From Piscirickettsiaceae bacterium (lineage in GTDB: Bacteria; Pseudomonadota; Gammaproteobacteria; Nitrosococcales; Methylophagaceae), in contig JABSQO010000002.1 in assembly GCA_013215775.1 (NCBI GenBank), forward strand, positions 124,001-188,000: a stretch of DNA of 64,000 nucleotides, read 5' to 3'. The notes under the pieces are model-generated. The model was not told where the DNA came from. It saw nothing but the letters and a program-made list of their open reading frames with translations, and did no database searches. Within the stretch, counting starts at the first letter, position 1. Every line of letters begins with the position of its first letter. Position numbers and translations under genes: made by a program. Shown here one piece after another: positions 1-64,000 of the stretch.

Positions 1-2
1 TT

Positions 3-1268
3 TTTGTTGATCCTGGTCGTCGGGCTTATGTACGCCGGATTAATATTGCGGGTAATAGTAAAACGCGAGATGAAGTTTTACGCCGAGAAATGCGCCAGCA
101 TGAAGCTGCATGGATTTCAACAGGTAAAGTCGATCAGTCCCGCGCTAGAATTAAACGTCTTGGCTATTTTGAGGATGTTAACGTAGAAACAATTCCAGTG
201 ACGGGCACAACAGATCAGGTTGATTTAGACTTTAATGTGACCGAAACGCCTTCAGGTAGCTTGTCCGCTGGTGTGGGATTTTCGCAGTCAGACGGTTTGA
301 TCTTCAATGCCAACATAACGCAGAAGAATTTTTTGGGTAGTGGTAAACATATTAACTTTGGGTTTAATAATAGTAGTGTGAATACGGTATACAGTATTGG
401 TTACACTAATCCGTTTGCAACAGTCGATGGTATCAGTCAAGGCTTTAATGCTTTTTACCGAGAAACAGATGCTAACGAAGCGGATATCGCAAACTTTAGT
501 ACTGATGTATGGGGCGGTGATATCAGCTTAGGTATTCCTATTTCGGAAAACAATCGTATTCGGGTGGCATTTGGTTATGAAAATACGCAATTAACGCTTT
601 CAGATACCGATCCAGTCCAATCCTACCAAGACTTTGTAGATAGAGAAGGTGATCAGTTTGATACATTTTCATTCACATTAGGTTGGTCTAATGATAGTCG
701 GGATAGTGCTGTTTTACCCACAAGCGGTATGGTGCAGAGTTTAAGTGCACAAGTAGCGATTCCTGGTGGTTCATTGCAGTATTATAAATTACGCTATAAA
801 GCAAGCTGGTTCCATCCTATTACAGATTCATTAACATTCGCCTTAAAAGGAGCGCTGGGTTATGGCGACGGCTATGGCGATACTGAAGAGCTTCCCTTCT
901 TCGAAAACTATTATGCTGGTGGTATAAAAAGCGTTCGTGGGTTTAGATCAAATACATTAGGCCCTAAAGACGGTGAACAATCTTTAGGTGGTAGTTTATT
1001 GACAACGGCAGGAGCAGAAGTCATATTTCCTTTCCCGTTCCTCAAAAAAGCATTGAAATCAGTTCGTTTTAGTGCCTTTGCCGATGTGGGTAATGTGTAT
1101 GCGGATGGTGAAGGGTTTGATGCTGGGTTATTACGCTATTCAGCTGGTGTTGGTGCAACATGGCTTTCACCATTTGGTGCATTGAGTATTAGTTTGGCTC
1201 AACCATTTAATGAACAAGACGATGATGAAACGGAAAGTTTCCAATTCTCATTGGGGTCAACATTTTAG
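3..1268 (+). CDS. bamA: Outer membrane protein assembly factor BamA, 3' part
   Basis: This is the C-terminal part of BamA (Omp85), the outer-membrane barrel that inserts beta-barrel proteins. The reading frame is open from base 3, so the start and the first POTRA domains lie outside the window. The visible 421 residues begin with the start of the last POTRA domain (DPGRRAYVRRI, then the LRREMRQ-EAAW block typical of POTRA5). The 16-strand barrel follows, with the conserved VRGF motif of loop L6 at about residue 308 of the fragment. The protein ends in Phe, as Bam substrates and BamA do. skp follows 22 nt downstream, the normal gammaproteobacterial order. Identification is firm; only the 5' boundary is artificial. 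Confidence 0.96.
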   Translation, partial: FVDPGRRAYVRRINIAGNSKTRDEVLRREMRQHEAAWISTGKVDQSRARIKRLGYFEDVNVETIPVTGTTDQVDLDFNVTETPSGSLSAGVGFSQSDGLIFNANITQKNFLGSGKHINFGFNNSSVNTVYSIGYTNPFATVDGISQGFNAFYRETDANEADIANFSTDVWGGDISLGIPISENNRIRVAFGYENTQLTLSDTDPVQSYQDFVDREGDQFDTFSFTLGWSNDSRDSAVLPTSGMVQSLSAQVAIPGGSLQYYKLRYKASWFHPITDSLTFALKGALGYGDGYGDTEELPFFENYYAGGIKSVRGFRSNTLGPKDGEQSLGGSLLTTAGAEVIFPFPFLKKALKSVRFSAFADVGNVYADGEGFDAGLLRYSAGVGATWLSPFGALSISLAQPFNEQDDDETESFQFSLGSTF

Positions 1269-1290
1269 TTAAATTGTTTTGGAGAGAAGT

Positions 1291-1794
1291 GTGAAAAAAA
1301 TGAAGTTGTTCTGGCTGTTTTTGGTTCTTGCTTTAGTAGGAACATCGCTTAATGCGGCTGAATTAAAAATTGGTGTGGTTAATGCTGGAGCAGTATTAGA
1401 AAAATCACCACAAAAAGCACAAGCTTTAGCACGATTAGAAAAAGAATTTTCTTCGCGTAGTTCAATGTTAGAGAAAAAACATAAAGCGTTACGTTCAAAA
1501 CAAGAACAATTAGCAAAAGATGGCGCAATACTGGGCGCTGATGAGCGAAAACTGAAAGAGCGTGCAATTCTAAGTGACCAACGTGAATTAAAGCGTTTGC
1601 AAGATGAATATAGTGAAGATTTATCTATCCGACGTAATGAAGAATTACGCAAGTTAGAAAAAGATATTGCTCAGACGATTGTAGAGCTAGCTAAAAAAGA
1701 ATCTTATGACTTAGTGATTTATCAAGGTGTCATTTTTGCCAGTGATAAGGTAGATATGTCTGATAAAGTGTTGGAGCTTCTTAAAGCAAGGTAG
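1291..1794 (+). CDS. skp: Periplasmic chaperone Skp/OmpH
   Basis: Skp holds unfolded outer-membrane proteins in the periplasm on their way to BamA. The product of about 167 residues has a Sec signal peptide (hydrophobic LFWLFLVLALVG, cleavage probably after LNA-A). A short beta segment (LKIGVVNAGAVL) follows, then a long charged coiled-coil arm rich in Lys, Glu and Arg (residues about 45-115), the hallmark of the Skp tentacles. I chose GTG at 1291 because GGAGAG at 1281-1286 lies just upstream; the in-frame TTG at 1279 overlaps that ribosome site and ATG at 1300 is farther away. It sits between bamA and lpxD as in most gammaproteobacteria. Confidence 0.93.
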   Translation: MKKMKLFWLFLVLALVGTSLNAAELKIGVVNAGAVLEKSPQKAQALARLEKEFSSRSSMLEKKHKALRSKQEQLAKDGAILGADERKLKERAILSDQRELKRLQDEYSEDLSIRRNEELRKLEKDIAQTIVELAKKESYDLVIYQGVIFASDKVDMSDKVLELLKAR

Positions 1795-1797
1795 ATA

Positions 1798-2820
1798 TTG
1801 AAAATGGCTTGGACTCTACAGCAAATAGCTCAGCATGTTGGGGGTGTTGTATATGGTGATAAAGATTTTCAAGTAGATAGCTTTGCTACCTTGCAAGATG
1901 CGACTAGCAATCAGATTAGCTTTTTATCTAATACCAAATATAAAAAATACCTAGCCACAACAAATGCTGGCGCAGTTATTATTGGCAATCATGTTGTTGA
2001 AGATGTTCCTTATCATGCAATTGTCGTTGACGATCCTTATGTTGCCTACGCTAAAGCGGCCGCTTTATTAAATCCTCTTCGATCAGCTCAACAAGGTATT
2101 CACGACATGGCATCCGTGAGTGTGGATAGTAAAATTCACCCGACGGCTTCAATTGGTGCTCAAGTAGTCATTGAGTCAAATGTTGAGATAGGTCAAGGTG
2201 TTGTTATCGGTCCTGGTTGTGTGCTGCAAAACGGAGTTAAGATTGGTGACGATACACGGTTAATAGCAAACGTTACACTGTGTGAAAATGTTCAAATTGG
2301 TCAACGTGGCATTATTCATCCCGGTGTTGTGATTGGTGCGGATGGTTTTGGTATCGCTAATGATAAAGGTAAATGGATTAAGGTGCCTCAAATCGGTAGT
2401 GTCGTTATTGGGGATGATGTAGAAATTGGTGCCAATACATCAATTGATTGTGGTGCCATTGATAATACAATTATAGGCAATGGCGTTAAGCTAGATAATC
2501 AAATACAAATTGCCCATAACGTTGTTATTGGTGATCACACAGTTATTGCGGGTTGCACGGGTATATCTGGAAGCACACAAATAGGAAAACATTGTATTAT
2601 TGGCGGTGGCGTTGGAATTTCAGGGCATCTTTCAATTGTAGATGGTGTGCAGTTAACCGGCATGGCATTTGTGACTAAATCAATAACGACAGCAGGAAGT
2701 TACTCCTCTGGTATTCCTGCAGAACCCACACAACAATGGCATCGCAATGTCGTTCGCTATCGACAAATGGATAAATTGACAGATAGAGTTAAGCAATTAG
2801 AATTAAAAAACAAATCTTAA
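1798..2820 (+). CDS. lpxD: UDP-3-O-(3-hydroxyacyl)glucosamine N-acyltransferase LpxD
   Basis: LpxD adds the second (N-linked) hydroxyacyl chain in lipid A synthesis, using acyl-ACP, in the cytoplasm. The 340-residue product has the N-terminal uridine-binding domain (WTLQQIAQHVGG) followed by many left-handed beta-helix hexapeptide repeats of the I-G-x-x-x-x-I type (residues about 110-300). The catalytic-histidine context is QIAHNV, and a C-terminal helix ends at a normal family length. A TTG at 1798 has AAGG at 1788-1791 at good distance; ATG at 1804 is an alternative that shortens the protein by two residues. It starts 3 nt after skp, so the two are co-translated. Confidence 0.95.
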   Translation: MKMAWTLQQIAQHVGGVVYGDKDFQVDSFATLQDATSNQISFLSNTKYKKYLATTNAGAVIIGNHVVEDVPYHAIVVDDPYVAYAKAAALLNPLRSAQQGIHDMASVSVDSKIHPTASIGAQVVIESNVEIGQGVVIGPGCVLQNGVKIGDDTRLIANVTLCENVQIGQRGIIHPGVVIGADGFGIANDKGKWIKVPQIGSVVIGDDVEIGANTSIDCGAIDNTIIGNGVKLDNQIQIAHNVVIGDHTVIAGCTGISGSTQIGKHCIIGGGVGISGHLSIVDGVQLTGMAFVTKSITTAGSYSSGIPAEPTQQWHRNVVRYRQMDKLTDRVKQLELKNKS

Positions 2821-2907
2821 ATTTTAATATTTGATGCTTTACCATACAAGCTTGGCACAGTAAGATTAAACGACTATTTCATTCAAAATAAAGCTTAAGG
2901 ATCCAAA

Positions 2908-3357
2908 TTGAATACTATAGACATACATGAGATTCAAAGACTTTTACCTCATCGGTATCCTTTCTTATTGATTGATCGTGTTCTTGAATTTACGCCTGGA
3001 GAGCATTTGATAGGCATAAAAAATATTTCTTATAATGAACCACAATTTATGGGTCACTTTCCCAAAAGAGTGATTATGCCGGGTGTATTAATTCTGGAAT
3101 CATTAGCACAAGCTACCGGATTATTAGCATTCAAATCTATCGATGACCTTCATGCAGATAATGCGCTATATTATCTTGCAGGTATTGATAAGGCACGGTT
3201 TAAAAGGCCTGTTGAACCAGGTGATCAGTTACTTTTGGAAGTGAGAATAGTTAAAAATAAGCGTAATTTTTGGAAGTTTACAGGCGTGGCAAGTGTTGAT
3301 GGCGAAATTGTGGTGAGTGCCGATATTCTGTGTGTTCATCAAGAAATGCCAGAATGA
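2908..3357 (+). CDS. fabZ: (3R)-hydroxyacyl-ACP dehydratase FabZ
   Basis: FabZ dehydrates 3-hydroxyacyl-ACP in fatty-acid elongation and competes with LpxA/LpxD for the hydroxyacyl-ACP pool. The 149-residue hot-dog-fold product shows the family opening [13 protein letters not shown], the catalytic His in MGHFPKR, and the catalytic Glu in [13 protein letters not shown]. The start is TTG at 2908 with AAGG at 2897-2900; no ATG fits the family N-terminus. An 87-nt AT-rich gap separates it from lpxD. It overlaps lpxA by 4 nt (ATGA). Confidence 0.96.
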
Positions 3358-4124
3358 TTCATAGTACTGCAATTGTTGAACCAAGTGCGAATATCGCAGG
3401 TGATGTTAGCATTGGAGCCTATACAGTTATTGGGGCCAATGTTGAGATAGGATCAGGTTGTGATATTGCGTCACATGTTGTGATTAATGGCCCAACAAAA
3501 ATTGGTAGCAATAACAAAATTTATCAATTTTCTTCAATTGGTGAAGATCCTCAAGATAAAAAATATGCCGGTGAGCCTACTTTATTGGAAATCGGTGACA
3601 ATAATCTGATTCGCGAAAATGTCACTATTAATCGTGGTACCGTTCAGGGTGGGGGGATCACCAAAATTGGTGATAATAATTGGATCATGGCTTATGTGCA
3701 TATTGCCCATGATTGCATCATTGGTAATGACACTATATTAGCGAACAATGCTTCATTGGCTGGACACGTTGTTGTTGATGATTTTGTAATTTTGGGTGGC
3801 TTTACTCTAGTCAGTCAATTTAATCGTTTAGGTGCATATTCTTTCAGTGCTATGGGTAGTGTGATATCTCGCAACGTGCCTCCTTATGTACTCGTATCTG
3901 GCCACATGGCAAAACCTATTGGTGTCAATGTTGAAGGTTTACGCCGTCACAATTTTACAGATGTACAGATAAGAAACATTCGTCAAGCATACAAATTGAT
4001 TTATCGTTCCGGTTTTAGAATGGAAGAGGCTGAACAAAAGCTTGTCAACATTGAGCAAGAGCAATCAGAGCTGGATTGTTATATTGAGTTCTTAAAAAAC
4101 CAACAAGGCGGCATCATCCGATAA
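3354..4124 (+). CDS. lpxA: UDP-N-acetylglucosamine acyltransferase LpxA
   Basis: LpxA catalyses the first step of lipid A synthesis, O-acylation of UDP-GlcNAc from hydroxyacyl-ACP. The 256-residue product is an almost uninterrupted left-handed beta helix of hexapeptide repeats (residues 1-190). The catalytic-histidine context is [12 protein letters not shown] at about residue 120, and a helical C-terminal domain follows ([10 protein letters not shown] onward). The ATG at 3354 overlaps the fabZ stop (ATGA), which fixes the start. In many relatives lpxB follows; here it does not, and an unrelated operon begins after a 188-nt gap. Confidence 0.96.
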
Positions 4125-4219
4125 ATCTATTGAATGATAAGATGTGGTTGATTCTCTATCTTAAAGTTAAAATTGATGGAACCGCAGCTATTACTAAATA
4201 AGCTGTATCAGGTGGCGTC

Positions 4220-4248
4220 TACATTCATTGCCGACTTTAACGTATAAT
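4220..4248 (+). promoter_or_regulatory. Candidate sigma70 promoter for yfgM-bamB-der
   Basis: A perfect TATAAT -10 hexamer lies at 4243-4248 in the 188-nt gap between lpxA and yfgM. The -35 at 17-bp spacing (TACATT, 4220-4225) is poor, so this is only a candidate. A new promoter is expected because the lpx genes and the yfgM-bamB-der group are not normally one operon. I see no terminator hairpin in the gap. Confidence 0.4.
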
Positions 4249-4312
4249 CCCCGCTTTAGAATTTTAAACATCATATTTAGCTGTATAAACAAGTGATTTT
4301 GGGAGAATGGGT

Positions 4313-4954
4313 GTGGACATATACGCATCGGATGAAGAAAAAGGCGAAGAGATAAAGCAATGGTGGCGTGATAATGGCACTTCAGTCATTGTGGGCTGTA
4401 TTTTGGGTATTACTATTCTAGTAGGTGGCCGGTATTGGACTACTTACCAACAGTCATATGCAGAAAATGGATCAAGTTACTATCAACAAGTTATTTCGCT
4501 ATTAGCAGATGGAAATACTGTAGAAGCTGAAGATACAACTCAGAAATTATTGGGTGAATTTTCTAAAACACCTTATGCCGTATTTGCAGCATTTGAGATG
4601 GCAAAACAATCTGCTACTGTTGCTGATTTTTCTACTGCGAAGTCATATCTGCAATGGGTGGTTGCGAATGCCGAACTGGTAGGACAGATTGATATCGCTC
4701 AATTGCGTTTAGCACAATTGTTGCTGAATGAAGTGGAATACCAGCAGGCTTTAGATCTAGTTGAACAGCCACAAACAGCAGCATTTGAATCCTTATTTGC
4801 AGAGCTACGTGGTGATATTTATGCGGCGCAAAGCCAGAAAAAACTGGCACAAGTCGCTTATCAAAAGGCATTGTTAACATTGAATCAAGGTGAAGCACGC
4901 CAGCAATTACTACAACTGAAACTGGACGATATGATGGGCGAACAGGATGGTTAA
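4313..4954 (+). CDS. yfgM: YfgM-family periplasmic TPR protein
   Basis: YfgM is an inner-membrane protein with a periplasmic TPR-like domain that works with SecYEG and periplasmic chaperones. The 213-residue product has a short cytoplasmic head (DIYASDEEKGEEIKQWW), one membrane segment at about residues 22-40 (VIVGCILGITILVGG), then helical repeats. I place the start at GTG 4313: GGGAG at 4301-4305 is 7 nt away, whereas ATG at 4307 almost touches it, and GTG gives the short N-terminus familiar from E. coli (MEIYE...). It overlaps bamB by 8 nt. In E. coli hisS and ispG precede yfgM; both are absent here. Confidence 0.88.
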   Translation: MDIYASDEEKGEEIKQWWRDNGTSVIVGCILGITILVGGRYWTTYQQSYAENGSSYYQQVISLLADGNTVEAEDTTQKLLGEFSKTPYAVFAAFEMAKQSATVADFSTAKSYLQWVVANAELVGQIDIAQLRLAQLLLNEVEYQQALDLVEQPQTAAFESLFAELRGDIYAAQSQKKLAQVAYQKALLTLNQGEARQQLLQLKLDDMMGEQDG

Positions 4955-6110
4955 GTTATTACGCACGAGCATTCTAATGGTGTCGACAGTGGCACTAACA
5001 GCGTGTGGGACAGTAACTGACTGGATGACAGAAGATGTTTATGAAGCCCCGCCAGCTGAATTAGTAGAATTTACCTCTGAATTTCAGCCAACGACAGTAT
5101 GGTCTGTAGATTCTGGTGATGGAGCCAATGATTACAGTGATTTGGCTGCCTGGGTGCAGGGAAACAGAATTATTACTGTTGATTATGAGGGTGATGTTAG
5201 CAGTTATGATACTAAGACAGGCCATCAAGTATGGCAAGTTGAACTCGAGGTTTCTGTTACTAGCGGTGCAGGTGGTGGAGAAGGCTTAATTCTCATCGGT
5301 ACAAAAGATGGTGAAATTTTGGCATTAGATGAATCAAATGGCAATTTACTTTGGAAACATCAACTCAGTAGTGAAATTCTTGCTCCTCCTAAGGCTGATA
5401 TGGGTGTAGTCGTGGCTCGTACAGCTGATGGTCGTACGAGTGGCTTGTCAGTTACTGATGGCGCCGTATTGTGGAATTATCAGCGTGCTGTGCCACTACT
5501 AAGTTTACGAGGTGCAAGTGCACCTGTATTAGCCGATGATAAAGTGATTGCAGGGTATGCCAATGGTAAATTGGTTGCTCTATCATTGTTAGATGGTAAA
5601 GTCATTTGGGAAAAAAGTGTTTCGATACCGCGCGGTCGTAGTGAATTAGACCGATTAGTTGATATTGATTCAGAACCCGTTATCAGAGATGGTCGAGTTT
5701 ATGTGGTCGCTTATAATGGCCAACTGGCAAGCTTTGATTTAGAGACCGGGAAAAAACTTTGGTCTAGGGATATGTCTTCCCGAACAGGTTTGGCTGTCGT
5801 TCCCCGTAACGCTGTATATGTAACTGATGACAGTAGTTATGTTTGGGCGCTGCAGGATGGTTCTGGTGATGCTTTGTGGCGCCAAACACGTTTATTACGT
5901 CGTAATATAACCGCTCCAACTATTGTAGGTGATTATCTGATTGTAGGTGATTTAGAAGGTTATGTTCACTGGATTTCTCGTGAAGATGGTCGCTTTGTTG
6001 CTCGATTAAATATTACCGATGCCGCTATTCGTAGCAAACCAGTAGTGAAAGATGGATTGGTATTTATTACTGCTTCAGATGGCACGTTAACCGCATTACG
6101 AGTTCAGTAA
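4947..6110 (+). CDS. bamB: Outer membrane assembly lipoprotein BamB
   Basis: BamB is a lipoprotein of the Bam complex that binds BamA POTRA domains. The 387-residue product has a lipoprotein signal peptide with a clear lipobox (VALTAC, Cys20). An eight-bladed PQQ-type beta-propeller follows, with repeats such as LDGKVIWEK, ETGKKLWSRD and GDALWRQ spaced every 40-50 residues. It overlaps the end of yfgM and is followed after 3 nt by der, the usual gammaproteobacterial trio. With bamA and skp it puts much of outer-membrane protein biogenesis in the first 6 kb. Confidence 0.95.
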   Translation: MVKLLRTSILMVSTVALTACGTVTDWMTEDVYEAPPAELVEFTSEFQPTTVWSVDSGDGANDYSDLAAWVQGNRIITVDYEGDVSSYDTKTGHQVWQVELEVSVTSGAGGGEGLILIGTKDGEILALDESNGNLLWKHQLSSEILAPPKADMGVVVARTADGRTSGLSVTDGAVLWNYQRAVPLLSLRGASAPVLADDKVIAGYANGKLVALSLLDGKVIWEKSVSIPRGRSELDRLVDIDSEPVIRDGRVYVVAYNGQLASFDLETGKKLWSRDMSSRTGLAVVPRNAVYVTDDSSYVWALQDGSGDALWRQTRLLRRNITAPTIVGDYLIVGDLEGYVHWISREDGRFVARLNITDAAIRSKPVVKDGLVFITASDGTLTALRVQ

Positions 6111-6113
6111 TTA

Positions 6114-7508
6114 ATGAAACCTATTATTGCCTTGGTCGGACGACCTAATGTTGGAAAATCTACGCTATTTAATAGGCTGACGGGAAGCCGTAATGCCTTG
6201 GTTGCCGATTATTCAGGTCTGACTCGAGATCGCATCTATGGCACGGCCAAGATAGAAGATTGCTCCTTCATTGTAATTGATACGGGTGGTTTGACAGATT
6301 ATAACGATGACATCTCTGGTTTGATGCGTAAGCAGGCACAACTTGCGATTGAAGAAGCCGACCTTATTTTCTTCTTAGTTGATGGTCGGTCAGGCCTAAC
6401 GGCAGCAGATGAAGCTGTAGCGACTACTTTACGTAATGTTGATAAACCCATTATTTTAGTGGTTAATAAAAGTGAAGGTGCGCTACGTGAAATAATGGCG
6501 GCAGATTTTTATTCCTTAGGCTTTGGCGATCCACAAGTTATTTCGGCATCACAAGGTCGTGGTATGGCTGGTCTAATGGATAGTTTGCGGCATGCGGTAC
6601 CCAATATTGTTGTAACTGAATCTGATGAAGAACGAGAAGACACCTCAAATACAATAAGATTAGCTGTACTTGGGCGTCCTAATGTTGGGAAATCAACATT
6701 GATTAACCGTATTATGGGTGAAGAGCGAGTGGTGGCTTTTGACGAGCCTGGAACAACACGAGACAGTATCCATATACCATTTGAAAAAGATGGAACAGAA
6801 TATATTTTAATTGATACGGCTGGGGTGCGCCGACGCTCTAAAGTATCGGAAATGCTTGAGAAGTTTAGCATTGTGAAAACATTACAAGCATTAGAAGATG
6901 CCAATGTCGTGATCTTGGTGCTGGATGCACATGAAGGAATTGTTGAACAAGATCTTCACCTTGCTGGACTCATCATTGAGAGTGGTCGAGCAGTGGTAAT
7001 TGCTGTTAATAAATGGGATGGGTTGGAAAAATCAGAACGTGAATGGGTCGCAGGCAATGTTGAGCGACGATTACCTTTTTTACATTTTGCAAAAACACAT
7101 TTTATTTCTGCCTTACACGGTAGTGGCGTAGGGTTATTATTTAAATCTGTTAATCAGGCCTATAATTCGGCAATGTCGCAATTGCCAACACCAAGACTAA
7201 CAAGAGTGTTAGAAGATGCTGTTGCTGATCACCAGCCACCACTAGTTCGTGGTCGCCGAATTAAATTTCGTTATGCGCATTTAGGTGGTAAAAACCCACC
7301 TCGTATTATCATTCATGGCAATCAAACAGATGTGACTCCAAATAGTTATCGCCGTTATTTAGAAAATACTTTCCGTGATGTGCTTAAATTACATGGGACA
7401 CCGATTATGATTGAGTTTAAGAAAGGTGATAACCCATTTAAAGACCGCAAAAAAAGAACCTCAGGTCAAGGTACGAAACATCCGCGAGAGCAGAAGCATA
7501 GAAAGTAG
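6114..7508 (+). CDS. der: Ribosome-assembly GTPase Der (EngA)
   Basis: Der is an essential GTPase with two tandem GTPase domains, needed for maturation of the 50S subunit. The 464-residue product has P-loops GRPNVGKST at residues 9-17 and again at about 187-195. G3 motifs are DTGG and DTAG, NKxD-type G4 motifs follow (VVNKSEG and VNKWD), and a C-terminal KH-like domain ends in a basic tail rich in Lys/Arg. The first G4 has NKSE rather than NKxD, a variation also known in the family. It begins 3 nt after bamB and its stop lies 7 nt from the stop of a convergent gene. Confidence 0.97.
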   Translation: MKPIIALVGRPNVGKSTLFNRLTGSRNALVADYSGLTRDRIYGTAKIEDCSFIVIDTGGLTDYNDDISGLMRKQAQLAIEEADLIFFLVDGRSGLTAADEAVATTLRNVDKPIILVVNKSEGALREIMAADFYSLGFGDPQVISASQGRGMAGLMDSLRHAVPNIVVTESDEEREDTSNTIRLAVLGRPNVGKSTLINRIMGEERVVAFDEPGTTRDSIHIPFEKDGTEYILIDTAGVRRRSKVSEMLEKFSIVKTLQALEDANVVILVLDAHEGIVEQDLHLAGLIIESGRAVVIAVNKWDGLEKSEREWVAGNVERRLPFLHFAKTHFISALHGSGVGLLFKSVNQAYNSAMSQLPTPRLTRVLEDAVADHQPPLVRGRRIKFRYAHLGGKNPPRIIIHGNQTDVTPNSYRRYLENTFRDVLKLHGTPIMIEFKKGDNPFKDRKKRTSGQGTKHPREQKHRK

Positions 7509-7515
7509 ACTTGTA

Positions 7516-7854
7516 CTATAAAATACCTTCATCATCTGCCATCAAATTGTCTAGGGTCGTTAAATGACCACGTATTTTTTCTCGATTAGATAATTTTTCT
7601 CGTGCAGCCATAGGTAAGTCAGTAAATAAAATCACTTTTTGGTCAATCAATGTATTGATCAAATCTTCCAACACACGTATTAGGGTGACATCTGATTCAG
7701 ATAATGCAGCTCGGGCATCATCACGCCTCGCAGATTGCACGATATATTCAATTACCTCAGCGGCGTCTAAAGGTAAAATCTCTTGGGCATTATCTTGCAG
7801 TGTTTCGAATACTGCGATGATTTTGCCATCATTGTCACGTTGAATGTATGCCAT
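7516..7854 (-). CDS. Small conserved protein ('tryptophan synthase beta-like')
   Basis: This is a 112-residue soluble protein. It matches in outline a family often mislabelled 'tryptophan synthase subunit beta like protein' in gammaproteobacteria. The N-terminus is MAYIQRDNDGKI, the middle has SDVTLIRVLEDLI-LIDQKVI, then FTDLPMAAREKL, and the tail is acidic (DDEG). It has no tryptophan synthase domain or PLP-binding lysine motif, so the common name should not be taken as function. I chose ATG 7854; an in-frame upstream extension runs into low-quality sequence. It is convergent with der and divergent from the secretion operon. Confidence 0.7.
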   Translation of the reverse strand: MAYIQRDNDGKIIAVFETLQDNAQEILPLDAAEVIEYIVQSARRDDARAALSESDVTLIRVLEDLINTLIDQKVILFTDLPMAAREKLSNREKIRGHLTTLDNLMADDEGIL

Positions 7855-7909
7855 GATATTTTCCAGATTGGTACATAGATGGACAGTATCATAATCAGTA
7901 GAAGAGGGG

Positions 7910-7930
7910 AAACCCTCTAAGTAAGGGTTT
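7910..7930. promoter_or_regulatory. Dyad AAACCCT-N7-AGGGTTT in divergent promoter region
   Basis: A perfect 7-bp inverted repeat with a 7-nt centre lies in the 131-bp divergent region between the small minus-strand gene (start 7854) and the type I secretion operon (start 7986). Its spacing is typical of a dimeric regulator site. No T-run follows, which argues against a terminator. The cognate protein is unknown; the LuxR-type regulator at 11519 is a natural guess only. Confidence 0.4.
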
Positions 7931-7985
7931 ACAGTAATTAAAAAAACTGTGACACTCCACACATCAAAAAACAAATGTAGGTCTT

Positions 7986-10166
7986 ATGGAAGAAGAGCAT
8001 ACAATTTTATCTGATGAGAAAAAGCAGTGGGATACTGCTGATAGTTACAACACGGTAGATGATGTTCTATTAGGCTGTTTGACTATCCTCACCAAAATCT
8101 TGAAAAAACCGCATAGTGCAGAGTCATTAATTGCGGGTTTGCCGTTGGTTGATAATAAACTCACGCCTAAATTATTTTCTCGTGCGGCTGAACGAGCGGG
8201 TTTATCTTCTAAAGTCGTTGAGCGTCCGCTTCGGAAAATATCTAATTTAGTCTTACCCGCAGTTTTATTACTAGAAAATAGTACAGCCTGTGTAGTACTT
8301 GAATTCAAACGTAAGACCGCACGTATTATTTTCCCTGAAACAGGTGAAGGCGAGACGGAAGTTTCGTTAAAAGACTTGAAAGCACAATATTCTGGTTTTG
8401 CAATTTTTATCAAAGCGGTACATCATTTTGATAAACGCACGGAACATAGTGAAATCCCCCGTACTAAACACTGGTTCTGGGGAACAATTCTTCGCTTCTG
8501 GCCAATATATGGTGAAGTTTTTATTGCGTCAATTTTGGTCAATAGCTTTGCCTTAGCATCACCATTATTCATCATGAATGTGTATGACCGAGTGGTGCCT
8601 AATCATGCGATAGAGACATTATGGGTGTTAGCAATTGGTGTCGCAACAGTATTTATTTTTGATTTACTGTTAAGAACCTTGCGAGGCTATTTTATCGATA
8701 TGGCAGGTAAAAAGGCAGATGTCATTTTATCGGCTACTATTTTTGAAAAAGTGTTGGGTATTAAGATGGCATCACGTTCAAATTCTGTCGGCGCCTTTGC
8801 TAATAATATGCATGAGTTTGAATCGTTTCGGGATTTCTTTACTTCTGCAACACTGACAACGCTTATTGATTTGCCATTTATGTTTTTATTCATCTTCGTT
8901 ATCTGGTCGATAGCAGGTGAATTAGCATACGTACCTTTAGCGGTTATTCCACTGGCGATCATTGTCAGTTTGGTTATTCAAATTCCGTTAGGACGAACGA
9001 TTAAACAGCTGTTTCAACACTCTGGCCAGAAAGGTGCGATATTGATTGAAACGCTGACGGGTTTAGAAACGATTAAAAGTATTGGTGCCGAGTCGCCGAT
9101 CCAAAAAAAATGGGAGCAAACAATAGGCTTTATTGCTAAATATAGCCAACGCTCTCGTATATTGTCATCAATGGCGGTTAATTTCACTACATTCTTACAG
9201 CAAATGGCCTCTGTGAGCGTCGTTGTCTTTGGGGTTTATAAGATTACTGAGGGTGACATTACCATGGGTGCATTGATTGCCAGCACCATTCTAACGGGAC
9301 GCGCTTTAGCGCCTTTAGGACAAGTCGCAGGCATTTTGACACGCTACCATCAATCAAAAGCGGCATTGAGTTCGCTTAATACATTGATGAATTTGCCCGT
9401 TGAACGACCTTCTGGTCGTGAATTTCTTGATCGTCCAGATTTTAAGGGTGGAATAGAATTCAAGAATGTCACCTTCCGATATCCGGAACAACCAATGGAC
9501 GCATTAACGGATATTTCATTTACAATCAAACCCGGTGAGAAAGTTGCCTTTATCGGTCGGATTGGCTCGGGTAAGAGTTCAATCGAAAAGTTAATATTAG
9601 GACTGTATGAACCAGCCGATGGTGCGATATTATTGGATGGCACGGATATTCGCCAGATTGATCCTGTTGATTTACGTCGAAACATCGGTTATGCGCCACA
9701 GGATGTTGTACTGTTTTTTGGTAGTATTCGTGACAATATTGCATTAGGCAAACCTTTTGCAGATGATACGGCTGTACTTAAGGCTGCGGAAATTGCTGGT
9801 GTTACGGAATTTGTGAATCGTCACCCATCAGGTTTTGATATGCCTGTCGGAGAACGTGGTGAGGGTTTATCGGGTGGTCAGCGCCAGAGTGTTGCTGTTG
9901 CTAGAGCATTATTACTTGAACCCCCAGTACTGGTACTGGATGAGCCAACCAATGCTATGGACAATAGTACGGAAGAGCGGTTTAAAGCAAAATTAGCAGA
10001 GACGTTAGAAGATAAAACATTATTATTAGTAACGCATAAAGCGTCTTTACTGAGCTTGGTCGATAGGATGATTGTATTAGATCAGGGGCGTATAGTTGCT
10101 GATGGTCCACGCGAACAAGTATTAGAAGCCCTTAAGAAAGGGCATATTAAAGTGTCGAAAGGATAG
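7986..10166 (+). CDS. Type I secretion ABC transporter, LapB-like
   Basis: This is the inner-membrane exporter of a type I secretion system. It has 726 residues in three parts. An N-terminal C39-peptidase-like domain (about 25-150) appears to lack the catalytic Cys, as in exporters of RTX adhesins and toxins. The membrane domain spans about 165-450. The ATPase domain has Walker A GRIGSGKSS at about 524-532, signature LSGGQRQ at about 627, and Walker B VLVLDEPT at about 647. A degenerate C39 domain suggests a substrate with a C-terminal secretion signal, such as a LapA-type adhesin, rather than a bacteriocin with a double-Gly leader. The adaptor gene follows after 5 nt. Confidence 0.9.
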   Translation: MEEEHTILSDEKKQWDTADSYNTVDDVLLGCLTILTKILKKPHSAESLIAGLPLVDNKLTPKLFSRAAERAGLSSKVVERPLRKISNLVLPAVLLLENSTACVVLEFKRKTARIIFPETGEGETEVSLKDLKAQYSGFAIFIKAVHHFDKRTEHSEIPRTKHWFWGTILRFWPIYGEVFIASILVNSFALASPLFIMNVYDRVVPNHAIETLWVLAIGVATVFIFDLLLRTLRGYFIDMAGKKADVILSATIFEKVLGIKMASRSNSVGAFANNMHEFESFRDFFTSATLTTLIDLPFMFLFIFVIWSIAGELAYVPLAVIPLAIIVSLVIQIPLGRTIKQLFQHSGQKGAILIETLTGLETIKSIGAESPIQKKWEQTIGFIAKYSQRSRILSSMAVNFTTFLQQMASVSVVVFGVYKITEGDITMGALIASTILTGRALAPLGQVAGILTRYHQSKAALSSLNTLMNLPVERPSGREFLDRPDFKGGIEFKNVTFRYPEQPMDALTDISFTIKPGEKVAFIGRIGSGKSSIEKLILGLYEPADGAILLDGTDIRQIDPVDLRRNIGYAPQDVVLFFGSIRDNIALGKPFADDTAVLKAAEIAGVTEFVNRHPSGFDMPVGERGEGLSGGQRQSVAVARALLLEPPVLVLDEPTNAMDNSTEERFKAKLAETLEDKTLLLVTHKASLLSLVDRMIVLDQGRIVADGPREQVLEALKKGHIKVSKG

Positions 10167-10171
10167 CGCGC

Positions 10172-11503
10172 ATGGCATGGTTAAAAAGAACGCATCCCGA
10201 TGATGCTGAATTCATGTCTGAAGTTAGTGCTGCGACGTTAGAATCCGCACCTCGTACAGGCCACTCATTATTAATATTAACAGTGTTGTTTTTTATCGCC
10301 GCAGGCTGGTGGGCGAATACAACGGAACTGGATGAGGTGACGCGAGGCGAAGGCAAAGTCATTCCGTCGAGCAAAATTCAAGTGATTCAAAATCTGGAAG
10401 GCGGCATCTTGGCAGAAGTGCTTGTTGCTGAAGGTCAAATTGTTGATAAAAATCAAGTTTTATTGAAAATTGATGACACTCGTTTTGCATCATCGTTTAG
10501 AGAAACTGAATTAAAATATTACGAGTTACAGGCACGAACTGCACGATTAGAAGCGGAAAGTAGCGGTAGAGAATTTGTCGTGCCGAAAGGTGTTGTTGAA
10601 CATCAAGCAATCCTAGCCATGGATGAACAGGCATTATATGATGCCCGTCAGTTAGAATTAGAGTCAACTATTCGGGTGTTGAGGGAACAAGAGGCACAGC
10701 GTCGGCAAGAGCTGGTTGAGCGCGATGCACGTCAGAAACAACTGCAACGAAGCTTTGAATTGAGTGATCAAGAATTAAGGATGTCGATACCATTAGTTAA
10801 TGCGGGCGTCATGTCAGAAGTAGAATTGTTACGTTTAAAACGAACAGTGAATGAGATGCGTGGAGATATGGATGGTAATCGCCTAGCCATACCGCGGATT
10901 CGTGCATCGTTAAATGAAGTTCGTCAGAAAATTACTGAGCAAAGAGTCCGGTTCAAAACGGATGCTGCAAAACAGCTTTCTGAAGTTAAAGCTGAATTGG
11001 CTAGAACACAAGAAACGGTATTTTCACTGCAGGATCGAGTGACAAGAACGCAAGTTCGCTCCCCAGTTAAAGGAACGATCAAAGTATTAAAAATTAATAC
11101 AGTCGGTGGTATTATTCAGCCTGGCATGGATTTGGTTGAGATCGTGCCTATTGAAGATAATTTATTAATTGAGGCGAAAATCAGGCCATCAGACATTGCG
11201 TTTTTACGACCAGGTCAAGCAGCAATGACTAAAATGACGGCATACGATTTTTCAATTTATGGTGGTTTGCCAGCAAAACTTGAACGAATTAGTGCCGATA
11301 CTATTACCGATGAAAAAGATGAGAGTTATTATTTAATTTACCTTCGAACTGAAAAGAACTATATTGATAGCAATAAGGGAAAATTGGAAATTATCCCTGG
11401 GATGACGACAACGGTAGATATTTTAACAGGTAAGAAAACAGTATTAAATTACTTACTAAAACCAATATTAAAAGCCAAGAACGAAGCTTTGCGTGAAAGA
11501 TAG
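10172..11503 (+). CDS. Type I secretion periplasmic adaptor (HlyD/LapC family)
   Basis: The adaptor links the ABC exporter to the outer-membrane channel. It has 443 residues: a short cytoplasmic head, one membrane helix (about 30-48, HSLLILTVLFFIAAGWW), a lipoyl-like half motif (EGKVIPSSKIQVIQNLEGGILAE), a long coiled-coil hairpin (about 100-285, rich in Arg, Glu and Gln), the second lipoyl half (RSPVKGTIKVLKINTVGG), and a beta-barrel C-terminal domain. This is the standard HlyD layout and length. ATG 10172 is preceded by AAAGGA at 10158-10163. It lies between the exporter and a regulator. Confidence 0.93.
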   Translation: MAWLKRTHPDDAEFMSEVSAATLESAPRTGHSLLILTVLFFIAAGWWANTTELDEVTRGEGKVIPSSKIQVIQNLEGGILAEVLVAEGQIVDKNQVLLKIDDTRFASSFRETELKYYELQARTARLEAESSGREFVVPKGVVEHQAILAMDEQALYDARQLELESTIRVLREQEAQRRQELVERDARQKQLQRSFELSDQELRMSIPLVNAGVMSEVELLRLKRTVNEMRGDMDGNRLAIPRIRASLNEVRQKITEQRVRFKTDAAKQLSEVKAELARTQETVFSLQDRVTRTQVRSPVKGTIKVLKINTVGGIIQPGMDLVEIVPIEDNLLIEAKIRPSDIAFLRPGQAAMTKMTAYDFSIYGGLPAKLERISADTITDEKDESYYLIYLRTEKNYIDSNKGKLEIIPGMTTTVDILTGKKTVLNYLLKPILKAKNEALRER

Positions 11504-11518
11504 GGACGAACGATATTC

Positions 11519-12163
11519 ATGACCGGTGCTGCTAAATCAACACTTTATGTGGTTATTCCAGAAAAGTATTTACGTGACTCGGTTGAGGCCGGTTTACCGG
11601 ATGAATACGATATATCATTCTATGAGAACTTGGATGGTTATTTATCTGCAGTTAATCAGCAGCAGCCAGAATTGGCATTATGCCATCAGCGTTTTCTTGA
11701 AGATGATCAGGCTTTAGTTTTGGCCACCATTAAAACAGCGAGTCCTGCAACACAAATTCTAGTTATTGGTCCAAGTAGACCTATTGAGACTCAAATTGCA
11801 GCATTGAAGCATGGTGCTCGCGGTTACTTTGATAGTGCATTAACAATGGCAAAACTACATATTGCACTGCAAAGTGTTTTACATGGAGAGGTGTGGGTTG
11901 AGCGCCATGTTATTTCTGGATTAATCGATGAATTAACTCATGTACCAGAAGTAACCGAACAACAGCGATTAGCAGTTGAATCATTATCACCTAAAGAGTT
12001 AGAGGTCTCGGAGCTAGTCAGTCATGGTGCAACAAATAAGATGATTGCTGATAAAATGTCGATTACAGAGCGTACAGTTAAGGCGCATTTAACAACTGTT
12101 TTTCAGAAAATGAATGTGGCAGACCGTTTATCATTAGCAATATTTTTCCGTGATTTACGTTGA
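11519..12163 (+). CDS. LuxR-family regulator with degenerate receiver domain
   Basis: This is a 214-residue DNA-binding regulator. The C-terminus (about 148-214) is a clear LuxR/NarL helix-turn-helix (LSPKELEVSELVSHGATNKMIADKM, then TERTVKAHLTTVFQKM). The N-terminal 120 residues look like a response-regulator receiver, but the strand that normally carries the phospho-accepting Asp reads ELALCHQ, with no Asp there, and the N-terminal acidic pair is not obvious. It may therefore be phosphorylation-independent, like CsgD- or BldM-type regulators. It lies inside the secretion operon, between the adaptor and the channel gene, so it probably controls export of the secreted protein or biofilm behaviour. 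Confidence 0.85.
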   Translation: MTGAAKSTLYVVIPEKYLRDSVEAGLPDEYDISFYENLDGYLSAVNQQQPELALCHQRFLEDDQALVLATIKTASPATQILVIGPSRPIETQIAALKHGARGYFDSALTMAKLHIALQSVLHGEVWVERHVISGLIDELTHVPEVTEQQRLAVESLSPKELEVSELVSHGATNKMIADKMSITERTVKAHLTTVFQKMNVADRLSLAIFFRDLR

Positions 12164-12207
12164 AATGTTAGGTAAACAGTAGACAAGTTTCGTTTTAATA
12201 CATATAC

Positions 12208-12224
12208 TTAGAAAAAATTTCTAA
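12208..12224. promoter_or_regulatory. Inverted repeat upstream of the TolC-like gene
   Basis: TTAGAAA-AAA-TTTCTAA is a perfect 7-bp dyad in the 135-nt gap before the outer-membrane channel gene. The gap is longer than the other gaps of this operon, so an internal promoter with an operator is possible. The repeat is AT-rich and may be chance. Confidence 0.25.
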
Positions 12225-12298
12225 TAAAGTTGATTACATATAGTTTTGGATAAGTTGATCTCGTCCAATTCGCGGAAGGAAACAATAGGGATAGACAC

Positions 12299-13621
12299 AT
12301 GAAATTAAAGCCATTAATGACCAGCATTGCTCTACTGTTGGGCGCGTCAGCATCATTATCTGCGACCACATTGCAGGAAGCAGTTGATACAACGATTAAA
12401 ACCAATCCAGATGTTCTTGCTGCTAGCAATGAACGTAATGCGGTCTCAGAAGAAATCAAACAGGCTCGCGCTGGTTATTTTCCAACATTAGATTTAGCGA
12501 TAGCGACAGGTTTTGAATCATCTGATAACCCTACTACACGGGCAAGTGATGGACATGAAAATGTCCATATGAACCGTGATGAGGCAAGCTTAAATTTACG
12601 TCAAATGTTATTTGATGGCTTGGCGACAAAAAATGAAGTTAGGCGTCATACCGCTCGTACAGATGCGCGTGCATACAGCGTATTTGGTGCTTCTGAAAAT
12701 ACCGCTTTAGAGGCAACTCAAGCGTTTATTGAAGTATTACGAACTCAAAAACTAGTTGAATTAGCAACGACAAACTTTGAAGCTCATGAGCGTACACACG
12801 ATCAAATAACATTACGTAGTGATCGTGGTGTTGGTCGAACAGCAGACATGGACCAAAGTAGAGGTCGTGTAGCGCTAGCAAGAGCAAATCTCATTGCAGA
12901 ACAAAGTAATTTACGTGATGCGGAAACTGGTTACTTACGAGTAATTGGTGAAGCAGTAGATGGTTTGATTAATCCTCAATCCCCAGTAAACCAAATTCCA
13001 GAAACACTTGATGAAGCAATTGGTCAAGCGCTAGGAAATCATCCAACCTTAAAATCAGCAAATGCAGATGTTGAATCAGCAAATGCTCAACATGACACAG
13101 CGAATGCACCGTTCTTACCACGCATTGATTTTGAATTGGGTGCAACAGCAGATAATGACTTGGATGGCGTAGACGGCCACAACAATGATCTGACAGCAAT
13201 GTTTCGGTTGCGCTACAACCTATATAACGGTGGTAAAGACACAGCGCGTCGTCAAGAAACTGCACATTTGATTAATCAAGCATCAGAAATTCGTAATAAT
13301 ACACATCGCCAAGTTGAACAAAGTGTTCGTTTGTCATGGAATGCTCTGCAAACGGTTAATAATCAAATGAGATATTTTGAATTGCATGTAACATCAAGTG
13401 AAAAATCACGAGATGCTTACCAGCAACAATTTGGTCTTGGACAAAGAACATTATTGGATTTATTAGACTCTGAGAATGAGGTGTTTACATCACGTCAGGC
13501 TTTAGTTAATGCTCAATATGACCAATTATTTGCGATGTATCGTATATTAAATAGCATGGGTGCATTATTACAAAGTCTTGAGGTTGCATTACCTGAAGCT
13601 GCAGAGATTGCTAGTAATTAG
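12299..13621 (+). CDS. TolC-family outer membrane channel of type I secretion
   Basis: This is the outer-membrane and periplasmic tunnel component of the type I secretion system (LapE/TolC type). The 440-residue product starts with a Sec signal peptide (MTSIALLLGASASLSA) and shows two copies of the outer-membrane efflux repeat. The first begins at TLQEAVDTTIKTNPDVLAA and the second at TLDEAIGQALGNHPTLKSA. The conserved FNLYNGG-type motif reads RLRYNLYNGGKDTAR in the second half. It ends 22 nt before a strong terminator, closing the exporter-adaptor-regulator-channel operon. Confidence 0.92.
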   Translation: MKLKPLMTSIALLLGASASLSATTLQEAVDTTIKTNPDVLAASNERNAVSEEIKQARAGYFPTLDLAIATGFESSDNPTTRASDGHENVHMNRDEASLNLRQMLFDGLATKNEVRRHTARTDARAYSVFGASENTALEATQAFIEVLRTQKLVELATTNFEAHERTHDQITLRSDRGVGRTADMDQSRGRVALARANLIAEQSNLRDAETGYLRVIGEAVDGLINPQSPVNQIPETLDEAIGQALGNHPTLKSANADVESANAQHDTANAPFLPRIDFELGATADNDLDGVDGHNNDLTAMFRLRYNLYNGGKDTARRQETAHLINQASEIRNNTHRQVEQSVRLSWNALQTVNNQMRYFELHVTSSEKSRDAYQQQFGLGQRTLLDLLDSENEVFTSRQALVNAQYDQLFAMYRILNSMGALLQSLEVALPEAAEIASN

Positions 13622-13642
13622 CAGTACGTTTTAGGGAATATT

Positions 13643-13683
13643 AAAAGCCACAGTACACAGTCGTTGTTCTGTGGCTTTTTTTT
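13643..13683 (+). terminator. Rho-independent terminator after the secretion operon
   Basis: An 11-bp perfect stem (AAAAGCCACAG, 13643-13653, pairing with CTGTGGCTTTT, 13669-13679) has a 15-nt loop and runs into a T-tract to 13683. It follows the TolC-like gene by 21 nt and separates it from fabA. Confidence 0.93.
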
Positions 13684-13779
13684 GTCAAAAAATTGAATAG
13701 TCAGTCACGTTTTTTCCTTGTTTCTACTAGGTCGTGATATTATTAAACCTTACCGACAAAGGGCATTTTAGAGAAATTC

Positions 13780-14295
13780 ATGAGTAATCAATCATCCTAT
13801 ACATACGAAGAGTTATTACAATGTGGTCATGGTGAACTATTTGGTCCAGGTAATGCCCAATTACCCACACCAAATATGTTGATGATGGATCGCATTACAC
13901 ATATTTCTAATGAAGGTGGACAATATGGCAAGGGTGAAATTATTGCCGAATTAGATATTACGCCAGATTTATGGTTCTTCGATTGTCACTTTCCAGGGGA
14001 TCCTGTCATGCCAGGTTGTCTTGGTTTAGATGCGATGTGGCAATTGGTCGGTTTTCATCTAGCATGGTTGGGGAGTCCTGGTCATGGTCGTGCCTTGGGA
14101 GCAGGTGAAGTGAAATTCTCTGGTCAGGTTTTACCAACGGCAAAAAAAGTCACTTATAAAATTGATTTGAAACGTGTTATTGCTCGAAAATTAGTTTTAG
14201 CGATTGCTGATGGTACGGTATCCGTTGATGGTCGTGAAATATATACGGCAAAAGATCTTCGTGTAGGTCTATTTACCACTACAGATAATTTTTAG
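13780..14295 (+). CDS. fabA: 3-hydroxydecanoyl-ACP dehydratase/isomerase FabA
   Basis: FabA makes the cis-3-decenoyl-ACP from which anaerobic unsaturated fatty acids derive. The 171-residue hot-dog protein keeps the catalytic His70 ([13 protein letters not shown]) and Asp84 (LGLDAMWQ) at the same numbers as the E. coli enzyme. Length and termini match the family. fabB follows after 9 nt, so the two genes specific to unsaturated fatty-acid synthesis are co-transcribed. No convincing FabR or FadR site is visible in the upstream gap. Confidence 0.97.
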
Positions 14296-14304
14296 GAAAT
14301 AGTA

Positions 14305-15525
14305 ATGAAACGTGTAGTTGTCACAGGTTTAGGTATTACATCATGTTTAGGATTGGATGCCGAAACAGTAACAGAATCGCTACGTTTAGGGCGATCAGGA
14401 ATTCGCTTTAAACAAGAATATGCAGATATGGGTTTTCGGAGCCATGTTGCAGGTAGTGTTGAGATTAATTTTAAAGAACATATAGATCGTAAGGTTTTAC
14501 GATTTATGGGCGATGCGGCGGCTTATGCTTACATCTCAATGAAACAAGCTATTGCTGATTCAGGCTTAACAGATGAGCAAGTCTCTAATCCACGTACTGG
14601 TTTAGTGATGGGCTCAGGTGGCGCTTCTTCAGCCAATCAAGTAGAGGCTGCTGATATTCTTCGTGCTAAAGGTATCCGACGCGTCGGCCCATACCGTGTT
14701 ACACAAGTCATGGGGAGTACAACATCAGCGTGTCTAGCAACACCTTTTAAAATTAAAGGCGTGAACTACTCAATGTCATCGGCCTGTGCGACTAGCGCCC
14801 ATTGTATTGGTAATGCTATGGAACAAATCCAACTTGGTAAACAAGACATAGTATTTGCAGGTGGTGCTGAAGAAGAGCATTGGACCATGAGCTCGTTGTT
14901 TGATGCAATGGGTGCATTATCAACTAAATATAACGACACACCGGAAAAAGCATCGCGTGCTTATGATGCTGATCGAGATGGTTTTGTTATCGCAGGCGGT
15001 GGTGGTGTATTAGTTTTAGAAGAATATGAACATGCTAAAGCACGTGGTGCCAAAATTTATGCTGAATTAACTGGCTATGGTGCAACATCGGATGGCTATG
15101 ATATGGTTGCACCATCAGGCGAGGGTGCTATTCGCTGTATGCAATTAGCAATGTCAACAGTAGATGCTCCAATTGATTACATCAATGCACATGGTACAAG
15201 TACACCGGTAGGTGATTTGGCGGAATTAGGTGCGGTGAAAAAAGCTTTTGAAGGTAAGGCTCTTCCGCTTGTAGGTTCAACAAAGTCATTATCAGGTCAT
15301 TCTTTAGGTGGTGCGGGTGTACAAGAAGCTATTTACTGTTTATTAATGATGGAAAATGATTTTATCGCTGCATCAGCCAATATTGATAATTTAGATCCCG
15401 AAGCCAAAGACGGAGTGTCAATTATTCGCGAACGCAAAGATAATGCGGACCTAAAAACTATAATGTCGAATAGTTTTGGTTTTGGTGGAACTAACGCTAC
15501 CTTGATTTTTGAAAAAAGAGAATAA
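14305..15525 (+). CDS. fabB: 3-oxoacyl-ACP synthase I, FabB
   Basis: FabB elongates the cis-unsaturated acyl-ACP made by FabA. The 406-residue ketosynthase shows the catalytic Cys161 in [12 protein letters not shown] and the two active-site histidines in NAHGTST (His296) and SLSGHSLGG (His332). The C-terminal glycine-rich loop is [11 protein letters not shown]. Length matches FabB rather than FabF, and linkage to fabA supports the assignment. It ends before a 165-nt gap holding a small palindrome but no gene. Confidence 0.96.
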
Positions 15526-15543
15526 AGCGTAATTAGTCAGGAC

Positions 15544-15555
15544 TAGCTATAGCTA
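15544..15555. repeat. 12-bp perfect palindrome downstream of fabB
   Basis: TAGCTATAGCTA is self-complementary and lies 19 nt after the fabB stop, in the 165-bp convergent gap 15526-15690. There is no T-tract, and the longer gap contains only a weak GGGA/TCCC hairpin near 15611. I see no gene in the gap. Confidence 0.35.
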
Positions 15556-15690
15556 TATGGGTTCACAGTAGTATGAAGATGGTAAGGTTGACATCAAGGG
15601 TTTCCATATTGGGAATGGGCTCCCCCTTTTAGTTATCATGTGTGTAGTGTTTTGTACTGTATTAGTACTAATTTATTTGAAATTATAGTT

Positions 15691-15864
15691 CTAAACCAAA
15701 TCATCATCGGTAACTGGCCCACGCTTTCCAGCTAATGCCTCTTGAATTAAGACAATTAATTGTGCCTTTTTATCGGCATCATCAAGATGCTTAGAGCTAA
15801 AAGTAATACCAAACTTACCGGCATATTGTTGTACCAACATGATTAAAATAGTTTCATCTTCCAC
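15691..15864 (-). CDS. Small acidic protein of unknown function
   Basis: This is a predicted soluble protein of 57 residues that I do not recognise. It is acidic at both ends (EDE near the start, DDD near the end) with an amphipathic middle (IMLVQQYAGKFGITF, AQLIVLIQEALAGK). I place the start at GTG 15864 because a GGAG site (15871-15874 on the complement) lies 6 nt upstream; TTG 15876 would put the ribosome site inside the gene. It is convergent with fabB and divergent from the esterase gene. The good ribosome site is the main reason to keep it. Confidence 0.5.
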   Translation of the reverse strand: MEDETILIMLVQQYAGKFGITFSSKHLDDADKKAQLIVLIQEALAGKRGPVTDDDLV

Positions 15865-15930
15865 AAAAAACTCCAAATGACATAAAATTTACGTCATTAT
15901 AAACGTCCACGATAAAAAAGCATTCAATCA

Positions 15931-16695
15931 ATGAAATTGAGTTATCAAATTATTGGTTCTGGTCAGCCATTAATCATACTGCATGGGTTATTTGGCTCAT
16001 CTGATAATTGGCGTGGTTTGGCAAAACATTTATCACAATATGCACAAGTGATTACAGTTGATTTGCGTAATCATGGCCGTTCACCACACAGTACACGGCA
16101 AAACTATCAATTAATGGCGGATGACTTAGCTGAATTACTTGATGAATTAATGCTAAAAAAAGTTGATATTATTGGCCATTCTATTGGTGGAAAAATGGCG
16201 ATGGTATTTTCTCAATATCATCCTGAACGTATTAATAAATTGTTAGTAGTTGATATTGCCCCGAGGGCATATGCGGATGAACACAGTACTATATTCAAAG
16301 CATTATTATCTGTTGAATTGTCACGATACAAAAAGCGAAGCGAAGTTGATGCAGTATTATCTTCTTCCATACTGGAAAAAACAGTGCGTCAGTTTTTGTT
16401 AATGAATCTGGATACACTCAATGATCAATTAGTCTGGCGGATAAATGTACAGGCTTTGTTTGATAATTATCACCATCTCATGGCTCCTGTGTGTCAGAAT
16501 CAACAAATTACTATCAGTAGTTGCTTTATTCGTGGTGGTCGTTCACCTTATATCAAAAGTGAAGATGAAATACTGATTAAAACCGTTTTCCTCAATTCAC
16601 AAATAGTCACAATTGACCAAGCTGGACATTGGGTTCACGCTGAACAACCACAAGAATTTTTACAGAGGACAATCACATTTTTTAACTATGATTAA
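15931..16695 (+). CDS. ybfF: Alpha/beta-hydrolase, YbfF-like esterase
   Basis: This is a 254-residue cytoplasmic alpha/beta-hydrolase. The oxyanion region is LHGLFGSSDNWRGLAK and the nucleophile elbow is GHSIGG (Ser at about residue 89). The C-terminal His lies in AGHWVHAEQP. DLRNHGRSPHS matches the YbfF esterase group, which acts on short acyl esters including acyl-CoA in vitro. The 8-nt overlap with the following MazG-like gene implies co-translation. No clear ribosome site precedes ATG 15931. Confidence 0.82.
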   Translation: MKLSYQIIGSGQPLIILHGLFGSSDNWRGLAKHLSQYAQVITVDLRNHGRSPHSTRQNYQLMADDLAELLDELMLKKVDIIGHSIGGKMAMVFSQYHPERINKLLVVDIAPRAYADEHSTIFKALLSVELSRYKKRSEVDAVLSSSILEKTVRQFLLMNLDTLNDQLVWRINVQALFDNYHHLMAPVCQNQQITISSCFIRGGRSPYIKSEDEILIKTVFLNSQIVTIDQAGHWVHAEQPQEFLQRTITFFNYD

Positions 16696-17038
16696 GTCTG
16701 AATTACTAGAAAAGTTAATAGCATTTCGTCGAGAGCGAGATTGGGAGCAATTTCATAATCCGAAGGACCTGGCTATTTCATTATCGATTGAAGCAGCCGA
16801 GTTATTAGAATGGTTTCAGTGGAAAACAAATGATGAAATTGTGGTGCAATTGGACTCTGATAAACGAGAGTCGCTTGAAGATGAGGTGGCAGATGTTGCT
16901 GTGTACTTAACGTATCTGTGTCACGATCTTGGCATTGATCTTAATCAGGCTATCGCCGCGAAGATTAAAAAGAATGCTATTAAATATCCGATAGAAAAAG
17001 TCAAAGGGCGTTCGGATAAATATAATGAATATTCATAA
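16688..17038 (+). CDS. MazG-like nucleotide pyrophosphohydrolase
   Basis: This is a 116-residue all-alpha NTP pyrophosphatase of the MazG/dCTPase-like superfamily. It shows the metal-binding E-x-x-E (SIEAAELLEW) and E-x-x-D (EDEVADVAVY) pairs of the active-site helices. Such proteins hydrolyse non-canonical or excess dNTPs to the monophosphate and PPi. ATG 16688 lies inside the end of the esterase gene. The precise substrate cannot be read from sequence. Confidence 0.85.
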   Translation: MIKSELLEKLIAFRRERDWEQFHNPKDLAISLSIEAAELLEWFQWKTNDEIVVQLDSDKRESLEDEVADVAVYLTYLCHDLGIDLNQAIAAKIKKNAIKYPIEKVKGRSDKYNEYS

Positions 17039-17098
17039 TATGAGTTGCTATAGTACGAACATACAATTTAATAAAAGGTTTAAAGGAATATCTAATTC

Positions 17099-17956
17099 AT
17101 GAACGCGATTGTTTTTCTTATCCAATGTAATGATCAAAAAGGTTTAGTCGCTGGTATCACCAGTTTTTTTGCTGAGCGACAATACAATATTCTACATTGT
17201 CAGCAATATACTGATGTACAATCTGGCCGCTACTTCATGCGCATCAAGTTAGAAGATGAAGCCGTGTTAAATCGTGCTGAAGTAGAGGAACAGTTTACTG
17301 AATTTGCGACAGGTCTAGGTTTAAGCTGGTCTGTTCGATATTCAGATCAACCTTATCGTGCTGCCTTATTAGTTACTCGCGCTTCACATTGTCCTTATGA
17401 CTTGTTATTACGAGAATTAGAAGGTGAATTAAAGTGTGAGATTCCACTTATCATTGGTAATCATAATGATCTTGCTGGAATGGCCAAACAGTTTGATAAG
17501 CCGTTTTATCACTTGCCTATCACCAAAGAAACAAAACCACAGCAAGAAGCTCAGATTAATTCATTACTGGCCGAATATAATATTGATCTAGTGGTTATGG
17601 CTCGGTATATGCAAATTTTATCTGAGCAATTTGTAACACAACATGCGGGTCGTGTTATCAATATTCATCATGGCTTTTTACCTGCATTTCAAGGAGCCAG
17701 ACCATACCATCAAGCCTATGACCGTGGGGTTAAGATGATTGGTGCTACATCTCATTATGCCACCGCTGATTTAGATGAAGGTCCTATTATTGAACAAGAT
17801 GTTGAGCGAGTAATGCATGATAATAGTCCAGAAGATCTCATTATGATTGGTAAAGATATTGAAAGGTTGGTATTGGCTAAAGCTGTTAAAGCACATATTG
17901 AACACCGAATTATTATTTCTGGTCGGCGTACGATTGTATTTTCCGAAGGCGCTTAA
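17099..17956 (+). CDS. purU: Formyltetrahydrofolate deformylase PurU
   Basis: PurU hydrolyses 10-formyl-THF to THF and formate, balancing one-carbon pools and supplying formate to PurT. The 285-residue product has an N-terminal ACT domain (about 1-80) and a C-terminal formyltransferase-fold domain. The catalytic region is INIHHGFLPAFQGARPYHQA, and the later conserved Asp is in TADLDEGPIIEQD. Length is normal. In a methylotroph the enzyme would also fit formaldehyde/formate metabolism, but the lifestyle is inferred. It is followed by a gene remnant, then a dehydrogenase. Confidence 0.95.
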   Translation: MNAIVFLIQCNDQKGLVAGITSFFAERQYNILHCQQYTDVQSGRYFMRIKLEDEAVLNRAEVEEQFTEFATGLGLSWSVRYSDQPYRAALLVTRASHCPYDLLLRELEGELKCEIPLIIGNHNDLAGMAKQFDKPFYHLPITKETKPQQEAQINSLLAEYNIDLVVMARYMQILSEQFVTQHAGRVINIHHGFLPAFQGARPYHQAYDRGVKMIGATSHYATADLDEGPIIEQDVERVMHDNSPEDLIMIGKDIERLVLAKAVKAHIEHRIIISGRRTIVFSEGA

Positions 17957-18000
17957 TGTTGTGGATCGATCTTAACTTAACAGAGGAGCAAGCTCGAGAG

Positions 18001-18130
18001 CAATATGGCGATGTTATGTGATGCAGATGTGGATATGTTTGTTGAAAGCACTTTTAACTTCCCAACATTGGCTGAAGTCTACCGTATAGCAGCTTTAGAA
18101 ATAGTAGAAAAACGTTCACAAGAGTTATAA
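18001..18130 (+). pseudogene. 3' remnant of an sthA-like pyridine nucleotide transhydrogenase
   Basis: An open stretch without a gene start ends at TAA 18130 and encodes a tail reading FVESTFNFPTLAEVYRIAAL. This matches the C-terminal dimerisation end of soluble transhydrogenase SthA (in E. coli [20 protein letters not shown]). The preceding codons (from about 18001) are weaker but still compatible. None of the FAD/NAD-binding body is present, because purU ends only 44 nt upstream of the recognisable part. This is therefore a deletion remnant and not a functional enzyme. Its stop codon directly abuts the ATG of the next gene. Confidence 0.72.
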
Positions 18131-18892
18131 ATGACAACTAAAACAATATTAATTACTGGCGGTACTTCTGGTTTTGGCGAAGCAATGGCACGTTTGTTTG
18201 CCAAAAATAACTGGCGATTGATTATTACCGGACGCCGGCAACAACGCTTAGACTCCTTACAACAAGAATTAGGTGGCCCAGACAAGGTGCATACTTGTTG
18301 TTTTGATATTAGCGATCGTGCTGCGGTAGAACAGGCCATAGATTCTTTACCAACCGCATTTGCTGATATTGATGTATTGGTCAATAACGCAGGTCTAGCC
18401 TTGGGCTTAGAACCAGCTGATAAAACTGATCTCGATGATTGGGAACGTATGGTGGATACCAATATCAAAGGCCTAATGTACTGTACCCGTTTTGTATTAC
18501 CCAAAATGCGTCAACGTAAGCAAGGTTATGTGCTTAATATTGGCTCTGTAGCAGGTAACTGGCCTTATCCTGGTGGCAATGTGTATGGTGCCACCAAAGC
18601 GTTTGTGAAACAGTTTTCCCTTTCCCTACGAGCAGATTTATTAGGGTCAAATATCAGAGTCACTAATATTGAGCCGGGCATTGCCGAGACCGAATTTTCA
18701 CTGGTACGTTTTAAGGATAATGAAGAGCAGGCCGGCGATGTTTACCAAAATACAGTTGCTTTATCAGCAGATGATATTGCCAATACCGTGTGGTGGTTGG
18801 CGAATACGCCTGAGCATATGAATGTGACTACCATGGAAGTGATGCCTACCCATCAGGCCACCGGTCCGCTGGCGATTTTTAGAAATGAATAG
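18131..18892 (+). CDS. Short-chain dehydrogenase, YdfG-like
   Basis: This is a 253-residue NADP-dependent short-chain dehydrogenase closest in motifs to YdfG, which oxidises L-serine and 3-hydroxy acids and reduces malonic semialdehyde. It shows the nucleotide loop TGGTSGFGEAMA, GRR (NADP preference) after the second strand, NNAG, Ser in IGSVAG, YGATK with the catalytic Tyr and Lys, and EPGIAETEF. The start codon directly follows the stop of the transhydrogenase remnant. It is convergent with the next gene, with 2 nt between the stops. Confidence 0.85.
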   Translation: MTTKTILITGGTSGFGEAMARLFAKNNWRLIITGRRQQRLDSLQQELGGPDKVHTCCFDISDRAAVEQAIDSLPTAFADIDVLVNNAGLALGLEPADKTDLDDWERMVDTNIKGLMYCTRFVLPKMRQRKQGYVLNIGSVAGNWPYPGGNVYGATKAFVKQFSLSLRADLLGSNIRVTNIEPGIAETEFSLVRFKDNEEQAGDVYQNTVALSADDIANTVWWLANTPEHMNVTTMEVMPTHQATGPLAIFRNE

Positions 18893-18894
18893 AC

Positions 18895-19233
18895 TCAGTC
18901 AATCATCCACGTTACAGCATTAGGATGTGCTTGCCGATTATCTAGGTATTTCAAGCCTTTAACACAGCGGATAATAAACCACAGTGCGGTGACTAATAAC
19001 AAGAAATAACCAATCAGGATAAAGGTCAGTAAGCCGCTAATCAGACTGAATAATATGCCTATCCAGAAGGTGCGAATTTGGTATTGATAGTGACTTTGTA
19101 GCCAGTCTTCACTGTCTTCTTTATTGATATAGGCCATAATTAAACCTATCAGAGTCAAAATAGGTATGACGATGCCGACTAAATATAGAAGATAGATAAT
19201 CTTTGTTGTGCCAGCCTTGTTAGATGATTCCAT
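18895..19233 (-). CDS. DUF4870-like membrane protein
   Basis: This 112-residue integral membrane protein has about three hydrophobic segments: IIYLLYLVGIVIPILTLIGL, FWIGILFSLISGLLTFILIG, and LLLVTALWFIIRCVKGL (the last two close together). DWLQSHYQYQIRTFW matches the loop of the DUF4870/YtjA-like membrane family. I use ATG 19233, preceded by AGGA; the in-frame GTG at 19236 is too close to it. Function is unknown. It is convergent with the dehydrogenase gene. Confidence 0.7.
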   Translation of the reverse strand: MESSNKAGTTKIIYLLYLVGIVIPILTLIGLIMAYINKEDSEDWLQSHYQYQIRTFWIGILFSLISGLLTFILIGYFLLLVTALWFIIRCVKGLKYLDNRQAHPNAVTWMID

Positions 19234-19307
19234 CACTTTATCCTTTATGACGCTGTTCTAACCAGTAAATGATACCTAAAATAACTAATGTGTAATCAGT
19301 CTCCTAC

Positions 19308-20102
19308 TTACGAATCTAGCCAAAATGTACATTTTTTAATCAAGTCTATTTGATTTACTGCATTTAGTGCTTCTCGAGCATTTCGAAGTTGATTTTCTAT
19401 TGTACGAGTAGATTTGCCTAGTTCATAGGCAATTTGCTTATAACTCATGCCTTTAGCAGATAAACTTATCGCAGCTAACTCTGCACGGCTTGGACGTTTT
19501 ATTATTTGTTTACTTTTAGCACCATGCCAATATTGGCTGATCCCTGCTAGCGGTCCAAAAAAGGTTTCACAAAATGAAGACATGAACGCTATTTCTTCTG
19601 GTAACCACACATGTTGTTCATTGGTAAAGTCAACACAGGTTAGCCCGACCGTTTTTTTGTCTAAAGATAAGCGTTGAAAAAGTACTGATTCACTTTGAAT
19701 TGCTTCAAAAGTAGCACGCGAATCAGCCATGATTTTATCATCATGAATACTGGTACACACTACGGGTGTACGTTGTCGCCATGTTTTTTGGAACACAGGA
19801 TCTTGGTTGGAGTAGCTAACATTTGTACAATCAGGCGGCTGAGAATACTGGCTATGATGGACAAATGTAGGTTCATATAGTTTGTCTGTTGGTGTTGAAA
19901 ATCCCATATCAGCTCGGCAAGCCGAAAATTTATCGACGATGTGCGATAAGGCTATATTCATCATCTCATCAGGATTATCAATTGTGAGAATCATATAAGC
20001 GACACAATTAATCGTATCTGAAGGAAAAGATTGTATGTTTTTATCTATAAAATATTGTTTGAGCGCTTTTTGTGAGGGAGGCTCACTAATATAGTCAAAC
20101 AT
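19308..20102 (-). CDS. LuxR-type transcriptional regulator with GAF-like sensor
   Basis: This is a 264-residue regulator. The C-terminal 65 residues form a LuxR-type helix-turn-helix (ELAAISLSAKGMSYKQIAYEL, then STRTIENQLRNAREALN). The N-terminal 185 residues resemble a GAF sensor fold (ALSHIVDKFSACRADMGF, VGLTCVDFTNEQHVWLPEEI), with six cysteines but no obvious acyl-homoserine-lactone pocket pattern. It is transcribed divergently from the cupin, secreted-protein and porin genes across 260 bp and is the likely local regulator. Its ligand is unknown. Confidence 0.8.
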   Translation of the reverse strand: MFDYISEPPSQKALKQYFIDKNIQSFPSDTINCVAYMILTIDNPDEMMNIALSHIVDKFSACRADMGFSTPTDKLYEPTFVHHSQYSQPPDCTNVSYSNQDPVFQKTWRQRTPVVCTSIHDDKIMADSRATFEAIQSESVLFQRLSLDKKTVGLTCVDFTNEQHVWLPEEIAFMSSFCETFFGPLAGISQYWHGAKSKQIIKRPSRAELAAISLSAKGMSYKQIAYELGKSTRTIENQLRNAREALNAVNQIDLIKKCTFWLDS

Positions 20103-20137
20103 AATTGTTATGCCAAATTGATTTATTAAACAGAGTG

Positions 20138-20149
20138 TTACACGTGTAA
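20138..20149. promoter_or_regulatory. Perfect 12-bp palindrome in LuxR/cupin divergent region
   Basis: TTACACGTGTAA lies 36 bp upstream of the LuxR-type gene start, in the 260-bp divergent region 20103-20362. A 12-bp self-complementary site at this place is a plausible operator for autoregulation. The rest of the region is AT-rich and includes a G-run (20244-20250) and a C-run (20333-20337). No confident -35/-10 pair is visible. Confidence 0.45.
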
Positions 20150-20362
20150 ATATCCGTTAACAGGTGCAATGGTATTTTAACTATAGATGAAAAACAACCT
20201 AAAATCCAGTAAGAAAAAATTTGTCAAGACTTAATTCGGTCTATGGGGGAGATAAATAAAAAATAGGGGTTTTTTGTCATGTTTTAGAATTTTGGAATCG
20301 ATAAAGTAGTCATCAGTGAGAGAAACAGGTTTCCCCCACTTTACACTTAAAGAGGATTCAAT

Positions 20363-20815
20363 ATGAAAATGATACATACCTTATCAGTTAGTGCAGTGGC
20401 TATTGCTTCGGCATTATCTATCTCATATTCGGCGGGTATTTTTGCCCATGGTGCCGACGATGATGTTGTTGAAATGCAATATCTTCAAAATGCAAAAGAC
20501 ATGACGATCAGACAACTGGATGGTGATAATGCCAATGCCTTTCTAGAAGACATTGTGACATCAGGAGATGAGCACCACCCAATTTCTTGTGGTCTATTTA
20601 GAATGGAAAAAGGTAATCCACTCGTATATACCTATGAATACCCTGAAGCAAAAGTCATTTTGGAAGGTCAAATGACAATATCAGATGGAATAACGACGGT
20701 CAGTGCTGAAGCTGGAGATGTTTTATTCTTCCCGATCAACTCGACTATTACGTTCTCATCAGATGATTATGGTCTAGGTTTCACTTGTGGCTTACGTTCA
20801 CTTAATGGAACTTAA
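20363..20815 (+). CDS. Secreted cupin-fold protein (EutQ-like)
   Basis: This 150-residue protein has a Sec signal peptide (VSAVAIASALSISYSAGIFA, cleavage near AHG) and a single small cupin domain. The core ISCGLFRMEKG, YTYEYPEAKVILEGQMTISDG, EAGDVLFFPINSTITF is the pattern of EutQ/DUF861 cupins, which are normally cytoplasmic. The mature part has two Cys (ISCG and FTCG) that could form a disulfide in the periplasm. The ligand is unknown. It is the first gene of a three-gene group. Start codons ATG 20363 and 20369 are both possible; AGAGG lies at 20351-20355. Confidence 0.75.
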   Translation: MKMIHTLSVSAVAIASALSISYSAGIFAHGADDDVVEMQYLQNAKDMTIRQLDGDNANAFLEDIVTSGDEHHPISCGLFRMEKGNPLVYTYEYPEAKVILEGQMTISDGITTVSAEAGDVLFFPINSTITFSSDDYGLGFTCGLRSLNGT

Positions 20816-20864
20816 TGTTGATGTTCTTAATAAAAACAAGATGAAAACTAAAAATTATAGAGAT

Positions 20865-20914
20865 GCTATTTAAGCGTTTGTTAATGCGAAAGTGTATACC
20901 GACGCTTAAATAGC
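20865..20914 (+). promoter_or_regulatory. 12-bp perfect hairpin before the unknown secreted-protein gene
   Basis: GCTATTTAAGCG (20865-20876) pairs perfectly with CGCTTAAATAGC (20903-20914) around a 26-nt loop. There is no T-tract, so it is not a classical terminator. It ends one base before the AGGAG ribosome site (20916-20920) of the 509-residue protein. It could be an mRNA-stabilising or processing hairpin that sets the ratio of cupin to downstream products, a translational switch, or an operator. Confidence 0.7.
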
Positions 20915-20927
20915 CAGGAGAGAGAAA

Positions 20928-22457
20928 ATGAATAAATTGTGTAAACGTACGATATTGCCGACTTTAATAGCTTTTGCAATACCCGTATTCCAATTGCATG
21001 CAAATGAAAACCTTCAGTTAAACGATCTGACTCAAAATGATCCATTTTTTTATACCAGTGACCAGAACATTAAAGATGATGATGAAACTAAGGTGTTATT
21101 AGGTACAGGAAGACCAAATAAAACACATTCACAGATTCCACATCTACCAGCCTACTATGGTTATATGAACACTAACTCAACGTACCGTTTTGTAAATGTT
21201 GTTGAGCAAGTATTTACCATGATCGGCGAAGGTAAGCATGGCTTATGGCGAATTCAAGAAAATGGGTCAGTACGTGAATACTTAAAATATGGAAAAACTG
21301 GTCTGCCAGAAGGTGCTGATCTGTTTTCAGCTGAAAACCAAAAGATCATTAAAAATAATTATAGCAATTACCTGCCAAATGAGAGCTGGTCAGGCTATAA
21401 ATATCCGGATCAAAAAATCAATGAGAATGGTAATTTAAACTTCGTTGATTTGCCTATTACACATCCAAAATATGAAGGTAAGTATGCTAAGCATGAAGCT
21501 GTTGAGCTACCTTCATTCTACTGCACCATGTCAGGTCCTGATTATGTTTATGCAAAAAAGGCATTAGATTTTTCATTCAACCAACCGGGTGCTAATAAAG
21601 TAGGCCCATTAGGTAAGCGTGCAGGGCTAGATATCAATGAGAATTATACGAAAGTACTTCGTTTAGACGCTTTTCCTGATGCTCGATCTTGGGTTAATGT
21701 TGGTCAAGAAGGTAAAGATGAAACATATATGAAATGGTTAGCTGTTGATGAAGATAAAACGGCAGCTGAATATTATTTGTTAGAGCGCCCTTTCTTTAAT
21801 AGAAAATACATTTTTGTAACGGCTGTTTACGATAATAAAGATAATGATGACTTTCAGTACATACGCCCACAAGGGGTTTATTTCGACTCACTAAAAGCGC
21901 GAGGATTATCACCTAAGACAACCGTAACTCAAGCGCCGAGGTTCCATATTGAAAATGGCGAACTTGAAAAAGTGCAAGGCCTACCAGTATTTGGCATTCA
22001 TCATCACAACAGAAAAGTTTATGGAGGCGGCGGTGCCTGCCCATTAAAAGGTGGCGACTATGGGCGCTATCCAGAAACGACTGCAGGTTCTGCTTGGCCA
22101 ACTAACTATGAAGAAATTACACCGCTATGTGATGGCGTTCTGGTTGATATCAAGTTCTACGCTAACTTAGATGGTTCGAGCTGGAATGATGAAAATAAAT
22201 ATTTAGGTAACGCAGGTGTAGGTACCGAAACAGTTACTTATCAAATGCAAAGTGGTGAATATGGTGTTTTCACCGATGAGTACAACACGGACTTAGGCAT
22301 TAAAAATCCAGACAGTCAGCAAGTACCAAGTGAACTTAATTTAACATTCCCATCGGTATCTGAACCCACTGCTTACACACCAACCTATATGGGTGAACCA
22401 GGCGTGGCGATGTTGCCTTTGCAAGGCTCATCATGTCGTCCCATTCCACAGTCATAA
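20928..22457 (+). CDS. Large secreted protein of unknown function
   Basis: I do not recognise this 509-residue protein. It has a Sec signal peptide (ILPTLIAFAIPVFQLHA, cleavage before NEN), no further membrane segment, and four mature-part cysteines (SFYC, GGAC, PLCDG, SSCRP), enough for two disulfides. The mature chain is rich in Tyr, Asn, Asp and Gly. A striking segment at about residues 360-375 reads FGIHHHNRKVYGGGGACP, and could bind metal. The C-terminal 60 residues are Pro/Ser/Thr-rich. The ribosome site AGGAG is strong. It lies between a secreted cupin and a TorF-type porin, so a role with a periplasmic or surface substrate is plausible. Confidence 0.75.
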   Translation: MNKLCKRTILPTLIAFAIPVFQLHANENLQLNDLTQNDPFFYTSDQNIKDDDETKVLLGTGRPNKTHSQIPHLPAYYGYMNTNSTYRFVNVVEQVFTMIGEGKHGLWRIQENGSVREYLKYGKTGLPEGADLFSAENQKIIKNNYSNYLPNESWSGYKYPDQKINENGNLNFVDLPITHPKYEGKYAKHEAVELPSFYCTMSGPDYVYAKKALDFSFNQPGANKVGPLGKRAGLDINENYTKVLRLDAFPDARSWVNVGQEGKDETYMKWLAVDEDKTAAEYYLLERPFFNRKYIFVTAVYDNKDNDDFQYIRPQGVYFDSLKARGLSPKTTVTQAPRFHIENGELEKVQGLPVFGIHHHNRKVYGGGGACPLKGGDYGRYPETTAGSAWPTNYEEITPLCDGVLVDIKFYANLDGSSWNDENKYLGNAGVGTETVTYQMQSGEYGVFTDEYNTDLGIKNPDSQQVPSELNLTFPSVSEPTAYTPTYMGEPGVAMLPLQGSSCRPIPQS

Positions 22458-22502
22458 ACATAAACGATGTTTATTAAAGAAAACAATTTAGAGATTAATT
22501 TT

Positions 22503-23321
22503 ATGAAAAACTATAAAGCACTTTTGTTATTGTCATTAGCCACTGGCTTCAGTTCGAATGCTATGGCCGAGAATGGTCCAGAGCGTCAAGCTCAACCTGA
22601 GAGCAGTTTTGATGCCTTTTTGGATAGCGAGACAGTATTCAATGGTAAATTTACCACGTGGGTTGAAATCGCTACTGATTATGTCTTCCGTGGTGAATCT
22701 GAAACGAATGATGGTGATATTCCATCACTAAAAGCGGCGATTACCTGGACTCATGATAGTGGAGTTTATGCGGGTTTGTATGTTGCCAATAACTTATTCC
22801 CAGGAGATGATTCAGAAGGTCACAACCCAAATATCAACTCAATTTATGGCCCTTATATTGGTTATTCCGGTGAGATAGGTAATTCAGGTTTTAACTATAA
22901 TGGCTTCCTGTTTCAATATCTTTACCCTGGTGACAGTGATTCTAATTATTTAGAAATGTTTAACTATGTGGATAAACAGTTTGGTGATGTAAACATCAAG
23001 TTGGAATACTCACCGACATTGACGGATTGGTTCGGTGTGGATGGTGTGCAGTCACATAATGTTGCTATTCATCCAAGTATTGCATTACCTCATGGGTTTA
23101 CCTTGTCAGGTAGCCTTGGTCGCCAAATGTTTGAATCTGAATTTGATGCAAACTGGACACACTGGAATGTTGGTGTAAGCCGTAATGTCTTCGGTTTCAA
23201 TGTTGATCTTAGATACCACGATACTGATATTAAGATCGGCGATAATGATTTTTATGGTTTTGAATCTAATAATCATATCGTTGATTCACGTTTTGTAGCG
23301 GCTATTTCAAAGAGCTTCTAA
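22503..23321 (+). CDS. TorF-family putative porin
   Basis: This 272-residue outer-membrane beta-barrel has a signal peptide (ALLLLSLATGFSSNAMA) and alternating amphipathic strands. The opening strand of the TorF/Gcw_chp family is present (WVEIATDYVFRGESETNDG), as is the typical LKAAITWTHDSGVYAGLYVAN, and the chain ends in Phe. I start at ATG 22503; an in-frame ATG at 22467 would put 12 polar residues before the signal peptide. It is probably the outer-membrane route for whatever the upstream secreted proteins handle. A strong terminator follows 26 nt later. Confidence 0.82.
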   Translation: MKNYKALLLLSLATGFSSNAMAENGPERQAQPESSFDAFLDSETVFNGKFTTWVEIATDYVFRGESETNDGDIPSLKAAITWTHDSGVYAGLYVANNLFPGDDSEGHNPNINSIYGPYIGYSGEIGNSGFNYNGFLFQYLYPGDSDSNYLEMFNYVDKQFGDVNIKLEYSPTLTDWFGVDGVQSHNVAIHPSIALPHGFTLSGSLGRQMFESEFDANWTHWNVGVSRNVFGFNVDLRYHDTDIKIGDNDFYGFESNNHIVDSRFVAAISKSF

Positions 23322-23347
23322 TCAAGTATTAAAAAGTTTCAGCTTTT

Positions 23348-23394
23348 AACAAGACCTCTTTTGTTCTTGGAACAGAAGAGGTCTTGTTCTTTTT
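23348..23394. terminator. Strong bidirectional terminator
   Basis: AACAAGACCTCTT (23348-23360) pairs perfectly with AAGAGGTCTTGTT (23376-23388), and the loop itself pairs further (TGTTC with GAACA) after one mismatch. A T-rich tract follows on the + strand. It lies between the porin gene and the convergent znuB-like gene and can serve both. The remaining gap to 23447 shows nothing else. Confidence 0.92.
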
Positions 23395-23447
23395 ATAGCC
23401 TATTTATATAGATAGTTTACCAGTAGCTTTAATCTGCATCAGTTTTA

Positions 23448-24212
23448 TCATACTGAAGTTCTATTAATCATTGGCTTAACAATAATAACGACTGCTAATA
23501 GAGTCCAAATCGTCACTGCACCCGTTGGTAAATCAAACGCTAATGATGCAATGAGCCCCAAGATATATCCAGATAAACCAATACCGTATGCGATTATCAG
23601 ACGAGTGTTTGGATTGGATATTTTACGACTGGCTATAGCTGGAACAATCAAGCTAGCAAACACTAAATAGATACCTATCAATTGCACCGATGCAGTGACT
23701 GCCAATGAAAACACCAAATAAAACAGAATTGATCGTTGTTTGTCACTAACGTTAAACCAGATCAATAATAGTGGGATATAGAGTGATGCAACCCAAAGCA
23801 ATTGTTCTGTGCTAACCCATAAAATTTGGCCCACTAATAAATCATGCAACAACTCATCACTATGAGGTGCGTAACTCGCGAGTAATAGCCCACCACTTGC
23901 AGCTAAAACAAACAGTAATCCGATTAGCGCTTCTAAAATAGAAGTATGGTTTTTTTCTAGCCAATGAATCAGTAAGGCACCAGTAATAGCACTAAATCCT
24001 GCAAATAATTGTATTTGCCATGAGGCAAGTTCACCACCAAAAACAGTGGCAGCAATCACGCCTAAGGCAGCAATTTGAGCAATAGCAATATCAATAAAAA
24101 TAATGCCACGTTTGAGAACTTCTTGCCCTAAAGGAATATGAATAGAAAGTACGAGAGTACCTGCCAAAAAGGCAGGCACAATCAGCATTAAATCAAAATC
24201 TGTCCAGATCAT
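23448..24212 (-). CDS. Metal ABC transporter permease, ZnuB-like
   Basis: This 254-residue inner-membrane protein belongs to the ZnuB/MntB (ABC-3) permease family, with about seven or eight hydrophobic segments. It shows the family block IPLGQEVLKRGIIFIDIAIAQI near the N-terminus and IYLVFASLIVPAIASRKI in the second half. It overlaps the substrate-binding protein gene by 4 nt. No ATPase gene (znuC type) is present on either side, so the transporter must borrow an ATPase encoded elsewhere or be non-functional. Zinc is the most likely substrate, manganese possible. Confidence 0.86.
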   Translation of the reverse strand: MIWTDFDLMLIVPAFLAGTLVLSIHIPLGQEVLKRGIIFIDIAIAQIAALGVIAATVFGGELASWQIQLFAGFSAITGALLIHWLEKNHTSILEALIGLLFVLAASGGLLLASYAPHSDELLHDLLVGQILWVSTEQLLWVASLYIPLLLIWFNVSDKQRSILFYLVFSLAVTASVQLIGIYLVFASLIVPAIASRKISNPNTRLIIAYGIGLSGYILGLIASLAFDLPTGAVTIWTLLAVVIIVKPMINRTSV

Positions 24213-25105
24213 TGACGGGCACTCAACAAGCGTTGAATAGTGTCATCAAATAGACTAAATAAATCTGTACTCTTTTCATTCCCTCCCACAGTAAAGGGTA
24301 AGGTAGCTTTTGTTATTGCTGTTTTATTAAGTAGCCAATCCGTTGCTCTGGAAGATTGATAAGCAGTATTAATAACAATTTTAGCGGGTACTATTTTCAA
24401 CTTGTTAAGTACATTATTTAAGTCCTTAACCGTTGGTGGTACACCTGGTTTAGCTTCCAATACAGCTATCTTATTTAAACCTAACCAGTCAGATAAATAA
24501 CGCCAATTATTGTGTTGAACAACAATCTTTGTTCCCTTAAGTGGTGCTGCTTGTTGTTGCCATTTTTCAATAGCAGCTTGCCATCGTCTCTCAAAATCTT
24601 GCCAACGCCGTTGATAAATATCAACATTGGCACCATCAAGTTGTTGCAGGCGTTGAGTTAGAGCTTGAGCAACCTGCATGATCTTTAATGGACTGGTTTG
24701 AATGTGAGGATTGCCAGTAGCATGTATATCACCCTGACTACGATCCAAAGAACTTGGAATATCTAATAAAGCAACATAGTCAGTTGCCATAAAATAACCA
24801 GCTGCACCTGTTTGGATAGCTGAGTTACCTGATTTCCGTTGCAATAATGGCAACCAACCCACTTCTAATTCTTCACCCGTACAGATTAATAAATCTGCTT
24901 GTCTTGCCTTAGCAATTAGACTAGGACGGGCTTGAATATAGTGGGGATCTTGCAAGCCAGTGGTAGCAGAAAACACGGTCACTTTATCTCCCCCTAGTTC
25001 TTGGCTTAATGATGCCCACTCAGGTTCACAAGCAAAAATATTAATATCTGCCATAGTGGGAGAAGTTGCTATTAGCAACAATAAAAAAACAATAAATCTT
25101 TTCAT
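24209..25105 (-). CDS. Periplasmic metal-binding protein, ZnuA-like
   Basis: This 298-residue cluster A-I solute-binding protein has a signal peptide (VFLLLIATSPTMA). Likely metal-ligand histidines lie in LQDPHYIQARPS, GNPHIQTSP and VVQHNNW. It lacks the His-rich loop of typical ZnuA, and the fourth-ligand region reads TAYQSSRATDW. The combination with a ZnuB-like permease and a porin points to zinc or another divalent metal. It starts 12 nt after the porin gene, in the same operon. Confidence 0.85.
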   Translation of the reverse strand: MKRFIVFLLLLIATSPTMADINIFACEPEWASLSQELGGDKVTVFSATTGLQDPHYIQARPSLIAKARQADLLICTGEELEVGWLPLLQRKSGNSAIQTGAAGYFMATDYVALLDIPSSLDRSQGDIHATGNPHIQTSPLKIMQVAQALTQRLQQLDGANVDIYQRRWQDFERRWQAAIEKWQQQAAPLKGTKIVVQHNNWRYLSDWLGLNKIAVLEAKPGVPPTVKDLNNVLNKLKIVPAKIVINTAYQSSRATDWLLNKTAITKATLPFTVGGNEKSTDLFSLFDDTIQRLLSARQ

Positions 25106-25117
25106 AATAGACTCCTA

Positions 25118-26479
25118 TTAAAAGCTATGAGCGTCATGGGCACCAATGCTAACGGTGTATTGTAAGAATAGTTGGGTGTCATCATTACGTGATGATTTGT
25201 CATGGTTTATTTGAGCACGAACACGACTAAATTCACTTGGTAGCCATTCCAACATCAGGCTATAGCGTTGTGGATGAAAGCCAGAAAAATCCAGATCAGC
25301 ATCGGTTAATAATTCATTATCAGAAGCACGAAGATTGCTACCCAACCAGTCATAGCGAACACCTGTGCGCCACTGAGGCTTGAATTGATAAATTCCTTCA
25401 ACAAAACCACCGTATTGTTTGCCATCATAGGATGCTGATTCAGCACTATTGTTTAATTGACCATCTTCACTGAGATAGAAATACTCGCCTAGTAAGGTAA
25501 TGTTGCGTTGTCTAAAATTACCATTAGGTGCCCACTTGTAGACTAAGGAAATATTGCTGATATCGGTATTACCGTTAAACAGTACGGGATCTGCACCCCC
25601 TGATCCGTCATGATCGTGGCCACCACTATAAGCCCGATCATCAGGGCTGGCTTGCCAGTGTGAAACACTAGCTTGCCAGTTATGACTGCTACCGATATCA
25701 CCACCAGTACGAGCATAAATTAACCAATCGCCAACACCACTATGTTCACCACTCCCTGGATATTGATCTCCATTGCCAAGAGTGCCCCCTAGTTCAACAA
25801 ACAAATTAGTAGGTAATAGGTAAGATAATTTCAATCCATCAGTGGATAGTTGATTACCAAATAAACCACGGTAAATAAGCGGGGCATCAGCAAAATTCCA
25901 AACATGAATATGTTTTTCATTCAAATAACCGATGGGGGAGAAGAAACGGCCTGCTCGAACTGTCAGGCCATTATTTAAGCCTAGTGTTTCGATAAATGCT
26001 TCCTCAATTTCTACTTCAGTTTCGCCTTCATTATCGTGTAAAGCAATAGTCGATTGACCGAATAAAAGCTGATCAATACTGGCACTCAAGGTGATCTCGC
26101 TTTCACCTAACGAGAATCCTTCAGTGGCTAATCCACCTTCACTATTCAAGCTAAAGCCGTCCAACTCATAAGCCTCACCATCACGACGATAGTCACTAAA
26201 TTTTCCATTTAATACCATGCTAATGGCAGGATTAAAACTATTGTTGTTAGCGGTTTTCTTTGCTGGGGTTGGACGTTCAATCATTTTGGTGACAACGGTA
26301 TTATTTGTCTGAACAATTTTTTCCGCTCTTATAAGACGTTGTTCTAATTGCGTTATACGGCCGTCATAGTCGGCTCGCAGTTGAGCAAGTTCTTTTTTTA
26401 AGTTGCTAATGTCATCGGCGAATACAGGCGATGATACGAAAGTCACTGCAATTAGCAGTGCTAAACGTGATTGGTTCAT
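25118..26479 (-). CDS. Outer-membrane porin linked to zinc-type uptake genes
   Basis: This 453-residue protein has a signal peptide (ALLIAVTFVSSPVFA), a short N-terminal coiled coil (DISNLKKELAQLRADYDG, LEQRLIRAEKIV) and a long beta-barrel domain with many alternating amphipathic strands. An extracellular-type loop is rich in His/Asp/Gly (YSGGHDHDGSGG). The C-terminus is aromatic (HSF). The barrel with N-terminal coiled coil resembles phosphate- and metal-associated porins. Location directly upstream of znuA/znuB-like genes suggests it admits metal or a metal complex. Confidence 0.78.
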   Translation of the reverse strand: MNQSRLALLIAVTFVSSPVFADDISNLKKELAQLRADYDGRITQLEQRLIRAEKIVQTNNTVVTKMIERPTPAKKTANNNSFNPAISMVLNGKFSDYRRDGEAYELDGFSLNSEGGLATEGFSLGESEITLSASIDQLLFGQSTIALHDNEGETEVEIEEAFIETLGLNNGLTVRAGRFFSPIGYLNEKHIHVWNFADAPLIYRGLFGNQLSTDGLKLSYLLPTNLFVELGGTLGNGDQYPGSGEHSGVGDWLIYARTGGDIGSSHNWQASVSHWQASPDDRAYSGGHDHDGSGGADPVLFNGNTDISNISLVYKWAPNGNFRQRNITLLGEYFYLSEDGQLNNSAESASYDGKQYGGFVEGIYQFKPQWRTGVRYDWLGSNLRASDNELLTDADLDFSGFHPQRYSLMLEWLPSEFSRVRAQINHDKSSRNDDTQLFLQYTVSIGAHDAHSF

Positions 26480-26508
26480 GATATTTCCTCATAGCTAGAT
26501 ACCCATAA

Positions 26509-26534
26509 TCTGTATTGCTAATGACATTGGGTAT
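26509..26534. promoter_or_regulatory. Inverted repeat upstream of the metal porin gene
   Basis: ATACCCA-N12-TGGGTAT lies in the 91-bp gap between the DUF2946-like gene and the porin gene, about 30-55 bp upstream of the porin start. This is the place for an operon-internal promoter and operator. It does not match the usual Zur palindrome, so the regulator is unknown. Confidence 0.35.
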
Positions 26535-26570
26535 AAATAACAGGCAGAAACACGTCTATCGAAGACGGAT

Positions 26571-26888
26571 TTAAACTGTCGGTTTTTTGGGGTGTGAGCT
26601 ATGAAAAAAGAGGGGGGCGCGAATACTATGGTTATTGCGTAATTTTGTTGATACAAATGCAACTGAGAAAAGAGCCTCAACAGAACAAGAGTCGCTGATG
26701 AATGGCAAGGGTATTGATGTAATGGTATCAAGTGATGGTGTGTGACTGATGCTTGCAAGGCGTTCACACTGCTCACTGGCAAGATGATAGGGATGTGAAA
26801 CATCATGCCAAACGGCAAACGACTGCATAAACAGCAATAGTGCTGTTAGCAGGTAAAGCCAATGGCGTTGGTTAATGATGTTTTTCAC
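26571..26888 (-). CDS. Small DUF2946-like secreted or membrane protein
   Basis: This 105-residue product has an N-terminal hydrophobic helix (HWLYLLTALLLFMQSFAVWH) followed by His and Cys residues (HDVSHPYHLASEQC), the general look of the DUF2946 family often seen next to metal transport genes. The start is GTG 26888, 13 nt after the dapE stop, without a clear ribosome site, so coupling to dapE is likely. An overlapping minus-strand frame at 26495-26818 lacks these features. Function is not known; a periplasmic metal-related role is inferred from neighbours. Confidence 0.55.
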   Translation of the reverse strand: MKNIINQRHWLYLLTALLLFMQSFAVWHDVSHPYHLASEQCERLASISHTPSLDTITSIPLPFISDSCSVEALFSVAFVSTKLRNNHSIRAPLFFHSSHPKKPTV

Positions 26889-26901
26889 GGGTAGATTAAA
26901 T

Positions 26902-28047
<1,146 letters not shown>

Positions 28048-28392
28048 TTACTTTCCAAAATGGGTGGCATAATCCGCTTCTTTGAATCCTACCATACAGC
28101 TTCCATTATCAGAAAGGACAGGACGTTTGATTAAGGTTGGGTTAGCTAACATCAATTCCACAGCAATATTCTGATCAAGTTGTTCTTTACGAGGATCATC
28201 AAGCTTGCGCCAAGTGGTACCACGTTTATTGAGCAAGATCTCCCACGATACTGACTCAAGCCAACCTTGAATAGTTGCTCCATCTAGGCCATCAACACGA
28301 AAATCATGGAAGTCAAAGTCGACACCGTTGGTATCACACCAACGGCGTGCTTTTTTGACTGTATCGCAGTTTTTTATACCGTATAAGACCAT
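28048..28392 (-). CDS. yffB: ArsC/Spx-family protein YffB
   Basis: This 114-residue thioredoxin-fold protein of the ArsC/Spx group has a single N-terminal Cys (GIKNCDTVKKARRW) and the family blocks FDFHDFRVDG, LLNKRGTTWRKL and IKRPVL. YffB (DapC-neighbour protein) is widely linked to dapE in gammaproteobacteria; its activity is uncertain and it is not an arsenate reductase by context. It lies 5 nt after dapD and 3 nt before dapE. Confidence 0.88.
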   Translation of the reverse strand: MVLYGIKNCDTVKKARRWCDTNGVDFDFHDFRVDGLDGATIQGWLESVSWEILLNKRGTTWRKLDDPRKEQLDQNIAVELMLANPTLIKRPVLSDNGSCMVGFKEADYATHFGK

Positions 28393-28397
28393 TAATT

Positions 28398-29219
28398 TTA
28401 GATATCACGTAATAATTCATTGATACCCACTTTACTGCGAGTTTTAGCATCTACTTGTTTAACAATAACGGCACAGTACAAACTATATGTACCATCTTTA
28501 GAAGGTAAGTTACCAGACACAACAACTGAGCCAGCAGGGATACGGCCGTAACTAATTTCACCAGTCATGCGATTAAATATTTTAGTACTTTGACCAATAT
28601 AGACCCCCATTGAAATAACGGCACCTTCTTCAACGATAACGCCTTCAACGACTTCTGAGCGTGCACCGATAAAACAATTATCTTCGATAATGGTTGGGTT
28701 AGCTTGTAATGGTTCTAAAACACCACCAATACCTACACCACCTGATAAATGTACATTTTTACCGATTTGAGCACATGAACCGACGGTAGCCCATGTATCA
28801 ACCATAGTGCCTGAATCAACATAAGCACCAATATTGACATATGAAGGCATTAATACAACACCCGATGCGATATATGAGCCGCGGCGCACATTGGCTGGTG
28901 GGACGACACGAATACCAGCTTTATCAAAATCAGCTTCATTAAAACTGGCAAACTTAGGATCAACTTTATCGTAGAAATTAGTCTCACCACCATCCATAAT
29001 TTTGTTGTCATTCAAGCGAAAAGAAAGCAATACCGCTTTTTTCAGCCATTCGTTAACGACCCAATCACCATTTTGTTTTTCGGCAACACGAGCAGACCCA
29101 TTATCAAGCATGGTAAGTGCTTCGTTAACAGCATTTTTAACATGGGCTTCAGCATTGGCAGGGGTAATATCAGCACGGCGTTCAAATGCTTCTTCAATAA
29201 TTTGTTGGGTATTGCTCAT
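28398..29219 (-). CDS. dapD: Tetrahydrodipicolinate N-succinyltransferase DapD
   Basis: DapD commits tetrahydrodipicolinate to the succinylase branch of DAP/lysine synthesis. The 273-residue product has an N-terminal helical domain and a left-handed beta-helix with hexapeptide repeats ([39 protein letters not shown]). The C-terminus carries [14 protein letters not shown]. Length and motifs match the proteobacterial type. It is the second gene of the dap operon, 24 nt after dapC. Confidence 0.97.
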
Positions 29220-29243
29220 TTTAGAATTTCTCCATTAGGAATT

Positions 29244-30437
29244 TTATAAGGTTTCAATAAGTGTTCGAATTCGGTGTGCAGCATCAATGCATTGTTCAAT
29301 CGGAGCCACGAGTGCCATTCGAATACGATTGTTGCCGGGATTACCATTGTCTGTATCACGAGCCAAATAACTACCAGGTAAAACAGTTACATTTTGTTGG
29401 TCAAAAAGTTGTTTAGCAAAGTCAATATCTGCAATGGGTGTTTCAGCCCAGAGATAAAAACCTGCCTCTGGTATAGCAACATTCATTACTGGTGACAATA
29501 TTTCGAGTACAGCATCAAATTTTTCACGGTAAAGCTTACGATTATAAGCAACATGCTCTTCATCTTTCCAAGCAACTATTGATGCTGATTGGGTAGCTGG
29601 TGGCATGGCAGAACCATGGTAAGTGCGATAACGTAAAAAGTCTTTTATAACTTTTTCATCGCCAGCTACAAAACCACTACGTAAACCAGGTGCATTAGAA
29701 CGTTTTGATAAACTGTGAAAAACTACGCAATGACTAAAATCGGTATAACCGGCTGCAATAGCCGCTTGCAACAAACCAACGGGTGGTTTTTCTTCGTTGA
29801 AATAGATTTCTGAATAACATTCATCAGAGGCAATGATAAAGTCATGTTTGTGAGCCAGTTCGATCAATAGGGTTAATGTTTCTTGATTAATCACTGCACC
29901 AGTTGGATTGCCTGGGCTGCACAAATAAAGTAATTGGCAACGGTCCCAAATATCTGCACTGACACTGCTAAAATCAGGTACAAAATTATTCTCGGCATCA
30001 CAGTTTAAAAAATAGGGCTCTGCTCCTGCTAATATTGCCGCACCTTCATAGATTTGATAGAAGGGGTTTGGCATGGCTATGAGCGGGTCAGTGTTACGAT
30101 TTGTCACCACTTGAGCAAAAGCAAATAGTGCTTCTCGTGTACCATTTACTGGCAAAATATGGCGGGTAGCCTGAATATAACCGGATAGTTGAAAACGTTT
30201 ATCTAACCATTTTTCAATGGCAAGTCGGAGTTCAATAGTACCTATTGTGGTGGGATAATTAGATAAGCCATGCAAATGCTCAATAACCGCTTCAGTAATA
30301 AACCCTGGTGTAGGGTGCTTTGGCTCACCAATAGATAAGGCAATATGAGTTTTATCTTCTGGCGGATTACATCCTTGTTTAAGCTGTGCAAGCTTTTCAA
30401 AAGGGTAAGGATGCAGCTGAGTTAGATCAGGATTCAT
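29244..30437 (-). CDS. dapC: Succinyldiaminopimelate transaminase DapC
   Basis: DapC is a PLP-dependent class I aminotransferase that makes N-succinyl-LL-DAP. The 397-residue product carries SIGEPKHPTP near the start, the CSPGNPTGAV motif, Asp in ASDECYSEIYF, the PLP lysine in FHSLSKRSNAPGLR, and the Arg of the C-terminal NRIRMALV. Linkage to dapD and dapE makes the DapC assignment better than a generic aspartate aminotransferase. It is the first gene of the operon; a divergent EamA-type gene lies 113 bp away. Confidence 0.93.
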   Translation of the reverse strand: MNPDLTQLHPYPFEKLAQLKQGCNPPEDKTHIALSIGEPKHPTPGFITEAVIEHLHGLSNYPTTIGTIELRLAIEKWLDKRFQLSGYIQATRHILPVNGTREALFAFAQVVTNRNTDPLIAMPNPFYQIYEGAAILAGAEPYFLNCDAENNFVPDFSSVSADIWDRCQLLYLCSPGNPTGAVINQETLTLLIELAHKHDFIIASDECYSEIYFNEEKPPVGLLQAAIAAGYTDFSHCVVFHSLSKRSNAPGLRSGFVAGDEKVIKDFLRYRTYHGSAMPPATQSASIVAWKDEEHVAYNRKLYREKFDAVLEILSPVMNVAIPEAGFYLWAETPIADIDFAKQLFDQQNVTVLPGSYLARDTDNGNPGNNRIRMALVAPIEQCIDAAHRIRTLIETL

Positions 30438-30550
30438 AACGCATTTAGTAGGCTGAAAAATCCGACTATTATAGCGGGTTATAGTGAACTAACAAAAGAT
30501 ATCTAAAGTTATTAAACCTTAGTTACAAAGTCATGGTATAAGGTTCTGCT

Positions 30551-31426
30551 ATGAAGACATCTGAACACATCCATAATCGTTTTGCCATTGCTTGTTTATT
30601 GTTCTCTGCGAGCATGTGGGGGGTGATCTGGTATCCACTTCGTTTATTAAATGATGCAGGTATGTCGGCCGTGTGGAGTTCATTAGTGATGTACTTGGCC
30701 GCTGCAGTGCTAGCGATACCTATATTATTTAAACAATATAAATTGATTCCACCATTTCGCACTGATTTGTTGATATTAGCTGTTGCCGCTGGGATTACTA
30801 ATGTTGCCTTTGTGGTGGCATTAATTGAAGGTGAAATCATGCGAGTGATGTTACTTTTCTATTTATCACCATTATGGACAGTATTATTAGGGCATTGGTG
30901 GCTGGGAGAGCGGTTATCACGCAATGCTTTAATGATGTTTTTACTAGCCATGTTTGGTTCCATTGTCATGTTATGGAATCCACAAATCGGTTGGCCATGG
31001 CCGCATGGTTTGGCAGATTGGTTAGCATTGACAGCAAGTGTGGCATTTTCAATCAATAACGTATTGGCAAGAAAATTAGCTCACGTGCCAATGGGTGTTA
31101 AAACCGCTGTGATTTGGTGGGGTGTAGTTGTGACGGCAATATTAATTCTATTGTGGCAACAGGCCCCTATTCCTGATGTATCCATTTATGTATGGAGTAG
31201 TGCATGGTTATTAGGATGGATAGGTATTGTGGTAATGACGGTGGCAGTTTTATATGGTGTGGCTAAGATGCCAGTTTACCGCTCGGCAGTCATCATGCTG
31301 TTTGAATTAGTGGTGGCAGCAATAGCGGCATGGTGGCTAACCGATGAGATAATGTCACTACAAGAGTGGTTAGGTGGAGGTTTAATATTGTTGGCAGCGT
31401 ATGGTGTTGCCAAAATAGAGAACTAA
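30551..31426 (+). CDS. EamA/DMT-family inner membrane transporter
   Basis: This 291-residue protein has ten predicted membrane helices in two EamA repeats. The first begins FAIACLLFSASMWGVIWYPL and the second around LADWLALTASVAFSINNVLA. Members export amino acids, metabolites or nucleotide sugars; the substrate cannot be told. It is divergent from the dap operon and followed by a hairpin at 31461-31492. Confidence 0.85.
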   Translation: MKTSEHIHNRFAIACLLFSASMWGVIWYPLRLLNDAGMSAVWSSLVMYLAAAVLAIPILFKQYKLIPPFRTDLLILAVAAGITNVAFVVALIEGEIMRVMLLFYLSPLWTVLLGHWWLGERLSRNALMMFLLAMFGSIVMLWNPQIGWPWPHGLADWLALTASVAFSINNVLARKLAHVPMGVKTAVIWWGVVVTAILILLWQQAPIPDVSIYVWSSAWLLGWIGIVVMTVAVLYGVAKMPVYRSAVIMLFELVVAAIAAWWLTDEIMSLQEWLGGGLILLAAYGVAKIEN

Positions 31427-31460
31427 ATTTGCTGAGAGAATAATAGCGAAATTTGATTCA

Positions 31461-31492
31461 ACATGATTGTCTTTTGGGGAAGACAATCATGT
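31461..31492. repeat. 13-bp perfect hairpin without T-tract
   Basis: ACATGATTGTCTT (31461-31473) pairs perfectly with AAGACAATCATGT (31480-31492) around a TTGGGG loop. It follows the EamA gene by 34 nt. No T-run follows on the + strand, so it is either an inefficient terminator, an mRNA 3' stabiliser, or a short palindromic repeat. A TATAAT at 31517-31522 follows and may start the next gene, without a good -35. Confidence 0.75.
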
Positions 31493-31572
31493 CGTCTGCC
31501 CATCACTAAAATTTAGTATAATTATGCCTTAATGTAATTTAACAATTGACTTATATTTATGGTGACTTTCCA

Positions 31573-31962
31573 ATGATTAAATCTATTGCTCATGCTAGCT
31601 TTTTGGTGGCAAATGTAAAAAAATCTTTAGACTTTTATTGTGGTGTTTTGCAAATATCACAAAATATGACACGGCCAAATTTCCCATTTGATGGCGCATG
31701 GTTGGATTTGGGTGACAGTGGCCAGCAATTACATTTAATGCAATTGCCCAATCCTGATTCCAAAGAAGGTCGGCCTGAACATGGCGGTAAGGATAAACAT
31801 GTTGCTTTAGTCGTCGACAATATAGAGGCATTAGCGATTAGACTTGAAGAAGCGAATGTGACTTTTTCAAGAAGTAAATCAGGTCGAGCAGCCTTCTTTT
31901 GTCGCGATCCAGATGGCAATGCATTAGAATTTTCGGAAGATTTTACGCCGGCAAAATCTTGA
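31573..31962 (+). CDS. VOC-family (glyoxalase-fold) protein
   Basis: This 129-residue single vicinal-oxygen-chelate domain has a paired beta-alpha-beta-beta-beta layout. It begins IAHASFLVANVKKSLDFYC and ends with CRDPDGNALEFSE. Conserved His (IAHASF, KHVALVV) and Glu (ALEFSE) residues suggest metal binding. Glyoxalase, dioxygenase or resistance roles are all possible. I use ATG 31573, not the in-frame TTG at 31546. Confidence 0.82.
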   Translation: MIKSIAHASFLVANVKKSLDFYCGVLQISQNMTRPNFPFDGAWLDLGDSGQQLHLMQLPNPDSKEGRPEHGGKDKHVALVVDNIEALAIRLEEANVTFSRSKSGRAAFFCRDPDGNALEFSEDFTPAKS

Positions 31963-32254
31963 CTGTTTTAGTCGTTATTTTCTTGTTTCAATAGCTTACA
32001 GACTTACTCACATTTCCTGTGGATAACTCTGTGGGTAACTCTCAAAAATATTCTCTAATCGTTATACCAGAGTGACGTTAACTCAAATTGGTTAAAAAAT
32101 GACCAGTTTAAAAACACCATAAATATCAACGTGTTACATTATATTTTAATCCTTTCAATAACTTAGCGCTGATAGTTGTTGCAGTTATGTGATAGTGGAC
32201 TTAAATAGTGAATAACTTTTTGGGAGAGGGTTTTTGAATGCGTTATTTTGGTGC
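31963..32254. other. 292-bp AT-rich convergent intergenic region with DnaA-box-like sites
   Basis: This is the longest gap in the window. It contains no plausible gene or RNA. TGTGGATAA at 32018-32026 is a perfect DnaA box (complement of TTATCCACA). TGTGGGTAA at 32030-32038 is a one-mismatch copy in the same orientation, 12 bp further on. The rest is AT-rich. dnaA, mnmG and parAB are not nearby, so a titration or regulatory site is more likely than an origin. Confidence 0.5.
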
Positions 32255-33118
32255 TTATGCTCTGGCAAGAGGTGGGTACTGGCTTTCGTCGTAATTGACA
32301 TCTTGTTCACTGCTTGGATTAAGACGTTGTAACTCTAAATCTTTGAAATTAAATAGTTCATTATCGGCTAGTTGAGAGGGTGAAATATTTTGTAAACTTC
32401 GAAAGATATTTTCCAAACGACCGGGTTGCTGTTTTTCCCAACCTTGCAACATCTCTTTGATCACTTGTCGTTGCATATTTTCCTGAGAACCACAAAGATT
32501 GCATGGAATGATGGGAAAGTTTTTCCATTGCGCATAGCGTTCAATATCAGCTTCGCGGCTATATGCCAGTGGACGGATCAGAATATTGGTTTTGTCATCA
32601 CTCAATAACTTGGGTGGCATAGCTTTAATTTTACTACCATAAAACATATTGAGGAACGCCGTTTCGATAATGTCATCACGGTGATGTCCTAGTGCAATCT
32701 TAGTAATACCATTCTGGCGAGCATAGCCATATAAAGAACCGCGACGTAGGCGAGAGCATATGCCGCATGTGGTTTTTCCTTCAGGGACAACTTCTTTGAC
32801 AATGCTGTAGGTGTCTTTTTCAATAATATGAAAGGGGACATCAATTGAAGTGAGATACTCAGGCAAAATATGTTCAGGGAAGCCAGGTTGTTTTTGGTCA
32901 AGGTTAACGGCGATCAACTCAAAATCAATGGGAGCATGTTTTTGCAGGTTCATCAATATATCGAGTAAGGTATAACTATCTTTGCCACCTGACAAACAGA
33001 CCATTACTTTATCGCCATCTTGAATCATATTATAGTCAGCAATTGCTTGACCAACTTGACGGCGTAGACGTTTGTTTAATTTATTAAGTTCACGCTTTTG
33101 TTTAGCGAGTGATTCCAT
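32255..33118 (-). CDS. ttcA: tRNA 2-thiocytidine(32) synthetase TtcA
   Basis: TtcA is an ATP- and iron-sulfur-dependent enzyme that thiolates C32 of certain tRNAs. The 287-residue product has the PP-loop [12 protein letters not shown] and two CxxC pairs ([12 protein letters not shown] and [11 protein letters not shown]) that bind the cluster. The length and the [15 protein letters not shown] block are typical. It ends the moeA-ttcA operon; moeA stops one base before the ttcA start, an unusual pairing with molybdenum cofactor genes. Confidence 0.96.
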
Positions 33119-34378
33119 TTAAACTAAGCCTGCAAAGGGTTGTACGGTAACGAGTGTGTTAGCTGGAACACCATCACATTGTTCTTCTAACAGAATAAAA
33201 CAATTGGCGATGCTCATTGAATGTAAGATTCCCGAGCCTTGTTCACCGGTGATTTTGACTTTGGTTTGTCCCTGTTCATCTTCAAACAAAATACCGCGTT
33301 GGTATTCAAAACGACCGGGCCGCTTTCTGATGGCATCAGTGCAAATTACTTGTTGTGTTATGTTGGGGTGTATAGTCTCACCCATCAATTTACGCAGCGC
33401 AGGTGTGACAAATTGATAAAAAGTGACCATCACGGATACAGGATTACCAGGTAGGCCAAAAAACAAAGCTTGGTTAATTTGGCCAAAGGCAAGTGGCCTT
33501 CCAGGTCTCATGGCGATTTTCCAGAAATCGACTTGGCCGAGCTCCGCTAACAGTTCCTTAACATAGTCAGCATCTCCGACAGATACACCACCAGTAGTGA
33601 TGATGACATCGGCATGTTCGGATGCATCTATAAGGGCCTGACGTAATGGCGCTTTCTGATCAGGAATAACGCCCATATCCAGCATGTCTACATCGAGGCG
33701 TTTCAGCATGCCATAAAGTGTGTAACGGTTGCTGTCGTATATTTGTCCCGCTTCGAGTGTTTCACCGATAGATTTCAGCTCGTCACCGGTTGAAAAAAAG
33801 GCGACGCGTAAGCGACGTTTTACGTTCACTTCTCCGATCCCTAATGAGGCAATGACGCCCAAATCTACCGGCATAAGACGACGACCTGCACAAAGAACGG
33901 TTGCTCCAGCTTTGATATCCTCACCCGCATAGCGAACATGTTGTCCTTGTCGATGTTTGCCATGGATTGTAATGACATTGTCGTTAGACTCGACCTGTTC
34001 TTGCATAATAATCGTGTCACATTCATCGGGGACAATGGCCCCCGTCATGATACGAATGCATTCGCCAGCGTGGACCTTGCCATTAAACGGGTGACCAGCA
34101 AAGGTAATACCGACCTGTTTTAAGCTAAAACTATTACCATTGATATCACTACTTCTTATCGCATAACCATCCATTGCCGAGTTATTGTGGGCAGGCACAT
34201 TAATCGGAGAGACAATATCTTGATGTAAAACACGGTCTAATGCATCACGTAATGGACAACTATGCCAAGCTGTTAATGTTGAGACCAACTTGGATATACG
34301 TTGCCTTGCCGCATCAATACTGAGTCTATTCTTATCTTCAGGATCTGCGCAGCTGGGTTGGGGAGTAAATTCAGCCAT
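33119..34378 (-). CDS. moeA: Molybdopterin molybdotransferase MoeA
   Basis: MoeA inserts molybdate into adenylylated molybdopterin. The 419-residue product shows the N-terminal MoeA domain (VPAHNNSAMDGYAIRSSD), the MoaB/MogA-like domain (TTGGVSVGDADYVKELL, MRPGRPLAFG), FFGLPGNPVSVMVTF, and a C-terminal beta domain. I use ATG 34378, preceded by GGAAG; TTG 34393 is upstream and in frame, but inside the end of mobAB. It is coupled to the mobAB gene. Confidence 0.95.
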   Translation of the reverse strand: MAEFTPQPSCADPEDKNRLSIDAARQRISKLVSTLTAWHSCPLRDALDRVLHQDIVSPINVPAHNNSAMDGYAIRSSDINGNSFSLKQVGITFAGHPFNGKVHAGECIRIMTGAIVPDECDTIIMQEQVESNDNVITIHGKHRQGQHVRYAGEDIKAGATVLCAGRRLMPVDLGVIASLGIGEVNVKRRLRVAFFSTGDELKSIGETLEAGQIYDSNRYTLYGMLKRLDVDMLDMGVIPDQKAPLRQALIDASEHADVIITTGGVSVGDADYVKELLAELGQVDFWKIAMRPGRPLAFGQINQALFFGLPGNPVSVMVTFYQFVTPALRKLMGETIHPNITQQVICTDAIRKRPGRFEYQRGILFEDEQGQTKVKITGEQGSGILHSMSIANCFILLEEQCDGVPANTLVTVQPFAGLV

Positions 34379-34380
34379 TG

Positions 34381-35499
34381 TTAAGTCTTCCAATTATCAA
34401 TGTGGTGTTGAATAAAGTTGATCATTGCCCCAGTATCATTCAAATCAAGTTGTGTAATGGGGGAATCTATATCGAGTATTTCATCACTAGCAATAGCAAT
34501 AATGTTGGCATCGTTAGGATGTAATAAGGGTTTTCCTAAACTAGAGCGGTGCAACTCAATCTTAGGTATAGCTTCATGTTTAAAACCTTCCACCAAGATA
34601 AGATCCAGATTGTTACTGTTTAGTCGAGGTAAAAGCTGAGCTAGTTTGGGTTCATCCATAGTTGTCGGCTGCGTTTCCATCAACGCCATTAATTTACTTG
34701 ATGAAATTAACATCTGTTGGGCACCTGCTTTTCTCAATTCGTAACTGTCTTTTCCTGGTTTATCAACTTCAAAGTTATGGTGGGCATGTTTGACGACAGC
34801 GACTTTTAAACCCCGCTGTTTGAGTACAGGCAATATTTGTCGTAGTAATGTGGTTTTACCCGTGCCGCTAAAAGCGGCAAAGCCAATAATAGGAATTGGT
34901 GAGTGTAATTTGGATTGATGATTGGATAGATCTTCTGGTCGATTAAAATTAACAAAACAATCGATCTGGTCTGAAAAATCAACGATAGCCAATTTGTGTT
35001 GTGCTAACCATAGGTCAATTTTTCGGTTACCTTGTGATAAATAATCTGCAAGGTCACTTTGTAAATGGCATGAAATTAAACTAAATACAGGTTGTAGTCG
35101 ATCACCATCAGATGCCACAGCAATATCCGCTTGTTCAAGTAATAATGTTTCCATCATTCGTTGTCGTAATTGCAGTGAAATATAGGGTGAATCACATGGT
35201 GATGTCAGAATGTAATCTGTATTTACAGCCTGCATGGCACTTAACATACCCGCTAAAGGTCCACAAAAATCATCTAATGTGTCAGACACAACGGGATATC
35301 CCAAGGCTTGGTAGTGGTCAATATTGCGATTAGCATTGATGATAAGTTGGTCAACTTGAGGCTCTAATGCCTCAATAGCATAACTGATCAGTGGTTTTTG
35401 TTTGAATAAAATGAGTCCTTTGTCATCGCCACCCATACGGCGAGCTTGTCCACCCGCTAAGATAACGCCAGTGATTGATGGTAAGGAAGATGTATTCAT
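34381..35499 (-). CDS. mobAB: MobA-MobB fusion for molybdenum cofactor
   Basis: This single 372-residue protein joins two enzymes. Residues about 1-200 are MobA, which adds GMP to the cofactor (VILAGGQARRMGGDDKG, FCGPLAGML, LTSPCDSPYI). Residues about 205-370 are MobB, a P-loop GTPase (FAAFSGTGKTTLLRQ, VVKHAHHNFEVD, ILVEGFKHE). In most relatives these are separate genes. The mobAB-moeA-ttcA order implies one transcript. Guanylylated cofactor suggests DMSO-reductase-family enzymes encoded elsewhere. Confidence 0.93.
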   Translation of the reverse strand: MNTSSLPSITGVILAGGQARRMGGDDKGLILFKQKPLISYAIEALEPQVDQLIINANRNIDHYQALGYPVVSDTLDDFCGPLAGMLSAMQAVNTDYILTSPCDSPYISLQLRQRMMETLLLEQADIAVASDGDRLQPVFSLISCHLQSDLADYLSQGNRKIDLWLAQHKLAIVDFSDQIDCFVNFNRPEDLSNHQSKLHSPIPIIGFAAFSGTGKTTLLRQILPVLKQRGLKVAVVKHAHHNFEVDKPGKDSYELRKAGAQQMLISSSKLMALMETQPTTMDEPKLAQLLPRLNSNNLDLILVEGFKHEAIPKIELHRSSLGKPLLHPNDANIIAIASDEILDIDSPITQLDLNDTGAMINFIQHHIDNWKT

Positions 35500-35550
35500 T
35501 GTGATTCGCTGTTATTCTGTATATGAAATCTAAATTATGAGGATGTACTC

Positions 35551-36195
35551 ATGAAAAAAGCATGGATTGCGGGACTTATTATACTGCTAAACGGTTCGGT
35601 AGTATGGTCTGATACATTGAATATTATGGTAGTGGGTTTATTTAGCGGACAGGCTGTACTCATTATTAATAAACAACAACACCTATTAAAAGTTGGAAAA
35701 ACCACTCCTGAAGGTGTCACACTGATTTCAGCAAACAGTCAAAAAGCAGTACTTGAGGTTGATGGTATTCAGAAAGAGTATTTGTTAGGCTCGCAGATTG
35801 GTGGTAATTTTGGTCCACCACCAGTACAAGCCGTGGTGAATTTATGGTCAACGAACGGTATGTATTTGACACCAGGTAGTATCAATGGGTTTAGTGTTGA
35901 TTTTCTTGTCGACACTGGTGCATCAACGATAGCTCTAAATATTGCTACTGCACAAAGATTGGGCTTAGATTATCTTAATGGGCAAAAAATCGGTGTTAAA
36001 ACTGCTTCAGGAATATCAGCGGCTTATGCCGTGAAATTGGATCAAGTACAGGTAGGTGATATTAAATTATACAATATTGAGGCGGTGGTAATAGATGGTG
36101 ATGAGCCCCAAATAGCCCTGCTAGGTATGACCTTTTTAGGTCAATTGGATATGCAGCAAGTAGATCAGAGAATGGAATTGAAGAAGAAGTTTTAA
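35551..36195 (+). CDS. Secreted retropepsin-like aspartic protease
   Basis: This 214-residue protein has a signal peptide (IAGLIILLNGSVVWS) and, at about residues 125-205, a single retropepsin-type domain with the active-site DTGAS. The later hydrophobic-hydrophobic-Gly motif is ALLGMTFLG. It belongs to the TIGR02281 clan AA group, expected to act as a dimer in the periplasm. The N-terminal 80 residues are a small beta domain (VGLFSGQAVLIINKQQHLLKV). The substrate is unknown. It diverges from mobAB and is followed by a terminator. Confidence 0.85.
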   Translation: MKKAWIAGLIILLNGSVVWSDTLNIMVVGLFSGQAVLIINKQQHLLKVGKTTPEGVTLISANSQKAVLEVDGIQKEYLLGSQIGGNFGPPPVQAVVNLWSTNGMYLTPGSINGFSVDFLVDTGASTIALNIATAQRLGLDYLNGQKIGVKTASGISAAYAVKLDQVQVGDIKLYNIEAVVIDGDEPQIALLGMTFLGQLDMQQVDQRMELKKKF

Positions 36196-36213
36196 TTTGT
36201 AACGTGATGACAT

Positions 36214-36252
36214 AAAAAAGCCCTGATGATTAAAAACCAGCAGGGCTTTTTT
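36214..36252. terminator. Bidirectional terminator between protease and folE2
   Basis: AAAAAAGCCCTG (36214-36225) pairs with CAGGGCTTTTTT (36241-36252) around a 15-nt loop. The A- and T-runs on either side make it work on both strands, for the protease gene and for folE2. Confidence 0.93.
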
Positions 36253-36269
36253 GTGAATGATGGATCAGT

Positions 36270-37079
36270 TTAGTCGAAACCTTTGCTAATCAGTGCATAA
36301 GCAGAATGATTATGAATTGACTCAAAGTTTTCTGATTCGACTGTATAAGCACTAAGGCGGTCATCGTCATTTAATCGAGCGGCTATATCACGAACAATAT
36401 CTTCGACAAATTTTGGATTATCATAAGCACGTTCAGTGACATATTTTTCATCAGGTCGTTTGAGTAAGCCATATATTTCACATGAGGCTTCTTCTTCTAC
36501 TAAATCGATCAAATCTTCAATCCAAATAAAGCTATCGGAACGGACTGTAACAGTGACGTGTGAACGTTGATTATGAGCACCATAATCTGAAATACCTTTT
36601 GAACAAGGGCATAAGCTTGTTACTGGGACAACAACCTTAACAATAACATCTGTTTTTGTGCCAGTGATTTCACCGATAAAACTTACCTGATAATCCATCA
36701 AGCTTTTTACTTTACTGACAGGTGCTTCCTTATTAACGAAATAAGGGAAATCCATCTCAATATAACCTGATTCAGCTTGTAGCCGTTCGGTCATTTCACT
36801 TAACATGACACGGAATGATTTAACGGTAATTTCACGTTCATGCTGATTTAAAATTTCAACAAAGCGAGACATATGAGTGCCTTTGAACTGGTGAGGCAAG
36901 TTCACATACATATTAAAATTAGCGATGGTATGTTGCTCACCACTTGTACGATCACTGACTTTTATTGGATGTTGAATATCCTTAATACCCACCTTATCGA
37001 TGGCTATATGGCGTTTGTCTGCGATGTTTTGCACATCTTCGATTTCATCACAGCAATCTGGTTTGTTATCAGTTGTCAT
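36270..37079 (-). CDS. folE2: GTP cyclohydrolase FolE2
   Basis: FolE2 makes dihydroneopterin triphosphate from GTP and, unlike FolE, does not strictly depend on zinc. The 269-residue product shows the family Cys block [22 protein letters not shown] (partly) and the N-terminal [20 protein letters not shown]. FolE2 is often induced under zinc shortage via Zur. Its neighbour queD uses the same product, so the pathway here may be queuosine, folate, or both. I use ATG 37079; upstream frame extension overlaps queD. Confidence 0.93.
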
Positions 37080-37086
37080 TATTTGT

Positions 37087-37467
37087 TTAATCCTCGCGAT
37101 ACCGAACACAGGCACGATCAGTTTCCCAAAGAGTAACTCCGGAAATTTTAGCGGTGTCGATATTTAATGTTTTACTTAAGTTTTGGTAAAAATACTGAGC
37201 AATATTTTCAGCGGTTGGATTGATCGTATCAAATGGTGGAATATCGTTAAGATAACGGTGGTCCAACGTTTTGGCTAATTCACGTGCCGCTGTTTTAATC
37301 GTTTTGAAATCCATACCCATGCCATGCTCATTTAGGGTTGTAGCTGTAACTTCAACTTCTAATTTCCAATTATGGCCATGCATGCGACTACAATCACCTG
37401 GGTAATCACGCAATGTATGGGCAGATGCAAAATCAGCTAGAATTTTTAAGGTATAGGTTGCACTCAT
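37087..37467 (-). CDS. queD: 6-carboxytetrahydropterin synthase QueD
   Basis: QueD converts dihydroneopterin triphosphate to 6-carboxy-tetrahydropterin in queuosine synthesis. The 126-residue T-fold protein has the zinc histidines in FASAHTL and RMHGHNW, the catalytic Cys upstream (CSRMHGH), and the Asp-His of LDHRYLND. The C-terminus carries the substrate Glu ([11 protein letters not shown]). It lies 7 nt before folE2, which makes its substrate. Other members of the group make pyruvoyltetrahydropterin; C-x3-HGH favours QueD. Confidence 0.88.
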
Positions 37468-37508
37468 AGTTGACTATTATACTAGGGAATAGAGGGGCAA
37501 TCGATATA

Positions 37509-39344
37509 TTATGCCGGAAAATATTTTTGAACTGCAGTTATGATGCCTTTGGCATCTAAGCCGCAGTCAGCTAGCATTTGTTTATGGTCCCCATGATCGA
37601 GGAATTTATCAGGCAGTCCCATGATCTCAATAGATGTACTATTATCAAGGGAAAGTAAGAATTCAGCAACAGCCGATCCCGCTCCGCCAAGGAGAGAATT
37701 TTCTTCAATTGTTACAATCAAGTCATGGCTATTGGCTATTTCTGCTATTACTTTGGTATCAAGTGGTTTTACAAAACGCATATTAACAACAGTTGCATCA
37801 AGCGCTTCTGCGGCGGTAATAGCAGGTTCAACCATAGCGCCAAATGCAAGTATTGCGACTTTTCTCCCTTGACGTTTAATGTCAGCCTTGCCAATTTCAA
37901 TAGTTGTTAATTCGGACTCAATATCAGCACCTATTCCCGTACCTCTTGGATAGCGAACGGCACTTGGACCATTATGTCGATAGCCTGTTGTGAGCATTTG
38001 GCGACATTCATTTTCATCAGATGGTGTCATGACGACTATATTGGGGATACAACGTAGGAAACTTAAGTCGAAACTACCCGCATGAGTCGCACCGTCTGCA
38101 CCTACTAATCCACCGCGATCAATGGCAAATAAAACAGGTAAATTCTGGATAGCTACATCATGTATTAACTGGTCATAAGCACGTTGTAAAAAGGTTGAAT
38201 AGATTGCGACAACGGGTTTTTTACCTTCACAAGCAATACCAGCAGCAAGTGTGACAGCATGTTGTTCGGCAATACCAACATCAAAATAACGATCAGGGTA
38301 TTGCTGCGCAAACGCATTGAGACCAGAGCCGTCACTCATAGCAGGCGTGATGCCAATTAAATCTTCGGACTCTTCTGCCATATCGCAAAGCCATTGGCCA
38401 AATACTTGGGTATAAGTTGGCCCAGAAGGTTTGCTGTTAGCAGGGCTAACACCATGATATTTACCTGGCTGTTGTTCAGCTGGCTCATATCCTTTACCTT
38501 TTTTGGTGACGATATGCAGGAACTGAGGTCCTTTGCGATCTTTCAAGTTACCTAATGTAGTGAGCAATGTATTAAGGTCATGTCCATCAATGGGGCCAAT
38601 ATAGTTAAAGCCCATTTCCTCGAATAGTGTTCCGGGTATAACCATACCTTTCACATGCTCTTCAGCACGGCGAGCAATTTCCCATGCTGGAGGGATTTTT
38701 TCTAATACTCTCTTGCTGCCTTCACGAGCAGATGCATAGAATTTTCCTGATAATATTCTGGCGAGATAATTAGACATCCCACCCACATTTTTTGAAATAG
38801 ACATTTCATTATCGTTCAGGATAACCAACAGATTGGCACTTAAATCCCCTGCATGGGCTAAAGCCTCATAAGCTTGGCCAGCAGTTAAGGCACCATCACC
38901 GATAATGGCGACACTGTGACGAGTACTCTTTGTTGCCTGTGCTGCAATAGCCATACCTAAAGCTGCACTGATTGAAGTGCTGGAATGGCCGGTGCCAAAG
39001 ACATCATATGGACTTTCACTTCGTTTGGGAAAACCAGATAAACCACCGGGTTGACGCATAGTATGCATCTGGTCTCGGCGGCCAGTAATTATTTTATGAG
39101 CATAACTTTGATGGCCCACATCCCAGACAAAACGGTCTTCGGGAGTGTTAAATATATAATGCAATGCTAGGGTTAGCTCAATGACTCCCAAGTTAGAGGA
39201 TATGTGCCCACCTGTTTGCTGCACGCTATCTATAATCAATGCTCTGATTTCTTCAGCTACTTGTGGTAGCTGTGTTTTATCTAACTTTCTCAGATCATCT
39301 GGACTGTTAATTTTAGTAAGTAAATTGTCGGTTTCTATCGGCAT
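37509..39344 (-). CDS. dxs: 1-deoxy-D-xylulose-5-phosphate synthase Dxs
   Basis: Dxs is the thiamine-diphosphate enzyme that starts the MEP isoprenoid pathway. The 611-residue product has the N-terminal His ([11 protein letters not shown]), the ThDP motif GDGALTAG with its Asn (LNDNEMSI), and the transketolase middle and C-terminal domains ([23 protein letters not shown]). The start is ATG 39344 (MPIETDNLL); the frame extends to TTG 39371 inside ispA. It follows ispA by 4 nt, the usual xseB-ispA-dxs order. Confidence 0.96.
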
Positions 39345-39348
39345 ATTC

Positions 39349-40248
39349 TTAGTGAGATCGTTGTACAACAAATTGAGCCAATTCGGCTAATGCTTGAGTA
39401 TTGTATGGTAAATCATCAAGTTCAGCCAAAGCCTGATTAACTAAATCATTCGCTTTTTGCTGAGCTGCTGGTAATCCTAATAAAGCAGGGTACGTGGGTT
39501 TGTTCAATGCAATATCCGAACCTTGAGTTTTGCCTAACGTTTCAGTATCAGCAATGACATCCAGCACATCATCTTGCACTTGGAATGCCAAGCCAATACA
39601 GCGGGCATAACTATCCAGTTTTGATAAAATGGTTTCACTTGCATGTGATGATGCCAATGCGCCTATACGAACGCTGGCTCGTATGAGCGCGCCAGTCTTA
39701 AGCTCGTGCATAGACTGTAAATCTTCAAGACTTAATGATTGTCCTACTGATTCTAGATCAATTGCTTGGCCACCTGCCATTCCTAGTGCACCTGATTGTT
39801 GAGCAAGTGTTTTGATCATCTGGCTTTGTTGCGTTACTGGCAGAACATTATCGCATAAGACTTCAAAGGCCGTACTTTGTAAGGCATCACCCACTAATAA
39901 TGCGGTGGCATCACCATAAATTTTATGACAAGTTGGTTGGCCACGACGTAAGTCATCGTTATCCATCATTGGCATATCATCATGTACTAGCGAATAAGCA
40001 TGGATCATTTCTACCGCACTAGCAGGGGCATCCAATACGGCTAATTCAGTATGCAAAGCCTCTCCTGTTGCGTAAACCAATAAAGCGCGTAAACGTTTTC
40101 CACCATTCAATGTGGCATAGCGCATCGCTTCAATTAGCTTTGCTGAAGTTTGAGTTTTATTACTGTTAGGCAAACGATCGGAAAGCGCTTGTTCTACGCG
40201 AGCTTGTCGATGCTGCATCCAGTCAGCGAGGATAAAACTATCGGTCAC
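39349..40248 (-). CDS. ispA: Farnesyl diphosphate synthase IspA
   Basis: IspA condenses IPP with DMAPP and GPP to make farnesyl diphosphate. The 299-residue prenyltransferase has both Asp-rich motifs ([16 protein letters not shown] and FQVQDDVLD) and the GGKRLR entry motif. The start is GTG 40248, overlapping the xseB stop by 4 nt (GTGA), which settles it. A C-terminal Lys/Arg-type end is normal (VQRSH). Confidence 0.95.
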
Positions 40249-40487
40249 GATTCAGAATTATTAGGTTTAAAATCCACCAATTTTGATTGGCCAGATTGTT
40301 GTAATAGCATTTGTACTTTTTGTTCAGCAGCCTGCAATGATTCTTGACAATCACGGGTTAGCAATACGCCACTTTCATATAGTTTTAATGATTCTTCAAG
40401 GCTAATATCACCTTGTTCAAGGCGCGCAACTAATGATTCTAGTTCAGTGACGGCTTCTTCATAACTTAGTTTTTTTCGTTTTGCCAC
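40245..40487 (-). CDS. xseB: Exodeoxyribonuclease VII small subunit XseB
   Basis: XseB is the small helical subunit of exonuclease VII, active on single-stranded DNA with XseA. The 80-residue product matches the family: SYEEAVTELESLVARLEQGD, then LEESLKLYESGVLLTRDCQ and LQAAEQKVQML. I use GTG 40487, with GAGG about 8 nt upstream; the longer frame to 40520 adds residues not seen in the family. xseA is not in the window. Confidence 0.93.
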   Translation of the reverse strand: MAKRKKLSYEEAVTELESLVARLEQGDISLEESLKLYESGVLLTRDCQESLQAAEQKVQMLLQQSGQSKLVDFKPNNSES

Positions 40488-40603
40488 AACATGGGCCTCT
40501 AAACAAAATCTAATCAGCATGCATTATAAGTTAATCATCATATTATTGCCCGTTAGATTATTCTAGAGGCGTTGTCAGACTATGATGGTTCTATAGTTCA
40601 CGC

Positions 40604-40618
40604 TATAATGCCGCCATG
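40604..40618 (+). promoter_or_regulatory. TATAAT box 6 nt before the ribF start codon (leaderless mRNA)
   Basis: A perfect TATAAT lies at 40604-40609 and the ribF ATG at 40616. Transcription would begin at or next to the A of the start codon, leaving no 5' leader. In agreement, no ribosome-binding sequence lies before ATG. The -35 at 17-bp spacing (TATGAT, 40581-40586) is poor. Also, no in-frame alternative start with a good ribosome site is evident. Confidence 0.6.
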
Positions 40619-41548
40619 CAAAAAATCATTCGAGGATTCCATAATTTATCGGCTTCACCGGCAGGGTGTGTGGCCACAATTGGTAATTTTGATGGAGTAC
40701 ATTTAGGTCATCAAGCGGTGTTAAACCAACTGGCAATGAAAGGCGATACTCTTGGCTTGCCAGCGGTGATCATTACCTTTGAACCACAACCGAACGAATT
40801 CTTTTCCCCTGATAAAGCACCAGCAAGGTTAAGCCGTTTTCGGGAAAAAGTGGAAGCACTACGATGTTATTCCATTCAGCAATTATGTGTACTGAAATTT
40901 AATAAAAAATTAGCACAAATGACAGCTGAAGACTTTATTCGTCAGTTACTCGTTGATGGTTTAAATGTACGTTATTTAGTCGTGGGTGATGATTTTAAAT
41001 TTGGTAAAAATCGCCAAGGTGATTTTGCTATGCTTCAGCAAGCAGGGGAACAACACGGCTTTCAGGTCGTCAATATGCACACTTTCTCGGTAGATAATAT
41101 GCGGGTCAGTAGTACGCGTATCCGTCAGGCATTACATTCGGGTGATCTAGTACTGGCAGAAAAGTTATTAGGAAGACCTTATCGCATGAGTGGTCGTGTG
41201 GCTCATGGTGATAAGCGTGGTCGAACATTGGGTTTCCCAACGGCAAACATTCATTTACATCGTCGTAAAGTACCATTAAGCGGGGTGTATGCAGTGCAAC
41301 TATTTGGGATAGCTGGCGAGCCTATTCAGGGTGTTGCTAATGTGGGTGTTCGTCCGACAGTTGGATCTGAAAAAGCATTATTAGAAGTACATTTATTCGA
41401 TTTTGATCGTGATATTTATGGCGAACATGTACAGATATTTTTTCTACAAAAATTACGCGAAGAGCAAAAATTCGCTGATTTAACAGAGTTAACTAAACAA
41501 ATTGAACAGGATTGCCAGCGTGCAAAAGCCTATTTTGCTAATGCGTAA
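40616..41548 (+). CDS. ribF: Bifunctional riboflavin kinase/FAD synthetase RibF
   Basis: RibF makes FMN and FAD from riboflavin. The 310-residue product has the N-terminal adenylyltransferase domain (TIGNFDGVHLGHQAV, the GDDFKFGKNRQGD loop, VSSTRIRQAL) and the C-terminal kinase domain (HGDKRGRTLGFPTANI, GVANVGVRPT). Length is normal. It appears to be transcribed from its own leaderless promoter. rpsT, murJ and ileS, frequent neighbours elsewhere, are absent. Confidence 0.96.
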   Translation: MQKIIRGFHNLSASPAGCVATIGNFDGVHLGHQAVLNQLAMKGDTLGLPAVIITFEPQPNEFFSPDKAPARLSRFREKVEALRCYSIQQLCVLKFNKKLAQMTAEDFIRQLLVDGLNVRYLVVGDDFKFGKNRQGDFAMLQQAGEQHGFQVVNMHTFSVDNMRVSSTRIRQALHSGDLVLAEKLLGRPYRMSGRVAHGDKRGRTLGFPTANIHLHRRKVPLSGVYAVQLFGIAGEPIQGVANVGVRPTVGSEKALLEVHLFDFDRDIYGEHVQIFFLQKLREEQKFADLTELTKQIEQDCQRAKAYFANA

Positions 41549-41574
41549 TTTATAGTGATCGTTGAATTCATCCT

Positions 41575-41862
41575 CTATCCATGAGCAATTGATTTATCAG
41601 TAAATAAGTAATCTTTTAGTTCTTTATCGAAACTTGGATCTTTACGACGAATCCATTCAAGCACCATTGCCGCATGTTCTTTTTCTTCATCTCGATTATG
41701 AGCAAGAATGGCTTTAAGTTCTTCATCTTTACATGTATCGACGCGCTGGTTATACCAATCGATAGCTTCTAACTCTTCCATGAGAGACACAATTGCTTTG
41801 TGCATATCACGTGTTTCATCTGATAATTCTTCAATAGGCTCGTGATAACCTTCATTAGCCAT
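41575..41862 (-). CDS. Encapsulated-ferritin-like iron protein (EncFtn family)
   Basis: This 95-residue two-helix ferritin-like protein closely resembles EncFtn of Rhodospirillum rubrum, which forms ring-like decamers with ferroxidase sites at the dimer interface. The ligand residues are present: Glu30 in SLMEELEAIDWYNQR, and Glu60 and His63 in HNRDEEKEHAAM. EncFtn is normally inside an encapsulin shell and ends with a targeting peptide. Here the protein ends at FTDKSIAHG with no such peptide, and no encapsulin gene is in the window. Its function may be free iron oxidation. Confidence 0.88.
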   Translation of the reverse strand: MANEGYHEPIEELSDETRDMHKAIVSLMEELEAIDWYNQRVDTCKDEELKAILAHNRDEEKEHAAMVLEWIRRKDPSFDKELKDYLFTDKSIAHG

Positions 41863-41883
41863 AACGTTCTCCTCAATTAATAA

Positions 41884-42378
41884 TTATTCTTTAGTGAATT
41901 CGCCAAAGTCAGCTCCAGCTAAGCTGTTTCGTAAATCAGCACTGGATAACGATAAAGCATAACCTAATACACCACTACCAATGATGACTTCATCATAGTT
42001 CATAACACTATTATCAACTAACACGTGAATAGATGCGGGTAAGGCGATAGGGGGCACTGCACCAACAACATATCCAGTTGCTTGTGCAACCTCATCAAAT
42101 TCAGCCATACGCAATTTTCGTTCATTAAGGTGCTTGCGTAATACAGCCCAATCTGCACGTCCTGCGCCCGCAACAGCAAGCAGAATAAAGTTATTTGATT
42201 TGGTTTTAAATAACAGGCTACGCACAACAGAATGAGGTTCCCGTCCTTCACTCGTTAGCAATTCTTCTAAATGTCGGATAGGTTTCTTATCTTCAGACAA
42301 GGGGATTGCAATCACATCAAAAGCAATATTGTTCTGTTCGAGTAGTTGACTAACAGGGGATTGGATAGTGAGATCCAT
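41884..42378 (-). CDS. YbaK/ProX-type aminoacyl-tRNA deacylase domain protein
   Basis: This 164-residue protein of the YbaK/EbsC fold clears mischarged aminoacyl-tRNAs in trans. The family Lys and Gly motifs are seen (VVRSLLFKTKSNNFILLAVAG, TGYVVGAVPPIALP). Substrate specificity (Cys-tRNAPro, Ala-tRNAPro or other) cannot be assigned. It lies 21 nt upstream of the EncFtn gene on the same strand and may share its transcript. Confidence 0.8.
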   Translation of the reverse strand: MDLTIQSPVSQLLEQNNIAFDVIAIPLSEDKKPIRHLEELLTSEGREPHSVVRSLLFKTKSNNFILLAVAGAGRADWAVLRKHLNERKLRMAEFDEVAQATGYVVGAVPPIALPASIHVLVDNSVMNYDEVIIGSGVLGYALSLSSADLRNSLAGADFGEFTKE

Positions 42379-42488
42379 TTAGAACTCCAAAATATACAGT
42401 AATTTAAGTATACGTTTTATTACTGCTAATAGAAGAGTGGTTGTTATTTTGAAACAGTGAATTCATGTTAATGGTGATACTACCTCAA

Positions 42489-43010
42489 TTATTTAGCTTT
42501 TCGATAGTGCCATGTCGGTTGTTGATCGCTATCGATAATATTGTGATTAATAAGCCATTGTTGAGCATCTTCAGCATCATTCTCAAACCATGACTTTGCT
42601 GAACCTAGTCTAAATGTGTATCCCCAACTATCCATATCAAGCATCATGCGTTCTTTACCTATTTTTGGTAAATGATCCGCTAATAGAATTTGTAGATAAC
42701 ACACACCATTTTCTTCATCATAGTCACCTTCAGCATTAGTATCGAGATTGGCTCGTCGTTGTGGGTCCATACAGATGTAATGACCAGCTTCATGTAATGC
42801 TGAGTGAACAGGCGTGTCGTATCGCAATAACAGTTTATTACCCATTAATCCCGCTTCACGATCACCAAAAAAACTGCCGGGAATGGTGTCATTATTAGTA
42901 ATGTGTTCAATCTCAATTCCATAGGGTTGGAGTAAGGTTACTAATTGTTGTTGCCGTTGCTGATCACAGTTTAAAACAGTAGTAGGATCGACCTCAGACA
43001 CGTCGGGCAT
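42489..43010 (-). CDS. HEAGH-motif conserved protein, possible metallohydrolase
   Basis: This 173-residue protein carries a zinc-protease-type HExxH motif (SALHEAGHYICMD) in a mostly soluble chain. Preceding Gly-rich GSFFGDREAGLMGN and following DEENGVCYLQILLAD are conserved-looking, and the end is WHYRKAK. No signal peptide. I do not recognise a named family. ATG 43010 lies inside the end of tcdA by 17 nt, so translation is coupled. Whether it has protease activity is unknown. Confidence 0.65.
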   Translation of the reverse strand: MPDVSEVDPTTVLNCDQQRQQQLVTLLQPYGIEIEHITNNDTIPGSFFGDREAGLMGNKLLLRYDTPVHSALHEAGHYICMDPQRRANLDTNAEGDYDEENGVCYLQILLADHLPKIGKERMMLDMDSWGYTFRLGSAKSWFENDAEDAQQWLINHNIIDSDQQPTWHYRKAK

Positions 43011-43731
43011 CACCAATAATATGGTTAGTGACCATGCCTGCCAGTGTTAAACCAAAGATAGAAGGCATATAACTCACTGTGCCATTGACGGCTCTAGGCC
43101 GACCACGGCCGACCGATTCGGGTGGTAGTGCGGGCAGTGGTGATTCAATGGAATACACTGCTTGAATACCACGACCGACACCACGGCGCCGCAGATGGCC
43201 TCGCAATTGTTTGGCAAGTTTACACATTGATGTATCCATCATATCGCCAGTGCGTACCAGCGTTGGGTCAAGTTTCCCGCCGGCACCCATACTGGCAAAG
43301 ATTGCCATATTATTACGCCATGCTGTTTCGATTAATGCTGTTTTGCTACTCATACTGTCGATCGCATCTATAACAGCAGTAAAGTCTTGATTGAGAACAT
43401 CAGCAATGGAATCTGGGGTGAGAAACTTTTTGAGCAGATTGACTTTGCAATCTGGGTTAATATCTTGAATTCGTTCGGCCATTACCTCGGCTTTTGATAT
43501 ATCAATAGTGGAATTTAAGGCAATAAGCTGACGATTCATATTCGAACCTGACACCACATCATGATCAACTAAAGTCATCTGACCTACCCCCATTCGGGCT
43601 AATGCTTCTGCGGTATAAGATCCTACGCCACCCATACCAGCAAGAAAAACATGGCTGGCTTGCAGGCGTTCAATACCTTGATCACCAATAAGGATATGAG
43701 TTCGTTCAAATAAAGGATTACTAATGGACAT
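42994..43731 (-). CDS. tcdA: tRNA threonylcarbamoyladenosine dehydratase TcdA
   Basis: TcdA (CsdL) is a ThiF/E1-like enzyme that cyclises t6A37 in tRNA to ct6A. The 245-residue product shows the ATP-binding LAGMGGVGSYTAEALAR, DHDVVSGSNMNRQL, and the basic segment LRGHLRRRGVGRG with a Cys nearby (TSMCKLA). The family normally partners with CsdE/CsdA, neither of which is present here. It overlaps the HEAGH-protein gene. Confidence 0.95.
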   Translation of the reverse strand: MSISNPLFERTHILIGDQGIERLQASHVFLAGMGGVGSYTAEALARMGVGQMTLVDHDVVSGSNMNRQLIALNSTIDISKAEVMAERIQDINPDCKVNLLKKFLTPDSIADVLNQDFTAVIDAIDSMSSKTALIETAWRNNMAIFASMGAGGKLDPTLVRTGDMMDTSMCKLAKQLRGHLRRRGVGRGIQAVYSIESPLPALPPESVGRGRPRAVNGTVSYMPSIFGLTLAGMVTNHIIGDARRV

Positions 43732-43763
43732 AGCCTGTTTCTACTAAAAATTAGGTGATTATT

Positions 43764-44120
43764 TTAGCTTAATTCTTGCTTGGAAGCACATAACACACAC
43801 ATTGACGAAGCAGGGTCGATTGCTAACCGACGTAGATCGATATCTTCATCACATACAAGGCAATAGCCATAATCACCAGAATCTATGAGTGCTAAAGCCG
43901 TTGATATTTTTCTAAGTTGTTGTTGTCTGAGGCGAGTTGTTTCAACTGCCATTGATTGTGATTGCATGGCATCCATTCGTGATATGCGACCAACACTGGC
44001 TTGATCTAGTTCAACAGTCTCAGTTGAACTTTGTGCCAGTTGTTGTGAAGACATCAATTCATCTCGTTGGGTTTCGAGTAACTGTTTGAATTTTTGTAAA
44101 TCTGAATTATTCATTGTCAT
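43764..44120 (-). CDS. DksA/TraR-type C4 zinc-finger protein
   Basis: This 118-residue protein has an N-terminal helical coiled coil (LQKFKQLLETQRDELMSS, TRLRQQQLRKISTALALID) and a C-terminal zinc finger with CLVC and CVLC pairs. This is the layout of small DksA/TraR-like regulators that bind the RNA polymerase secondary channel. It is shorter than DksA. The DksA acidic tip (DxxxA) is not obvious, so a different role is possible. It overlaps the end of tatD by 14 nt. ATG 44120 or 44114. Confidence 0.8.
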   Translation of the reverse strand: MTMNNSDLQKFKQLLETQRDELMSSQQLAQSSTETVELDQASVGRISRMDAMQSQSMAVETTRLRQQQLRKISTALALIDSGDYGYCLVCDEDIDLRRLAIDPASSMCVLCASKQELS

Positions 44121-44898
44121 CAATGTTTGTGATTTCGCATAAAAATAATTCCTTCACATTTCTTGTTGTACTTTGAGCAATCTGTTTAGCTGATTCAGGA
44201 CGTATTTCTGATAACTCAGCAAGGATAGAAGGGATGTTTTCTGGTGTGTTTCTGAGCTGTTGCATATTAGCCAAAGCCATATCCGGAGCATCTGTTTCTA
44301 GAACGAGTGCTGAAAGAGGGAGATGACTGAACAGTTGCCGTAATCTAGTTGCTTTTTCGTGCGTAATAACACCACCGACACCTAATAAAAAACCTAATTT
44401 AATATACTGTTGAGCTTGTTGTTCGCTACCGTTAAACGCATGAACAATACCACCTTTAAGTGCATATTGTTTTAGTAATTTAATTGTTTGGTCATGGGCT
44501 TTTCGGACATGAAGAATAACCGGTAATTCCATCTCTTTCGCGATCTGTAATTGTTCACAAAATAATTCTAGTTGGGACTTTTTATCATGATTTTCCAGAT
44601 AAAAATCTAAGCCAATTTCACCGATTGCTACAGTATGATGTGTGGTAATTAATTGTTTTAATTGGGCTAAATGTTTAGGATGATGTTGCTTCATAAACAT
44701 AGGGTGTAAGCCCAATGCTGGATATAACATGTCAGATTGTTGGCAAATATGGAGTAAGTGTTGCCACGTGTTTGCGGTGACTCCAGGTACGATAATGTGA
44801 GTTAACCCAAGTTGTTGACAATGTTCTATTATATTGTTGCGATCATCATCAAATTGTTCAAAATCAAGGTGACAATGACTGTCAATCAACTCAATCAT
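44107..44898 (-). CDS. TatD-family metal-dependent DNase/hydrolase
   Basis: This 263-residue TIM-barrel hydrolase carries the metal-binding DSHCHLDF, GEIGLDFY, HVRKAHDQT, HAFNGS and ETDAPDM motifs. TatD/YcfH proteins have 3'-5' DNase or D-tyrosyl-tRNA deacylase-like activities. Paralogs TatD, YcfH and YjjV cannot be separated with confidence from this sequence alone. It is coupled to the DksA-like gene downstream. Confidence 0.92.
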   Translation of the reverse strand: MIELIDSHCHLDFEQFDDDRNNIIEHCQQLGLTHIIVPGVTANTWQHLLHICQQSDMLYPALGLHPMFMKQHHPKHLAQLKQLITTHHTVAIGEIGLDFYLENHDKKSQLELFCEQLQIAKEMELPVILHVRKAHDQTIKLLKQYALKGGIVHAFNGSEQQAQQYIKLGFLLGVGGVITHEKATRLRQLFSHLPLSALVLETDAPDMALANMQQLRNTPENIPSILAELSEIRPESAKQIAQSTTRNVKELFLCEITNIDDNE

Positions 44899-44902
44899 TG
44901 TA

Positions 44903-45088
44903 TTAGATCATCTGGGTGAAGATAGTGTTGATATCATTTTGTCTTGCGGTAATCGTTAATGCTCTTTGTGAGATAACGATAGCAATAATGCTATTTATCC
45001 AAGCATTGATAATAGGGTAGTAATAAAGAAATATTACACTGGGGAGGGTTAAAGTGAAGTAGATTCCAAATAACGTACTAATTTTCAT
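44903..45088 (-). CDS. Small membrane protein of unknown function
   Basis: This predicted protein of 61 residues has two hydrophobic segments (LFGIYFTLTLPSVIFLYYY and INSIIAIVIS). ATG 45088 is preceded by AGAG at suitable distance. It lies 4 nt upstream of the tatD start, on the same strand, so it would be co-transcribed. No family recognised; it could be a chance frame. Confidence 0.4.
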   Translation of the reverse strand: MKISTLFGIYFTLTLPSVIFLYYYPIINAWINSIIAIVISQRALTITARQNDINTIFTQMI

Positions 45089-45233
45089 TGTTAATCTCTA
45101 CTGTTATGACCACATTTATTTCTGTAGTACTCATAGTAGAGAAAATACTAAATTTGATCTAGCCTAATTTTAGGGGAGGTTGAAGAACTGTATCTGGGTA
45201 TCCATGCCCTATACAAATTTGAAGAAAGTGTAC

Positions 45234-45261
45234 TTAGTAAGGGAATCTTCTATCTTACTAA
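45234..45261 (-). terminator. Possible hairpin terminator after ggt
   Basis: TTAGTAAG (45234-45241) pairs with CTTACTAA (45254-45261) around a 12-nt loop, immediately beyond the ggt stop (45272) on the minus strand. The T-run that follows on that strand is weak, so it may be inefficient. The gap 45089-45271 holds no gene I can support. Confidence 0.4.
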
Positions 45262-45271
45262 AGAGGCTGGG

Positions 45272-47044
45272 TTATGAATGGCCTAGCTCCCGATTCTGTT
45301 TAACTTCTTGGATGCCATCATTAGTATTGTTATCTCTGATGGTATCAGTGAGAGAGTTAGCACAATTATTACCATGATGTTGAGTCTGACTGAGACCTTC
45401 ACCTCGTGGGTCACTGGCTGCATCTATGCGTTGCAATCTTTTATCCAAAATAATGACTTGCATATTGCCATATTGGCGATTAAGTTGTTTGATCTCGTGG
45501 CCTCGCAGCTTAAGTGCTCTCAATTTGTTTTTGCTAAATCCAGTTGATTCTACTTGGATTTTATTAGGCAAATATTGATGATGAAATCGTGGTGTGGATA
45601 CAATATCATCAGCATTTTTACCATCAATAAAATCTAAAACTCCTAATAACACCATAGTGATAATGCGACTTCCTCCTGGCGTGCCAATAATCATTAGTCG
45701 ATTATCATTTTCTATAAATGTCGGAGTCATACTGGATAAAGGACGTTTGTTGGATTCGATGGCGTTAGCATGATTACCGACTAAGCCATAAACATTACTT
45801 GAACCAGGTTGAGCAGAGAAATCATCCATTTCATCGTTAAGTAACACCCCGGTACCAGTAGGTACAAAACCTGAACCAAAAGGGTAATTAATACTCAATG
45901 TTGCTGCAACTCGATTGCCTAGCTGATCAATAATTGAAAAATGGGTAGTATCTTCTCCCTTAGAAATTTGTGAATCAGGCAGATTTTTATTGTTACTGGC
46001 AAAGTAAGGATCAATATTGTTCGTTAATTGTTGTGCATAGGATTTTGACGTTAATTTTGCAGTTGGAATGGTGACAAAATCAGCATCTCCTAGATAATGA
46101 TTGCGATCCCAATAAGCTCGTCGCATCGTCTCGACAATGAGATGTGTTCGTTGGGTAGAATCTGTATGGGATAGTGACAAATGTTCGAGTTGATTAAGCA
46201 TCGAGAGTAAAACAATGCCGCCAGAAGAAGGTAGTGAGGCTGAAGTAATTTTGTAGTCTTTGTAAAAGCCGGTAATAGGTTGGCGTTCTTTGACTTGGTA
46301 ATTGCTTAAGTCTTGCAGTGTCCATATGCCACCTGCTTGTTGCACACCAGAGACTAGTTTATTGGCAATATTTCCCTGATAAAATCCTGCATGGCCGTAT
46401 AGAGATATTTGCTCTAAGGTATTGGCGAGATCTGTTTGAATAATAAGAGTGTTTAATTCAGGAACTTTGCCATTTTTTAAGAATATTATCTGAGCATCCG
46501 GTGAAATTTTTAGCGTCTCTAAACGAAATTTAGCTAATTTCTGATAATGTTTTGAAACACGAAATCCTTGCTTGGCATAACGAATAGCGGGCGCTAATGT
46601 TTGTGTTAAGGGCAATGTTCCATAGTGTTGACTCATATGAACCAGTGCGGCCGGCACACCGGGTATTGCCGCTGCCAAAGGGCCATTTAGAGATAAGGAT
46701 TTATTGACGGCTCCATTACTGTCAATATACATATCTCTATGTGCGGCGGCAGGCGCGGTTTCCCGACCATCGATCATGACATCAAATTGATCGATCGCAC
46801 GGTGTAGCAGCCAAAAACCGCCACCGCCTAAACCTGAACCAGAGGGTTCAACAACGGCTAATGCAGCACTCACTGCAATAGCAGCATCGAAAGCGTTGCC
46901 ACCTTGATTTAAGATTTCAAATCCAGCTCGGGTTGCTAGTGGATGTGCACTGGCAATGGCTGCTGGATGAATGGAGTCATTGGCTGATAACGAGACATTA
47001 AATGAAAATAATAGAATCGTTATATAGCAAAAACGCTTCATCAT
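45272..47044 (-). CDS. ggt: Gamma-glutamyltranspeptidase
   Basis: GGT is a periplasmic Ntn hydrolase that cleaves glutathione and other gamma-glutamyl compounds. The 590-residue proenzyme has a signal peptide (CYITILLFSFNVSLS) and self-cleaves before Thr366 in GEDTTHFSIID, the nucleophile. Substrate-site motifs RETAPAA and LNDEMDDFS are present, as is the SSMTPT and GTPGGSRI block. The C-terminal 30 residues after GEGLSQTQHHG are a poorly conserved extension. It is followed by trhO on the same strand upstream, 9 nt away. Confidence 0.95.
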   Translation of the reverse strand: MMKRFCYITILLFSFNVSLSANDSIHPAAIASAHPLATRAGFEILNQGGNAFDAAIAVSAALAVVEPSGSGLGGGGFWLLHRAIDQFDVMIDGRETAPAAAHRDMYIDSNGAVNKSLSLNGPLAAAIPGVPAALVHMSQHYGTLPLTQTLAPAIRYAKQGFRVSKHYQKLAKFRLETLKISPDAQIIFLKNGKVPELNTLIIQTDLANTLEQISLYGHAGFYQGNIANKLVSGVQQAGGIWTLQDLSNYQVKERQPITGFYKDYKITSASLPSSGGIVLLSMLNQLEHLSLSHTDSTQRTHLIVETMRRAYWDRNHYLGDADFVTIPTAKLTSKSYAQQLTNNIDPYFASNNKNLPDSQISKGEDTTHFSIIDQLGNRVAATLSINYPFGSGFVPTGTGVLLNDEMDDFSAQPGSSNVYGLVGNHANAIESNKRPLSSMTPTFIENDNRLMIIGTPGGSRIITMVLLGVLDFIDGKNADDIVSTPRFHHQYLPNKIQVESTGFSKNKLRALKLRGHEIKQLNRQYGNMQVIILDKRLQRIDAASDPRGEGLSQTQHHGNNCANSLTDTIRDNNTNDGIQEVKQNRELGHS

Positions 47045-47053
47045 AATTAAGTG

Positions 47054-48052
47054 TTATCGATGCTGTTTTTGGAGTGAAGCTTGTCGCTGATTTTCACGAT
47101 ATTGTTGTTTTTTAGCTCGATGCAAGGCAATCGTTTTAGCTGAATCTGCCCCGATATGTGCTTCACCGCGCTGTCGAGCTAATTCCATTTGTTTTTCTCG
47201 TTCAGCATAACGAGATTTTTGTTCAGCAGTTGTTTTATCAAAACAGTGTGGGCAACTGACACCATGTTGATAGTGTTTGCTCAGTTTATCTTCAGCAGTG
47301 ATGGGCATACGACAAGCATTACATTGTTCGTAGTCACCTTTTTCCATTTGATGATTCACAGTGACACGCTCATCAAATACAAAACATTCACCTTGCCAGA
47401 GTGTTTGTTCTTCGGGTACTTCTTCAAGATATTTTAAGATGCCACCTTCTAAATGATAGACATCTTCAAAGCCTTGTTCTTTCATATAAGCCGTTGACTT
47501 CTCACAGCGAATACCACCGGTACAAAACATGGCCACTTTTTTGTGTTTTTTAGGATCAAAATGTTGTTTGATGTAGGCTGGGAATTCACGAAAACTATCG
47601 GTGACAGGATTGATGGCATTTTTAAATGTACCTACTTGCACTTCGTAGTCATTACGAGTGTCCACTAGCAGTACTTCCGGATCACTGATTAGTGCATTCC
47701 AATCTTTAGGTTTCACATATGTGCCGACAATATGCTTGGGATCAATACCTTCCACGCCCATAGTGACGATTTCTTTTTTCAATTTTACGCGAGATCGTAA
47801 GAAGGGCATTTCATCTGTAAATGACTCTTTATAACTAAACTCTGCTAGTCGTGAATCATTATGTAGAAAAGACAGTAACGCATCAATATCTTCACGTAAA
47901 CCAGCAACCGTACCATTGAACCCTTCTTGAGCGAGCAATAATGTGCCACGAATATTTTTCTCAAGCATAAAGTCGAGTAGAGGTTGCTTTAGTTGCTGAT
48001 AATCATCTAAGGTGACAAATTTGTACATTGCGCAAATAACGAATTGGGACAT
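47054..48052 (-). CDS. trhO: tRNA uridine hydroxylase TrhO (rhodanese domain)
   Basis: TrhO (YceA, UPF0176) makes 5-hydroxyuridine at U34 of tRNAs using oxygen. The 332-residue protein has an N-terminal ferredoxin-like domain, a rhodanese domain with the active-site Cys in [11 protein letters not shown], a C-terminal zinc-binding part ([15 protein letters not shown]), and a basic coiled tail. It runs towards ggt and diverges from the Cys-rich coiled-coil gene. Confidence 0.93.
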
Positions 48053-48212
48053 GAATTAATTTTCCTAAGTTTTATTATTTGTATTTTACGTTTATTTTTT
48101 AAGCTTGTCGTGGCGTATACTTGCATAAGTTATTTTGTAACAATATTGATTATAAAGGCTCATCCTATTAAGGATTGAAAATCACCATTTCTACTGATCT
48201 TTTGAGGTTACT

Positions 48213-48611
48213 ATGGTTGATATAAATAAAGAAAATAAGTCTTGGCATCAAGACCATGCCGCATGGGTAAATGAAGTTGAACAATGGCAACATGACACAA
48301 ACCGTTTGGTTGCTTTGTTATATCAGTTAGAACGCTCATTACCTGAACATACTGCCATGTTAGTAAAACATGTTTCATTAATTGAGCAACATGAGAAATT
48401 AATTAATACTTACGAGTGTGGTGATGCCGAGGACTGCGGTTTACATTCTTGCGCGGAGTCTAAATCACGACAACAACAAGCCGAATGCCATCATAAATTA
48501 TCTTGTCTGCATGATGAAGTTAGACAAGAACATATGGTATTAAAGAAAAATTACACGGAAGAAATGAAGAAGTTTAAATTGTTACTGGGCAAACTGCTTG
48601 AGGAATGTTAA
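48213..48611 (+). CDS. Cys/His-rich coiled-coil protein of unknown function
   Basis: This is a 132-residue soluble protein with two long charged helices (about 10-65 and 90-130) joined by a segment dense in Cys and His (ECGDAEDCGLHSC, then CHHKLSCLH). Six cysteines in total suggest metal binding or redox sensing. I do not recognise a family. Its stop codon abuts the stop codon of the convergent mepK-like gene with no base between. It diverges from trhO across 160 bp. Confidence 0.6.
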   Translation: MVDINKENKSWHQDHAAWVNEVEQWQHDTNRLVALLYQLERSLPEHTAMLVKHVSLIEQHEKLINTYECGDAEDCGLHSCAESKSRQQQAECHHKLSCLHDEVRQEHMVLKKNYTEEMKKFKLLLGKLLEEC

Positions 48612-49196
48612 CTATCCCCAGTGACGAACACGTCCGGTATCAACATGAATAAAATCAGATTTTGGATAATAGCCAACTCCTCCGACATGTAAGTTAAGAG
48701 CGGATTTGCGTAGTGCAGAGAGTTGGCGACCCGGTAAACGAATATCAATCGCTTTGCCTTGCATATGTAAACTCTTTTTAGCGACACCATTACTGTGCTG
48801 GCTTAATTTAGCATTTGTTTTGGGTGAGCGATAGCCGGAAATAACATGGAAAGGTTGCTTACCATTCATTTTGTGATGAAGGATATTTAACATATCAATT
48901 AAATTATTATCCATATGATAAATATCACCGGTACGGTGATCACGTAAAATACGATTAATGGCTTTTAACTCACTTGTTTGATACTGACCTTCAGCCCAAT
49001 AAGTTGCATGGAGACTTTCACCTGTATGTAAATTTAGCAGTGATAATTTACGTTCAGGCTGTGACAATATATTTGCAAATGCATTGGGCATGGCAAGGCT
49101 GGCTGTCGCTCCGAGGCCAATTTGCAAGAAACGACGTCTAGAGCTGTGGGCATTGGCGGCTAAGTTTTTTTGCTGTTTTAGATTGAATGTCATCAT
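48612..49196 (-). CDS. Tat-exported DUF882 peptidase, MepK-like
   Basis: This 194-residue protein starts with a twin-arginine signal (SSRRRFLQIGLGA) and has a zinc D,D-peptidase-like DUF882/M15 domain. The ligand motifs are GYRSPKTNAKLSQHSNGVAKKS (partly), HMQGKAIDIR and FIHVDTGRVRHWG. The E. coli homologue YcbK (MepK) cleaves 3-3 cross-links in peptidoglycan, the bond made by L,D-transpeptidases. An LdtD-like gene lies directly upstream on the same strand, strengthening this role. Confidence 0.88.
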   Translation of the reverse strand: MMTFNLKQQKNLAANAHSSRRRFLQIGLGATASLAMPNAFANILSQPERKLSLLNLHTGESLHATYWAEGQYQTSELKAINRILRDHRTGDIYHMDNNLIDMLNILHHKMNGKQPFHVISGYRSPKTNAKLSQHSNGVAKKSLHMQGKAIDIRLPGRQLSALRKSALNLHVGGVGYYPKSDFIHVDTGRVRHWG

Positions 49197-49256
49197 ATAC
49201 CTTGAAACACTTCGATGAGATATAACTTATGGATTATAAACGAATTTTGTTGTTTG

Positions 49257-50816
49257 TTACAAGAGTTCAGCTATTCGTGCATCCCGACCATAAACATCAG
49301 GTGAAAATCTTACTTCATTTCCATCTAACCAGACTGTGAAGTAAACCGCATAAATAGATAATGGATTGCTTAGTTTTTGGCCACGATTTTCATGACTAGC
49401 AATAATGTCTAATACAGATTGTTGAGGATTATTTTCTACCAAACTAAAGTTGGCTAAAGCGATAGGGTCTTCAACTCTAATGCAGCCAGAGCTTAAGGAG
49501 CGATTTGTTTCGTTAAATAGCTCTTTATGTGGTGTGTCATGCAGGAAAATATCCCATCGATTTGAGAACTTGAATTTTAATTTTCCGAGCGCATTTTGAT
49601 CGCCTGGATCTTGTCTGAGTGTATAAGAGAAATTTTGGCGAGTGATTAACCCCCAATCAATATCGTAAGGATCATGTTCAAATTTTTGACCGTCGTCGAT
49701 AGTGAATACACGAATATCTTGTAGATAAAAATAATTAGAATTTTCTTGCTGTTTTGGCAACAAATCTAAACGGGCTAATTTTCGGGGGATATTCCAATAA
49801 GGATTGTAGACTAAATGATCCATTTTGCTGGTAAAGCTAGGAGTTGGTCGATTTTTCGTTCCCACAATGACTCGCATACTCAGTTTTGTAGCACCATTTT
49901 CTATGGCATGTAATGTGTAGTTAGCTATGTTCACGATGAGATAACGTTGGCCTAAATCCGAGGGCATCCAACGATAGCGTTCCAAGGTGATTTTAATTTG
50001 TTGTAACCGTTCGCGAGCCGGTATATTCATGGCATGACGTGTTTCAGAACCAAAAATGCCATCGACTTTCAATCCATACTTTTGTTGAAATCGTCGAATA
50101 GATTGTTCCATTAGAGGGTCAAAAAGAGAAGATTTCACACGATGTGTGACAGCAAGATATTTATCTTCGAAAGCCAATCTAGCTTGGATGGCAGGAATAT
50201 TAGGATGAGTATCATTAAGGCGTAACAATGGTGTTTCAGGAATGGCGCCCCAGCCACCTTGATTAATATATGTTTGGTATCGTGTTATTGCTGTTGCTAT
50301 TTTGACGTATTCATTTGAATGCGGCGCAAGGGAATTCAACTCTGTTTTTAGATGAGAAGACAATAATGCCTGATGCAAAAAATCGCTAGCATTAAATGTC
50401 TCTTTAGGAATAAACCATTGTGGATCAACACTACTTGAATCTAATCGTCCGACAGCAATGTCATGGATTAATTTTAATAGGCCATCAGTTAATAGAAAGT
50501 CGAATTGTTGAGCTGTAGACTCACCAGTTGTGGGATCAAGTTGGCGGAGAACTGAAAAATGATAGTCATCAGGATTTAGGCCGTGATGTATTGATGCGGC
50601 AATAAAATCGAGTGCATCATGTGCATGGGATGTGAATTGTTGTTTATCTAACCAAAGAGACGGTTGTTTGTTCTTAAAAAAGCCAGCAAGTGCATCACTA
50701 TCAATATCGTATTGTTGCGAGAGGGGAAGCCATTGCTGTTCTGCTGCGTGTACAGGTAAATACAAGCTGATTAGAATACAAATAATGACGTTGAGCTTCT
50801 TCACCATAAAATCCAT
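49257..50816 (-). CDS. L,D-transpeptidase, LdtD/YcbB-like
   Basis: This 519-residue periplasmic enzyme makes 3-3 cross-links in peptidoglycan. It has a signal peptide (IICILISLYLPVHA), an N-terminal peptidoglycan-binding region, a PG-binding helical domain (IRRFQQKYGLKVDGIFGSET), and a YkuD catalytic domain with His (FLHDTPHKELF) and Cys (SLSSGCIRVEDP). Size and order match YcbB. The start is ATG 50816 or 50807. It lies 60 nt upstream of the MepK-like gene, an apparent synthesis and cleavage pair. Confidence 0.91.
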   Translation of the reverse strand: MDFMVKKLNVIICILISLYLPVHAAEQQWLPLSQQYDIDSDALAGFFKNKQPSLWLDKQQFTSHAHDALDFIAASIHHGLNPDDYHFSVLRQLDPTTGESTAQQFDFLLTDGLLKLIHDIAVGRLDSSSVDPQWFIPKETFNASDFLHQALLSSHLKTELNSLAPHSNEYVKIATAITRYQTYINQGGWGAIPETPLLRLNDTHPNIPAIQARLAFEDKYLAVTHRVKSSLFDPLMEQSIRRFQQKYGLKVDGIFGSETRHAMNIPARERLQQIKITLERYRWMPSDLGQRYLIVNIANYTLHAIENGATKLSMRVIVGTKNRPTPSFTSKMDHLVYNPYWNIPRKLARLDLLPKQQENSNYFYLQDIRVFTIDDGQKFEHDPYDIDWGLITRQNFSYTLRQDPGDQNALGKLKFKFSNRWDIFLHDTPHKELFNETNRSLSSGCIRVEDPIALANFSLVENNPQQSVLDIIASHENRGQKLSNPLSIYAVYFTVWLDGNEVRFSPDVYGRDARIAELL

Positions 50817-50860
50817 CTAGAAGGCTTATCGAATATAGTCACATTTTGTTTAGGAACTGG

Positions 50861-51826
50861 TCAAGTGGCACGTGTTCTGGATTTAATTAATAACCATAAA
50901 AAGAAAGGGCCGCCCAGTAAGGTGGTGATAACGCCAACTGGAATTTCAGCAGGGGCAATGATGAGTCTTGCTAAGGTGTCACAAACAATCAGAAAGCCAC
51001 CGCCAAACAATAATGTTGCTGGCGCTAGCCAACGATGGTCGCTGCCAATTAATAGTCGGCAAATATGAGGGACCATCATGCCAATAAAACCGATGGGGCC
51101 ACATAAAGCAACAATTGCCCCAATGCAAAATGAGGTCACAAAGAATAATATATAGCGTATTTTCTGTACTGAAACACCACGACTCAAGGCAATATCATCA
51201 CCTGCCATAAGTAAGTTTAATTCACGACTCAACCATAAGATAATGGCAACGCAGACAGTGACAAAAGGTAATAATTGTAAAATGTCGGAATAACCAACGA
51301 TGGTTAGACTGCCCATTAGCCAACGTAAAATCCGAAACGAATCTGTGACATTGCTGAGATATTGGGTAAATAGAATAAGACTAGAAAAAAAGAAGCTCAG
51401 CGCTACCCCTGTTAGCAATAATGTTTCAGGCGAAAATCCGCTACGCAAGCGACTGATGTTATAGACAAAGGTGATAGCGATTAATGCACCTAAAAAAGCG
51501 GCTAGTGAAGTACCATCAATACCCAACAGAGTAAGGCTCAGACCAAAATAAACATAGAGCGCTGCGCCGAGTGATGCACCACTGGCGACACCCAGCGTAA
51601 ATGGCGTTGCTAGTGGGTTATGGAACATGGCTTGGAATACCATGCCACACAGTGCTAGTCCCGAGCCAGCAATAAAGGCAAATAACACTCTGGGTAGTCG
51701 AATTTGAGACAAGATATGTTGTTGAATCTCTATATTGGTTGAATGTATTAGACCAATATAAGGGCTGACCAATAAGATAACGACGGTGACAACGGCAATT
51801 AAGATAAGTGTGCTACTAGCCTTCAT
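50861..51826 (-). CDS. BtuC/FecCD-type ABC transporter permease
   Basis: This 321-residue inner-membrane permease of the BtuC/FecCD family has about ten hydrophobic helices. It shows LPRVLFAFIAGSGLALCGMVFQAMFHNPLATP near the start and the ATPase-coupling GPIGFIGMMVPHICRLLIGSDHRW (both partly). It is the last gene of a three-gene importer, overlapping the ATPase gene by 4 nt. The substrate is probably cobalamin, judged by the binding protein; heme or ferric siderophore is possible. Confidence 0.87.
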   Translation of the reverse strand: MKASSTLILIAVVTVVILLVSPYIGLIHSTNIEIQQHILSQIRLPRVLFAFIAGSGLALCGMVFQAMFHNPLATPFTLGVASGASLGAALYVYFGLSLTLLGIDGTSLAAFLGALIAITFVYNISRLRSGFSPETLLLTGVALSFFFSSLILFTQYLSNVTDSFRILRWLMGSLTIVGYSDILQLLPFVTVCVAIILWLSRELNLLMAGDDIALSRGVSVQKIRYILFFVTSFCIGAIVALCGPIGFIGMMVPHICRLLIGSDHRWLAPATLLFGGGFLIVCDTLARLIIAPAEIPVGVITTLLGGPFFLWLLIKSRTRAT

Positions 51827-52608
51827 GAGGGTTCCCTCGGCAAAGCAATTGTTGAGCCTGTTTGTGGATGAGTTGTGAATACAAATTGTTGATCGTACAG
51901 GTTCTCTAAATGCGAAGACTTTAATAACTGTGATGATTCACCGTACCAAAGTTTTTTGCCTTGTTTGAGTGCTAGTATTTGCTTGCTATGTTGTGCGGCA
52001 TGATTGAGATTATGACTGACTTCAATAATGCTGATGTTGTGTTGCTGGTTAAGCTGACATATAAGTTGATGAACGTCGACTTGATGATGAGGATCGAGAA
52101 AACTAGTGGGTTCATCCAATAGCAATAACGGTGTTTGTTGACACAACGCAGCAGCAATCATGACACGTTGTACTTCACCACCACTTAATGTTTGCATTTG
52201 ACGCTGCAAAAATGCGCCTGTGTTGGTAATGTTAATTGCATGATCCATGATGTCTTGGTCTGCTGACAGCCAATCAGAGAATGCAGTATGGTAAGCATAG
52301 CGGCCCATTTTTATAAAATCGACAACGGTAAAAGGTAAGGAATGTCCATGGGTTTGTGGAACATAGCTCATCTGACGAGCAAGTTGTTTTTGAGTTAACT
52401 GCGGTAATGGTGTTTTGTTAATTGAAATGGCACCCGACTCAAATGGGATAATACCCATTAATGCCTTTAGCAAGGTACTTTTTCCTGCACCATTGGGACC
52501 CAATATACAGAGGTAATCACCTTGCTGAAGTTGAAAACTGATATCAGATAATAAGGTCTGATTAGCCGCTGTTACAGATAAATTGTGAACTTCAAGTAAT
52601 GCGGTCAT
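51823..52608 (-). CDS. BtuD/FecE-type ABC transporter ATPase
   Basis: This 261-residue ATPase has Walker A GPNGAGKSTLLKALMG, Q-loop YVPQ, signature TLSGGEVQRVMIAAAL, Walker B LLLLDEPTSFLD and the switch His (EVSHNLNHA). It overlaps its neighbours by 4 nt on each side. Its place between permease and binding protein gives a complete importer. Confidence 0.9.
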   Translation of the reverse strand: MTALLEVHNLSVTAANQTLLSDISFQLQQGDYLCILGPNGAGKSTLLKALMGIIPFESGAISINKTPLPQLTQKQLARQMSYVPQTHGHSLPFTVVDFIKMGRYAYHTAFSDWLSADQDIMDHAINITNTGAFLQRQMQTLSGGEVQRVMIAAALCQQTPLLLLDEPTSFLDPHHQVDVHQLICQLNQQHNISIIEVSHNLNHAAQHSKQILALKQGKKLWYGESSQLLKSSHLENLYDQQFVFTTHPQTGSTIALPREPS

Positions 52609-53516
52609 GAGGAGATATTATCCCAATCTAATTCAGGATGAATTAAGCGAGCAAACTGTTCGAGGAGTAGAAAAATACGAGGGCCGGGAATAGTGGCATA
52701 ATCTTGTTCAATAATATGCACACGATTATGTTTAACGGCATCAATGTATGTCAGTTCATGCCACTGTTTAAGCACTTGATTCAGATCAGCATGATGATCA
52801 CTGGCTTCAGGAAAAATATCCAAAATAACGTGAGGATCGAGTTGTAAAATACCTTCGATAGAGAGTGATGGCACATTAAGATGTGAATCTTGGTAGGCAT
52901 TTTGACCACCCGCTAGGGTAATGAGATCGTTATAAAAGTCATTTTGGCCAGCAATGAAAACATTTTTCATATGTTCACTGCCTATACTGTGCCCCATCGC
53001 AATCAAGACCTTAGGTCGTTCAAGTCCCACTACCTGTTGTTGAATCCATGTTATTTTTTGATTAATTCTTTTTAATAATTGTTGAGCCTGTTCGTTATGT
53101 TCGGTACGTTGTCCAATGCTAATAATAGTTTGTTTTATGTCAGTTAATGTAGTCGTGCGCACCGCTAATACGGGAATGTTAAGCCGTTGCAGTTGCTCAA
53201 CAGTTTGCTGCTGATTAGCGAGTAAAATAACTAAGTCGGGTTGAAAGGCGACAATAGCTTCTAGATTAGGATCAATAAAACCACCTACTTTGGGCAAGTG
53301 TTGCGCTACAGGAGGGAAGTCACAATAATCCGTTACAGCAATCACTTTTTCGCCTAGGCCGAGTGCAAATGCTGTCTCAGTGATACTGGGAGCTAAGGTG
53401 ATGATTCTTTGAGGTGCACTAGATTGTGTTTCATCACTCGTTGATTGGAGATTAATGCCAATCAGAGCGATGATAAAAATAATGACAAATAACAAAAGCG
53501 ACCAAAATCGGCGCAT
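52605..53516 (-). CDS. BtuF-like periplasmic substrate-binding protein
   Basis: This 303-residue cluster A-II binding protein has an N-terminal membrane or signal segment (WSLLLFVIIFIIALIGI). The BtuF-type N-lobe reads RIITLAPSITETAFALG, DYCDFPPVA, KVGGFIDPNLEAIVAFQPDLVI. This pattern is common in cobalamin-binding proteins; no btuB gene or B12 riboswitch is visible nearby. I start at ATG 53516; the longer frame to 53597 overlaps the divergent promoter. The N-terminus may remain anchored. Confidence 0.83.
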   Translation of the reverse strand: MRRFWSLLLFVIIFIIALIGINLQSTSDETQSSAPQRIITLAPSITETAFALGLGEKVIAVTDYCDFPPVAQHLPKVGGFIDPNLEAIVAFQPDLVILLANQQQTVEQLQRLNIPVLAVRTTTLTDIKQTIISIGQRTEHNEQAQQLLKRINQKITWIQQQVVGLERPKVLIAMGHSIGSEHMKNVFIAGQNDFYNDLITLAGGQNAYQDSHLNVPSLSIEGILQLDPHVILDIFPEASDHHADLNQVLKQWHELTYIDAVKHNRVHIIEQDYATIPGPRIFLLLEQFARLIHPELDWDNISS

Positions 53517-53520
53517 TGGT

Positions 53521-53551
53521 TTGAACCTTAAATGAAAACTGTCATTATAAT
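53521..53551. promoter_or_regulatory. Divergent promoter region sharing a palindromic -10
   Basis: ATTATAAT at 53544-53551 is self-complementary and yields TATAAT on both strands. On the + strand TTGAAC at 53521-53526 lies 19 bp upstream and the hpt ATG 26 bp downstream. On the minus strand the btuF-like start is 28 bp away. The two operons may thus compete for one site. The - strand -35 is weak. Confidence 0.45.
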
Positions 53552-53577
53552 GATTAATTAACAACCATGAGAAATAC

Positions 53578-54123
53578 ATGAAACAGTTACAGCACATTTT
53601 TGATAATGCTCAACAACTTTATTCAATGGTTGAAATTGATAAGGCGCTTGATCAATTGGCCGAAGCATTAACAAAGAAATATGCTGAATCAAATCCTCTT
53701 ATATTATGTGTGATGAATGGCTCAATTGTGACAACAGGTCATCTGCTCCCTAAACTGACTTTCCCCCTAGAATTAGACTACATTCATGTCAGCCGTTATG
53801 GTGATAAAACCGCTGGAGGAACATTAAACTGGTTGCATCAACCCGCAGCAGATTTAACAGATCGAGTTGTTATTTTGGTGGAAGATATTTTTGATGAAGG
53901 CGCAACCTTGCAGGCGTTGAGAACTTATTGTCAGCAAGCCGGGGCACGGACAGTGAGTTGTGTTGCACTGATTGATAAGTTACACGACAACAAAGTGGGT
54001 AAAGCACCAGAGTTTATTGGTTTAACAGTGCCAAACCGATATGTATTTGGTTTTGGTATGGATTATCAAGGCTATTGGCGTAATGCGCCGGGAATTTATG
54101 CTGTTAAGGATGTTGAAGAATGA
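53578..54123 (+). CDS. hpt: Hypoxanthine-guanine phosphoribosyltransferase
   Basis: This 181-residue type I phosphoribosyltransferase salvages hypoxanthine and guanine to IMP and GMP. The PRPP motif is VVILVEDIFDEGATLQAL, the pyrophosphate loop LCVMNGSIVTTGHL, and the base-contact region PNRYVFGFGMDYQGYWRN. It overlaps the phosphorylase gene by 4 nt, which supplies its hypoxanthine. A similar arrangement is known for methylthioinosine salvage in Pseudomonas. Confidence 0.9.
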   Translation: MKQLQHIFDNAQQLYSMVEIDKALDQLAEALTKKYAESNPLILCVMNGSIVTTGHLLPKLTFPLELDYIHVSRYGDKTAGGTLNWLHQPAADLTDRVVILVEDIFDEGATLQALRTYCQQAGARTVSCVALIDKLHDNKVGKAPEFIGLTVPNRYVFGFGMDYQGYWRNAPGIYAVKDVEE

Positions 54124-54860
54124 GTATATTGGCAATTATTGGCGGCACTGGCCTTACATCATTCGATGGACTTGAGATTATCGAAAAGAGATCTGTCACC
54201 ACACCTTTTGGCCAGACTTCTAGTGATCTATTAATCGGTGAGTTTCAACGAAAACCGATCATATTTCTCCCTCGGCACGGTGAAAATCACACTATTCCAC
54301 CGCATAAAATTAATTATCGCGCTAATATTTGGGCATTACATAATCAGGGTGTACAACAAATAGTAGCCATTGCAGCAGTAGGTGGTATTAATAGCAATCT
54401 CAGCCCTGGGAAATTAGCGGTTCCCGACCAAATTATTGATTACACTTATGATCGTGAACAGAGTTTTTTCAGTGAAGATTTTACCGCTGATAAACATATC
54501 GATTTTACCTATCCTTATGCAAATAACCTTCGGCAGAAAATATTAATAGCGGCAAGCACTCAAAATATTCAGCTAGTTGATGGTGGTACATATGGTGCAA
54601 CACAAGGACCTCGTTTGGAAACGGCAGCTGAAATTAAACGTCTAAAACAAGATGGTTGTGACATGGTGGGGATGACGGGAATGCCCGAAGCATGTTTAGC
54701 ACGCGAACTTGATATGGATTATGCAACATGTGCTGTTATGGCAAACTGGGCCGCAGGTTTAAGTGATAGCGTGATTACAATGGCTGATATTGAGCAGACT
54801 GTTGATAACAGTATGGTACAGATCAAACAGGTTTTATCTGAACTTATTCGTCTACAATAG
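54120..54860 (+). CDS. S-methyl-5'-thioinosine phosphorylase
   Basis: This 246-residue purine nucleoside phosphorylase of the MTAP family has [10 protein letters not shown], the phosphate motif [36 protein letters not shown], and [13 protein letters not shown]. The last motif and the neighbouring hpt favour methylthioinosine phosphorylase, which splits the deaminated product of methylthioadenosine. True MTAP acting on methylthioadenosine cannot be excluded. It ends 17 nt inside the tail of the convergent csiV gene. Confidence 0.85.
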   Translation: [246 protein letters not shown]

Positions 54861-55509
54861 GTGCCGCCTCGGTTGGAAGCGAAAAGGTTTCCAATTGTTC
54901 TAAATCAATTTGTACTGCTAGTGGTGTTTCAATTGGTGTCAATTGCAATAATGCACCCAATTTAGGGTGGTCAAAATAATAGAGCTTCTTACTACGGATA
55001 CGGCGAGATTCTTTTAAATTCGGGTTTTTGGGCGCACTAATATCAATACCATCCGGTGAAGCATCAGACCAATTATCAATCACACGACTATTTTGTTTTA
55101 GCCATAAATCTAATGCGGCATGTAGATAAGTTGATTTGTATAGGCGGATATTGCCTTCAATCAGATTATTTTCAGAGTACACGGCAACAGCTTGAGCACT
55201 ATTTTTACGCATGATCGGTTGTTGCCATGCATTGTGATAATGAATTCGATAACGCGCGGAGCGGTTTAGACGGCTAGCGGTATTTAGCAATGTTTCAGTT
55301 GTTGCCGGTTGAATGTGTGATGTTGCCATACCAGGGGATAAGGGCGATTCATCAAATGTATTCATTTGAGGCCATTGCTCATCAGTAACGCTATTAAGTT
55401 GTTCAAAGACAATGAGTTCAACGTGATACCACTGATCAGCATATGACTGAAAGCTCAGTATCAGTAAACTGAATGCCAAAATTAGCTGTGTAAAGAAGTG
55501 TGATTTCAT
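54844..55509 (-). CDS. csiV: CsiV-family periplasmic protein
   Basis: This 221-residue periplasmic protein with signal peptide (LILAFSLLILSFQSYA) has the CsiV family opening QWYHVELIVFEQ and the C-terminal SRRIRSKKLYYFDHPKLGALLQLTPI. CsiV was described in Vibrio cholerae as a peptidoglycan-binding partner of the chitin-sensing system, but most homologues are uncharacterised. The start is ATG 55509; 17 nt overlap with the phosphorylase gene at the 3' ends. Confidence 0.75.
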   Translation of the reverse strand: MKSHFFTQLILAFSLLILSFQSYADQWYHVELIVFEQLNSVTDEQWPQMNTFDESPLSPGMATSHIQPATTETLLNTASRLNRSARYRIHYHNAWQQPIMRKNSAQAVAVYSENNLIEGNIRLYKSTYLHAALDLWLKQNSRVIDNWSDASPDGIDISAPKNPNLKESRRIRSKKLYYFDHPKLGALLQLTPIETPLAVQIDLEQLETFSLPTEAAPIVDE

Positions 55510-55642
55510 ATTTGAATGGTATAAAAAACGAATAAGGGTATTGTCTAACGTCGATAACAAAAAGTCCAAACTTTATCTTAATGGAGTATTTTTACTGGTA
55601 TTATCACTGCAATAACTTAGTTTCAATTTTTAGGAGAATGTA

Positions 55643-56560
55643 ATGGAAGGTTTTTCTGCGTTTGTGTTATTTTTTCTAGCACTTGCCGTTGTCATTGTAC
55701 TGATGGGGGTGAAGTCAGTGCAGCAAGGGCATGAATTTACGGTTGAACGTTTTGGTCGTTATACCAAAACATTACGGCCGGGTTTGAATTTAATTGTGCC
55801 AGTGATGGACCGTATCGGCGCCAGAATTAACATGATGGAACAAGTTCTTGATGTGCAGTCGCAAGAAATTATTACCAAAGATAATGCCATGGTACGAGTT
55901 GATGGGGTGGTATTTTTCCAAATAATAGATGCGGCCAAAGCGGCTTATGAAGTCAATAATTTACAGCATGCAATCCTCAACTTAACCCAAACGAATATTC
56001 GTACAGTAATGGGCTCAATGGATTTAGACGAGTTACTGTCTAAGCGAGATGAGATTAATGCCCGATTATTGGGCGTGGTTGATGATGCCACCACGCCATG
56101 GGGCGTAAAAGTAACGCGTATTGAAATTAAAGACATTGCTCCTCCTGCAGACTTGGTCGAGGCTATGGGTCGTCAAATGAAAGCTGAGCGTGAAAAACGG
56201 GCCAATATTTTGGAAGCTGAAGGTTTACGTCAAGCAGAAATTTTAAAAGCAGAAGGTGAAAAAGCAGCAGTAATGTTGGATGCAGAAGGTCGTCGTGAAG
56301 CCGCTTTTCGTGATGCAGAAGCACGTGAACGACTAGCGGAAGCGGAAGCAATAGCAACATCAGTAGTATCTGAGGCGATTGCAAAAGGTGATATTCAAGC
56401 GATCAATTACTTTGTTGCCCAGAAATATATTGAATCACTTAAAGATGTTGCTTCGGCAGAGAATAGTAAAGTTATCTTTATGCCGCTTGAGGCGAGTAGT
56501 GTCATCGGATCATTGGGTGGTATAGCTGAATTGGCCAAAAGCACCTTTAATAAAGGATAA
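55643..56560 (+). CDS. qmcA: Stomatin-like SPFH-domain membrane protein (QmcA-type)
   Basis: This 305-residue protein has one N-terminal membrane helix ([17 protein letters not shown]), an SPFH domain ([25 protein letters not shown], then [19 protein letters not shown]), and a long helical region rich in Ala, Glu and Arg. It forms oligomers in membrane microdomains. The NfeD partner gene follows after 4 nt, the normal pair. It diverges from csiV. Confidence 0.92.
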
Positions 56561-56564
56561 AATA

Positions 56565-57008
56565 ATGGAATTATTTGTAGCTGATTTTTGGCACTGGTGG
56601 ATGTTGGCCGTTGCATTGGTGATATTAGAAATATTTGCTCCAACCTTTTTTGCTTTGTGGTTAGGTGTATCTGCTTTCTTGACTGGGCTAGCATTATTTT
56701 TAATGCCTGAAATGCAATGGGAATATCAAGTGTTTCTCTTTGCCGTGCTATCAATAGCCAGCATTATCGCTTGGCGTTATTACTACAATAAAAACCCAAT
56801 TGCGACCGATGAGCCGTTATTAAATCGCCGTGGCGAACAATATGTTGGTCGTGTCATTACTTTAAAAAAGGCGATTATAGATGGGCAAGGCAAAGTGAAT
56901 GTAGATGATTCCACATGGAAAATTGAAGGTGAAGATTGTCCGAGTGGTACTAAAATAAAAATTATCAGTGTAAATAATGTGGTATTCCAAGTTGAAATAA
57001 TTAACTAA
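56565..57008 (+). CDS. NfeD-family membrane protein
   Basis: This 147-residue protein has two or three membrane segments (WWMLAVALVILEIFAPTFFALW, WLGVSAFLTGLALFLM, VFLFAVLSIASIIAW) and a C-terminal OB-fold (GEQYVGRVITLKKAIIDGQGK, DDSTWKIEGED). These are the YbbK/NfeD short-form features. It works with the stomatin-like partner encoded directly upstream. roxA follows after 6 nt. Confidence 0.9.
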   Translation: MELFVADFWHWWMLAVALVILEIFAPTFFALWLGVSAFLTGLALFLMPEMQWEYQVFLFAVLSIASIIAWRYYYNKNPIATDEPLLNRRGEQYVGRVITLKKAIIDGQGKVNVDDSTWKIEGEDCPSGTKIKIISVNNVVFQVEIIN

Positions 57009-57014
57009 TACTCT

Positions 57015-58190
57015 ATGGCTGAATTTTTTAATACAGGTTTGAGTCAACAGCAATTCCTAGAGCAGTATTGGCAGAAAAAACCATTATTAATTCGTCAGGC
57101 ATTTGCTGATTTTGAGTCCCCAATTAGCCCTGATGATTTGGCTGGCTTGGCCTGCGAGCCAGAGGTTGAATCTCGGTTAATCGAAGAACATGGTCAAACG
57201 GGTTCTTGGCAAGTGACACACGGCCCTTTGTCACAAGAAGATTTTGCCCGATTACCTCCAACTCACTGGACTATGCTGGTGCAAGATGTAGACAAGCACT
57301 TGCCAGAGTTACAATATTTACTGGATCCCTTTCGTTTTATTCCTGATTGGCGACGCGATGATTTAATGATCAGTTATGCGCCAGAGTTTGGCACCGTGGG
57401 CCCGCATACTGATGGGTATGATGTGTTTTTATTGCAAGCTATGGGGTGTAGACGTTGGCAGATAGCAGATGAGACTGTCCATGAAGCAAAGCTTATTGAT
57501 GGTTTGAATTTGCAAATATTAGCGGATTTTAAACCGAATCAAACATGGGATTTACAACCAGGTGATATATTGTATTTACCGCCGAATATTGCTCATCATG
57601 GTGTTGCTTTAGAGGATTGTATGACCTTTTCAATTGGCTTTAGAGCACCAACACAAGCAGATATGCTAGACAGTCTGGTGAATACAATGTTGGAACAAGG
57701 TGTGGGGAAACAGCGGTATAGCGATCCTGATTTAGTATTACCTCAACATAGTGCAGAAATTGATGCTCAAGCGGTAACAAGGCTAAAGAATATGCTTCAT
57801 CAAGCGATAGATGAAGCTGAACCACTGCTCGTTGATGCACTTGGTAAATTTGTTACAGAAACAAAGTCTAGCCTAGCTGAACTTGCGGCAGAATCATTGT
57901 CTGATGGGCCTACTATTGACGAGTTATCGATACAATTTGAAAGGGGTAAAGTCTTACAAAGAAATGTGTACTGCCGGTTTGCATGGGCAGAAAATGCTGC
58001 TGGTGGACAACTTTTTATGGCGGGTGAAGCTTACACAGTTGATGTAAATGCAATCGCTAATTTGGCGATATTAACGGAACAAACCGAATTAACGAGTAAT
58101 GATTGGCATCAGCTGGCAAAAGATGAACAATCTGCCAATTTATTATGTCAGCTCATTGCGGAAGGTGGTTGGTTTTGGCAGGTAGACTAA
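57015..58190 (+). CDS. roxA: Ribosomal protein arginine hydroxylase RoxA
   Basis: RoxA (YcfD) is an Fe(II)/2-oxoglutarate JmjC oxygenase that hydroxylates an Arg of ribosomal protein L16. The 391-residue protein shows the iron ligands HTDGYDVFLLQ and later His in PPNIAHHGVAL, in the double-stranded beta-helix core (about residues 100-210). A C-terminal dimerisation and winged-helix region follows. Length fits. Its stop codon directly abuts the stop of a convergent zinc-ribbon gene. Confidence 0.93.
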   Translation: MAEFFNTGLSQQQFLEQYWQKKPLLIRQAFADFESPISPDDLAGLACEPEVESRLIEEHGQTGSWQVTHGPLSQEDFARLPPTHWTMLVQDVDKHLPELQYLLDPFRFIPDWRRDDLMISYAPEFGTVGPHTDGYDVFLLQAMGCRRWQIADETVHEAKLIDGLNLQILADFKPNQTWDLQPGDILYLPPNIAHHGVALEDCMTFSIGFRAPTQADMLDSLVNTMLEQGVGKQRYSDPDLVLPQHSAEIDAQAVTRLKNMLHQAIDEAEPLLVDALGKFVTETKSSLAELAAESLSDGPTIDELSIQFERGKVLQRNVYCRFAWAENAAGGQLFMAGEAYTVDVNAIANLAILTEQTELTSNDWHQLAKDEQSANLLCQLIAEGGWFWQVD

Positions 58191-58706
58191 TTACTTCCGA
58201 CGAGTACGAATAAATACAGTTTTATGGCATTTAGGACAAGGTGGAATGCGACTGGTTTTTTTGAAGTGCAATAAGGTATCGCATTCTTGGCAGGCGAGAG
58301 TACCAATGCTAGTAATTTCACCGGTATGATATTCCTGAGCTCGTTTCGCTTGGGCGGCGAGTTGCGCAAGTTCTATCCGTGTTTTATCAGCAATTTTGGT
58401 AAAGACATCTAGTATACGGTCTTCAATAAGTTCTAAATCGAAGTTTAACCAAGTTGAGAATTGTTTGCCAGATCGTTCAAGATAATCAGCTGCATCATGG
58501 AGATCTCGCAATAAATAATCACCTAATTTCTCAGCTTCTTCTTTGGAGATTTCTTTTAATTCAATGGCTTGCTGTTTTGCCTTTTCAATGTTTTTTTGCA
58601 AGACTGGTAATGCTTGCTGTTCGGCCGAATCTAGAAGTGCTTCAACGCGATGCATCATTTTATCGTAGGCAGCTATGAGTTTTTGTTCCAAATCATTTTC
58701 GTTCAT
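58191..58706 (-). CDS. Zinc-ribbon protein (DUF1451, YbeL-like)
   Basis: This 171-residue cytoplasmic protein has a long N-terminal helical region (AYDKMMHRVEALLDSAEQQ, HDAADYLERSGKQFSTWL) and a C-terminal zinc ribbon (ACQECDTLLHFKKTSRIPPCPKCH, two CxxC pairs). It matches the YbeL/DUF1451 family, of unknown function. It starts 69 nt from the divergent dsbB gene. Confidence 0.85.
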   Translation of the reverse strand: MNENDLEQKLIAAYDKMMHRVEALLDSAEQQALPVLQKNIEKAKQQAIELKEISKEEAEKLGDYLLRDLHDAADYLERSGKQFSTWLNFDLELIEDRILDVFTKIADKTRIELAQLAAQAKRAQEYHTGEITSIGTLACQECDTLLHFKKTSRIPPCPKCHKTVFIRTRRK

Positions 58707-58775
58707 GGCGATTACTCCTTTATACCTAGGGGTGTTTAAGGTAAGTTAGCACATAATTATTGATTGGAGAAAACA

Positions 58776-59261
58776 ATGTTATCGTCCCGGGGTTCTTTTT
58801 TATTGGGCTTTTCATTCTGTGCCTTAATGTTAGTTATTGCTGGGTACTTCCAGTTAGTCGATCATCTTGAGCCATGCCCATTGTGTATATTGCAACGCGT
58901 ATTTATCTTAGTTGTTGGTTTAGTAATGTTATTGGCGGCAATTCATAATCCTCAAGGTATAGGCATACGTTTTTATGGTTTACTTGCCGGCTTAGTCGCA
59001 TTAGTTGGCGCTGCAATTTCTGCTCGACATGTGTGGTTACAGAACTTACCTGCTGATCAAGTGCCGACCTGTGGTCCAGGACTGAATTTTATTCTGGATA
59101 ATTTTCCATTAAACGAAGCGATTAACTTAGTGATGCGTGGTTCAGGGGAGTGTGCTGAGGTATTATGGACTTATATGGGTATCAGTATTCCTGGCTGGAC
59201 TTTCCTTGCCTTTATTATGTTGGCATTGCTGGCATTTAGACAGGCGTTTCGCAACAAATAA
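58776..59261 (+). CDS. dsbB: Disulfide bond formation protein DsbB
   Basis: DsbB reoxidises DsbA, passing electrons to quinones. The 161-residue inner-membrane protein has four helices, the first periplasmic Cys pair in CPLCILQR, and the second pair in PTCGPGL and GECAEV. The start is ATG 58776 with GGAG at 58765-58768; the in-frame TTG at 58764 would include the ribosome site. It supports the many disulfide-containing periplasmic proteins of the window. Confidence 0.95.
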   Translation: MLSSRGSFLLGFSFCALMLVIAGYFQLVDHLEPCPLCILQRVFILVVGLVMLLAAIHNPQGIGIRFYGLLAGLVALVGAAISARHVWLQNLPADQVPTCGPGLNFILDNFPLNEAINLVMRGSGECAEVLWTYMGISIPGWTFLAFIMLALLAFRQAFRNK

Positions 59262-59328
59262 TGAGTAATCTTATTATTTGTTCGCGTTTAGTTGGCTGAT
59301 AAAAGACTGTTTCAGCGACAACATGTTA

Positions 59329-59721
59329 TTACTGCTTTCCTAAAGTGTTTTCAGTGGGAAGTTCGAGATGATCTAGAACAACGTCATCAATATGGAAATC
59401 AATTAAATCTTTAATGTGCCAGCGTAAGGCGGTACTGAGTTCTTGCTTTGGTACTTCAGGAGCATCTATTTGTAGTATTTGATAGTCATCAGGATTAAGA
59501 ATAAAGATGCACTGAATGGTATCTAACTGATGTTTTTTACTTAATTTAGCAAGTTGAGTAACGTATTCAGAGAAGGAGCAAGGATAAATTTGTGCGTGTT
59601 TCAGATAGGGTGTTTTTTGCTTATGGTCAATCACTGCTAAAGCAATGCTATCTGCAGAGATTATTATCCCTGCTGATATATTAGCACTTGTTTTAGCTTG
59701 TAGTGGAAACGCTGTGCTCAA
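59329..59721 (-). pseudogene. Truncated MshI-like pilus biogenesis gene
   Basis: This reading frame encodes 130 residues matching the N-terminal part of MSHA pilus biogenesis protein MshI (AALRWHIKDLIDFHIDDVVLDHLELP is the typical segment, quoted in part; the end is TENTLGKQ). Full MshI proteins are about 300 residues or more and continue with a PilM-like half that is missing. The start, TTG 59721, has no ribosome site, and no other msh or pil gene lies nearby. A decaying remnant is most likely; a short specialised protein is possible. Confidence 0.6.
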
Positions 59722-59774
59722 GTTCTTTGATGAGCAGAAAATTCACGTTGATAGCGAGTTTATCCTATCAGAAA

Positions 59775-59993
59775 TTATCTCGCACGGTATGTAATGCGAC
59801 CTTTGCTTAAATCATAGGGAGTCAGTTGAACAGTCACTGTATCACCTGTCAAAATACGGATATAATTCTTACGCATTTTGCCAGAAATATGGGCCGTTAC
59901 AACGTGGCCATTTTCCAATTCAACACGAAACGTAGTGTTAGGCATAGTATCAATAACGGTGCCTTCAAATTCAATATGTTCTTCTTTTGCCAT
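59775..59993 (-). CDS. infA: Translation initiation factor IF-1
   Basis: This 72-residue OB-fold protein is essential for initiation at the ribosomal A site. The sequence matches closely: [21 protein letters not shown], the [21 protein letters not shown] segment, [19 protein letters not shown], and RAR at the end. The upstream gene is bpt, 70 nt away; the bpt-aat neighbourhood is also typical of infA in gammaproteobacteria. Confidence 0.98.
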
Positions 59994-60063
59994 AAATCTC
60001 TATCTATTATTTGCGAAATTAATCGACCATTTTGCCGTAAAACTGCTGATTATTCAACGTTTT

Positions 60064-60771
60064 TCATGTTTTTAGTGGTTTCCATTGCTGATCAATATAG
60101 CCTTCTAAACCTGAAAAAGTTTGTTTATAGTTCATTTTTTGACAATTTTCTATCCAATAACCGAGATAAAGCCATGATAAATCTTGCTCCTGTGCAAGCA
60201 TGATTTGCTGCAATATGGCATATGTACCCAAGCTTTGTTGAGTTAAGTCAGGATCAAAAAAAGTATAAAAGGCGGACAAACCTTGGAGTATAGAATCCGT
60301 TACAGCAATAGCGACTAATTGTGATTGATCACGAAATTCAATAAATTCAGTCTCACTCCAATGACTGGTAAGGAAGTTAATATAACTTTCTTCAGTTGGG
60401 TTATCCATGCCGCCATTGCTATGTCGGGTCGATAGATAACGAGTATAGAGTTGATAATGTTCAGGATTTAATTCAGCAGGAAGATGTTTTATTGTTAAAT
60501 GTTGGTTACGTTGTAGGCAGCGACGTTGACTACGACTTGGCTTGAATTGTTGTAGATTAATACGAACAGGTATACATGCTTGGCAATTTGAACAATGTGG
60601 TCGATAAGCTTGATTGCCGCTACGGCGAAATCCATATTGAATGAGATGGCTATATAGATTATTACTCATCAATTGGTTTGGATCGGGGTAAAGATTTTTG
60701 GCCTGTTGTCCTTCTAGGTACGCACAATCATGCGAATGAGCATCCCGATAGAACTTGAGTGTAGAGCTCAT
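60064..60771 (-). CDS. bpt: Aspartate/glutamate leucyltransferase Bpt
   Basis: Bpt transfers Leu from tRNA to N-terminal Asp or Glu, marking proteins for ClpSAP degradation. The 235-residue product shows the N-terminal Cys pair (HSHDCAYLE, HCSNCQACIPVR), GYRRSG-like RRSGNQAYRP, and the GNAT-type C-terminal core (LVAIAVTDSILQGLSAFYTFFDP, LYLGYWI). It overlaps aat by 4 nt, so both N-degron transferases are made together. Confidence 0.94.
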   Translation of the reverse strand: MSSTLKFYRDAHSHDCAYLEGQQAKNLYPDPNQLMSNNLYSHLIQYGFRRSGNQAYRPHCSNCQACIPVRINLQQFKPSRSQRRCLQRNQHLTIKHLPAELNPEHYQLYTRYLSTRHSNGGMDNPTEESYINFLTSHWSETEFIEFRDQSQLVAIAVTDSILQGLSAFYTFFDPDLTQQSLGTYAILQQIMLAQEQDLSWLYLGYWIENCQKMNYKQTFSGLEGYIDQQWKPLKT

Positions 60772-61490
60772 GATAGGAATGGTAAATCAGAATCTAATTG
60801 CCAATGATTTGGCGGAGGCATAATTGAGCAATATTGATTTAGGGTCTTAATAAAATCATTTCTAGCTATTTCTTCTGCACCTAGACTAGCTAGATGAGCA
60901 GAATATACCTGACAGTCAATCAGTGGAAATCCCCAACGATAAAGTTGCTGACACAAACTAACTAACGCTATTTTTGAACTATCTCGCATGGTACTAAACA
61001 TTGATTCGCCAAAGAATATTTTACCGATAGCGACACCATATAAGCCACCCACTAATTTTCCTTCATGCCAACATTCAATACTATGGGCAAGCCCTTGTCG
61101 ATGAAGTTCAGTATAAGATTCGATCATCTCTGGGTGGATCCATGTTCCAGAATCAGCATTGTCAGCATTTGTTTGTCGACGTGCAGCGCAGGCAGTCATC
61201 ACATCACCAAAAGCTTGATCCATTGTAATGGTTATGGCGGTTGTCTGGATTGTTTTTTTTAAGCTTCGTGATATTTTTATTCGGCCGGTGAATAAAATTA
61301 GCCGTGGATCAGGGCTCCACCATAGTATGGGATCTAACTCATTAAACCATGGGAAGATGCCATGACGATAAGCTTTAATGAGCCGTGATGTGGATAAATC
61401 ACCACCTGCAGCTAATAGCCCATCAATAAGAGCACGATCAACGGAGGGGAAATCGCTATCTGTCGAAGCATCCAACCAGGGAACAGGCAT
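60768..61490 (-). CDS. aat: Leucyl/phenylalanyl-tRNA-protein transferase Aat
   Basis: Aat adds Leu or Phe to N-terminal Lys/Arg, the main bacterial N-degron route. The 240-residue product carries AAGGDLSTSRLIKAYRHGIFPWF, WWSPDPRLILF, WIHPEMIESYTELHRQGLAHS (each in part), GKIFFGESMFS and DCQVYSAHLASLGAEEIAR. Length is normal. It is the first gene of the aat-bpt pair. Confidence 0.96.
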   Translation of the reverse strand: MPVPWLDASTDSDFPSVDRALIDGLLAAGGDLSTSRLIKAYRHGIFPWFNELDPILWWSPDPRLILFTGRIKISRSLKKTIQTTAITITMDQAFGDVMTACAARRQTNADNADSGTWIHPEMIESYTELHRQGLAHSIECWHEGKLVGGLYGVAIGKIFFGESMFSTMRDSSKIALVSLCQQLYRWGFPLIDCQVYSAHLASLGAEEIARNDFIKTLNQYCSIMPPPNHWQLDSDLPFLS

Positions 61491-61510
61491 AATCTAAGTA
61501 GATAAGTGAG

Positions 61511-62695
61511 TTAGTCTTGTAACTGGGTATTGAGTTCTTTTGCCCAGTGAATAGCATCTAAATACGCTCTTGCTAATACTTCAACAGGTATAGGTGAGGT
61601 TTCAATAGCTGCCCAATCACCTTTTTCGTAGTTTAAAACATCACGCAGAGCACTACCTGCAGCACCAGAGTGATCCAATAATGCCTCTTTTAGATCAGGT
61701 GCTAGAGGGAGTTTTTTTATGAGGATTTCAAGGGGAGAATCCATCAATGCATCCAGCGTCGAAAATAGACCTGCCGCAAAGAACATTTCAGGTTGACCTT
61801 TATAGTATTTTGCCAGTAACTCACACATTCTTGCTCGAGTCATGGCAACGATGCGTAATTCCACTGGCTTATCGTCAACACCTGATAGGCATAATAGGCT
61901 AGCCCATGTTTTGATCTTGGTATGGCCTAACATGACAATAGCTTGCTTGGTGCTGTTGACTTCTCTTGGTAGCCCGAAGAATGCAGAGTTAATTAAGCGT
62001 AATAATTTATAACTTAATGAAATATCCTGATTAATTGAGGCGGCGAGATCTTCAGGTTCTATAGTAGGATTTTGTAACTTGACTAACAATTCCATCAATA
62101 TTTGAATTGAAGGTGATATTTTTTGATTATCTTTTGCCGAGGGCAGGGTGTAAAACTGGCCTTGCAGTAAATCTAAGGTTTGAGATTTACACAGAGTGAA
62201 GTCATCTAAATTATTAACATTAGTGGCACATAATGTTGTGTGATGCTCACGCCAGTGTGGAAGATGCTCGGTCAGACTTTGTTGATCATGATGTTCAAGA
62301 TCAATTAAAAGTATGGCTGAATTACTATCGTTACTTGATTTGTCCGCGTGGCTAGCAAAAGAAAATCGACTACTGTCTATATCATCAGGAGGTGTGTCAC
62401 CATTGATATCAATAATCAGTTTTTGTGACGAATCTTGACTGTTAAGAATGGTGTCGCGCCATGATTCTGGTATGGATAGTAATGCTTTCTGCCGGTCATT
62501 AATGGCTGGCAAGATAGTAGGGAGTTGTTTTAGAAAATCAGGTATTTCAGAATCATCATTAAGTTTTTGACCCTGTTTATCTAAAAAAGTCAGGTGATAA
62601 CTGTCGACATCAAGACGATCCGTAATGAATAGCGGGCGGCGGTGAATTAATCCCGAAAATGTTTTGAGTAATTCAAATGGAGCTTGATCTGCCAT
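61511..62695 (-). CDS. HDOD-domain protein with degenerate EAL-like N-terminus
   Basis: This 394-residue protein resembles the YuxH group, in which a degenerate EAL domain precedes an HDOD domain. The HDOD part (about 195-385) is clear: ILMELLVKLQNP, EDLAASINQDISLSYKLLRLINSAFFGL, KQAIVMLGHTKIKTWASLLCLS. The N-terminal 180 residues lack an EAL signature or catalytic acids, so c-di-GMP hydrolysis is unlikely; a role as adaptor or binding protein is possible. It lies 20 nt from aat on the same strand. Confidence 0.8.
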   Translation of the reverse strand: MADQAPFELLKTFSGLIHRRPLFITDRLDVDSYHLTFLDKQGQKLNDDSEIPDFLKQLPTILPAINDRQKALLSIPESWRDTILNSQDSSQKLIIDINGDTPPDDIDSSRFSFASHADKSSNDSNSAILLIDLEHHDQQSLTEHLPHWREHHTTLCATNVNNLDDFTLCKSQTLDLLQGQFYTLPSAKDNQKISPSIQILMELLVKLQNPTIEPEDLAASINQDISLSYKLLRLINSAFFGLPREVNSTKQAIVMLGHTKIKTWASLLCLSGVDDKPVELRIVAMTRARMCELLAKYYKGQPEMFFAAGLFSTLDALMDSPLEILIKKLPLAPDLKEALLDHSGAAGSALRDVLNYEKGDWAAIETSPIPVEVLARAYLDAIHWAKELNTQLQD

Positions 62696-62730
62696 GATAA
62701 TAACTGCTCTTTCTGATTTTTCTTAAGTGC

Positions 62731-63336
62731 TTAGATCGATTCCCGACCTGAAAACGCATGGGACAGTGTACCACTGTCTACATATTCTAGTTCTCCACCC
62801 AAGGGGATGCCATGCGCAAGGCGCGTGACATGAATTTCTCGGGCATGGGCTAATTGACTAATATAGTGTGCCGTAGCTTCCCCTTCAACAGTTGGATTCG
62901 TCGCTAGAATTAGTTCTTGAATAGTATTTTGATCAAATAACTCGATCAGTTGAGGAATGCCTAGTTCATCTGGGCCAATGCCATCAAGTGGTGATAAATG
63001 ACCCGATAATACAAAGAATTGACCTTTGTAATGTGTGGCTTGTTCAATTGCAAGGACATCACTGGGCATTTCAACAATACATAGTTGGTCTTGGCGCCGT
63101 TGCGTATTACTACATCGAATACACAGATCAGTTTCACTTAAAATTCGGCAACGATGACAATGTTGAACTTTGCTTAACGCTTGAGTTAGTGCTTTTGCTA
63201 ATTGTTCGCCACCATCACGGTTTCGTTCTAGCAAATGAAATGTCATACGCTGTGCAGACTTTGGGCCAACACCAGGTAAACAGCGTAGTGCATCAATAAG
63301 TTGTTCTATACTCGGTCCAAGATTAGCCATAGCCAT
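62731..63336 (-). CDS. recR: Recombination protein RecR
   Basis: RecR acts with RecO (and RecF) to load RecA at single-strand gaps. The 201-residue product has the helix-hairpin-helix ([20 protein letters not shown]), a C4 zinc finger ([18 protein letters not shown]), and a Toprim domain ([43 protein letters not shown]). The initiator is ATG 63336 or 63330. It follows ybaB and dnaX in the conserved dnaX-ybaB-recR order. Confidence 0.97.
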
Positions 63337-63346
63337 AATGCCTATC

Positions 63347-63655
63347 TTAAAATGGAAGTTTCATGCCAGCAGGCATCATGCCAGCCATACGTTCTTGGCT
63401 GTTCTTTTCAACTTGACGAACAGCATCGTTAACGGCGGCGGCAATTAAGTCTTCGAGCATATCCTTATCATCTTCAAACAATGCATCTTCAATACTGACT
63501 CTTTTTACATCATGTTTGCCAGTCATGATAACTTTGACCATACCACCACCGGACTGACCAGTGACTTCCATCAGGGCAAGTTCTTGCTGGGCCTTTTCCA
63601 TATTAGCCTGCATTTGCTGTGCCTGTTTCATCAGGTTACCCATTCCACCTTTCAT
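63347..63655 (-). CDS. ybaB: Nucleoid-associated protein YbaB/EbfC
   Basis: This 102-residue DNA-binding protein forms tweezer-like dimers. Motifs: [39 protein letters not shown], and [16 protein letters not shown]. The C-terminus is Met/Gly-rich ([13 protein letters not shown]). It lies 14 nt after dnaX and 10 nt before recR, the standard operon. Confidence 0.96.
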
Positions 63656-63669
63656 TGCTATTCCTCTGT

Positions 63670-64000
63670 TTATGTTAAGGGTTTGATCGTGCTTTCAATA
63701 ACGCGGGCGCCAAATGCCTGCCTCATTGCATCAATAGCCGGATCGTTATGAATTGAATCTGTTGCACGCTGTTGATTAATATTGGTTTGTTCAGATCGTT
63801 CTGCTGCTAAAGTTGCTGTTGATTGTTCTTGTACGGTATTTTGCTGAAAAATGATCTTAATAGTTTGTTCGAGATATTTTCCTAGAACTGATTCTAGCCG
63901 TTGTTGTGCTTTTTCACTGACGAGATGTGCCAGTTCAGGTGTGATGTTTAAGGTGATTTTTTCACCTTTATAAGCAATAAAAGCACTATTGTCTGCCAAT
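63670..64000 (-). CDS. dnaX: DNA polymerase III tau/gamma subunit DnaX, 3' end
   Basis: The frame is open to the window edge, so only the C-terminal 109 or so residues are seen. They correspond to domain V of tau, which binds the alpha subunit: [19 protein letters not shown], then [23 protein letters not shown] at the end (both quoted in part). The order dnaX-ybaB-recR confirms it. A frameshift-made gamma form cannot be judged from this part. Confidence 0.9.

Follow-up and report, generated by a model that had tools for sequence, protein, structure and literature searches.

An exported EutQ-like cupin and an exported protein of 509 residues, here named U509, were found to be encoded next to each other in five groups of Proteobacteria, and this cupin-U509 pair is, in our best reading of the compared loci, the core of a small envelope module. 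Judged by its gene order, which is kept across families, the module is more than a chance neighbourhood. Tentatively, and as something possible rather than probable, we propose that it is an inducible, single-operon envelope module with cupin and U509 at its core, which would serve a small C1 or methylated-nitrogen compound. The window, i.e. the whole stretch of 64,000 nucleotides that was analysed, belongs to a genome of 2.2 Mb from a family, the Methylophagaceae, that includes Methylophaga-titled records. The four genes, the hairpin, the terminator and the palindrome that an earlier note had described on this DNA were all confirmed where it had placed them (Table 1). No description of a gene set of cupin, U509, TorF and regulator was found in searches of open-licence PMC papers.

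Table 1. Genes and sequence elements of the module, with positions in the window
Feature	Position	Strand	Remarks
GAF-LuxR-type regulator	19308-20102	-	264 aa; divergent from the cupin gene row
Palindrome TTACACGTGTAA	20138-20149	.	12 bp
Box TAGGGGTTTTTTGTCA	20264-20279	+	candidate activator site of the LuxR-type regulator
Candidate -10 element TAAAGT	20302-20307	+	22 nt 3' of the box
EutQ-like exported cupin	20363-20815	+	150 aa
Hairpin in the cupin/U509 gap	20865-20914	+	arms 20865-20877/20902-20914
U509	20928-22457	+	509 aa; exported; no known family
TorF-family (Gcw_chp) putative outer-membrane porin	22503-23321	+	ORF opens at 22467; signal-peptide-like start at ATG 22503 (by inspection)
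Intrinsic terminator	23348-23388	+	arms 23348-23366/23370-23388

Cupin, U509 and TorF all three start with a hydrophobic N-terminus of the Sec type, as judged by hydropathy and reading. The cupin contains a EutQ domain (PF06249, 44.2 bits against a cut-off of 21) and gave profile matches to solved EutQ chains (PDB 2pyt, 4axo and 3lwc), features that it shares with EutQ-like cupins (PF06249/PF05899); against the EutQ acetate kinase equivalog NF012001 it reached 32.6 bits where 193 are required. It differs from EutQ in its N-terminus of an exported protein, in two cysteines, C76 and C142, that never vary across 22 module cupins, and in that no eut genes were seen alongside. The His ligands of the first motif are missing, according to an alignment read against the usual cupin motif. 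The earlier note had considered a cupin with a signal peptide odd, which agrees with the shorter relatives in L104, L105, L107 and L108, all beginning without one, but not with the stand-alone cupin of L103, which does possess a signal peptide. With the cupin profile, relatives were detected in 33 of 80 genomes: each of the 19 that carry U509, plus 14 of the remaining 61. Fifteen of these matches are distant (E about 1e-29 to 1e-34), and 13 of the 15 are no more than about 9 kb away from a GcvT-type match (exceptions G039 and G827). TorF matched its family models well above the cut-offs (TIGR02001, 145.6 bits against 47.15; PF09694, 86.1 bits against 24). A second torF is present in the window genome beside a glnK-like gene (by reading), and the module copy is the more divergent of the two (86.4 versus 122.2 bits). 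Both are members of the TorF (Gcw_chp, TIGR02001) family known from torF-glnK loci, to whose type the other copy belongs, whereas the module copy is linked to cupin and U509.

U509 is, by its sequence, a strongly conserved and predicted exported protein without a described family. No convincing match was obtained in Pfam, NCBIfam or the PDB sequences: no PDB chain matched up to E=10, either with the single sequence or with a profile, and 26 homologs scanned against Pfam and NCBIfam gave scattered weak matches in one or two of the 26, the best (E 0.0081) in a single homolog. Across 25 sequences the mean column identity amounts to 70%, and seven His, three Cys, two Met and five Trp residues are invariant. 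Two AlphaFold2 runs resulted in poor models (pLDDT 48.4 and 57.4, the latter with a pTM of 0.59), and structure searches with a poor model yielded no Foldseek match at E <= 0.001 and one of 1000 chains at Z >= 2 in VIA-align (Z 2.3). Methanethiol oxidase, which is accompanied by SCO1/MauG genes (PMC6548844), was considered too, but because U509 has no Pfam match no link was found.

The distribution of U509 is rare and patchy. Among the Methylophagaceae, to which the window belongs, 9 of the 57 genomes carry it; it was further detected in 7 of 150 Methylophilaceae (the family of Methylotenera oryzisoli, whose cultured strain La3113 is a carrier), in 7 of 19 genomes of a gammaproteobacterial family represented by MAGs and in 4 of 20 genomes of another gammaproteobacterial order; the samples of the class and the phylum contained three carriers among 369 and one among 398 genomes, respectively, self included in both. 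One of 72,556 plasmid records, that of Paracoccus sp. TOH, encodes it, and a match on a Rhodococcus plasmid was discarded (E = 2, 29% covered, no cupin annotated alongside). Among viral contigs, 23 pattern matches included no relative of U509, and the best match among phages, at E = 7, is meaningless. In a tree of 26 U509 rows, the gammaproteobacterial rows from MAGs are split from the remainder with full support.

All parts of the module were scanned for in 30 loci, from which 27 distinct genomes with upstream DNA were counted, leaving out the fragments L039 and L020, in which upstream DNA is absent, and L037, whose genome is that of L052. These 27 loci come from nine Methylophagaceae, six Methylophilaceae, seven and four members of the two gammaproteobacterial groups and one Paracoccus, and in every one of them the cupin gene lies immediately 5' of U509 on the same strand. 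What follows U509 varies with the lineage. TorF is found there in all 15 Methylophagaceae and Methylophilaceae loci (with the L048 copy in two pieces) and is absent from 11 of the 12 others, the twelfth being unread since the sequence of L038 stops within U509. In nine of the 11 other loci with downstream DNA, the gene immediately after U509 encodes a MauG/MbnH-like di-haem protein, and in L031 and L052 neither kind of gene stands there; the 15 TorF-type loci, that of the window included, showed no di-haem gene beside U509. The identity of the di-haem genes is based on family scans for L013, L015 and L017, on a PDB match of the L017 protein to MauG that is confined to a short C-terminal stretch, and on two CXXCH motifs in each of six aligned proteins. 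Tandem cupins are present in L014, L052 and L038, and the first one in L014 and L052 lacks both Cys76 and the N-terminal extension.

The earlier note had proposed co-occurrence in several genera as a check on linkage, and this is what the cupin and U509 display throughout, and TorF in two groups. It had also held that the genes being found independently of each other and of the regulator would speak against a single system, and here the outcome is divided. U509 was nowhere seen apart from the cupin, but cupin relatives do occur in genomes without U509, regulator and cupin are paired without U509 in L103, L105, L106 and L108, and TorF is both missing from most loci outside two families and present a second time elsewhere in the window genome. 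Independence from the LuxR-type regulator was likewise observed: 11 of the 27 loci bear a LuxR-type gene, 10 bear a regulator of another type (Xre-PAS), and in six, three of them short, no regulator was found. Placing these three classes on the U509 tree takes three changes, the minimum possible being two. The gene end of U509 overlaps the torF start in nine of 10 Xre-type loci and in none of the five LuxR-type loci with torF.

The regulator of the window has a C-terminal GerE helix-turn-helix (26.6 bits, cut-off 23.5), and its GAF scores stay below the cut-offs (GAF_2, 19.4 versus 28.6; GAF, 16.6 versus 22.4); its homolog in L015 exceeds the PF01590 cut-off (23.7 versus 22.4). Residues C33, C62, C156, C258, H164 and H193 are invariant in nine LuxR-type homologs. 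A box, TAGGGGTTTNTTGTCA, is present 5' of the cupin with at most three mismatches in all but one of the 11 module loci that bear a LuxR gene (10 of 11) versus none of 13 others, a count made without L054, L055 and L057. The eleventh, L015, has a box with four mismatches, equal at best to the top chance match in L023, a locus without a LuxR gene. In Paracoccus, where the LuxR gene is located 3' of U509, the box (two mismatches) still lies 5' of the cupin. Of 16 genomes or records searched for the box with at most two mismatches, 10 have a LuxR-bearing module; the exact box occurs in seven of the 16, once in each and always just 5' of the module cupin, and in the window genome TAGGGGTTTTTTGTCA is the sole exact match. 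Allowing two mismatches gave 78 matches compared to 88 for the reversed control, and therefore only exact matches are informative in this search. The comparison shows that loci with a LuxR-type gene have an element resembling an operator to match it. In all nine aligned loci the motif TANNNT is found 22-23 nt 3' of the box, with a chance per locus of 0.006 to 0.11 and a spacing picked post hoc; this spacing would place the box in the region from about -50 to -35, in which a LuxR-type activator could bind. In L105, L106 and L108, where LuxR and cupin genes occur and U509 is not alongside, the box is present with one or two mismatches, and TANNNT stands at 22-23 nt in L105 only.

Upstream of the Xre-PAS loci other elements are found. 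TTAC-N7-GTAA repeats are present in eight of 10 of these loci, and seven of 10 have a sigma-70 promoter close to consensus, TTGACA-N16-18-TATA; both were absent from 15 upstream stretches of other loci. This pattern suggests that the Xre-PAS loci are under repression. Ten base pairs of the palindrome TTACACGTGTAA are retained in the closest relative, and it is absent from 14 other regulator-cupin gaps tested; being unconserved, it was ruled out as the operator of the regulator. The hairpin has a perfect 13-bp stem with arms 24 nt apart and a z of -3.1 against 100 single-base shuffles, and a z of -3 or lower was reached in three of 22 intergenic stretches (the window, L028 and L047), the closest relative not being among them, by which a conserved control element is ruled out; perhaps it acts as a stabiliser of the mRNA. 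With the palindrome shortened or absent elsewhere and the hairpin unconserved in the closest relative, it is improbable that either belongs to the module in general. The terminator after torF combines 19-nt arms that are 95% complementary with a T-rich run.

The module's own neighbours in the window include no amine pathway; the amine and nitrogen context comes from related loci. In L016 the module lies between sarcosine-oxidase-like genes (of the N-methylglutamate dehydrogenase type) on one side and ammonium transporter, glutamate-synthase-like and glutamine-synthetase-like genes on the other, clusters shared by L017; for the N-methylglutamate pathway genes of the L016 type we assume the names mgd, mgs and gmaS. 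A dependence of the module on this pathway, an idea prompted by L016-L018, was rejected, as a full-length match to the alpha subunit of the N-methylglutamate dehydrogenase type is missing from the window genome and from 11 of 24 other carriers searched (12 of 25 in all). Within the window's family, where several genomes are incomplete, such a match was obtained for five of nine carriers and for 16 of the 48 genomes without U509, and therefore there is no clear association. A second context is the dmmDABC-type dimethylamine monooxygenase cluster of Methylophaga. In L101, the one annotated among the loci with a distant cupin near a GcvT-type match, dmmDABC-type genes occur with TorF, an ammonium transporter, the cupin, a two-component pair and a PAS gene, and L102 and L107 have the same dmm and two-component clusters. 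Common ground with the module are the related cupin, the TorF porin and the ammonium transporter gene; in contrast to the module, U509 is absent from this stretch, the two-component pair and the PAS gene take the place of the GAF-LuxR gene, and the short cupins of L107 and L104 lack the signal peptide of the module cupin. A recent study on the regulation of trimethylamine catabolism names TmaR and TmoR, both of the AraC type, and none of the words LuxR, porin, cupin and Methylophaga occurs in its text (PMC13390433).

Like the earlier note, we infer a role for the module in the periplasm, where it would take up, sense or modify something. In the proposed mechanism, the GAF-LuxR protein would sense a cytoplasmic signal by means of its putative GAF domain and invariant cysteines, and would then bind the TAGGGGTTTNTTGTCA box just 5' of the promoter and activate cupin, U509 and torF. 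TorF would pass a small solute across the outer membrane into the periplasm; there the cupin, presumably a ligand binder that lacks the histidines by which a metal is usually held, and U509 would capture or convert it. The likeliest class of solute would be a small C1 or methylated-nitrogen compound, or formaldehyde derived from one. In a more specific version, which we regard as very doubtful, U509 would be the first of a new oxidoreductase family, exported and equipped with a cofactor that is either a metal or derived from protein and that a MauG-like enzyme matures in some lineages, and would together with the cupin oxidise or demethylate such a compound in the periplasm, by a route outside mau, N-methylglutamate and Dmm/Tdm.

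The di-haem genes also raise the thought of copper (metal) acquisition or storage, with U509 as an envelope copper-binding protein that would work like MopE/CorA or MbnP, which we consider unlikely. MbnP/MbnH is one of the known pairs of this kind, in which the di-haem partner oxidises a tryptophan and thereby forms the copper site. CorA/CorB and MopE/SACCP are further pairs of a copper protein and a MauG-like di-haem partner (PMC3912023). The resemblance to these systems consists of the di-haem gene after U509, to which the invariant His, Cys, Met and Trp residues of U509 can be added, and it extends to part of the family only: U509 is always accompanied by a cupin, sequence similarity to the copper proteins, as to any PDB chain, was not found, and the window's lineage and the other TorF-type loci have no di-haem gene beside U509. 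Two of the Methylophilaceae loci have CPC-type ATPases in their vicinity, one of which a family scan identified as a heavy-metal type, but two such ATPases among 27 loci are, by a rough estimate, little above chance. Another metal-related sign are the genes 3' of the module in the window, which by reading we take to be znuA/znuB-like.

A response to formaldehyde or redox stress, where the regulator cysteines would sense an electrophile and cupin and U509 would protect the envelope or detoxify what is released by methanol or amine oxidation, appears improbable to us as well. It would fit the four invariant cysteines of the LuxR-type regulator and the two of the cupin, although the Xre-PAS regulators (an alignment of 10 that includes two truncated ones) contain no invariant Cys or His. 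Cupins without U509 are found near a formyltransferase (FTR) gene (L103), near a GTP cyclohydrolase gene (L104) and within a dmm-type cluster, the last together with dmmD, proposed to lower formaldehyde toxicity (PMC5520151); these contexts are however few and picked post hoc, and U509 is carried by so few genomes of a family in which presumably all produce formaldehyde. Scavenging of nitrogen from a small amide or amine, apart from C1 metabolism, is in our opinion quite unlikely. The glnK-like gene adjoining the second torF, the ammonium transporter genes near the module in L016 and L017 and near the cupin in L101, and, in Paracoccus, a formamidase with an AmiS/UreI transporter at a distance of about 6 kb from U509 would agree with it, but no such genes were seen beside the module of the window.

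The reading of a C1 or methylated-nitrogen module is in line with the lifestyle of several carriers, which consume methanol and methylated amines, methylotrophs being known within Methylophaga, the Methylophilaceae and Paracoccus. A conserved exported protein without a family, seen only together with an exported cupin and beside a regulator with apparently a single target, would point to an envelope function that has not been described. Moreover, the regulator appears to have been swapped, an apparent activator serving one set of loci and an apparent repressor the other. Together, the box and this swap make the question testable, and the inducer may be sought ahead of the biochemistry.

Where cupin genes stand in tandem in module loci from the compared genomes, the first of them lacks both Cys76 and the N-terminal extension in L014 and L052.

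Tandem cupin genes upstream of the gene for U509, the exported 509-aa protein of the module
Locus	Coordinates
L014	316-1268
L052	9802-11635
L038	651-1443

TorF was read in two pieces in L048 (6976-8114), another U509-carrying locus, possibly because of a frameshift or a sequencing error. The window genome has a second torF on its contig 1 (L087, 1423-2527), with a glnK-like gene after it and an lgt-like gene divergent from it. Downstream of the module in the window (23448-26479, minus strand) lie putative genes for a ZnuB-like zinc ABC permease and its ZnuA-like binding protein, together with a third gene whose 453-aa exported product contains a His-rich stretch; these genes, like the neighbours of the second torF, were named by reading.

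Cupin relatives also occur in loci without U509. L101 (2312-13055), from the Methylophaga family, holds a dmmDABC-type cluster that includes a TorF porin of its own, an ammonium transporter, an EutQ-like cupin, a PAS-domain gene and a two-component pair. The L108 stretch (6052-13476), from which U509 is absent, combines two short cupins without signal peptide and a GAF-LuxR gene with ABC importer genes and a gene for a MauG/CCP protein. In L103 (7590-14167), where U509 is likewise absent, an exported cupin, which stands at 68% to one of the module cupins and has a single TTAC-N7-GTAA repeat upstream, is divergent from an Xre-PAS regulator, and a formylmethanofuran formyltransferase gene lies ~4-5 kb from this pair.
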